The translations under genes and the position numbers were made by a program. Source: a virus. Taken from it: a stretch of DNA of 26,903 bases. The notes beneath the pieces are model-generated. The model did not search any database and was not told the origin of the DNA. It saw only the letters and a program-made list of their open reading frames with translations. The DNA is taken from positions 1-26,903 of the IMG/VR virus record IMGVR_UViG_3300046543_000249; one strand, 5' to 3'. This document shows positions 1-26,903 of this stretch, piece by piece (the first letter of the stretch is position 1; each line of letters opens with the position of its first letter).

Positions 1-32
1 GTGGCAAGGGTGTAGTTATCGTGGAATTTTGA
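1..32 (+). CDS. C-terminal end of a tail fibre/collar protein (partial)
   Basis: Reading from base 3, the window opens with the codons for GKGVVIVEF followed by TGA at 30-32. A glycine-rich run leading to a hydrophobic VVIVEF end is typical of phage tail-fibre or tail-collar C-termini. The next gene is a fibre-assembly-type protein starting 4 bases later, which fits the P2 H-G order. Only nine residues are visible, so the call rests on the terminal motif and on position. Confidence 0.55.
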   Translation, partial: GKGVVIVEF

Positions 33-35
33 AAA

Positions 36-503
36 ATGACAACATACGCACGCATTCAAAACAACGTCGCTATTGAAGTATTTGTGCCGCACGAAGGCTT
101 CACGCTGCTTAACTGCTTTCATCCTGATGTGGCCGCGATCTTTAATGAAGTGCCGGACAGCGTGACAGTTGGCAGCACTGTCGAAGACGGAGTGTGGACG
201 ATTGCGCCACAGCCGCCTGCGCCGGTTGCACCCGCGCCGGTTCCGCCAAAGATCGGCCCTATCGCCTTCCAGATGCTTTTCACGCCAGCGGAAAGCGTGG
301 CGGCGGACACCCTGAAGGCAGAGGACAAGACGCTGGCGTCATTCTGGAAACTGATTGACGACCCGCGCACGGACGTTGTGGACCTGTCTTTGCAGACGGT
401 GCAAAACGCCATCGAATACACGCTGACGGCCGTCAAGGCGAGCGGGGTAGAAGTGGACGTGCCGACGCGCAAGGCGCAGATTCTTACCGGGGTGGTGCAG
501 TGA
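36..503 (+). CDS. Putative tail fibre assembly/chaperone-type protein
   Basis: A 155-residue protein starting at ATG 36, just after the fibre gene. The N-terminal 50 residues resemble the short beta-type start of fibre-associated phage proteins (MTTYARIQNN, then a 'VxVGSTVEDG' turn). A proline/alanine linker follows (about residues 58-71), then a helical C-terminal domain (about 75-155) of the kind often found in small proteins encoded directly behind fibre genes. Position equals that of P2 G, the fibre-assembly chaperone, but no clear sequence identity to G is visible. A role in fibre folding or attachment is inferred from position. Its stop overlaps the next start. Confidence 0.5.
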   Translation: MTTYARIQNNVAIEVFVPHEGFTLLNCFHPDVAAIFNEVPDSVTVGSTVEDGVWTIAPQPPAPVAPAPVPPKIGPIAFQMLFTPAESVAADTLKAEDKTLASFWKLIDDPRTDVVDLSLQTVQNAIEYTLTAVKASGVEVDVPTRKAQILTGVVQ

Positions 504-793
504 CACGCGCCAGGCTGCTGGGCCTGTGGCTGCTATGCCTGGTTGCCATGCCGTTACTTCTGCTGGTAATGCTTATCGAAGCGCTGGCAGGATCGCAGCG
601 CGCCGAACAGATGGCGCTGGCGCAAGACGAGGAAGGCAACGCGATGTTCGGCGGGCCAGCCACGCAATCAATCAGCACGCGAACCGGCAACGCACTGATA
701 CGGGGCGAACGCTGGGCGCACTTCGTGGCGCCGTGCATTGATTTCATTTTCGGGAAGGGCCATTGCCTGGCGAACGCAACCCTTCCACGCTGA
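500..793 (+). CDS. Small membrane protein of the conserved phage SxR...RW...HC type
   Basis: A 97-residue protein starting at GTG 500, overlapping the previous stop (GTGA). Residues 5-29 form one strongly hydrophobic segment (LLGLWLLCLVAMPLLLLVML), so it should be anchored in the inner membrane. The C-terminal half carries the pattern ISTRTGNA, GERW, DFIFGKGHC. I recall similar SxR...RW...HC patterns in many small phage membrane proteins of unknown function encoded near lysis or tail-fibre genes. No holin or spanin signature is clear (a single TM and no lipobox), so no lysis role is claimed. The 15-bp palindrome and terminator directly follow the stop. Confidence 0.6.
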   Translation: MTRARLLGLWLLCLVAMPLLLLVMLIEALAGSQRAEQMALAQDEEGNAMFGGPATQSISTRTGNALIRGERWAHFVAPCIDFIFGKGHCLANATLPR

Positions 794-805
794 AAGCGAC
801 TTTCA
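791..805. promoter_or_regulatory. 15-bp palindrome TGAAAG-CGA-CTTTCA (family C, copy 1)
   Basis: A perfect 6-bp inverted repeat around CGA that overlaps the stop codon of the membrane-protein gene. The 13-bp core GAAAGCGACTTTC (or its reverse complement) occurs exactly at four places in the window. Function is unknown; an operator or processing site between operon segments is plausible. Confidence 0.5.
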
Positions 806-820
806 CAGCGGCAGCCTTTG

Positions 821-845
821 GCCACCTTCGGGTGGTCTTTTTTTG
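821..845 (+). terminator. Rho-independent terminator ahead of the sheath gene
   Basis: A CCACC-TTCG-GGTGG stem with a stable TTCG tetraloop, flanked by a possible G-U pair and followed by a run of seven T. It separates the fibre/membrane genes from the sheath operon, so the sheath gene probably has its own promoter downstream. The same GGTGG-T6 style recurs in terminators of the 21-25 kb region. Confidence 0.85.
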
Positions 846-915
846 CCCAAAACCCCCACGTGGAACGGGCGGCGACCCGGCGCGATGATTGCGGCAATAT
901 TAAGAGGCCCACTAC

Positions 916-2367
916 ATGAGCACTGACTTTCTGCACGGCTTGGAAGTCCTGGAAATCAACGACGGTTCCCGGACAATCAGCATTGCTTCCAGTTCCGTTA
1001 TCGGCATCATTGGCACCGCGCCGAATGCCGACCCGGCTGCATTCCCGCTGAATACGCCCGTGCTGGTCGCTGGCTCGCGCGTGGATGCGGCGAAACTGGT
1101 CGCGCTTACCACTTCGGTGGATAACGGCACGCTGCCCGATGCAATCGACAGCATTTTCGATCAATCGAAAGCTGTCCTGATCGTTGTTCGTGTTGCGGCC
1201 GACGTGGACGCGGCGGTGCAGCGCGCCAACATCATCGGCGGCACCGACGCGAGCGGAAATTACCTTGGCGTCCAGGCATTCGTGGGCGCCGAACACGTGA
1301 CCGGCTACAAGCCGCGCATTCTGATTGCGCCCGGCTTCACGCACACACGCACGGCCAATGGCGTTTCCACGCTCGCGATTGACGATGCTGGCGCAGGCTA
1401 CACGGACGGCACTTATACGCTGGTCGCATCGGGTGGCGGCGGCGGAACGGGCGCGGTGGCCACGGCCACGGTTTCGGGCGGCAAGGTTACGGCCGTTGCG
1501 CTGTCGAAATACGGTTCCGGCTATACGGCCCTGCCGACGTTCGCACTTCCCGCTGGCGCTGGCGCGGGCACCGAGACCGCGACTTTTACGGCGACAACGG
1601 GCACCGTGGCCAATGCCGTGGTTGCGGAATTTACTGGCATTGCGAATTCGCTGCGCGCGGTGATCATTCCCGACGCGCCCAGCACGACCGACGCGGACGC
1701 CATCGCATACGCGGGCGACTTCGACAGCCGACGCATTTACCTGGTTGAATCCCAGGTGACGAAGACAGACAGCAGCGGCAACAACGTTACAGCATTCACC
1801 AGTGCGCACGCTGCTGGCTTGCTGGCGAAGTCGGACAACGAACGCGGTTTCTGGTGGTCGCCATCGAACCAGGCTATCAACGGCGTTACAGGCACCGCTC
1901 GCGTGATTGATTTCGTGATGGGTGATACCACATGCCGCGCCAATCTGCTGAACGCGAAAAACGTCAACGTGGTGATTCGCCAGAATGGCTTTCGCCTGTG
2001 GGGCAATCGCACGCTGTCGAGCGATCAGAAATGGGCGTTCCTGTGCGTCGTTCGCACGTCGGACATTATCGCGGACAGCCTGATGGCGGCGCACCTGTGG
2101 GCGGTGGACCAGGGTATTACAAAAAACTACGTCAACGACGTGGTGGAAGGCGTGAATTCGTTCCTGCGCCACCTGACGGCTATCGGCGCGATCCTGGGCG
2201 GCACCTGCTGGGCAGACCCGGACCTAAACACGCCGGACCAGATCGCGAAGGGTGATATCGCTTTCGATTTCGATTTCACGCCCGTCTACCCGAGCGAGCG
2301 CGTAACGTTCCGCGAACACCTGGTGAATGACTATATCGCCAGCATCTTTTCTTCGAGCGCGAGCTAA
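916..2367 (+). CDS. FI: Contractile tail sheath protein (P2 FI-like) with inserted beta domain
   Basis: A 483-residue protein starting at ATG 916 with an AAGAGG ribosome site. The N-terminal part (VLEINDGSRTISIASSSVIGIIGTAP) is the classic sheath start. The C-terminal half (about 235-483) contains the typical sheath core, including RRIYLVESQV, the WWSPSNQAINGVTG stretch and a terminal domain ending in VYPSERVTFREHLVNDYI. Sheath subunits assemble around the tube and contract at infection. Residues about 146-230 look like an insertion: a glycine-rich repeat unit with two GxGYT motifs (GAGYTDG and GSGYTAL) between APGFTHT and VANAVVAEF. It lies upstream of the tube gene, as in P2. P2 FI is shorter (near 396 residues), consistent with an extra domain here. 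Confidence 0.95.
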   Translation: MSTDFLHGLEVLEINDGSRTISIASSSVIGIIGTAPNADPAAFPLNTPVLVAGSRVDAAKLVALTTSVDNGTLPDAIDSIFDQSKAVLIVVRVAADVDAAVQRANIIGGTDASGNYLGVQAFVGAEHVTGYKPRILIAPGFTHTRTANGVSTLAIDDAGAGYTDGTYTLVASGGGGGTGAVATATVSGGKVTAVALSKYGSGYTALPTFALPAGAGAGTETATFTATTGTVANAVVAEFTGIANSLRAVIIPDAPSTTDADAIAYAGDFDSRRIYLVESQVTKTDSSGNNVTAFTSAHAAGLLAKSDNERGFWWSPSNQAINGVTGTARVIDFVMGDTTCRANLLNAKNVNVVIRQNGFRLWGNRTLSSDQKWAFLCVVRTSDIIADSLMAAHLWAVDQGITKNYVNDVVEGVNSFLRHLTAIGAILGGTCWADPDLNTPDQIAKGDIAFDFDFTPVYPSERVTFREHLVNDYIASIFSSSAS

Positions 2368-2373
2368 TAGCCC

Positions 2374-2880
2374 ATGCCTATCCAAAACATCCGCAAGTAT
2401 TTCAACGTTTTTTATAACGGGCTTGGCAAGGCTGGCAAGTGCGAAGAATTCAACCCGCCGAAGCTGACCGCCAAGCTGGAAGACTTCCTGGGGGGCGGCA
2501 TGTTCGCGCCCGCCGAAATCACGATGGGCCTGGAAAAGCTGGAAGCCGATTTCACGCTGAAGTCTTACGACAAAGACGTGATTGCGACTTTCGCCGTTAC
2601 GGAAGGGTCCGACATTACCGTGTCGCTGCGCGAAGTTCTGGAAGACGACGACGGCACCGAAACGGGTGTTGTGCATACGATGCGCGGCAAGGTTAAGGAA
2701 ATCGACCAGGGCACTGTGCAGACAGGCACGGCCGCGAAGCTGAAAACATCGCTGACGCTGAAGTATTACAAACTGGAAGTTGGCGGCACCACGGTTATTG
2801 AAGTCGATGTGGTGAACATGGTTTTCGCGAAAAACGGCGTGGACGCGCTGGCCAACGTTCGCAGCCTGCTGGGCATCTAA
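2374..2880 (+). CDS. FII: Major tail tube protein (P2 FII-like)
   Basis: A 168-residue protein, the usual length for P2 FII-type tube proteins (about 170). The start MPIQNIRKYFNVFYNGLGKAG, the EFNPPKLTAKLEDFLGGGM segment and the late TLKYYKLEV strand fit the tube family. Subunits stack as hexameric rings to form the inner channel of the contractile tail. It begins 6 bases after the sheath stop with no strong ribosome site, which suggests translational coupling to the sheath. Confidence 0.95.
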   Translation: MPIQNIRKYFNVFYNGLGKAGKCEEFNPPKLTAKLEDFLGGGMFAPAEITMGLEKLEADFTLKSYDKDVIATFAVTEGSDITVSLREVLEDDDGTETGVVHTMRGKVKEIDQGTVQTGTAAKLKTSLTLKYYKLEVGGTTVIEVDVVNMVFAKNGVDALANVRSLLGI

Positions 2881-2889
2881 AGACGGCGC

Positions 2890-2926
2890 AGGGCTGGTGC
2901 AACGCCAGCCCTGAAAGTCGCTTTCA
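2890..2926. promoter_or_regulatory. Hairpin joined to a TGAAAG-TCG-CTTTCA palindrome (family C, copy 2)
   Basis: Between tube and E genes there is an 8-bp inverted repeat (AGGGCTGG ... CCAGCCCT, 2890-2912). It shares its last T with the perfect palindrome TGAAAGTCGCTTTCA (2912-2926), followed by TAAAAATATAGG. There is no T run of terminator type. It may lower or process the transcript between the abundant tube mRNA and the downstream E/T genes, or bind a regulator. Confidence 0.45.
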
Positions 2927-2946
2927 TAAAAATATAGGAATCAACT

Positions 2947-3261
2947 ATGGCAACCCGCAAAGCAGCAGCAAAAACCGAAGAAAACAAAAGCCCGGAAGAC
3001 TTCGTGGAATACGGCGAAGGTTTCGCGGACATTGAACTGTCGCGCCCCATGGACCTGGCTGGCGTGAAAGTCTCGAAACTTCGCATGCGCGAACCCGTTG
3101 TGCGGGACCAGGTTGTGTATGACAAGCTGAAGGGCAGCGACCTGGAAAAAGAAATCACCATTTTTGCCAATCTGTGCGAAATGGACGAAAAGCAGATTCA
3201 ATCGCTCACCCAGCGCGACTACATTCGTTTGTCGGCGGCCTACGCGGGTTTTCTCGTCTAG
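2947..3261 (+). CDS. E: Tail assembly chaperone, short form (P2 gpE-like)
   Basis: A 104-residue protein starting at ATG 2947 with a TAGGAA ribosome site. The central pattern IELSRPMDLAGVKVSKLRMREP followed by RDQVVYDKL matches the gpE/gp41 tail-chaperone family, which coats the tape measure during tail assembly and is absent from the mature tail. It sits between tube and tape-measure genes, where this family always lies. It ends at TAG 3259-3261, just after a slippery heptamer that allows a longer product. Confidence 0.85.
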   Translation: MATRKAAAKTEENKSPEDFVEYGEGFADIELSRPMDLAGVKVSKLRMREPVVRDQVVYDKLKGSDLEKEITIFANLCEMDEKQIQSLTQRDYIRLSAAYAGFLV

Positions 3262-3401
3262 CGCCTGAATTCATCCGACGCAGCGCGCTTGCCCTGGCCA
3301 GCCACACGGGCTGGGGAGAATCGGAAATCATGGGCATGACCGCATCGCGGTTCGTGTGGTGGATCGACGGATTAAACGAACTGACTGCGGGCAATGGCTA
3401 A
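2947..3401 (+). CDS. E': Tail assembly chaperone, long form made by -1 frameshift (E-E')
   Basis: The zero-frame codons gcG GGT TTT at 3246-3252 form a canonical X XXY YYZ slippery site (GGGTTTT) 6 bases before the E stop. After a -1 slip the ribosome reads TCT CGT CTA GCG and continues open for 49 codons to TAA 3399-3401, giving a product of about 151 residues that ends WWIDGLNELTAGNG. In P2 and many tailed phages the E/E' (or G/GT) pair is made in this way. The E' stop overlaps the tape-measure start at 3394. The extension has no obvious ribosome site of its own. Confidence 0.8.
3246..3252 (+). promoter_or_regulatory. Programmed -1 frameshift slippery sequence
   Basis: The heptamer GGGTTTT lies in the correct phase with the E frame (codons GGT TTT). 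Re-pairing after a -1 slip gives GGG TTT. It sits at the very end of E, as expected for tail-chaperone frameshifts. I did not find an obvious strong downstream stem by eye. Confidence 0.75.
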
Positions 3402-5460
3402 CAAGCGGCTAAATACCACAATCGTAATCGGCGGCACGATTACCGGCGCGCTGAAAGGTGCGCTGGGCGCCGCTGAATCCGGCCTGAAGAAAATTTCTGG
3501 CGAAATGGGGCGCGTGACAAAGCGCCAGGTTTTGCTGGGCAAATCTATCCAGACGTTTTCCCGCATGGGGAAAGACGTTTCGGCATTGCGCAGCGAGTAT
3601 GCAAAGACAGTCGATACTATCGACCGCCTGCGCCGCGCGCAGGAACGGCTAAACCGCGAGCAATCGCGCTACACCAAAGCCAAGGGCGTTGCGGGCAGCA
3701 TGCGCGGCGCGGCCACCACCGTGGGCGCATCCGGCCTAGCAATTGGTGGCGTGCTGGCCACGGGCATTCACGCCGCAGTCAAGCGCGAGAACGAAGTAAA
3801 CATAATCAAGAATTCCGGCCTTTCTGCGGCCGATCAGAAATCGCTGATTTCTGCGGCAGGCGGTTCGCGCCAGTTCGGCGTTTCAGTAACGGATGCTTTC
3901 AAGACCGCGCGAGAATTGCAGGCTTCGCTGGGCAGTGCATCGCATGCTGTGGAAGCACTGCCGACCGCGCTACAAGCGAAATCCGGCCTGCAACTATACA
4001 ACCGCGAACACGCAGGCCACGAAGTCGAAGACGGCGCAATGTATGCGCTCGCAAAGATTGCCGACGAACGGGGGGGCGCATCCAGTGCTGAAGAAATGCG
4101 TAAGCAGATGGATTATGCATTCCGGGGCATCACGGCATCGCAAGGCAAGGTTTCGGCAGAAGACTGGCTGGCGGCGCAGCGCGGCGCGAAGGCGGCAGGT
4201 ATCGGCGCGAGCCATGACGCATTCTTCGGTGATTCTTTCATGGTCCAGGCGCTTGGCGCCCCGCAATACGGCAAAGCAATCAGCACGCTGAATAATGCAT
4301 GGATCGGCGGGCACCAGGACGCGCACAAATTCACGAACATGCTGGCAGACGGGCTGCTGGACCGTCGCAAAGTGAAGCTGAAAAACGGCCTTGTGACGAA
4401 TTACAAGTCCGATGCGCTGGTGGATAACAAGCTGCTGATTGAAGACCAACAGGCCTGGGTGGAAAAACACCTTCTGCCGCTGGCTAAACGTAAAGGCGTC
4501 AACCTGGGAGATTCTGCCGCCGTCCAGAAATTCGTTTCGGATTACACGTCGAACACGAACGCAGGAAACGTGCTATTTCAGCGCATGTTCAATAGAACAG
4601 CGATTGAGCGAGACCGGACGAATTATAAGAGCGCCCACGGCATAGAGGAATCAGACAAGGCCAATCAGCAATCCACAGCGGGCAAGGTAGATAACGCCCG
4701 TGCGCGCCTGGATGATGCCCAGGAACGCGTGGGCCGGGTGCTGATACCCGCGTTCGCCACCGCGATGGAACGCACGGCCGACGTGCTGGAAAAGGTTAAT
4801 CGGTTCGCGGACGAAAATCCGCGCCTGATGAAAGGCATTGTGATGGGGTTGGGCGGGCTGGCCGTTGGGCTGACTGTTGCGGCGCCGTTGCTGGTGACGG
4901 CGGGCGGTGCGCTTCAGCTATTCGCCACGATCCGGCTGGCGCGTTCGGTGGCTTCCCTGCGCGAACTGGAAGGCGCGGCCAATGGCGTAAATGGCGCAGC
5001 GGGCGGCGCAGCGAAAGGAATCCTGGGGTTTATCGGCAAATTGGGCATGGCTGCCACGCTGGCCGAAGTGGCGCTGGGAGTGGCGAAGGCTGCCGGGCTG
5101 CCTGACGTGGACGCAGGGAAGGGCGCGGACGACGTGAAAAACGGCCGCTGGTGGGCCGCATCGGCGCACCTTCCAGCGGGCGACTTCCTGCGGGCGCTTG
5201 CGGCGCGGACAGGCGGCAAATCGAATGCAGAAATTTCCGCTTCGCTTACGGGCGGGCAAAACCCGACCGCGCCGACCGTGCCACCGCTGGCCACGGCGCG
5301 CAGCGCGAGCGCCGCACCTGCGCAGGATAACCGCCAGTATCACGTCGAATTCCACCAGCAGCCGGGCCAGCCCGGTAAGGACGCGGCACGCGAGGTAATG
5401 ACACGCTTGGGGGCGCCAGCTAACAAGCTGGGTTCCGGGCTTTACGACACGGGCTTTTAA
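3394..5460 (+). CDS. T: Tail tape measure protein (P2 T-like)
   Basis: A 688-residue protein, by far the longest in the tail cluster and located just after E/E'. It has a helical N-terminus with a coiled-coil-like stretch (about 50-95, LRSEYAKTVDTIDRLRRAQERL), a hydrophobic segment at about 110-130 (GASGLAIGGVLATGI) and a second at about 482-515 (VMGLGGLAVGLTVAAPLLVTAG), followed by an alanine/glycine-rich tail. Tape measures set tail length and may enter the cell envelope at infection. The C-terminus (about 640-688) contains PAQDNRQYHVEFHQQPGQPG and ends in LYDTGF, typical of P2-type T proteins. Its start overlaps the E' stop by 8 bases. Confidence 0.9.
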   Translation: MANKRLNTTIVIGGTITGALKGALGAAESGLKKISGEMGRVTKRQVLLGKSIQTFSRMGKDVSALRSEYAKTVDTIDRLRRAQERLNREQSRYTKAKGVAGSMRGAATTVGASGLAIGGVLATGIHAAVKRENEVNIIKNSGLSAADQKSLISAAGGSRQFGVSVTDAFKTARELQASLGSASHAVEALPTALQAKSGLQLYNREHAGHEVEDGAMYALAKIADERGGASSAEEMRKQMDYAFRGITASQGKVSAEDWLAAQRGAKAAGIGASHDAFFGDSFMVQALGAPQYGKAISTLNNAWIGGHQDAHKFTNMLADGLLDRRKVKLKNGLVTNYKSDALVDNKLLIEDQQAWVEKHLLPLAKRKGVNLGDSAAVQKFVSDYTSNTNAGNVLFQRMFNRTAIERDRTNYKSAHGIEESDKANQQSTAGKVDNARARLDDAQERVGRVLIPAFATAMERTADVLEKVNRFADENPRLMKGIVMGLGGLAVGLTVAAPLLVTAGGALQLFATIRLARSVASLRELEGAANGVNGAAGGAAKGILGFIGKLGMAATLAEVALGVAKAAGLPDVDAGKGADDVKNGRWWAASAHLPAGDFLRALAARTGGKSNAEISASLTGGQNPTAPTVPPLATARSASAAPAQDNRQYHVEFHQQPGQPGKDAAREVMTRLGAPANKLGSGLYDTGF

Positions 5461-5462
5461 GC

Positions 5463-6410
5463 ATGGCGAGCGATAGCGGAAACATGCCCAGCATGATGGT
5501 GCTGGGCGATTACCAGTTTTCTATCAACACCCTGGTTTTCCAGGAGTGGGCGCGAACGACAGAGTGGAAGTGGCCCGCGCAGGAACGCATGGGCCAGCTT
5601 GCGGCGAAGCAATTCACGGGGCGCGGCGAGGATTCTCTGGAACTGCCCGGCCTGATCTACCCGGATTACAAGGGCGACATTCAAAGCCTGGATGAACTGC
5701 GCGCCATGGCTAACGACGGGCTGCCGTACGACCTGACGGATAGCATGGGCTTCTATCAAGGGCGCTGGGTTATCGAGCGGCTGGACGAGAAGCAAAGCAG
5801 CCACAAGACGGACGGCAGCCCGCGCAAGGTGGAATTCACGTTGCGGCTGTCGATCTATGACGACGGCGAAGCGGCCGACGACGGCGGCAGCATCCTGGGC
5901 AGCGCCAGCAGCGTGGCGGCCGTCGCGACCAGCGCCGCAGGTGGCACCACGGCCGCCGCGCTGTCCGGTTTCGCTGGCATGGTAAAGACGGTACAAAGCA
6001 CGGCCGCCAGCACGCTGGGCAGCCTGAAAAGCGCCGCTGCGCAGGTGCAAATCTCCGTCGCGCCCGTGCTGACGGAAGCGAACAGCGCTATTGGCGCGCT
6101 GAACCGTGGCATGGACGTGGTTAAAGACCTTCGGAACACGGCGCAGGACGTTGCGCAGCAAGTGCAGAGTATTGGCAACATCGGCGGTGCATTGAGCGGC
6201 GCCAAAACGATATTGGACAAAATCGACACGCTGGGCATTCATGCCGCTTCGGCGGGGCGGATTATTGACAATATCAGCACCGTGGCGGGCACGCTGCCCA
6301 CTGCGGCTGCCACGGCACTGGCGACAGCCGGGAAGGCCACCACGTCGGTTTCTACCCTGCTGGCGACGACGCAAAGCGCAACCAATAGCCTGATAAAGAA
6401 ATTCACATGA
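5463..6410 (+). CDS. U: Tail terminator/completion protein (P2 gpU-like) with long C-terminal extension
   Basis: A 315-residue protein. The first 140 residues (MMVLGDYQFSINTLVFQEW, then WKWPAQERMG and GEDSLELPGLIYP, ending near VEFTLRLSIYDD) match the P2 gpU family, which caps the tail tube. P2 gpU is only about 160 residues. Here the second half (about 145-315) is an alanine/serine/threonine-rich helical extension with heptad-like spacing. Such extended U proteins are known in phages of Proteobacteria. It lies between T and X as expected. The extension's role is unknown; it may contact the head-tail joint. Confidence 0.88.
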   Translation: MASDSGNMPSMMVLGDYQFSINTLVFQEWARTTEWKWPAQERMGQLAAKQFTGRGEDSLELPGLIYPDYKGDIQSLDELRAMANDGLPYDLTDSMGFYQGRWVIERLDEKQSSHKTDGSPRKVEFTLRLSIYDDGEAADDGGSILGSASSVAAVATSAAGGTTAAALSGFAGMVKTVQSTAASTLGSLKSAAAQVQISVAPVLTEANSAIGALNRGMDVVKDLRNTAQDVAQQVQSIGNIGGALSGAKTILDKIDTLGIHAASAGRIIDNISTVAGTLPTAAATALATAGKATTSVSTLLATTQSATNSLIKKFT

Positions 6411-6628
6411 CGGCGCAATACATCGCGCGTGCTGGCGACACGCTGGACTTTATCGCCTGGAAACAATACGGCTCTGTCACGCCGTCGATTCTGGCGGCCG
6501 TGCTGGCGGCTAATTACGGCCTGGCTGATATGGGTCCGGTGCTGCCCGTTGGCACGCTGGTGGCGCTGCCCGTGATCGACGTAAAAACGGAAGTGGCGGC
6601 CACGGGCGGGGTTTCGCTATGGACATGA
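6407..6628 (+). CDS. X: Tail protein X (LysM-like baseplate/hub protein)
   Basis: A 73-residue protein (P2 X is 67). It starts ATGA-overlapping with the U stop. The sequence YIARAGDTLDFIAWKQYG and later LPVGTLVALP is the typical P2 gpX/LysM-like fold, a small module of the tail hub. Its end overlaps the start of D by 10 bases, indicating coupled translation of U, X and D. Confidence 0.93.
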   Translation: MTAQYIARAGDTLDFIAWKQYGSVTPSILAAVLAANYGLADMGPVLPVGTLVALPVIDVKTEVAATGGVSLWT

Positions 6629-7677
6629 ATCTGGCGCCCGCGTTTTCCATCAAGGCGAACGATACCGACATAACGGCCGTTATCGTTGACCGGTTCGTGT
6701 CGCTGTCGCTGACAGACGAAACGGGCGACAACTCCGACAAGCTGGAAATTGTGCTGGCCGACCACGTGGACGGGAAGCGCATCAAAAAGCCGCCGACCGG
6801 CGCCGAAATTTCGCTGTCACTGGGATACGACGGCGTAATGACGGAAAAGGGAATTTTTGTCTGCGATGGCGTGAAACGTACAGGCTGGCCGCGCCAGCTT
6901 ACGATCCTGGCGCACGCGGCGCCGTGGGATCAAACGCCAAAAGGGAAAGTCGATTTTCAATCCCACAAATCACGTTCGTGGAAGCTGGGAACGACCATCG
7001 GCGCGATGGTCGCAAAGATGGCGAAAGAACATGGTATGGCCGCGATAGTTTCGCCCGCGCTTTCCAGCGTGGTGCTGCCGCACATCAACCAGTCCGAAGA
7101 ATCGGATATGAACCTGCTGCTACGCATCGCGAAGAAATACGACGCGATTGCAAAGCCAGCGGGCGGCAAGCTGATTTTCACCAAGCGCGGCGACGCAACG
7201 ACGGCAAGCGGCGCGGCGCTGCCCAGGATCGCGGTAAAGGCCGGCAATTGCAGCGCGTTTCATTGGGAAGAATCCACGCGCGAGTCCGCTGGTACTGTGG
7301 TGGCGTACTACCACGCCACGCGAGCCGCGAAGCGCCACGAAGTGACGGCCGGAACGGGCGAGCCGGTGAAGCGCCTAAAGCAGTATTTCGCCACGCCAGC
7401 AATGGCGCTGGCTGCCGCCAAAGCCGAATTGGCGCGGCGGGCGCGGGGCGGCTTTAACTTCGAAGTCAACATACCCGGCGAGCCGAAGCTGACGGCCGAA
7501 TCCATTCTGGACGTGTCGGAGTTTGGCGACGAAGCAGACGGAGAATGGTTAGTGAAACGCGTTCAACACGAAATGAGTAAGGACGCCTATCGCTGCGTGG
7601 TTTCATGCGAGAAGCCCAACAGCGACGCCGACGTGGAAGCCGCGATGAACGGCGCCGAGTCGGACAGCGCCGAATAA
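6619..7677 (+). CDS. D: Baseplate hub protein (P2 late control protein D-like)
   Basis: A 352-residue protein starting MDMNLAPAFSIKANDTDIT. The early segment DRFVSLSLTDETGDNSDKLEI and the GWPRQLTILAHAAPWD and HINQSEESDMNLLLRIAKKYD stretches are typical of gpD (gp27-like hub) proteins. The C-terminus contains the domain pattern WLVKRVQHEMSKDAYRC. The hub joins the tube to the spike. P2 D is about 387 residues. It is the last gene of the rightward tail module; a hairpin follows. Confidence 0.93.
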   Translation: MDMNLAPAFSIKANDTDITAVIVDRFVSLSLTDETGDNSDKLEIVLADHVDGKRIKKPPTGAEISLSLGYDGVMTEKGIFVCDGVKRTGWPRQLTILAHAAPWDQTPKGKVDFQSHKSRSWKLGTTIGAMVAKMAKEHGMAAIVSPALSSVVLPHINQSEESDMNLLLRIAKKYDAIAKPAGGKLIFTKRGDATTASGAALPRIAVKAGNCSAFHWEESTRESAGTVVAYYHATRAAKRHEVTAGTGEPVKRLKQYFATPAMALAAAKAELARRARGGFNFEVNIPGEPKLTAESILDVSEFGDEADGEWLVKRVQHEMSKDAYRCVVSCEKPNSDADVEAAMNGAESDSAE

Positions 7678-7710
7678 TCCAGATGGACGAAACACCGCCA
7701 GCCATGGCCC

Positions 7711-7732
7711 GGCGCATCGCGCAGGATGCGCC
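7711..7732 (+). terminator. Strong hairpin after gpD, possible late-operon terminator
   Basis: A perfect 8-bp inverted repeat GGCGCATC-GCGCAG-GATGCGCC, 34 bases after the D stop. It is followed by GTATTTATCC, not a clean T run, so intrinsic termination may be weak. Position between the converging tail operon and leftward early operon supports a terminator role. Confidence 0.45.
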
Positions 7733-7775
7733 GTATTTATCCAGATAAACGCAGACCGCCCGCCTGCGCTTCGTT

Positions 7776-8015
7776 TCAGTCTTCCGCGCCTTCCACGTCC
7801 ATTGCACCATGCAGCGGGCAGTGCGGGCGGCCGACTTCCAGCCACTTTTTGGTGATTCGCACCGTGTAGCCGCATTCCGCGCAGCACGCCTTCAGAAGCC
7901 TGGCTGATTGCTTTTTCGGGCCGGTGGAAATTTCGCCTTCGCCTTCGCCATCCAGGGCAGAACCTTCGCCCGCAAAAAAGCCCGTGGGTGGCGCCCACGG
8001 GCTTATGTCTTTCAG
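7776..8015 (-). pseudogene. Remnant of a SprT-like C-terminal zinc-ribbon gene
   Basis: Minus-strand frame open from just after a TAA (8016-8018) to TGA 7776-7778, with no ATG, GTG or TTG start. Its last half reads KKQSARLLKACCAECGYTV then RITKKWLEVGRPHCPLHG. This is the pattern (K..RL.KA.C..CGY..R.T.KW...G.P.CP.H) that I associate with the C-terminal zinc ribbon of phage SprT-like proteins. The missing start and the terminator inside its 5' part suggest a truncated leftover of a gene once downstream of ssb. Translation from a rare start cannot be excluded. Confidence 0.45.
7974..8004 (-). terminator. Terminator of the leftward recombination/anti-defence operon
   Basis: Read on the minus strand: an 11-bp stem (AAGCCCGTGGG ... 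CCCACGGGCTT) with a 5-base loop, then a T run continuing from the stem. It lies 36 bases after the ssb stop. On the plus strand the same stem is not followed by T, so it acts mainly leftward. Confidence 0.9.
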
Positions 8016-8039
8016 TTATGATTTTTTGGCGATACTACG

Positions 8040-8498
8040 TCAAAAAGGTATGTCGTCGTCCATTTCATCGAACCCGCCGCCAGCCGGTTGCGCTGCCGGT
8101 TGTGCGGCCGTGGACGGGCGCGGTTGTCGTGCTTCGCCACCCTGCGAGCCGTCGCCATTGCGCGGGCTGCCGAGTAGGCCGAGTTCCGAAACCTGAATTT
8201 CTGTGCTGTAACGGTCTGTGCCGTCCTGCGCCTGATACTTTCGCGTCTTGATTTTGCCGACGACGAAAATATGGCTGCCTTTCTTTACATACTCATTGGC
8301 GATTTCCGCGAGTCGCCCGAACACGCTGATGCGGTGCCATTCGGTCGCTTCCTTCATTTCGCCGCTTGCCTTGTCTTTCCATTTTTCCGTGGTAGCCAGG
8401 CGGATATTAGCCACGGCATCACCGCTGGGCAGATACCGCACTTCCGGGTCTGCGCCAACGTTGCCGATAAGTTCAACCTGGTTTCTGTGAAATGCCAT
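8040..8498 (-). CDS. ssb: Single-stranded DNA-binding protein
   Basis: A 152-residue OB-fold protein beginning [20 protein letters not shown], with [14 protein letters not shown] and [22 protein letters not shown] typical of bacterial-type SSB. The tail is glycine/proline-rich and ends in the acidic tip DEMDDDIPF, the known docking site for partner proteins. It binds ssDNA during replication and recombination. In this operon it would work with the exonuclease and the RecA-like ATPase, since Sak4-type annealing is stimulated by SSB. The start codon is preceded directly by the GAAAGTCGCTTTC palindrome, which takes up the place of a normal ribosome site (GGAAAG on the minus strand, about 10 bases upstream). 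Confidence 0.97.
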
Positions 8499-8499
8499 G

Positions 8500-8513
8500 T
8501 GAAAGTCGCTTTC
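8500..8513. promoter_or_regulatory. GAAAG-TCG-CTTTC palindrome over the ssb leader (family C, copy 3)
   Basis: An exact copy of the 13-bp palindrome, 2 bases from the ssb start codon on the minus strand. Since it overlaps the ribosome-binding region, a protein or RNA structure at this site could control ssb expression. Confidence 0.5.
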
Positions 8514-8539
8514 CGAAAGAGTGATTTGTAAGACGAATG

Positions 8540-8818
8540 TTACGCGAACGTGGACGGCTGCGCCACGGCGCGAGTAAGCATCATGAAGCCCAGGCGAAGG
8601 CTGCGCGCGCCTTCTTCTTCCCAGCCCATTGCTTCGACGGCGACAGCCTGCAATTCTTCGTCACCTTTTGCCTGGTTGAACTGCCTTGCCGTGCGCTGCT
8701 GCACTTCCTCAACCAGTTTTTTTGTTTCCTCACCGTGCGCCTTGATGCGGTTCATCAAGTCGATAGTCGGCTGGTCCAGGTCGCGATAGCCTGCGATGTT
8801 TTTGTGCTGGTCTTTCAT
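8540..8818 (-). CDS. acb2: Acb2-type anti-CBASS cyclic-oligonucleotide sponge
   Basis: A 92-residue helical protein with an AAAGGA ribosome site. The N-terminus has the family signature H5..I8.GYRDL, then [13 protein letters not shown], and the C-terminus has [18 protein letters not shown]. These are the two conserved blocks of the Acb2/T4 Vs.4 family (also called the Acb2/Tad1 hairpin family). Tyr11 and Lys26, which I recall as ligand-binding residues in the characterised Acb2, are present at the same positions. Acb2 hexamers bind cyclic di- and trinucleotides made by host CBASS and so block defence signalling. Length fits the family. It sits between ssb and a zinc-finger gene in the early operon, so it would be made soon after infection. 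The middle (about 34-60) is charged and variable. Confidence 0.88.
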
Positions 8819-8880
8819 TGTTTATGGTTCCTTTCTTGCTATGTCGGCGCGGACTAAATAAGCATTTGCGTGAATGATTA

Positions 8881-9102
8881 TCAGCGATACTTTTCGAATT
8901 CTCTAGCGCAATCAGGGCCGCAAAACAGCCTCAATTCGTCGCCTTCGAATGGTTCGGCGCACCGTGGGTTTTTGCAGCAGCCTTCAGCCTTCACGCGCGG
9001 CGCTGCATCCGCGCGTGCCCGTTGGACCTGGAGCGATTGCGCCAGGTCCAATTCGATTCTGTGCTGGGCCTGGTCCAGCACGTCAGAGAACATTTCTGCC
9101 AT
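8881..9102 (-). CDS. Small four-cysteine zinc-finger protein
   Basis: A 73-residue protein with an alpha-helical N-terminus (MAEMFSDVLDQAQHRIELDLAQ) resembling the start of TraR/DksA-like phage proteins. A cysteine cluster C-C-x4-C ... FCGPDCAREFEKYR follows at residues about 42-73, likely one zinc site. The C-terminal block also looks like the DUF2116-type zinc ribbon. It starts 2 bases after the upstream stop, so it is translationally coupled. It could affect RNA polymerase as DksA/TraR does, but this is inference from the architecture only. Confidence 0.6.
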   Translation of the reverse strand: MAEMFSDVLDQAQHRIELDLAQSLQVQRARADAAPRVKAEGCCKNPRCAEPFEGDELRLFCGPDCAREFEKYR

Positions 9103-9104
9103 GG

Positions 9105-9602
9105 TTAAGCGGGTGCCCGCTCCATCGCGATGACTGCGCCAGCCAGGTAATTGATAGCGCCCAGCAGTTCGCGCACGCCCGCTTCGCGATTCAGGCGCTG
9201 GGATTCTTCGGATTTCTTGAACGCCTGGGCCAGCAGCGAGCCGACGCCGAAGCGCCGCGCCATGTCCTGCATAACCTGCGCGTCGAACGGCTCGCCGTCC
9301 CGCGCATGGCGTTCGGCGCCCTTGCCGTGGGCTGCCTGCTGGAAAGCGCGGGCCAGCACGCGGGCCAGGCTTTGATAACCCGGCGCATCGAGCAGCACGC
9401 CGGATTCAGCGCCCGGCGCCTGCGCGGGGATCATTTCGAGCGCGCCGACCGCGAAGTAATCGACGGCGCCCGAAACTTTGCTATCAAGCTGAATGGCAAT
9501 CAGCCCGTCCTGGCAAAGCCGCTTCACGGTGCCATCGCTGCCCGCCATCGGCACGTGTACGCGGCTTCCAACGGATATGAAAAGGGTATTGGTGGCTGTC
9601 AT
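9105..9602 (-). CDS. Unknown phage early protein, 165 residues
   Basis: Not recognised. The N-terminal part (about 1-60) looks like a small beta barrel (VGSRVHVPMAGSDGTVKRL ... AIQLDSKVSG ... VGALEMIP). The second half (70-165) is helical, with SLARVLARAFQQAA and LLGAINYLAGAVIAME segments. The start overlaps the stop of the ATPase gene (ATGA), so it is coupled to the recombination genes. The SH3-like beginning suggests protein or nucleic-acid contact, but no function is claimed. Confidence 0.6.
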   Translation of the reverse strand: MTATNTLFISVGSRVHVPMAGSDGTVKRLCQDGLIAIQLDSKVSGAVDYFAVGALEMIPAQAPGAESGVLLDAPGYQSLARVLARAFQQAAHGKGAERHARDGEPFDAQVMQDMARRFGVGSLLAQAFKKSEESQRLNREAGVRELLGAINYLAGAVIAMERAPA

Positions 9603-10579
9603 GCTGTCGCCCCGTCCAGCGCCGCATTTACGCCCGCGAGTTCGGTGCCGCCCGCCTGCGCTTCGGTGCGCTGCTTGTCGAATGCTGCGGCCTGGTCTTT
9701 CAGATCGGAAGGGCAGGTGGCATCTTTGCTGATGCGCTTACGCATCGCGGCGGGCAGCGCCTTCCACGCGGCCACCAGTTCCGCCGTGCCCTTTTCCGCG
9801 ACAAGGCGCAGCGAGTCGATAGCGCGCTGCTTTTCTTCGTCCACCTGGCTGCCGCCGTCCACCCATTCGCGGATGCCCAGGCCGTGTTCATAGCCCAGGA
9901 ACCCTTCGTGCCAGCCGACCGCGCCCACGATTTCTTCCAGGTCCGGGTGGCTTTTCAGCACTTCGCGCTGCTTGCCGCCGTCGTACATCATGATTGACAC
10001 GGTAAGTTCGAATGGGAAGTTCTTTTCGCAAATCGGCTGGATGCCCTGCGGTTCGTATTCCGTCTTACCGTTGACCCTCACCATCTTCGTTTTCTCGCGC
10101 GCCCGCATGCATGCGATAACGTGCATGGGCGACGACAGCAGCGCATTAACAAAGCGCTTGTGTTCCGCCTTCGCGTCGTTCCACTTTGCAATTTTCAGCG
10201 ACGAGCCGGGGGGGTTCGCGATTTCTTCGCAGCCGCCCGTGCCTTCCCATTCGTGGGATGTGCTGTCGATAATCAGCACTTCGAAACCCGCCTTCGCGGC
10301 GCCTTCGATAACGTCGATATAGCGCTGCGGACTGAACGGGGCGTACAGGTCGTGAATCATGAATTTCTTCACGTTGCCGTCCGCATCCTGCAACACGCGG
10401 GCGAACAGACGGCCGCGCCGGTTTTCCGTGCAGACAAAGCCGATTTTCGACGTGTCGCCCTTCACCATGCCGTGGGCGATTTCCAGCGCAGTGCGGGTTT
10501 TACCGCCGCCGCTGATGCCAGCCAGGCCAATAACGAGCCGGGCGCCTTCGCGTTCCGCAGTTTCAAATTTGATAGTCAC
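9599..10579 (-). CDS. RecA-like/AAA_24 P-loop ATPase, probable recombination protein (Sak4-like)
   Basis: A 326-residue protein. I chose GTG 10579 because a good ribosome site (AAAGGA) precedes it and it starts 14 bases after the exonuclease stop; longer versions would overlap that gene. Walker A is GISGGGKT at 21-28 and Walker B-like VLIIDST lies near 100-105. The core (about 12-210) resembles phage AAA_24 ATPases, which include Sak4-type single-strand annealing proteins related to the RecA core. The C-terminal part (about 230-326) is helical and variable. Neighbouring exonuclease and SSB complete a recombination module. An alternative is a DNA-repair or packaging-type ATPase, but the context favours recombination. 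Confidence 0.75.
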   Translation of the reverse strand: MTIKFETAEREGARLVIGLAGISGGGKTRTALEIAHGMVKGDTSKIGFVCTENRRGRLFARVLQDADGNVKKFMIHDLYAPFSPQRYIDVIEGAAKAGFEVLIIDSTSHEWEGTGGCEEIANPPGSSLKIAKWNDAKAEHKRFVNALLSSPMHVIACMRAREKTKMVRVNGKTEYEPQGIQPICEKNFPFELTVSIMMYDGGKQREVLKSHPDLEEIVGAVGWHEGFLGYEHGLGIREWVDGGSQVDEEKQRAIDSLRLVAEKGTAELVAAWKALPAAMRKRISKDATCPSDLKDQAAAFDKQRTEAQAGGTELAGVNAALDGATA

Positions 10580-10593
10580 TTTCTTTTTATCCT

Positions 10594-11718
10594 TTAGGCC
10601 GCCAGGCGCTGCACGCCCTGGCTGACATACCAAGCTGGCAGCGCCAGGCTTTCCACTTTCTCGCTATAGGCCGGAAACTTCCCGGATTGCAGGCATTCCG
10701 CGTACCGGTTCAGGTTTGCCCGGTACTGCATCCGGCCTAGCTCCACGTCTTCAGCCCGCAACACATACACGCCGACCGCGTGCGGCGCCTTCTTTTCCAC
10801 CGCGATAAACACGAAGGCGCGCGGCTTGCGCTTCACTGCTGCCAAGCCATCCCTATAAAACGGGTCCTGGACGTGATACCGATAGTTCGCGCACGACTTC
10901 GCGAATTCTTCTGGGCTGGCGTCTTCCGTCGTCTTCAGGTCCACCACGAAATCGTCATGCGTCAAATAGTCCGGGCGGCATCGGCACAGCACGCCAGTAA
11001 CCTTGTCCACCCAATAAACCGATTGCTCAGGATTCCCAGGTTTTTGCAGCAAGGCTGCCGCCTTCGGATGCGCCATGACGGCTTCGCGCATCCTGTGCAG
11101 CACGTCCCATTCCTCTGCTTGCAGGACCGAGCGGTGGCCGTTGTTACGCTCCCACTCTGCCTTCAGATCGCGCCACAGAGTAACCGGCTTTTCATTCGAC
11201 CGCAGCAGCGCCGCGAGTTGTTCCGTCGTGCCTGAAACAGACAGCAGCCCTTCGCGCGATTCGTTCAGCGTGCCGATAAGCTGCTTCAGTTCAGCGCCAC
11301 TCATTGCTTCGCAGGATTCGCGCGTCCACACCATCGCGTCCACGTCCGTTTGCGCCGTAATGATGCGTTCAATCTGCTCCGCCTTCGACCCGGTAACTGG
11401 CAATTTCGGCAGCCGCTTGGCGTTCAGGCTTTCGACCATCGACACCAGCACTTCCTTATCGTCAATCGCGTCCGGGTAATCACTGCGCCGCATGCCCAGC
11501 GTGTATTCCGTTGCAAACACCTTCGGTTCCAGCACCAGCGCATGAAACGCGGTCCCGATGGCCTGCGCCGCCGTTGGCACCCTTTCTTCGTGAGGCGCAT
11601 CACGTGCCGCCTTCAGATGCGCCGGGCTTCGGTTAATCAGGTCCAGTAGCGACTTTGAGACCCCTGGGCCGCCGTGGTAATCCGCGTTCGAAATGTCCGG
11701 GTAAATGCCTGGCTTCAT
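10594..11718 (-). CDS. RecE/ExoVIII-like PD-(D/E)XK exonuclease
   Basis: A 374-residue protein. The start MKPGIYPDISNADYHGG at 11718 is the conserved beginning of the putative exodeoxyribonuclease 8 family; the longer open frame to 11835 adds unrelated residues. GVSKSLLDLINRSPAHLK follows as in family members. The nuclease core has DFVVDLKTTEDAS near residues 250-265 and a QxxxY motif (YRYHVQDPFYRDGL) after it. These enzymes resect double-stranded ends 5'-3' to give the ssDNA used by an annealing protein. Compared with E. coli RecE (866 residues) it covers only the nuclease half, as usual in phages. Residues about 105-180 (asparagine/glutamate-rich helices) look like an insertion common in this group. 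Confidence 0.88.
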   Translation of the reverse strand: MKPGIYPDISNADYHGGPGVSKSLLDLINRSPAHLKAARDAPHEERVPTAAQAIGTAFHALVLEPKVFATEYTLGMRRSDYPDAIDDKEVLVSMVESLNAKRLPKLPVTGSKAEQIERIITAQTDVDAMVWTRESCEAMSGAELKQLIGTLNESREGLLSVSGTTEQLAALLRSNEKPVTLWRDLKAEWERNNGHRSVLQAEEWDVLHRMREAVMAHPKAAALLQKPGNPEQSVYWVDKVTGVLCRCRPDYLTHDDFVVDLKTTEDASPEEFAKSCANYRYHVQDPFYRDGLAAVKRKPRAFVFIAVEKKAPHAVGVYVLRAEDVELGRMQYRANLNRYAECLQSGKFPAYSEKVESLALPAWYVSQGVQRLAA

Positions 11719-11737
11719 GCCTGTAAATCCTGTGTTG

Positions 11738-11788
11738 CTTATCGAACGTACACAACATTTAGAGCGTGTTAGAGCGTTGTTCGATAAG
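11738..11788 (-). promoter_or_regulatory. 10-bp inverted repeat in the leader of the exonuclease operon
   Basis: CTTATCGAAC (11738-11747) and GTTCGATAAG (11779-11788) are exact inverse copies 31 bases apart. Between them lie two tandem TTAGAGCGT-type units (near 11758-11778). On the minus-strand transcript these arms could form a long hairpin from the first leader bases to 20 bases before the start codon. Alternatively they are two binding sites for a repressor at +1 and in the leader. Confidence 0.5.
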
Positions 11789-11791
11789 GAG

Positions 11792-11820
11792 ATTTTGGGT
11801 TTTCGGTTTCCAAAAGTCAA
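11792..11820 (-). promoter_or_regulatory. Predicted leftward early promoter
   Basis: On the minus strand TTGACT (11820-11815), a 17-base spacer, then CAAAAT (11797-11792). It points into the exonuclease/ATPase/Acb2/ssb operon. A partly matching copy of the GTTTnC-n4-GGAAAC dyad overlaps its -35 box (11806-11821), weaker than those of the rightward cassettes. Confidence 0.55.
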
Positions 11821-11877
11821 CGTGCAAGGAAACAATTTTTAACGTGTCGTTTACCAGCCACAGCAAAGTTTACTGAT

Positions 11878-11894
11878 TCGGTAACATTTGCCGA
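11878..11894. promoter_or_regulatory. Operator B1 (TCGGTAACATTTGCCGA)
   Basis: A 17-bp imperfect palindrome with TCGG ... CCGA arms. It overlaps the probable -35 of the helicase promoter. It is closely related to the palindromes at 11907 and 26527. Confidence 0.65.
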
Positions 11895-11916
11895 TCTTAG
11901 CGCAAATCGGTAATAT
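11887..11916 (+). promoter_or_regulatory. Predicted rightward early promoter of the helicase operon
   Basis: TTTGCC (11887-11892), an 18-base spacer and TAATAT (11911-11916) give a weak sigma-70-type promoter. B operators overlap both boxes, so a repressor bound here would block it. The expected transcript start is about 20-25 bases before the helicase ATG. Confidence 0.45.
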
Positions 11917-11923
11917 TGACCGA
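11907..11923. promoter_or_regulatory. Operator B2 (TCGGTAATATTGACCGA)
   Basis: A 17-bp palindrome with perfect TCGGT/ACCGA arms, 29 bases (about three helical turns) from B1, so two dimers could bind the same DNA face. It covers the predicted -10 box of the helicase promoter. Confidence 0.7.
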
Positions 11924-11945
11924 AACGTGGCGTGGAAGCGACAGA

Positions 11946-13391
11946 ATGGCGGTTGTGCTTAGGGGGTATCAGGAGGAACTGATTGCGAAGGCGCGCGACG
12001 CCCTGCGCAGGCATAAACGCATCCTGATTCAATCCGCCACGGGTTCCGGGAAAACCGCGCTGGCCACGCATATGGCGATCCAGTCCGTATCGCGCGGGAA
12101 GAAAGTTAATTTCATCTGCCACCGCGCCGAACTGGTGGAAGGCACCAGCAAGACGTTCCACAAATTCAACCTGCCGCACGGATTCATCGCGGCGGGGCGA
12201 CCCATGACCGTCCGCACCATGGCGAACGTGTGCAGCATCGACACGCTAAAGGCGCGGCTGGAACAGGTGGAAGCGCCCGACGTGGCCATATGGGACGAAT
12301 GCCACCACATGGGCGCAGCGGGCTGGCAACTCGTCATGAAGTCATGGCCGAACACGTATCACATTGGGCTGTCGGCGACGCCGTGGCGGCTGGACGGGAC
12401 CGGGCTAGGTGATTTCTTCGATGAAATGGTTACTGGCCCGTCCGTTTCCTGGCTGATCGAGGAAGGCCACCTGTCCGAATACCGGGTGTACGCGCCGCAC
12501 GTGCCCGATATGACCGGCGCCCGTAAGTCCATGGGCGACTACACCAAGGCCGACGCCGCCGAGCGGATGGACAAGCCCAAGTTGACGGGCGACGCCATCG
12601 GGCACTGGCAAAGGCTGGCCAGCGGCCTGCGAACGGTGGTCTTCGCCACGACCATTGCGCACAGCCAGCACGTTGCCGAACAGTTCAACGCGGCAGGCGT
12701 ACCGGCTGCGCACCTGGACGGTGGCACGCCAAAGGGCGAGCGAACCCGAATCATCCAGGAATACGCTGCCGGGCGCATCCTGGTGCTGTGCAATGTTGAC
12801 CTGTTCGGGGAAGGCTTCGACCTGGCCAGCATCGCGCAATGTGATGTGACGATTGATTGCGTAATGATGCTGCGGCCGACGCACAGCCTAAGCCTGTTCC
12901 TGCAAATGGTCGGGCGCGCGCTGCGGCCGTACCTTGGAAAAATCGCAATCATTCTGGACCACGCGGGTAACACCCTGCGCCACGGCTTCCCGGACGACGA
13001 ACGCGAATGGACGCTGGAAGGGCGGCAGAAGGGCAAGGGCGGGAAGAAACAGGAAGGGCCGCCGCCACCTATAACGTGCGATAGGTGCTTTCAGCAAATC
13101 CGCCGCCCCTTGCCGCCGAAGTGCCCGACGTGCCAGAAAATCCTGCTGGGCGAAGCAAAGCTGCCAGAGGCGGACGACGGCGAACTGGCAGAAGTGACAG
13201 AGGCAGAGAAGAAACGACGGCGCGCAATTCTTCGCCAGGAGGAATCCGAAGCGCAGGATTTAGGCGCGCTGATCGCGCTGGGAGCCAAGCGCGGTTACAA
13301 AAAACCAGCAGCTTGGGCGCACAAAAAATTCCAGAACAGCCCGTGGAGAAAGCGACTTTCAGAAAAACAACACGAAGCGGTGGGGATATGA
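11946..13391 (+). CDS. SF2 DEAD/DEAH-type helicase with C-terminal zinc finger
   Basis: A 481-residue protein. ATG 11946 is preferred over the TTG at 11916 because it has a GGAAG ribosome site, LRGYQEELIAKARDAL follows at once as the family start, and the TTG lies inside operator B2. Motifs: Walker A ATGSGKT (31-37), WDECHHMG (DECH 117-120), SATPWRLDGTG (143-153), motif VI QMVGRALRPYLGK (about 318-330). CDRC ... CPTC at about 378-398 forms a zinc finger. The protein probably remodels branched DNA or R-loops during phage replication and recombination, like T4 UvsW-class enzymes. It is the first gene of the rightward early operon. A copy of the GAAAGCGACTTTC palindrome lies inside its last codons. 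Confidence 0.92.
   Translation: MAVVLRGYQEELIAKARDALRRHKRILIQSATGSGKTALATHMAIQSVSRGKKVNFICHRAELVEGTSKTFHKFNLPHGFIAAGRPMTVRTMANVCSIDTLKARLEQVEAPDVAIWDECHHMGAAGWQLVMKSWPNTYHIGLSATPWRLDGTGLGDFFDEMVTGPSVSWLIEEGHLSEYRVYAPHVPDMTGARKSMGDYTKADAAERMDKPKLTGDAIGHWQRLASGLRTVVFATTIAHSQHVAEQFNAAGVPAAHLDGGTPKGERTRIIQEYAAGRILVLCNVDLFGEGFDLASIAQCDVTIDCVMMLRPTHSLSLFLQMVGRALRPYLGKIAIILDHAGNTLRHGFPDDEREWTLEGRQKGKGGKKQEGPPPPITCDRCFQQIRRPLPPKCPTCQKILLGEAKLPEADDGELAEVTEAEKKRRRAILRQEESEAQDLGALIALGAKRGYKKPAAWAHKKFQNSPWRKRLSEKQHEAVGI
13348..13360. promoter_or_regulatory. GAAAG-CGA-CTTTC palindrome (family C, copy 4, inside a coding region)
   Basis: An exact copy of the palindrome within the last codons of the helicase gene, 40 bases before the 13400 promoter. 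As in other copies it is near a junction between transcription units, though coding constraint (RKRLS) cannot be excluded as its cause. Confidence 0.4.
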
Positions 13392-13399
13392 AAATTCCA

Positions 13400-13428
13400 T
13401 TGTGTTTTCTTTTGGAAACATGGATAAT
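13400..13428 (+). promoter_or_regulatory. Cassette promoter P1 with central dyad A
   Basis: TTGTGT (13400-13405), a 17-base spacer and GATAAT (13423-13428). The dyad GTTTTC-TTTT-GGAAAC (13404-13419) overlaps the end of the -35 box and lies largely in the spacer, at the same place as in the 21-23 kb promoters. It drives the small membrane-protein genes at 13459 onwards. Confidence 0.7.
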
Positions 13429-13458
13429 TCCATTTGTGCGTGATGTTACGGGGTTTGT

Positions 13459-13581
13459 ATGGATGCCGTCGTTTGGATTTGCGGTGTTTTTGCCGTCCTG
13501 TTTGCCTATCTGATATGGGACGGATTACGGGGCGCGGCGATGTTCCCGCGCGATGATGAATCAAAGAGAGTGAAAACATGA
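13459..13581 (+). CDS. Small single-pass membrane protein (40 residues)
   Basis: A short gene starting at ATG 13459 after an ACGGGG ribosome site. Residues 4-20 (VVWICGVFAVLFAYLIW) form one membrane segment; the rest is charged (FPRDDESKRVKT) and probably cytoplasmic. The stop overlaps the next start (ATGA at 13578). It has its own promoter (P1). No family recognised. Small early membrane proteins of this kind sometimes act in superinfection exclusion or envelope changes, but nothing here proves that. Confidence 0.65.
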   Translation: MDAVVWICGVFAVLFAYLIWDGLRGAAMFPRDDESKRVKT

Positions 13582-13676
13582 AGAAAATGGCTTTCAACAT
13601 TGGCGGCGGAATCGTGCTTGGCTTGGTGCTTATGATTGGTCCGATCCTGGACGGCATTCGCAATATTCCCGTCTGA
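13578..13676 (+). CDS. Very small membrane protein (32 residues)
   Basis: ATG 13578 overlaps the previous stop. The whole protein (MKKMAFNIGGGIVLGLVLMI ... NIPV) is one glycine-rich hydrophobic helix with a positive N-terminus. The ribosome site AAAGAGAG lies upstream. The pair of overlapping tiny membrane genes under promoter P1 suggests a two-part membrane function. Unknown family. Confidence 0.55.
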   Translation: MKKMAFNIGGGIVLGLVLMIGPILDGIRNIPV

Positions 13677-13677
13677 C

Positions 13678-13986
13678 ATGGCGCGCATCCACGTCCGTTG
13701 CCGACACTGCGAAACGCGCCGCGTGCTTCGGCATCACCCGGATTTGTACCAGGTGATACCGCAATGTCGCGTGTGCGGCCGCCGCGATTTCCGGCCGGAT
13801 GCGTGGATGAACAAGCGGAACACGCGGGCCATGGGTTGCATGTGCAGCGGCTACGCGTGGGCCGGGAACATGAGCGGAGCATTACACCGCAAGGGTTCGA
13901 AACAGTGCTGGTATAGGGCCGATGGAACGCGCCGCGAGTACGGCGACGCGGACTATTACAAGCCCGAATTTTTGGAAGCGGCCTAA
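13678..13986 (+). CDS. Zinc-ribbon protein, unknown function (102 residues)
   Basis: The start ATG 13678 lies one base after the previous stop. No strong ribosome site is seen, so translation is likely coupled; the frame is open further upstream but overlaps the membrane-protein gene. CRHC (residues 8-11) and CRVC (30-33) form a likely zinc ribbon, followed by an arginine-rich region and more cysteines (GCMC, KQCWYRADG). The YRADGTRREYGD end resembles small basic nucleic-acid-binding phage proteins. Function not assigned. Confidence 0.65.
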   Translation: MARIHVRCRHCETRRVLRHHPDLYQVIPQCRVCGRRDFRPDAWMNKRNTRAMGCMCSGYAWAGNMSGALHRKGSKQCWYRADGTRREYGDADYYKPEFLEAA

Positions 13987-14011
13987 CGGCCATTAACCGG
14001 GAGTCTGAAAG

Positions 14012-14995
14012 ATGGCAGAGAAACACAAATCGTATCGAGACCTGATCGCAGAAGGCACCGCATCGCGCGTTAATGCCATGAAGTTCCGAATCCAGGACGT
14101 GCATGAGCAGCCTGGCTTTAACCTGCGCGACGAACAGGCCGTGGACGAAAGCGGCGAAACGTTCGCGGAAGGCATCGAGCGATTCGCGGAATACATCGCG
14201 GCGGGTGGCACCTATCCGCCTATCGAAATCCGCATCCGCGATGATGGCGGGGTGTGGGTTGTGGACGGCCACCGCCGACGCCGCGCCGTGATGCGCGCCA
14301 TGGAAATGGGTGCGCCGCTGGCCGACAAAAACGGCGACGTGTGGATGCAGGTGATTGCGTTCGAAGGCAATGACGTTGACCGCCTTACGCGCATCATGAC
14401 GTCCAATGAGTCGCGCAAGCTGACAGACCTGGAGCGCGCCGCTGGCTACAAGCGCCTGGCTGCCTTCGGTCTTTCGTCGTCCGACATTGCCGCGAAGGTA
14501 AGCCGCAGCCGCCCCCACGTCGAACAAATGCTGATCCTGGCAAACGCCAATCACGACGTACACCAGGCCGTCCGCGAAGGCCGCATTTCTGCCACGGCCG
14601 CCATTGAACTGGTGCGCAAGGAAGGCGAAAACGCGGGCGCCGTGATTAAGGAGAAGTCAACGGCTGCCGGTGGCGGGCGCGTGAAGAAAGGCGACCTGAA
14701 GCCCAAGGCGCTGCCGCCGAAAGTAGTTGCCGAAGTAACCGACGCACTGGCGTGGTTCAAAAAAGAGGGATTGAACCGCGAGCAACGCAAGGCGATTGCC
14801 CTGGCTGAAAAAGACCCGGCGCAGCACGGTAACGCAATGATCGAGATTTCGGCGGGCACGCTGGCCGAACTGACGAAGGCCGCCGCGCTGATCGAGGAAG
14901 CCCGCAAGCAGCAAGACGCGAAGGCCGCAGAGAAGGCGGCGAAGGCCAGCCAGGGCGAACTGCCAGAAGGCGACGACGAGCGGGACGCCGCGTAA
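14012..14995 (+). CDS. ParB/Spo0J-like DNA-binding protein
   Basis: A 327-residue protein with a GGGAG ribosome site. A ParB-type N-terminal domain shows VVDGHRRRRAVMRAM near residues 83-97 (the GHRR motif that binds nucleotide in ParB-family CTPases/nucleases). A helix-turn-helix follows at about 150-175 (SSSDIAAKVSRSRPHVEQML). The C-terminal third is lysine/alanine-rich and ends acidic. Such phage proteins may help partition, act as nucleases or regulate transcription. No ParA-like ATPase is next to it, so plasmid-style partition is not supported. It overlaps the methyltransferase-like gene (TAATG). Confidence 0.85.
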   Translation: MAEKHKSYRDLIAEGTASRVNAMKFRIQDVHEQPGFNLRDEQAVDESGETFAEGIERFAEYIAAGGTYPPIEIRIRDDGGVWVVDGHRRRRAVMRAMEMGAPLADKNGDVWMQVIAFEGNDVDRLTRIMTSNESRKLTDLERAAGYKRLAAFGLSSSDIAAKVSRSRPHVEQMLILANANHDVHQAVREGRISATAAIELVRKEGENAGAVIKEKSTAAGGGRVKKGDLKPKALPPKVVAEVTDALAWFKKEGLNREQRKAIALAEKDPAQHGNAMIEISAGTLAELTKAAALIEEARKQQDAKAAEKAAKASQGELPEGDDERDAA

Positions 14996-15690
14996 TGGTC
15001 CGGGGCTACATCATTTCTTTGGGCGACCTGACGGGCCACATGGTGCAGCCCTGGGTGGATGCGGGTTATCACGCTGTGCTGGTGGACCCGCAACACCCGA
15101 AGGGTGTCCACACCAGCGCGCCGAACGCCAAGGGCGGCACCATTACACGCATCGGCGCAACCATCGTGGAGTGCGCCGACGTGCTAGGCACTTTCTTTCG
15201 GCTGTTTCGCGAAGCGCCCGCGGTGTTTGTCGCTGGCTTCCCGCCATGCACGGACGTGGCCGTATCCGGCGCCCGCTGGTTCAGCCTGAAGGCGAAGAAA
15301 GATAAGCACTTTCAGGCAAAGGCCGCGCTGGTGGCGGAACAGTGCCGCATGGTCGGACTGTTGTCGGGCGCGCCGTGGTTTTTCGAAAATCCCGTATCTG
15401 TCTTTAGCGCGATTTTCGGCAAGCCGTCGCACACGTTCAACCCTTACGACTACACGGGTTACGAGCCGGGCGACAACTACACGAAGAAAACGTGCCTGTG
15501 GTCGGGCGGTGGCTTCGTGATGCCAGCGCCGTGCCGCGATATGTCGCTGGGTGCGCCAGATAACCGGATTCACACGGCACCGCCAAGCGAAGACCGGGCG
15601 AATTTTCGCAGCGCCACGCCCATGGGTTTTGCGCGGGCTGTGTTTGAAGCGAACGCGCCGCATTTCCAAGCGCTGAAGGCGGCAGCATGA
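14995..15690 (+). CDS. Cytosine-C5 methyltransferase-like protein
   Basis: A 231-residue protein. GYHAVLVDPQHP (about 24-35) fits the SAM-binding region. FPPCTDVAVSGARWF (about 82-96) has the PC nucleophile motif, and WFFENPVSVF (about 126-135) has the EN motif VI of C5 methyltransferases. There is no full target-recognition domain and no clear QxRxR motif, so it is shorter than classic Dcm enzymes (about 400). This compact type is common in phages and may protect DNA from host restriction. It could also be a diverged base-modifying enzyme. It is tightly linked to the ParB-like gene and to the VRR-NUC nuclease. Confidence 0.75.
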   Translation: MVRGYIISLGDLTGHMVQPWVDAGYHAVLVDPQHPKGVHTSAPNAKGGTITRIGATIVECADVLGTFFRLFREAPAVFVAGFPPCTDVAVSGARWFSLKAKKDKHFQAKAALVAEQCRMVGLLSGAPWFFENPVSVFSAIFGKPSHTFNPYDYTGYEPGDNYTKKTCLWSGGGFVMPAPCRDMSLGAPDNRIHTAPPSEDRANFRSATPMGFARAVFEANAPHFQALKAAA

Positions 15691-15893
15691 AGAAATGCTG
15701 TCGCAACTGCCTACATGCCCAGTTCGAGCTTACGCCGACAGGCAGGCCGAAAAGAAAACTGGCGGGACGGTGCAGGTTCCCGCTGCCGGAAGTCCCGGCA
15801 AACCTGCCCGCATGCGTGGAGCCCGTCGTTTTCAGAAAGACAGCAATCTGGCCTGACCATGAAGACTGCCCCGTGTGGGAGCCGAAGAAATGA
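15687..15893 (+). CDS. Small cysteine-rich protein (68 residues)
   Basis: Starts ATGA-overlapping with the methyltransferase stop. Cysteines occur as CCRNC near the N-terminus, GRCRFP in the middle, PACVEP and DCPVWEP at the end, consistent with a zinc- or metal-binding fold. I recall similar short proteins ending in a DCP.WxP pattern in phage replication regions, function unknown. Overlapped by the next start. Confidence 0.65.
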   Translation: MKKCCRNCLHAQFELTPTGRPKRKLAGRCRFPLPEVPANLPACVEPVVFRKTAIWPDHEDCPVWEPKK

Positions 15894-16270
15894 AAGAAAC
15901 CGCAATCCAGAACGAAATCAGAAACGCGCTTGCAGGCGAATGCATGCTGTTTCGGGCCAACGTTGGAACGGCGTGGACGGGCAACGACATAAAGCGGCTG
16001 CCCAATGGCGCAATTCTGATTATGGACCCGCGCCCGTTTTCCACGGGACTGCCGCCCGGCTTCGCTGACCTGTTCGGACTGGTAACGGTGGAAATCACGC
16101 CCGGCATGGTGGGGCAGCGCTTCGCTCAGTTCCTGGCGGGCGAAGTGAAGACGGCAACGGGCCGCAAGCGCAAGGCGCAGGGTCCGTTCCTGGATGCAAT
16201 CAAAAAAGCCGGTGGCCGTGCCGACGTATGGCGCAGCGCTGCCGACGCACTGCGGACCATCGGCAAATGA
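15890..16270 (+). CDS. VRR-NUC domain nuclease
   Basis: A 126-residue protein; ATG 15890 overlaps the preceding stop, so the few extra upstream codons in the same frame are not used. It shows KETAIQNEIRNAL at the start, PGFADLFGLV (near 60), GEVKTATGRKRKAQGPFLDA (catalytic ExK near 85) and KKAGGRADVWRSAADA at the end. This is the compact phage form of the VRR-NUC fold, a structure-specific nuclease related to Holliday-junction-cutting enzymes. It may resolve branched DNA made by the recombination genes. Confidence 0.9.
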   Translation: MKETAIQNEIRNALAGECMLFRANVGTAWTGNDIKRLPNGAILIMDPRPFSTGLPPGFADLFGLVTVEITPGMVGQRFAQFLAGEVKTATGRKRKAQGPFLDAIKKAGGRADVWRSAADALRTIGK

Positions 16271-16497
16271 AAGCGAAACGCGCGTATCGAGCCACGGACT
16301 GGCTATCGCCTGTCGTCGTGATGGAAAGCGGGGACGTGGAACGGGACGCGCAGCGCGTTATGGGGCTGCCGAAGCTGTGGCGGCGACAGCATGAAATCTG
16401 GCGCGTGGGGCACTTGCACGGGCTGGAACACGAAACCGCTGTGAAACGGCGGGTTGCTCAACTTTGGAATGAAAAGGAATTGAAAAATGCAGCATGA
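16267..16497 (+). CDS. Unknown small protein (76 residues)
   Basis: Start ATG 16267 chosen because it overlaps the previous stop (ATGA). Tryptophan- and arginine-rich (ATDWLSPVVVM, LPKLWRRQHEIW, VKRRVAQLWNEKEL). Its helical pattern GLEHETAVKRRVAQLW is typical of small basic phage proteins. Not recognised. It ends 11 bases into the MazG-like gene, so the two are coupled. Confidence 0.6.
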   Translation: MKAKRAYRATDWLSPVVVMESGDVERDAQRVMGLPKLWRRQHEIWRVGHLHGLEHETAVKRRVAQLWNEKELKNAA

Positions 16498-16876
16498 CAA
16501 CCACGCAATTAAAACGGCAGGCGAAATTTTGACTGATCGGTGTTTCGGCGCGTCGTTCGCTTCTGGCTGGTGGACGAACCTGAAAACTGGCGAAGACATG
16601 CGCATGGCCAACAACGTGCCGGAAAAGCTAATGCTGATCGTTTCCGAAGTCGCTGAAGCGATGGAAGGCCACCGTAAAAACCTGATGGATGACAAGCTGA
16701 CGCATCGGCCCATGGTGGAAGTGGAACTGGCCGACGCCGTGATTCGAATTTTCGATCTGGCGGGCGCGAAGGGTTACGACGTGGCGGGCGCGATTGTCGA
16801 AAAAATGGCATTCAACGCACAGCGCGCCGACCACAAACCGGAAAACCGGCTGGCCGAAGGTGGCAAGGCGTACTAA
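16487..16876 (+). CDS. MazG-like nucleotide pyrophosphatase
   Basis: A 129-residue helical protein. The paired metal-binding motifs ExxE (SEVAEAMEGHRK) and ExxD (VELADAVIRIFDL) are visible with the spacing of all-alpha NTP pyrophosphatases, followed by GYDVAGAIVEKMAFNAQR and a C-terminal basic ENRL segment. In phages these enzymes hydrolyse nucleotides (dUTP or (p)ppGpp-related) and may clean the pool or dampen stress signals. It sits in the middle of the early operon. Confidence 0.88.
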   Translation: MQHDNHAIKTAGEILTDRCFGASFASGWWTNLKTGEDMRMANNVPEKLMLIVSEVAEAMEGHRKNLMDDKLTHRPMVEVELADAVIRIFDLAGAKGYDVAGAIVEKMAFNAQRADHKPENRLAEGGKAY

Positions 16877-17232
16877 TGCAGTCCACGCGCGAACGGGTAA
16901 TGGCCGCCCTGGCTGACGATGATTTGACGTCGGCGCAAGTGGCCGAACTGCTTGGGCTGCATCGCAACACGGCGGATTACCACCTGCGCCGGGCGCGCAA
17001 AGAGAAACGGGCGCACGTGTGCGGGTGGGATCGGCACGAAGGCACGCAAGGCGATTGGGGCGCGATATACCGGAGCGGCGAAGGGCAAGACGTTCCGCCG
17101 CCGAAGACCATCAAAAAGATAATGGCGAGGGTGTACGGCCGCCGCTATTACCGGGCTAACCGCGCCATGATCCGTGCCCGCAGCGCTGCGAAAAACGGCA
17201 AGCTGGGGCACTACGTGCAACTACTCCCATGA
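16876..17232 (+). CDS. HTH-domain protein (118 residues)
   Basis: Starts overlapping the previous stop (TAATG). Residues 4-40 form a winged-helix-like HTH (RVMAALADDDLTSAQVAELL, then LHRNTADYHLRRARKEKRAH), in the style of ArsR/MarR-type or Mga-like short DNA-binding heads. It is followed by a basic tail with GRRYYRANRAMIRARSAAK. It is probably a small DNA-binding regulator. The downstream gene overlaps its end by 4 bases. Confidence 0.7.
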   Translation: MQSTRERVMAALADDDLTSAQVAELLGLHRNTADYHLRRARKEKRAHVCGWDRHEGTQGDWGAIYRSGEGQDVPPPKTIKKIMARVYGRRYYRANRAMIRARSAAKNGKLGHYVQLLP

Positions 17233-17504
17233 AAAAGAAAATCGCTTTCGTGTTGTATCCCGGCTTCGTCCGATCCGTCAACGACGGCGACGAGCATTAC
17301 ATAAGCGCCAACGAACTGGCGCGGCTGTACATGCTGGAACCCGGAACGTGGACCGTTTACCAGCCGCCGCGAGCATTCGACAGGGCGGCAAGCTGGCGCC
17401 GCGATCCATACGAAGGCATGAAAGCGATTTTCCCGCGCAGCGATGGCAAGTATCCAATTTTCGGGGGCGACGATGAATGCAGCGCAGTTCGCACGGGCGC
17501 GTGA
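17229..17504 (+). CDS. Unknown small protein (91 residues)
   Basis: ATG 17229 overlaps the previous stop. Contains DGDEHYISANELARLYML and TWTVYQPPRAFDRA. The ISANELARLY.......W pattern is common in small phage proteins of unknown function. The start codons include a GAAAATCGCTTTC run (KKKIAF), which by chance or not matches the palindrome family. It overlaps the next gene by 32 bases. Confidence 0.6.
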   Translation: MKKKIAFVLYPGFVRSVNDGDEHYISANELARLYMLEPGTWTVYQPPRAFDRAASWRRDPYEGMKAIFPRSDGKYPIFGGDDECSAVRTGA

Positions 17505-17802
17505 CAGAATCACGCGAGAAGGGAAAGGCCGTAAGGGGTACGAAACAAACGCAATGCGGCGCCTGATACGTGATGCGCGGGCGCTGATAGTTATATGCGG
17601 CCAAAGCATAGTTGGGTGGCGTATGACCGATGGCGCGATAGTCTGCCATAAACGCCGGTACGGAACGCGCGAAGCTGCGGTGGCGGATATGTTGGGCATC
17701 CAGGCAGAGTATGGCAAGCGGTGGGCGCCGCGCCGCGCTTACCAGTGTGATTTTTGCGGTGGCTTCCACCTAACCAGTAAAATATCAATCAGCGAGGGTT
17801 GA
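17473..17802 (+). CDS. Small basic zinc-finger-ended protein (109 residues)
   Basis: ATG 17473 chosen after a GGGGGCGACG ribosome-like site; the frame is open further upstream but would overlap the previous gene more deeply. Strongly basic (ARARDRITREGKGRKGYETN), with RRYGTREAAVADMLG near 65-80. It ends in YQCDFCGGFHLT, a C-x2-C ... H zinc motif that I recall from phage or plasmid DNA-binding proteins of this size. Possible nucleic-acid binder. Confidence 0.65.
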   Translation: MNAAQFARARDRITREGKGRKGYETNAMRRLIRDARALIVICGQSIVGWRMTDGAIVCHKRRYGTREAAVADMLGIQAEYGKRWAPRRAYQCDFCGGFHLTSKISISEG

Positions 17803-17803
17803 A

Positions 17804-18310
17804 ATGTTGTGCCCGAAATGCAAACACGCGACGAAGGTTAAAGACACGCGCGGCACGATGCGCCGCCGTTCATGCATGAACATTGAGTGCGGCCACGGGT
17901 TCGTGACTGACGAGGTGTTGACTGAACGGCCGATGCCGCGCACGACCGCCGAAGCAAATAAGCTGACGCTGGAAAAGGAATTCAGTACTGATTCGACCAT
18001 CAAAGCGCTGCGCAGGCGAATTGCCGAACTGGAAGCCGCCCTGGAAGCTGCGGCCGACGAGCCGACAGCCGAACCGAAGACGGCCGCAAAAAATCCGCAG
18101 CCTTCGCCCGCCCTTCCCGTAAAATCGCGCAAGCCCGCTTCCCTTCGCGTTCCGTTCAGAAGGCCAGCAGGAGAATCCCGCCCGGCCGCGTTCTTCAGCC
18201 GCGAATCGCTGGTGGCAGACGTTGTGGCCACGCAGCGCGACGAGCCGCCCGCCCCTTCGCCGTCCTGGGTGCCCAAGCTGCCGCCCGCCGCGTTTGGTCG
18301 CATGCGGTAA
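17804..18310 (+). CDS. NrdR-type zinc-ribbon protein with long tail
   Basis: A 168-residue protein with a GAGGG ribosome site. The first 40 residues, MLCPKCKHATKVKDTRGTMR and RRSCMNIECGHGFVTDE, closely follow the NrdR N-terminal zinc ribbon (CP.C......D.R....RRR.C..C...F.T.E). There is no NrdR ATP-cone domain. Instead a short coiled coil (about 60-90, IKALRRRIAELEAALEAAAD) and a proline-rich disordered tail follow. It may bind DNA or RNA polymerase, like small Ogr/Delta-type phage activators, but this is inference from the zinc module. Confidence 0.7.
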   Translation: MLCPKCKHATKVKDTRGTMRRRSCMNIECGHGFVTDEVLTERPMPRTTAEANKLTLEKEFSTDSTIKALRRRIAELEAALEAAADEPTAEPKTAAKNPQPSPALPVKSRKPASLRVPFRRPAGESRPAAFFSRESLVADVVATQRDEPPAPSPSWVPKLPPAAFGRMR

Positions 18311-18325
18311 AAGCAACATAAACTT

Positions 18326-18356
18326 ATTTACCTATGGAAACGTCCAGGGCTATAAT
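18326..18356 (+). promoter_or_regulatory. Promoter P2 with central dyad A, overlapping a terminator hairpin
   Basis: TTACCT (18328-18333), a 17-base spacer and a perfect TATAAT (18351-18356). The dyad ATTTAC-CTAT-GGAAAC is at 18326-18341. The dyad is shifted about 6 bases against its position in the other promoters while its sequence is kept, which argues that it is a protein-binding site rather than part of the promoter itself. It drives the tandem-HTH protein and the primase/helicase. Confidence 0.7.
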
Positions 18357-18370
18357 GCGCTGGACGTTTT
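18338..18370 (+). terminator. Terminator hairpin embedded in promoter P2
   Basis: AAACGTCCAG (18338-18347) and CTGGACGTTT (18360-18369) form a perfect 10-bp stem; the T run (TTTTT) lies at the 3' arm. The TATAAT box is in the 12-base loop. Upstream transcripts could therefore end here, while transcripts from P2 (starting near 18363) carry only the right arm. Confidence 0.65.
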
Positions 18371-18394
18371 TCTACATTGGCCCGGCGCGAGGAT

Positions 18395-18778
18395 ATGAAC
18401 ACTACAACGACCAAGCAGAACACCACCCGGCTGCAATACCTGATGCGCCGCCACCACCTGGACGTGGCCGAAGTGGCCGCGATGCTTGAACGCCAGGAAG
18501 CAACCGTGCGCCAGTGGATTGCCGGAAATCGGCCGATTTCTGAAAGCCTGCTGGAAGTGCTGCGCACGAAGCTGGAAAGCAGGCCGCGCCGACGCGACCC
18601 GCGCACGGTTCGCCTGTTCGAAATCATGGAGTCAAACAGCCTGACGCTGCGCGACGTGGCCAAAATCGTGGACCGTTCAGAGCAAACGGTAAGAATCTGG
18701 CGCTGTGAGGCAAAGATTATCCCCGCGCATACGCTCCACTTCCTGGAAGCGCACGTTTCGAACAAAACAGCGGCGTAA
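18395..18778 (+). CDS. Tandem helix-turn-helix protein
   Basis: A 127-residue protein; ATG 18395 has a GAGG site, the upstream start lacks one. Two related HTH domains occur: LMRRHHLDVAEVAAMLERQE plus TVRQWIAGNRPIS (about 12-45), and IMESNSLTLRDVAKIVDRSE plus TVRIWRCEAKIIP (about 75-108). Each has the pattern T-V-R-x-W in the recognition helix, so it is an internal duplication of a XRE/Cro-like head. It is a candidate regulator. Because it is under promoter P2, it may control the A-dyad promoters or itself. It precedes the primase/helicase by 2 bases. Confidence 0.75.
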   Translation: MNTTTTKQNTTRLQYLMRRHHLDVAEVAAMLERQEATVRQWIAGNRPISESLLEVLRTKLESRPRRRDPRTVRLFEIMESNSLTLRDVAKIVDRSEQTVRIWRCEAKIIPAHTLHFLEAHVSNKTAA

Positions 18779-18780
18779 AA

Positions 18781-21162
18781 ATGACGATTGATTTTCGCGT
18801 TGTAAATGCCGCGCTGAATCCGTCCATGGTTGTGCCTGAGTGGTTGCCCGATGGTAAGAAAGTGGGCGAAAACTGGATGGCGCGGGGTGGTGCGCTGGGC
18901 GTGAATCTCACGACCGGCAAATGGTCCCTGTTTTCGAGTGACGACCGATCCGACCGTGGCGGCGACCTGGTGGGGCTGTATGCGTGGATTTTCTGCAACA
19001 AAAACCAGGTGGAAGCAGCGCGCGAACTGATGCAGAAACACGGCATCGTGGACGACGCCGACGCACGCGAGCGCGCCGCGAAGGTGACGCCGCTACAACA
19101 ACCGACGTACACGCCAGTAATGCCGGTTCCGGCCGACGTGCCGCAGGAGCCGAATCTGTCGTGGCAGAAGGGTTTCAAGCATCCCAAGCTGGGCAGGCCG
19201 ACGCACGACGTATGGGCGTACCGCGACATTGAAGGCCGCCTGCTTATGTACGTGGCGCGGTACGTGGACGAAGACGGCGACAAACAGGTGGTGCCATGGT
19301 CGTGGGGCACGCATCCGACCACCGGCAAAGTGGGCTGGCAAATGCGCGGGCTTACGGGCGGCATGAAACGGCCGCTGTACGGGCTGGAAAAGCTGGCCGC
19401 ATACCCGGCGCACGACGTGCTGCTGGTGGAAGGCGAGAAGACTGCCGACGCAGCCCAGGCGCTGCTGGGCGACGCGTGCATAGTCCTGTCCTGGATGGGC
19501 GGCATGGGAGCCGCGGATAAAGCCGACGTGCGCCGCATGAAGGATCGCAAGGTGTACTTGTGGCCCGACTTCGACGTGTTCCGCGAAAAGCTGACGCAGG
19601 CGGAAAAAGACGCGAAGGTTGACCCGGAAAGCAAGCCCATTTTGCCGCTGCACAAGCAGGGTGGTGCGCTGGCCATGATGGCGATTGCGTCGAACCTGAA
19701 GGGCATCACGGCAGATGCGAATATTCGCATGGTGTCCTACACGCCCGGCGAGAAGCCGCACGGCTGGGATTTGGCCGACGCGCTGGCCGAAGGCTGGACC
19801 GGCGAAGACGTGCTGAAAATGCTTGCCGAGCGTTCGCACGACCCGCGCGAAGTGATGGCCGCCGACACGGCGAAGCCTGCCGCGCCTGCTGCGCCCGCTG
19901 GTGGTGGCGACAAGCCCGCACAAAAGCATGCGCCGCTGGCCTATCCGGTGAATGAATTCGGGTTCCCTGATCGCGGCGACAAAGGTCCGATTGACACACT
20001 GGAAAACCTGGATTACATGCTGGCGCAATACGGCATCACAGCGCGTTACAACGTGATTTCAAAGGAAGTGGAAGTGACGATACCGGGCGCACAGTTCAGC
20101 CAAGACAATCATATGGAAGCGTGCCTGGCGACCATCGGCAGCCTGTGTTCGCGAAACCGCATGCCACGGGCGAACGTTACCGGCTACATAACGACCCTGG
20201 CTGACGCTATCAAGTACAACCCGGCCGCCGACTGGATCGACAGCAAGCCATGGGACGGCACCGACCGTATCGAAGCGCTGGCCGATACGCTGGACCCGCG
20301 CGACGCGGAACTGGCGCGGCTGCTGCTGCGCAAATGGATGGTGGGCGCCGTGGCGGCCGTCTTCGAAGCGCGAGGATTCGCGATGCAAGGCGTTATCGTG
20401 CTGCTGGGCGAACAGAATCTAGGGAAGACGACCTGGATTAAGCACATGGCCGAGTTTGACGAAAAGCTGGTGAAGGAAGCGGCCGTGCTGAACACCGCCG
20501 ACAAAGACAGCATTAAGCAGGTGGTTTCTTACTGGCTGGTCGAGCTAGGCGAACTGGAAGCGACTTTCAGTAAGTCAGACATTACGGCGTTGCGCGGGTT
20601 CATCACGCAGCAGGTGGACGAAATTCGCCTGCCGTATGCGCGGGCGTCCAGCAAGTTTCCGCGCCGCACGGCGTTCCTGGCCAGTGTCAATGATCGTACG
20701 TATTTGCGCGACGAAACGGGCAACCGGCGATACTGGACGATTGATTGCGGGCCTGAAATGAACGCCATGCACGACATTGATATGCAGCAGGCGTGGGCAC
20801 AGGCGAAGACGCTTTACCTGGCTGGCGCGCAACATCACTTGTCTAAGGAAGACAACGCCCGATTGGCAGAAAGCAATATCGGCTACACGGAACGCAACCC
20901 GCTGGAAGACCTGATTTATCACCGCTTCGATTGGAGCAAGCCCGCCGCGTCGAAAATGGCCGCCGCCGAAGTGTGCATTCAAATCGGGTACGACAAGCCG
21001 ACAAGCAAGCAGGCAAAGGACGCGGCCACGATCCTGCGCAAGCTGACCGGAAGCGAGCCGAAGAAATCGAACGGCCGCCTTGTGTTCGCTGTACCACCTT
21101 TGCAAACAAATCGTTACAAAGACGAGGGCTTTACCGGCGACGACAATACCCGCCCCTTCTAA
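18781..21162 (+). CDS. VapE-type primase/helicase replication protein
   Basis: A 793-residue protein. The N-terminal third (1-290) resembles phage primase/TOPRIM regions: WKYRG-like RSDRGGDLVGLYAWIF, DVLLVEGEKTADAAQALL (about 213), YLWPDFDVFREK. The C-terminal part has the VapE ATPase core: GEQNLGKTTW Walker A (about 543-552), VSYWLVELGELEATF (near 580), and the hallmark FLASVNDRTYLRDETGNRRYW (about 634). The last about 70 residues are a winged-helix-like domain (RKLTGSEPKKSNGRLVFAV) shared with the 25722 gene. The protein probably primes and unwinds phage DNA. It is the central replication gene. Confidence 0.92.
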   Translation: MTIDFRVVNAALNPSMVVPEWLPDGKKVGENWMARGGALGVNLTTGKWSLFSSDDRSDRGGDLVGLYAWIFCNKNQVEAARELMQKHGIVDDADARERAAKVTPLQQPTYTPVMPVPADVPQEPNLSWQKGFKHPKLGRPTHDVWAYRDIEGRLLMYVARYVDEDGDKQVVPWSWGTHPTTGKVGWQMRGLTGGMKRPLYGLEKLAAYPAHDVLLVEGEKTADAAQALLGDACIVLSWMGGMGAADKADVRRMKDRKVYLWPDFDVFREKLTQAEKDAKVDPESKPILPLHKQGGALAMMAIASNLKGITADANIRMVSYTPGEKPHGWDLADALAEGWTGEDVLKMLAERSHDPREVMAADTAKPAAPAAPAGGGDKPAQKHAPLAYPVNEFGFPDRGDKGPIDTLENLDYMLAQYGITARYNVISKEVEVTIPGAQFSQDNHMEACLATIGSLCSRNRMPRANVTGYITTLADAIKYNPAADWIDSKPWDGTDRIEALADTLDPRDAELARLLLRKWMVGAVAAVFEARGFAMQGVIVLLGEQNLGKTTWIKHMAEFDEKLVKEAAVLNTADKDSIKQVVSYWLVELGELEATFSKSDITALRGFITQQVDEIRLPYARASSKFPRRTAFLASVNDRTYLRDETGNRRYWTIDCGPEMNAMHDIDMQQAWAQAKTLYLAGAQHHLSKEDNARLAESNIGYTERNPLEDLIYHRFDWSKPAASKMAAAEVCIQIGYDKPTSKQAKDAATILRKLTGSEPKKSNGRLVFAVPPLQTNRYKDEGFTGDDNTRPF

Positions 21163-21182
21163 ATTTTGCTAAACTGCGCACA

Positions 21183-21200
21183 TGCCCGGTTTTCCGGGCA
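21183..21200 (+). other. GC hairpin without T run after the primase gene
   Basis: A TGCCCGG-TTTT-CCGGGCA perfect 7-bp stem 20 bases after the primase stop, without a following T run. Similar T-less hairpins occur at 23076-23091 and 24849-24865 between genes. They may stabilise mRNA or weaken read-through rather than terminate. Confidence 0.4.
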
Positions 21201-21242
21201 GTGTCAACAGCGGGGATTACAAAATTGTGAAAGGGGTAGGCC

Positions 21243-21446
21243 ATGGGTTCATTGCTCAACGAAAAGGAAGCGCGCGAATTGCTGGAAGGGTTCGGCAAGG
21301 CTAACAGCCTGGAGGAAGCCGAATTACACGGCATGATGCGTATGTTGTCGCTGGTGGCAAATGGTGGCCGCATGGACTTCCCCACGATTGTGGGGCGCAT
21401 GCGCCGGGTGGTGGAGGCGGCAAGCCAGGAAGTGGCTGCGCACTGA
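21243..21446 (+). CDS. Unknown small helical protein (67 residues)
   Basis: ATG 21243 with an AAAGGGG ribosome site. Mostly helical and acidic at first (LLNEKEARELLEGFGKANSLEEAELHG), basic later (RMRRVVEAASQEV). No family recognised. It is the first of the small cassette genes and is followed within 22 bases by a strong terminator. Confidence 0.65.
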   Translation: MGSLLNEKEARELLEGFGKANSLEEAELHGMMRMLSLVANGGRMDFPTIVGRMRRVVEAASQEVAAH

Positions 21447-21467
21447 GCCATGCAAAACAGACGCCGG

Positions 21468-21494
21468 AAAGCCACCCGCTGGTGGCTTTTTTTA
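21468..21494 (+). terminator. Cassette terminator 1
   Basis: An AAGCCACC-CGCT-GGTGGCTT perfect 8-bp stem running straight into T5. It ends the 21243 cassette. It is close in sequence to the terminators at 22731 and 25495. Confidence 0.92.
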
Positions 21495-21504
21495 CGTCCA
21501 GCGC

Positions 21505-21533
21505 TTGCGTTTGCTTATGGAAACGTTGAAAAT
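21505..21533 (+). promoter_or_regulatory. Cassette promoter P3 with dyad A and family C variant
   Basis: TTGCGT (21505-21510), a 17-base spacer, GAAAAT (21528-21533). The dyad GTTTGC-TTAT-GGAAAC is at 21509-21524. The -10/+1 region continues as TGAAAATCGCTTTCA (21527-21541), a one-mismatch copy of the palindrome. It drives the 21562 gene. Confidence 0.8.
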
Positions 21534-21561
21534 CGCTTTCACCATAACAAAGGGGAAACGG

Positions 21562-21801
21562 ATGATTGACACTCTGAAGCTATCGCGGCGCCTGTCGGAT
21601 GCTGGCATGGATCGCAAGCAGGCCGAAGCAATCGCGGACGAACTGAACGAAGGGTTGCGCGAATCCGCTGTGACCAAGGGCGACTTGGTGGTGGCGAAGG
21701 CCGACATTATGACGACCATCGCGAAGGCTAAGAATGAAATGCTTACATGGCAAATCGGTATCGCGCTGGCGCTGTTCGGCGCGCTGAAGTTCATAAAGTG
21801 A
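21562..21801 (+). CDS. Coiled-coil membrane protein, DUF1640-like (79 residues)
   Basis: ATG 21562 after a GGGGAAACG site; the frame is open further upstream but contains the promoter and terminator. A helical body KLSRRLSDAGMDRKQAEAIA, DELNEGLRESAVTKGDLVVA, KADIMTTIAKAKNEM ends in one C-terminal membrane helix (WQIGIALALFGALKFI, about 62-78). This layout (Bdr/DUF1640-like coiled coil with tail anchor) is typical of small phage and host membrane proteins. Function unknown; a self-contained cassette with own promoter and terminator. Confidence 0.75.
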   Translation: MIDTLKLSRRLSDAGMDRKQAEAIADELNEGLRESAVTKGDLVVAKADIMTTIAKAKNEMLTWQIGIALALFGALKFIK

Positions 21802-21821
21802 TGCGCGGATACAACAGTTAA

Positions 21822-21847
21822 AAGACCACCTGCGGGTGGTTTTTTGT
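21822..21847 (+). terminator. Cassette terminator 2
   Basis: A GACCACC-TGCG-GGTGGTT stem followed by TTTTTG. It closes the coiled-coil membrane protein cassette. Confidence 0.9.
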
Positions 21848-21864
21848 TGACTGATAAATCGGGC

Positions 21865-21893
21865 TTGCGTTTCCCTATGGAAACATTGATAAT
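21865..21893 (+). promoter_or_regulatory. Cassette promoter P4 with perfect dyad A
   Basis: TTGCGT (21865-21870), a 17-base spacer, GATAAT (21888-21893). The dyad GTTTCC-CTAT-GGAAAC (21869-21884) is perfectly palindromic and probably nearest to the ideal site. TGATAATCGCTTTCA (21887-21901) overlaps -10 and +1 and resembles the C palindrome. Confidence 0.82.
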
Positions 21894-21921
21894 CGCTTTC
21901 ATCAACAACGAGGAGTGATGC

Positions 21922-22098
21922 ATGAGCACTGATAACGTAGAAAATGCAGCAGCGGCAGCCAGGGTGCTGGCGAAGGTGCTGGTTAATGTGGAAAAGGGCA
22001 TGCCGGTTGATGTTGCTTACAACCTGGAGTTCGGCGCTGGGGCTTATGAAAAGCTGGCGGCAGACATTCACGACGCGGCAAACAAAGGGGCGAAGTGA
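21922..22098 (+). CDS. Unknown small acidic protein (58 residues)
   Basis: ATG 21922 with GAGGAGTG ribosome site. Alanine-rich helix (NVENAAAAARVLAKVLVNVE), then LEFGAGAYEKLAADIHDAAN. No recognised family. The stop overlaps the start of the next gene (TGATG), so the two share one cassette driven by P4. Confidence 0.6.
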   Translation: MSTDNVENAAAAARVLAKVLVNVEKGMPVDVAYNLEFGAGAYEKLAADIHDAANKGAK

Positions 22099-22535
22099 TG
22101 ACGAAAGGTGAGGAAATGCGGGAGTGCCCGAAGTGTGGCAATCTGTTGGACCTGCTTGAATACTTGGCGCCGAACGCGCCGACGCTGGAAGAAATTGTGA
22201 GGGATCGGCCGGAACTGACTGCCGCGCCATGCGACGATGAACATTTGCGCGTATGGGCGGCCATGCCGAAGCACTGGCAAAACAGTATCAGCCCGGAGCA
22301 ATTGCGCATTGCGATTGATGCAGTGGACGCGGTGCGGGCTGCGAACGGCGAAGGGCCGCTGGAAAAGCTGCTGGCGCATGCGTGGGGTGTCGATGTCAAA
22401 TACAACAGGGATAACACCGTGCGTCGAATCGTGATCGACGTTCGCGACACAACCACGTCGGCGCCTTACTTTGTTGAGCAATCGGCGGCCATTGTTAGAG
22501 AATTCTGCCAGTCTGCAAAAGGAGCGATAGAATAG
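22098..22535 (+). CDS. Unknown protein with N-terminal CxxC (145 residues)
   Basis: ATG 22098 overlaps the preceding stop. CPKCG near residue 10 could be half of a zinc site. The middle is helical (SPEQLRIAIDAVDAVRAANG) and the C-terminal part beta-rich (VKYNRDNTVRRIVIDVRD). Not recognised. Cotranscribed with the 58-residue gene. Confidence 0.6.
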   Translation: MTKGEEMRECPKCGNLLDLLEYLAPNAPTLEEIVRDRPELTAAPCDDEHLRVWAAMPKHWQNSISPEQLRIAIDAVDAVRAANGEGPLEKLLAHAWGVDVKYNRDNTVRRIVIDVRDTTTSAPYFVEQSAAIVREFCQSAKGAIE

Positions 22536-22559
22536 GCCACCAATAACTACGGGGCGACC

Positions 22560-22709
22560 ATGTTTCTAGTGCTGCTGTTCCTGCTGTTCCTGTTTGGCGT
22601 CTTCCTGCTATTCATCGGGGCGCTAGGATACTTCTGTATGTCGCTGTCCATGTTCCGGGCCGCGAAGTCGTTAGAGCGGGCAAACACCTGCGCGAACACG
22701 CATAACTAG
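22560..22709 (+). CDS. Small hydrophobic membrane protein (49 residues)
   Basis: ATG 22560 after a GGGGCGACC site. Residues 1-26 are a very hydrophobic run (MFLVLLFLLFLFGVFLLFIG) that forms one membrane helix, followed by YFCMSLSMFRAAKSLERA. Family unknown. It ends the P4 cassette ahead of a terminator. Confidence 0.6.
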   Translation: MFLVLLFLLFLFGVFLLFIGALGYFCMSLSMFRAAKSLERANTCANTHN

Positions 22710-22730
22710 ACCCGCACGAAAGCCACTTAC

Positions 22731-22755
22731 AAGCCACCTTCGGGTGGCTTTTTTG
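22731..22755 (+). terminator. Cassette terminator 3
   Basis: An AAGCCACC-TTCG-GGTGGCTT stem followed by TTTTG, with a tetraloop and stem nearly equal to terminator 1. It ends the P4 cassette. Confidence 0.93.
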
Positions 22756-22769
22756 TTGTCTTTTTCGTT

Positions 22770-22815
22770 TAAACGCAAAACGGTGCTTGCGTTTACTTAT
22801 GGAAACATTTATGAT
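22770..22815 (+). promoter_or_regulatory. Cassette promoter P5 with dyad A and an extra inverted repeat
   Basis: TTGCGT (22787-22792), a 17-base spacer, TATGAT (22810-22815). The dyad GTTTAC-TTAT-GGAAAC is at 22791-22806. In addition TAAACGCAA (22770-22778) is an exact inverse copy of TTGCGTTTA (22787-22795), overlapping the -35 box. The leader (ATCGACAACGA) matches that of P4 (ATCAACAACGA). Confidence 0.78.
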
Positions 22816-22845
22816 TCTTCCATCGACAACGAAACGGGGCAGAAA

Positions 22846-23067
22846 ATGACGATCAAACAAATCCAGCGCAACATGGCGGCGGCACTTCTGGCTAACGGCG
22901 TGAGCGCAGAAATCACGTTTTGCCGCGCCGATATGTTCAGCGTGCTGGTGGACGATGGATCGCAGTTCGAGAAGGCAAAAGACGTTATGGCGCGCGTGTC
23001 GAATGCGAAGCTGGACAGCGAAGACCGCGACGAAGAATGCGGAAACATCGCTTACTACACGTTCTAA
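22846..23067 (+). CDS. Unknown small acidic protein (73 residues)
   Basis: ATG 22846 after an ACGGGGCAG site and just behind P5; the open frame extends upstream through the promoter, so this start is used. Fold appears alpha-beta (TIKQIQRNMAAALLANGVSA, EITFCRADMFSVLVDDG, FEKAKDVMARVSNAKLDSED, GNIAYYTF). Size, acidity and single-gene cassette are like anti-defence genes, but no known family is recognised. Confidence 0.65.
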   Translation: MTIKQIQRNMAAALLANGVSAEITFCRADMFSVLVDDGSQFEKAKDVMARVSNAKLDSEDRDEECGNIAYYTF

Positions 23068-23075
23068 CAACCACG

Positions 23076-23091
23076 CCCGCTTCGGCGGGCA
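23076..23091 (+). other. GCCCGC-TTCG-GCGGGC hairpin without T run
   Basis: A six-bp stem with a TTCG loop between the 22846 and 23111 genes, followed by ATCAATGG rather than T. It may shape the leader of the next small gene. Confidence 0.4.
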
Positions 23092-23110
23092 TCAATGGAG
23101 GGAAAACGAA

Positions 23111-23239
23111 ATGTCACGCACCGCACAGCAAATGCTTTCCTGGAAGCGCCTTCGCAACACTGGCGACCGATTCGCGCGCCAGCTTTACAGCACCGAACTA
23201 CTGTTTCTAGCGCGCCAGATAATCGCTGGCCAATACTGA
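23111..23239 (+). CDS. Very small basic protein (42 residues)
   Basis: ATG 23111 after a strong GGAGGG ribosome site 11 bases upstream; the frame is open further upstream but overlaps the previous gene. Basic, helical, with QQMLSWKRLRNTGDRFARQL followed by ELLFLARQIIAG. Unknown family. A terminator follows 3 bases after the stop. Confidence 0.6.
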   Translation: MSRTAQQMLSWKRLRNTGDRFARQLYSTELLFLARQIIAGQY

Positions 23240-23242
23240 ACC

Positions 23243-23266
23243 AAGCCCGCCGCGTGCGGGCTTTTC
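23243..23266 (+). terminator. Cassette terminator 4
   Basis: An AAGCCCGC-CGCGT-GCGGGCTT stem followed by TTCC, so a short T run of four. It ends the 22846/23111 cassette. Confidence 0.75.
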
Positions 23267-23310
23267 CAGTGAAACGGTGGCCGGTGCCGCCGTCGTTCGG
23301 AATCCTGAAA

Positions 23311-23505
23311 ATGACTATCAGAAAGCGGGTGCGAGTAACAGAGCGGGCAAAGGCTTACGATGCCGCCAACGCGCCGACGACAGGGCTAGTCTATGCCCTG
23401 GCTGATGCTGTGGCGCAGAGTGTCGCTGACGCGCTGGGAACGCCCGTTGATATCGTCATTCATGGAATGGTTAAAATTTCCAGGCAGCCGCAGAAGGCGG
23501 CATAG
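23311..23505 (+). CDS. Unknown small protein (64 residues)
   Basis: ATG 23311 chosen because earlier codons of the same frame cross terminator 4. Ribosome site weak (TCCTGAAA). Basic N-terminus TIRKRVRVTERAKAYDAANA, then an alanine-rich helix LVYALADAVAQSVADALG and a short strand VDIVIHGMVKIS. No family recognised. Eight bases from the next gene. Confidence 0.55.
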   Translation: MTIRKRVRVTERAKAYDAANAPTTGLVYALADAVAQSVADALGTPVDIVIHGMVKISRQPQKAA

Positions 23506-23513
23506 GGGGTGGT

Positions 23514-24371
23514 GTGAGTGAAGAAAAAATGAACGTTCCATGCGGCGATGCCGTCTTTTCGGCATTGGATGCGCGAGCGCAATCGTATGTTAGTCGCGAA
23601 GCCGTGGAGGACGTGCTTATAGCGGTGCGTTCACTTATCGCCCGCCAGCCTGCCGCTATCGACAAGCAAGACGAGATTGCACGGATCAGATACGGGGCGC
23701 TGCGTGACGCCGAAAACATTGCCCGTCTATTCGACCTAGGGACGCCGGACGGTCATGCTATCGCGGACTCTATCCGCAAACTGGCAGAGGCAGAGCGTGC
23801 GGGACAAACTGCCGCGCCATCGGTCGAGCAGGACGAGCGCGGGGCGTTCGCTCAAGCTGCGATTCGAATGCTCGAAGGCTACGCGGAAAGCTACGAAAGC
23901 ATGTCGCGGATGAACGGCGGTGGAAACAAAGTCCAGTGCTCTAGCGTTGCTTTCGACATTCGTCACAACATGGCTGGCTGGATCAAAGCCCGCGCCGCAT
24001 CAACTCCCGCCAATGTGGCGCAGGGTGCGGAGGCGGTTGGTTATCTCTCAAAGGCCGACCTTGATCGGCTCCATACGTACAAGGGAACCATCTGGCCGAG
24101 CATGAACGAAGTTGCGATCATTCCTGTATACACCGCCGCCCCGCCAGCACAGAAAGCGCTCACGGATGATGCGCGCGATTCACTGCGCAGTCTTCTGTCT
24201 CATTGCTGGGAATTTAAAACCAGCTTTGACAAGAAAACCCAGCAGCCAACGGCAATTAAAGCGACGTTCAAGGTAACGACGATTGCCAGCGAGTATGCGT
24301 GTGACGAAATGGGCTCGCTTGTGGCCGATTTCCTGACCGCCGCTCAATCCGCAAGCGGAGACACGAAATGA
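23514..24371 (+). CDS. Mosaic Ead/Ea22-like accessory protein (285 residues)
   Basis: GTG 23514 follows a strong AGGGGGTGG site; ATG 23529 is an alternative. Built of several stretches joined by alanine/proline linkers: a helical head (EAVEDVLIAVRSLIARQPAA), a linker (TAAPSVEQDERGAFAQAAI), and a block AVGYLSKADLDRL with VAIIPVYTAAPPAQ. It then has LTDDARDSLRSLLSHCWEFK and the end FLTAAQSASGDTK. This 'block plus AAPPAQ linker' style is known from Ea22/Ead-type phage proteins that vary by recombination; function unknown. Its last 10 codons are repeated in the next gene. Confidence 0.7.
   Translation: MSEEKMNVPCGDAVFSALDARAQSYVSREAVEDVLIAVRSLIARQPAAIDKQDEIARIRYGALRDAENIARLFDLGTPDGHAIADSIRKLAEAERAGQTAAPSVEQDERGAFAQAAIRMLEGYAESYESMSRMNGGGNKVQCSSVAFDIRHNMAGWIKARAASTPANVAQGAEAVGYLSKADLDRLHTYKGTIWPSMNEVAIIPVYTAAPPAQKALTDDARDSLRSLLSHCWEFKTSFDKKTQQPTAIKATFKVTTIASEYACDEMGSLVADFLTAAQSASGDTK
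24332..24362 (+). repeat. 31-bp direct repeat, left copy
   Basis: This sequence at the end of the 285-residue gene is identical to 24625-24655 at the end of the next gene. Both encode LTAAQSASGD. The repeat contains the palindrome TCCGC-AA-GCGGA. Likely a homology block that allows cassette exchange. Confidence 0.85.
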
Positions 24372-24661
24372 GTGACGACCAATTCGAAGCCCATGTGAAA
24401 ACCACCGCATGGTACGGGGTGTTGTCTCAAGCCGCCAAGGATGATGACGACGGCGCGAGCGTCTTTCGCATGGCTCGCATGGCTGCGAATGAGGCATGGC
24501 AAGCATCCCGCCGAACCGCGCTGGAAGAAGCGGCTCAATCGGTAGATAGCATCCGGGGATCGACCCAGTACGGTCAGGGGTATGCTAGGGAGTGTATGCA
24601 TAAATGCGCCGACGCTATCCGCACCCTGACCGCCGCTCAATCCGCAAGCGGAGACGCATGA
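24368..24661 (+). CDS. Ead-like accessory protein (97 residues)
   Basis: ATG 24368 overlaps the previous stop. Helical; includes WYGVLSQAAKDDDDGASVF, RMARMAANEAWQASRRTALE and ends IRTLTAAQSASGDA. Part of the same shuffled family as the upstream gene, sharing its C-terminal tag. Function unknown. Its stop overlaps the next start. Confidence 0.65.
   Translation: MSDDQFEAHVKTTAWYGVLSQAAKDDDDGASVFRMARMAANEAWQASRRTALEEAAQSVDSIRGSTQYGQGYARECMHKCADAIRTLTAAQSASGDA
24625..24655 (+). repeat. 31-bp direct repeat, right copy
   Basis: Identical to 24332-24362; the copies are 293 bases apart. Recombination between them would delete exactly the 24368 gene in frame. Confidence 0.85.
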
Positions 24662-24837
24662 CATACCTGGAACTGTGGCTGATCCTGACGCAAGCCGAAG
24701 CCCGCGTGCGACAGTACACGGGTTCGGAGTTTCCAGACGTGGCGCAGCGTTCGCAGGAAACTGTGGACCTTTGCCACCAGCGCATGGCTCGCGAAGGGAT
24801 TACGCGCGACGATTTGCGCAAGCTGGCGGGTTGCTGA
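24658..24837 (+). CDS. Unknown small protein (59 residues)
   Basis: ATG 24658 overlaps the previous stop (ATGA); the longer frame would run into that gene. Sequence TYLELWLILTQAEARVRQYT, then ETVDLCHQRMAREGITRDDL, helical. Unknown family. A T-less hairpin (24849-24865) lies after it. Confidence 0.6.
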   Translation: MTYLELWLILTQAEARVRQYTGSEFPDVAQRSQETVDLCHQRMAREGITRDDLRKLAGC

Positions 24838-24848
24838 TTTCAACCAGG

Positions 24849-24865
24849 CGGCCACGGGGTGGCCG
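24849..24865 (+). other. CGGCCAC-GGG-GTGGCCG hairpin
   Basis: A seven-bp perfect stem between the 24658 and 24887 genes. No T run, so termination is not supported. Confidence 0.4.
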
Positions 24866-24886
24866 TCGATTTCGAAGGGGAATTAA

Positions 24887-25468
24887 ATGGCAGCAGTGAT
24901 TATTTATGGTCCGCAGGGCTGTGGCAAGACAACGCACGGCGCGGCACTCGCGCAGCACTTCGGGAAAACGCACGTGGTCGATTGCGGCGTGCTGCCAGCC
25001 AGTTTTTTGGAAGGCGCATCATTCAGCGACAATGACCTGGTTCTAACGAACGACCGCGCGCTGGCGAAGTTGCGCGGGGAAAAGTACGGGGAGCAGGTGT
25101 ACACGTTCAACGAAGCCGCGCTGGCGGCTGGCATTAACGTACGACAGCCGTATCAGCAGGAAACGGAAACGCCCGAACAGGTGGCGCAGCGCGGCCAGCG
25201 GGTGGAAGGCATTCGGGGCGGATTTATTGCATTCAGCCGCGAGCGCCAGCCCTACATGCGGGAGCCCATGATTTACGTCTACCACGTCAACCCTGACGGC
25301 AGCGGACCGCTTGACGGCGAGCCAGCCGTTTTCGAGGTGCCAGCAACGTGGACGGCCGCCGACATTAACGTGGCGCTGGGGATCGAGCGAAACGCTTACC
25401 TGGCTGGTGAGCGGGACGGATACGCCAGTGCGCAGTTTGAGATTCGCAAGGCGCTGGGTATTGAATAG
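24887..25468 (+). CDS. Small P-loop ATPase/kinase-like protein (193 residues)
   Basis: ATG 24887 after a strong GAAGGGG site. Walker A YGPQGCGKTTHGAALAQHFG at residues 7-26. A short Walker B-like strand (DNDLVLTND) lies near 50, and a sensor-type segment near 120 (GGFIAFSRERQPYM) follows. It resembles small nucleoside/adenylate-kinase-like or helicase-loader-like phage ATPases, but no exact family is recognised. The C-terminal third (YHVNPDGSGPLDGEPAVFEV, later ADINVALGIERNAYLAGERD) is unusual. Ends before a strong terminator. Confidence 0.7.
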   Translation: MAAVIIYGPQGCGKTTHGAALAQHFGKTHVVDCGVLPASFLEGASFSDNDLVLTNDRALAKLRGEKYGEQVYTFNEAALAAGINVRQPYQQETETPEQVAQRGQRVEGIRGGFIAFSRERQPYMREPMIYVYHVNPDGSGPLDGEPAVFEVPATWTAADINVALGIERNAYLAGERDGYASAQFEIRKALGIE

Positions 25469-25494
25469 CCGCTTTCTAACCACCCTCACCACCA

Positions 25495-25523
25495 CAGCCA
25501 CCCTTCGCGGTGGCTTTTTTGTT
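25495..25523 (+). terminator. Terminator of the P-loop gene
   Basis: ACAGCCACC-CTTCGC-GGTGGCT, then a run of T. It closes the long accessory block. Confidence 0.9.
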
Positions 25524-25525
25524 TC

Positions 25526-25721
25526 CAAAAAACAACGCCAGTGGCGCAGTGCATTTCATCTGCACGCACAAAACACGCACCCTATACCGTGTCTGTTCTC
25601 TGTTTTGTAACTGATCTAACACTTTCCTACACTCTCTGAGTGCATGTAGTATTATCTACGAACCCTGTATCTAGGGCAGACTGGCAGCACACAAACACGC
25701 GCAAAACTCTTACCCTACACT
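25526..25721. other. AT-rich gene-free interval upstream of the 25722 gene
   Basis: About 200 bases with lower GC than the coding regions. It contains a predicted promoter (25605-25633), small inverted repeats (GTAG-TATTAT-CTAC, CCCT-GTATCT-AGGG), a weak A-like dyad on the minus strand (25521-25536) and a TACCCT element at 25711-25716. No coding gene seen. Confidence 0.6.
25605..25633 (+). promoter_or_regulatory. Predicted promoter of the 25722 gene
   Basis: TTGTAA (25605-25610), a 17-base spacer, TACACT (25628-25633). Predicted by pattern only. It gives a leader of about 80 bases. Confidence 0.5.
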
Positions 25722-26297
25722 ATGAAATCCATTCTAGAACTGATCGCACAAGCCAATCAAATCTGCGCCACGGAAGTGGTGGGCACATGCACCGCTGACG
25801 GCGTGCTGGCGGCGCTGGCGATACTCGAAACGAAGCGCACGGCGGCGCAACGTGAGTTCCTGGCTGCCACGCCTGACAAGGTGGCCGACTACTTCGCGGA
25901 CGAAGGCGAATTCATTCAAACCACGACGACCAACGCCGCCTATCTGGCTGTGTATGGGCGCGAGGGAACCACGGGCGAACTGCGCACCATGGCAAGCGCG
26001 CTGCGGGCTTCTGGCTGGGTTTCCTACCGTTCGAACGGGCGCATGGTGTGGCGCAGGCGTGACGTGGCGACAGACGGCCTATACGGCGTAGACAACCCGG
26101 TTGAAGTCCACAGCAAGGTGACGGCGTGGGCGCACGAAACCCCGAATTTCCGTGACACGGCGGGCAACATTTTCCGCCGCATTTTCCAGCGCGAGCCGTC
26201 CATGGGCGAAACCAAGGCGGTGGGCGCGGTGCTGCGTGACTGCGGCGTGGATGCGCGCAAAAACAATGGACGCCTGCTGTTCATCAAGAATGGTTGA
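25722..26297 (+). CDS. Protein with winged-helix-like repeats, possible replication/regulatory DNA-binding protein
   Basis: A 191-residue protein from ATG 25722. No ribosome site is visible (TACCCTACACT precedes directly). Two C-terminal units have a similar pattern: ELRTMASALRASGWVSYRSN then GRMVWRRR (about 88-112), and ETKAVGAVLRDCGVDARKNN then GRLLFIKNG (about 166-191). The same layout ends the primase/helicase at 18781 (ATILRKLTGSEPKKSNGRLV). A helix plus 'nGR-hydrophobic' wing is typical of small winged-helix DNA-binding domains. It is flanked by AGGGTA-type repeats. It may regulate or initiate replication; this is inference. Confidence 0.6.
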   Translation: MKSILELIAQANQICATEVVGTCTADGVLAALAILETKRTAAQREFLAATPDKVADYFADEGEFIQTTTTNAAYLAVYGREGTTGELRTMASALRASGWVSYRSNGRMVWRRRDVATDGLYGVDNPVEVHSKVTAWAHETPNFRDTAGNIFRRIFQREPSMGETKAVGAVLRDCGVDARKNNGRLLFIKNG

Positions 26298-26396
26298 GGG
26301 TACGCAGGGCATGGTTGAGGGTACATTTTTCGTAAGCGTACCCTCGCCGAAAGCAGCTACCACAAAGCCTTTCAGCCATTTTAGGGTATCAGGGTA
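26290..26396. repeat. AGGGTA repeat cluster
   Basis: Two copies of ATGGTTGAGGGTAC (26290-26303 and 26311-26324, 21 bases apart, about two helical turns) and an inverted GTACCCTC (26338-26345) occur here. Two AGGGTAT units 8 bases apart (26383-26389 and 26391-26397) follow. The first overlaps the stop of the 25722 gene. GAGGGTAC and GTACCCTC can also pair as a hairpin. Iteron-like arrays of this kind mark origins or operator arrays. Confidence 0.65.
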
Positions 26397-26397
26397 T

Positions 26398-26525
26398 TCT
26401 TTTTTAAGTAAAGACTAGAATAAGAGTGGATGAAAGGGAATAAAGTAGTGGACTGATAGATACCATACTTACACTCTGAAGGCCTTTATAGGAAAACGCT
26501 GCCCCGTCGTCCCCTCATCCCCTTT
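26398..26525. other. AT-rich non-coding stretch
   Basis: Runs of A/T (TTCTTTTTTAAGTAAAGACTAG, shown here in part) with no gene, between the AGGGTA cluster and operator B3. It could serve as an unwinding element if the repeats are an origin; otherwise it is a leader region. Confidence 0.45.
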
Positions 26526-26544
26526 TTCGGTATTTATTACCGAA
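26526..26544. promoter_or_regulatory. Operator B3, perfect palindrome
   Basis: TTCGGTATTTATTACCGAA has perfect 7-bp arms around TTTAT. It is the most symmetrical member of the B family seen at 11878 and 11907, and lies about 55-70 bases before the Mor-like gene. Confidence 0.75.
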
Positions 26545-26554
26545 TTCTGTTAAC

Positions 26555-26592
26555 ATAACCCCGTTGTGGCAATAATTACCGAACGGGGTTAT
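26555..26592. promoter_or_regulatory. 11-bp inverted repeat over operator B4 and the start of the Mor-like gene
   Basis: ATAACCCCGTT (26555-26565) and AACGGGGTTAT (26582-26592) are exact inverse copies around 16 bases. The loop holds most of a diverged B site (GTGGCAATAATTACCGA, 26566-26582). The right arm ends 4 bases before the GTG start, so an mRNA hairpin could hide the ribosome site. Confidence 0.6.
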
Positions 26593-26596
26593 AGGC

Positions 26597-26903
26597 GTGG
26601 ACCAACTACCAGCAAGCGTGCAGGAAATCGCGGACGTGATCGGACGCGAACAGGCATTGCGTCTAATCGCGAGCTTGCCGAGCTATCGGGACAATCGGCC
26701 GGGCAAAGCCCATAAGCGGCTAATGCTGTACGTTCCGCAGCGAATCACGATGGACCATCTACTGGTCCAGGTGCTGGGGTTCGAAGACGCGGCAAAGATG
26801 GTTAATCACTTCGGCGGCGAATGCCTACATCCGGCGAACTGTTCGGGCAACAAGGGTGGCCGACCGAAGAAAAACCCCGTTGTGGAATTGCAGCAGTCCG
26901 AAA
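26597..26903 (+). CDS. Mor-like transcription activator (partial, runs off the window)
   Basis: Open from GTG 26597 to the window end (102 codons). It reads DQLPASVQEIADVIGREQAL, RLIASLPSYRDNRPGKAHKR and LMLYVPQRITMDHLLVQVLG, then FEDAAKMVNHFGGECLHPAN. This is the N-terminal dimerisation half of the Mu Mor/C-like activator family; the HTH would follow outside the window. A GTG start with AGG 3-5 bases upstream is plausible although the spacing is short. The B operators in front suggest that the phage repressor controls it. In Mu, Mor turns on middle genes, so this may be the switch to later expression. Confidence 0.8.
   Translation, partial: MDQLPASVQEIADVIGREQALRLIASLPSYRDNRPGKAHKRLMLYVPQRITMDHLLVQVLGFEDAAKMVNHFGGECLHPANCSGNKGGRPKKNPVVELQQSE

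What the first reader, a model, noticed from the sequence alone, without database searches (positions are those of the whole stretch)
8540..8818. Acb2-type anti-CBASS sponge in the early operon
Both conserved blocks of the Acb2/Vs.4 family are present (H..I.GYRDL....I.LMN.IKA.G and [12 protein letters not shown]), with Tyr11 and Lys26 in the positions I recall as ligand-binding. It is flanked by ssb and recombination genes on a probable early transcript, so it would be made before CBASS signals accumulate. The middle segment (34-60) is more charged than in the copies I recall, which may alter the nucleotide range.
Basis: partly seen in the sequence, partly recalled or inferred. Interest (0 to 1): 0.82.

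Follow-up and report, generated by a model that had tools for sequence, protein, structure and literature searches.

The report
Phage Acb2 sponge against bacterial alarm
This phage gene encodes a small Acb2-family protein expected to soak up the cyclic-nucleotide alarm signals that bacteria use against phages; the gene itself is an ordinary new member of a known family, but sister phages have repeatedly lost the signal-binding part at the same spot while keeping the rest of the protein.

Summary
Confirmed. The 92-codon ORF on the minus strand at 8540-8818 encodes an Acb2-family cyclic-nucleotide sponge. It passes Pfam's Acb2/Tad1 hairpin cut-off, matches solved Acb2 (PDB 8h2j, E 1.4e-15, residues 1-91), and its predicted fold finds Acb2 and T4 Vs.4 as the top eight PDB matches. 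Tyr11 and Lys26 are present. It lies between ssb and recombination genes in an operon shared by 13 related phage contigs, one of them a circular contig in Caballeronia fortuita. It is a new member of a known kind.

(1) At the same locus in sister phages the dinucleotide-site block around Tyr11 has been lost at least twice, most simply three times: Y11Q; Y11S with K26T; a six-codon in-frame deletion with K26Q/E. The rest of the protein stays under purifying selection. Elsewhere in the family non-Tyr there is rare (3 of 72 distinct sequences). (2) The whole clade, window included, replaces a family-wide Arg-Trp-x-x-Ile by Gly-Trp-Glu-Glu-Glu, so trinucleotide binding should not be assumed.

The 'unusually charged middle' is within family range. 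No binding or plating was tested.

The parts
8540..8818 (-). acb2-like gene, 92 aa, cyclic-nucleotide sponge
   Evidence: Pfam PF24729 30.7 bits over cut-off 27; PDB 8h2j E 1.4e-15; AlphaFold2 model pLDDT 84.6, Foldseek top eight matches all Acb2/Vs.4
8741..8818 (-). N-terminal block, codons 1-26, with Tyr11 (8786-8788), Asn23 and Lys26 (8741-8743): dinucleotide site
   Evidence: translation; family conservation Y11 47/54, N23 49/54, K26 49/54 rows
8612..8626 (-). clade-specific segment G65-W-E-E-E69 replacing the family's R-W-x-x-I
8546..8590 (-). conserved C-terminal block, codons 77-91 ([15 protein letters not shown])
   Evidence: near-invariant in all members, also in those that lost Tyr11
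8040..8498 (-). ssb, next gene downstream
   Evidence: PF00436 E 1.9e-35
8881..9102 (-). DksA-like zinc-finger gene, next gene upstream
   Evidence: phrog_54 E 7.6e-4, weak
9105..9602 (-). conserved phage gene of unknown function
   Evidence: phrog_13898 E 7.2e-35
9599..10633 (-). AAA_24 ATPase, recombination type (exact start uncertain)
   Evidence: PF13479 E 1.1e-8, phrog_1366 E 3.8e-79
10594..11835 (-). exonuclease VIII-like PDDEXK gene, first of the operon (exact start uncertain)
   Evidence: PF12684 E 1.3e-37
11792..11820 (-). promoter-like match in front of the operon (weak)
   Evidence: 9 of 12 consensus bases; 3 such sites found in the region against 1.2 +/- 0.9 in shuffles

Best explanation
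The gene encodes an Acb2-type sponge: a helical hairpin protein that, in solved relatives, assembles into a hexamer and traps cyclic dinucleotide alarm molecules between protomers, using Tyr11 and Lys26 and the C-terminal loop of a partner. It is carried in the replication/recombination operon, so it would be made during phage replication and keep the messenger of CBASS (and possibly related systems) from reaching its killer effector. Shown here: homology, predicted fold, intact dinucleotide-site residues, operon position. Inferred: hexamer, ligand binding, timing, protection from CBASS. Trinucleotide binding is left open because the clade changed the conserved R-W-x-x-I segment.
For: Pfam Acb2/Tad1 hairpin over cut-off; solved Acb2, E 1.4e-15 over residues 1-91; AlphaFold2 two-helix hairpin, helices 16-49 and 54-86; Foldseek TM 0.72-0.77 to 8h2j, 8h2x and T4 Vs.4 7uq2; Tyr11, Asn23, Lys26 as in most members; strong constraint on residues 21-92 against the nearest relative (dN/dS 0.07); ssb/recombination operon shared by relatives. 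Literature: Acb2 is a hexameric sponge for di- and trinucleotides (PMC12043709; PMC10419184), and T4 Tyr8 is needed for dinucleotide binding (PMC12657218).
Against: About 40% identity to a characterised Acb2, so the ligand range cannot be read off. Residues 65-69 differ from nearly all other members. Five of ten distinct proteins at this locus lack Tyr11, so dinucleotide binding is dispensable in this phage group. No SMODS-type CD-NTase was found in the one host genome known for a relative.
Confidence: 0.85

Rival explanations
1. Acb2 with a narrowed range: it keeps the dinucleotide site but has lost or weakened the separate trinucleotide site through the clade-specific Arg-to-Gly and Glu-Glu-Glu change at residues 65-69. 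(A refinement of the main explanation, not exclusive with it.)
For: Position 65 is Arg in 40 of 43 other members and Gly in all ten clade members; positions 67-69 become three Glu, and the net charge of segment 65-72 goes from about +0.8 to -1.4. Negative charges close to a three-fold axis would disfavour an anionic ligand. I recall, but could not verify here, that PaMx33 Arg67 contacts cA3.
Against: The trinucleotide contacts could not be read: the paper describing them is not held and no coordinates are available. The location of residues 65-69 in the hexamer is therefore unknown to me.
Confidence: 0.35
2. The sponge's main job in this phage group is not dinucleotide capture; Tyr11 in the window is a retained ancestral feature, and the selected function rests on the hairpin and C-terminal block (trinucleotide or another signal). 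Sister phages shed the dinucleotide site, possibly to avoid guard systems such as Panoptes that react when a sponge removes a decoy dinucleotide.
For: At least two, most simply three, losses of Tyr11 at the same locus, two of them with Lys26 lost as well; all in frame, with the rest constrained (dN/dS 0.07-0.3); lost and intact alleles in the same metagenomes; Panoptes escape through loss of Acb2 dinucleotide binding is known for T4-like phages (PMC12657218, PMC12657230).
Against: The window itself and five of the ten distinct proteins keep Tyr11 and Lys26. mCpol, the Panoptes synthase, passed the cut-off in only 1 of 299 genomes sampled from the host family. The conserved Arg suspected of trinucleotide contact is also gone in the clade. 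dN/dS covers time before as well as after the losses.
Confidence: 0.25
3. Tyr11-lost relatives are simply decaying sponges, and the window's gene is a functional ancestor-type copy with no more to it.
For: Loss-of-function acb2 alleles are known in nature (PaMx41 premature stop, T2 binding-site change, as stated in PMC12657218). Counts within the deleted lineage are small.
Against: No frameshift or stop among the clade's alleles; six contigs in the deleted lineage keep a full reading frame; nonsynonymous distance to L005 is the same for the deleted L006 (0.194) and the intact L017 (0.190) in residues 21-92.
Confidence: 0.2
4. Tad1 rather than Acb2.
For: Pfam joins the two in one hairpin family.
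Against: Tad1 has an N-terminal beta-sheet domain (PMC12043709); this protein is 92 aa and only helical, and its best matches are all Acb2.
Confidence: 0.02

Closest known systems
Acb2 p26 of Pseudomonas aeruginosa phages (PaMx33 type; PDB 8h2j, 8h2x, 8h39, 8ixz, 8iy0, 8iy1, 8iy2, 8j8o)
   Same: Full-length alignment, Tyr11 and Lys26 at the same positions, same hairpin fold
   Different: About 40% identity; R67-W-L-A-I there is G65-W-E-E-E here; slightly shorter hairpin tip
T4 Vs.4 (Acb2, PDB 7uq2)
   Same: Same predicted fold, TM 0.72-0.74 by query length; Tyr8 there corresponds to Tyr11
   Different: About 20% identity, not found by sequence search
Tad1 (Thoeris anti-defence 1)
   Same: Shares the hairpin profile in Pfam
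   Different: Tad1 carries an additional N-terminal beta-sheet domain (PMC12043709); absent here
Natural Acb2 variants with a changed dinucleotide site (T2, Bas35; PMC12657218, PMC12657230)
   Same: Dinucleotide site altered while the gene remains
   Different: Those are single changes in T4-like phages; here whole-block loss recurs at one locus in another phage group

Membership tests
Acb2 | Matches the Acb2/Tad1 hairpin profile over its curated cut-off | tested here: met
   30.7 bits against 27, E 3.7e-7
Acb2 | Full-length sequence similarity to an experimentally characterised Acb2 | tested here: met
   PDB 8h2j E 1.4e-15, residues 1-91
Acb2 | Short N-terminal segment plus two long antiparallel helices | tested here: met
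   helices 16-49 and 54-86; Foldseek top eight all Acb2/Vs.4; residues 1-9 of low confidence
Acb2 | Dinucleotide-site Tyr and Lys (Tyr11, Lys26) | tested here: met
   not met in L003, L039, L006 and kin
Acb2 | Trinucleotide site at the three-fold axis | not testable with these tools
   contacts not available; the clade lacks the family-wide Arg at position 65
Acb2 | Homohexamer | not testable with these tools
   only single-chain prediction is offered
Acb2 | Sequesters, without degrading, cyclic oligonucleotides and protects phage from CBASS | not testable with these tools
   needs ITC and plating
Acb2 | Encoded by a tailed phage | tested here: met
   tail sheath, tape measure and gpD-like tail genes in the window
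Tad1 | N-terminal beta-sheet domain in front of the hairpin | tested here: not met
   92 aa, all-helical model

The most novel reading that the evidence does not exclude
In this phage group Acb2 is leaving its known ligands: the clade lost the conserved Arg of the R-W-x-x-I segment, and several lineages separately discarded the dinucleotide site, while the hairpin and the C-terminal block stayed under selection. The Tyr11-lost proteins would then be either single-site sponges that evade dinucleotide guards such as Panoptes, or sponges for a different signal altogether.
Probability: 0.3. Interest if true: 0.7.

Novelty: new member of a known kind. Interest (0 to 1): 0.45.

Why it matters
By itself the gene extends a known anti-defence family to a phage group one of whose members sits in Caballeronia. 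The set of natural alleles at one locus (intact; Tyr11 lost; Tyr11 and Lys26 lost; block deleted), with intact and lost alleles found in the same samples, is a ready-made series for asking whether phages keep one half of a sponge to beat CBASS while shedding the half that sets off a guard system, a dilemma proposed for Panoptes (PMC12657218) but so far documented there with T4-like phages.

Tried and rejected
Wrong-strand Pfam scan, no hit; repeated on the right strand. The papers that hold the ligand contacts (Cao et al. 2024, the 2023 Cell paper on Acb2, the Tad1/Tad2 paper) are not in the library, so trinucleotide contacts were not tested. PADLOC gave only a weak, irrelevant match. The genome-contig scan found a single relative, in Caballeronia fortuita. 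Considered and rejected: chance ORF (E-values, purifying selection); Tad1 (no beta-sheet domain); pseudogene status of the Tyr11-lost alleles (in frame, constrained, not accelerated); one origin of all Tyr11 losses (p 0.0065), while one origin for L006 and L039 is borderline (p 0.058). An automatic GY[RK]-type filter missed the L059 deletion and wrongly flagged L144, which keeps Tyr; both were corrected by eye.

Full report
What is there. The window (an IMG/VR virus record of 26,903 bases) carries on the minus strand at 8540-8818 an ATG-started ORF of 92 codons. It matches Pfam PF24729 (Acb2/Tad1 hairpin) with 30.7 bits against a cut-off of 27, PHROG 717 with E 1.4e-17, and the solved Acb2 p26 with E 1.4e-15 over residues 1-91. 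tblastn finds matches in 211 phage records, mostly Vibrio and Pseudomonas phages, where those listed are mostly annotated as hypothetical proteins. An AlphaFold2 model built from window and locus sequences gives two long antiparallel helices (16-49, 54-86) with mean pLDDT 84.6; residues 1-9 are uncertain. Foldseek against the PDB returns Acb2 and T4 Vs.4 as the first eight matches, TM 0.72-0.77 by query length.

Context. The gene lies between ssb (8040-8498) and a DksA-like zinc-finger gene (8881-9102), followed upstream by a conserved gene, an AAA_24 ATPase and a DUF3799 exonuclease VIII-like gene, all on the minus strand, divergent from a helicase at 11916-13391. The same order is found in 13 related IMG/VR contigs as far as each extends. 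Achromobacter phage Mano has the same operon without acb2 between ssb and its gp61, so acb2 is accessory. One relative (80% identical protein) is a 42,413-base contig in the Caballeronia fortuita assembly. Early expression is inferred from gene content; the promoter-like match at 11820-11792 is weak.

How it most likely works. From the literature, Acb2 forms a hexamer that binds three cyclic dinucleotides in pockets made by the N- and C-terminal parts of facing protomers, and trinucleotides at independent sites on the three-fold axis, and so stops CBASS effectors (PMC12043709, PMC10419184). T4 Tyr8, equivalent to Tyr11 here, is needed for dinucleotide binding, and Phe82 stacks on the ligand (PMC12657218). 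The window protein keeps Tyr11, Asn23, Lys26 and the C-terminal block. I therefore take it to be a working dinucleotide sponge. Homology, predicted fold and residues are shown; binding, hexamer, timing and protection are inferred.

Recurrent loss of the dinucleotide site at the same locus. Contigs of the same phage group carry different alleles in the same operon place. L002 is identical to the window; L005 and L017-L019 are intact; L003 and L004 have Y11Q, H5Q and D13A; L039 has Y11S and K26T; L006, L009 and L013-L016 have a six-codon in-frame deletion across Tyr11 with N23A and K26Q or K26E. Ten distinct proteins are known and five lack Tyr11. On a tree of codons 27-92, which leaves these positions out, the trait needs three changes; holding all losers together is rejected (p 0.0065), while joining L006 with L039 is borderline (p 0.058): at least two and most simply three losses. 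In a scan keyed only to the C-terminal block elsewhere in the family, 3 of 72 distinct sequences have a residue other than Tyr there (one Cys, two His, read by eye). An earlier scan gave one more clear case, L059, with a clean in-frame deletion of the K-x-I-x-G-Y-R-D-L stretch.

The losers do not look dead. Every variant is in frame. Between window and L003, residues 2-20 differ at 8 of 19 positions but residues 21-92 at only 4 of 72 (Fisher p 2.6e-4), with dN/dS 0.42 and 0.07. In residues 21-92 the deleted lineage L006 is no further from L005 in nonsynonymous distance (0.194) than the intact L017 (0.190). The L006 protein is predicted to keep the Acb2 hairpin, though it falls below Pfam's cut-off (23.1 bits). 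Lost and intact alleles occur in the same metagenomes (3300047319, 3300047673, 3300046680). Counts are small and contigs are not independent samples, so these are indications rather than proofs.

Clade-specific segment. All ten clade proteins, the window's included, have Gly65 and Glu67-Glu68-Glu69, where 40 of 43 others have Arg at 65 and 40 of 43 have Ile or Leu at 69; segment 65-72 changes net charge from about +0.8 to -1.4. I recall that PaMx33 Arg67, the matching residue, contacts cA3, but could not verify this. If so, trinucleotide binding may be weakened in the whole clade, and the Tyr11-lost proteins would have both known sites altered.

Why the site might be shed. Panoptes harms the cell when a sponge removes its 2',3'-c-di-AMP, and loss of Acb2 dinucleotide binding escapes it (PMC12657218, PMC12657230). 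In 299 genomes of the family of Caballeronia fortuita, SMODS synthases passed the cut-off in 26 and mCpol in 1; the latter sits next to a Cap15-like effector, a Panoptes-like pair. Panoptes is thus present but rare in this sample, so guard evasion is possible but not favoured over altered ligand demand.

Verdict. The allele series and the segment 65-69 change are the parts worth a specialist's time.

Noticed in passing
L093-L095 (Caballeronia fortuita NZ_FCNX02000029.1, 42,413 bases): The contig's two ends share an exact 77-base overlap, as a circular assembly would; the window has a ParB-like gene (14012-14995) with a similar stretch there, so this phage group may live as a circular phage-plasmid.
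   Followed up: partly
IMGVR_UViG_3300047673_000158 (83,411 bases; loci L015, L017): One contig holds two acb2 loci about 43.4 kb apart, one intact and one with the deletion: two related phage genomes in tandem, or an assembly joining.
   Followed up: no
L059 (IMGVR_UViG_3300048908_000112): A distant Acb2 with a clean in-frame deletion of the GYRDL stretch, otherwise close to L073; an independent loss of the dinucleotide-site tyrosine.
   Followed up: partly
window 7678-8039: Relatives L014 and L005 carry a 213-223 aa gene with an HELTHA/HELIHA motif (SprT-like by eye) between ssb and the gpD-like tail gene that is not intact in the window; Mano has an integrase in that interval.
   Followed up: no
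window 7978-8004: Twelve-pair hairpin AAGCCCGTGGGTGGCGCCCACGGGCTT just past the end of ssb, a possible terminator.
   Followed up: no
window 16487-16876: Phage pyrophosphatase-family gene (phrog_5658, E 4.5e-71) with no Pfam match; whether it is a MazG-like counter-defence enzyme was not tested.
   Followed up: no
L035:872-1498 and 1480-1911, minus strand: A Panoptes-like pair (mCpol and Cap15-type receptor) in one genome of the host family.
   Followed up: partly
L147, L148, L157: Acb2 homologues with His in place of the dinucleotide-site Tyr.
   Followed up: no
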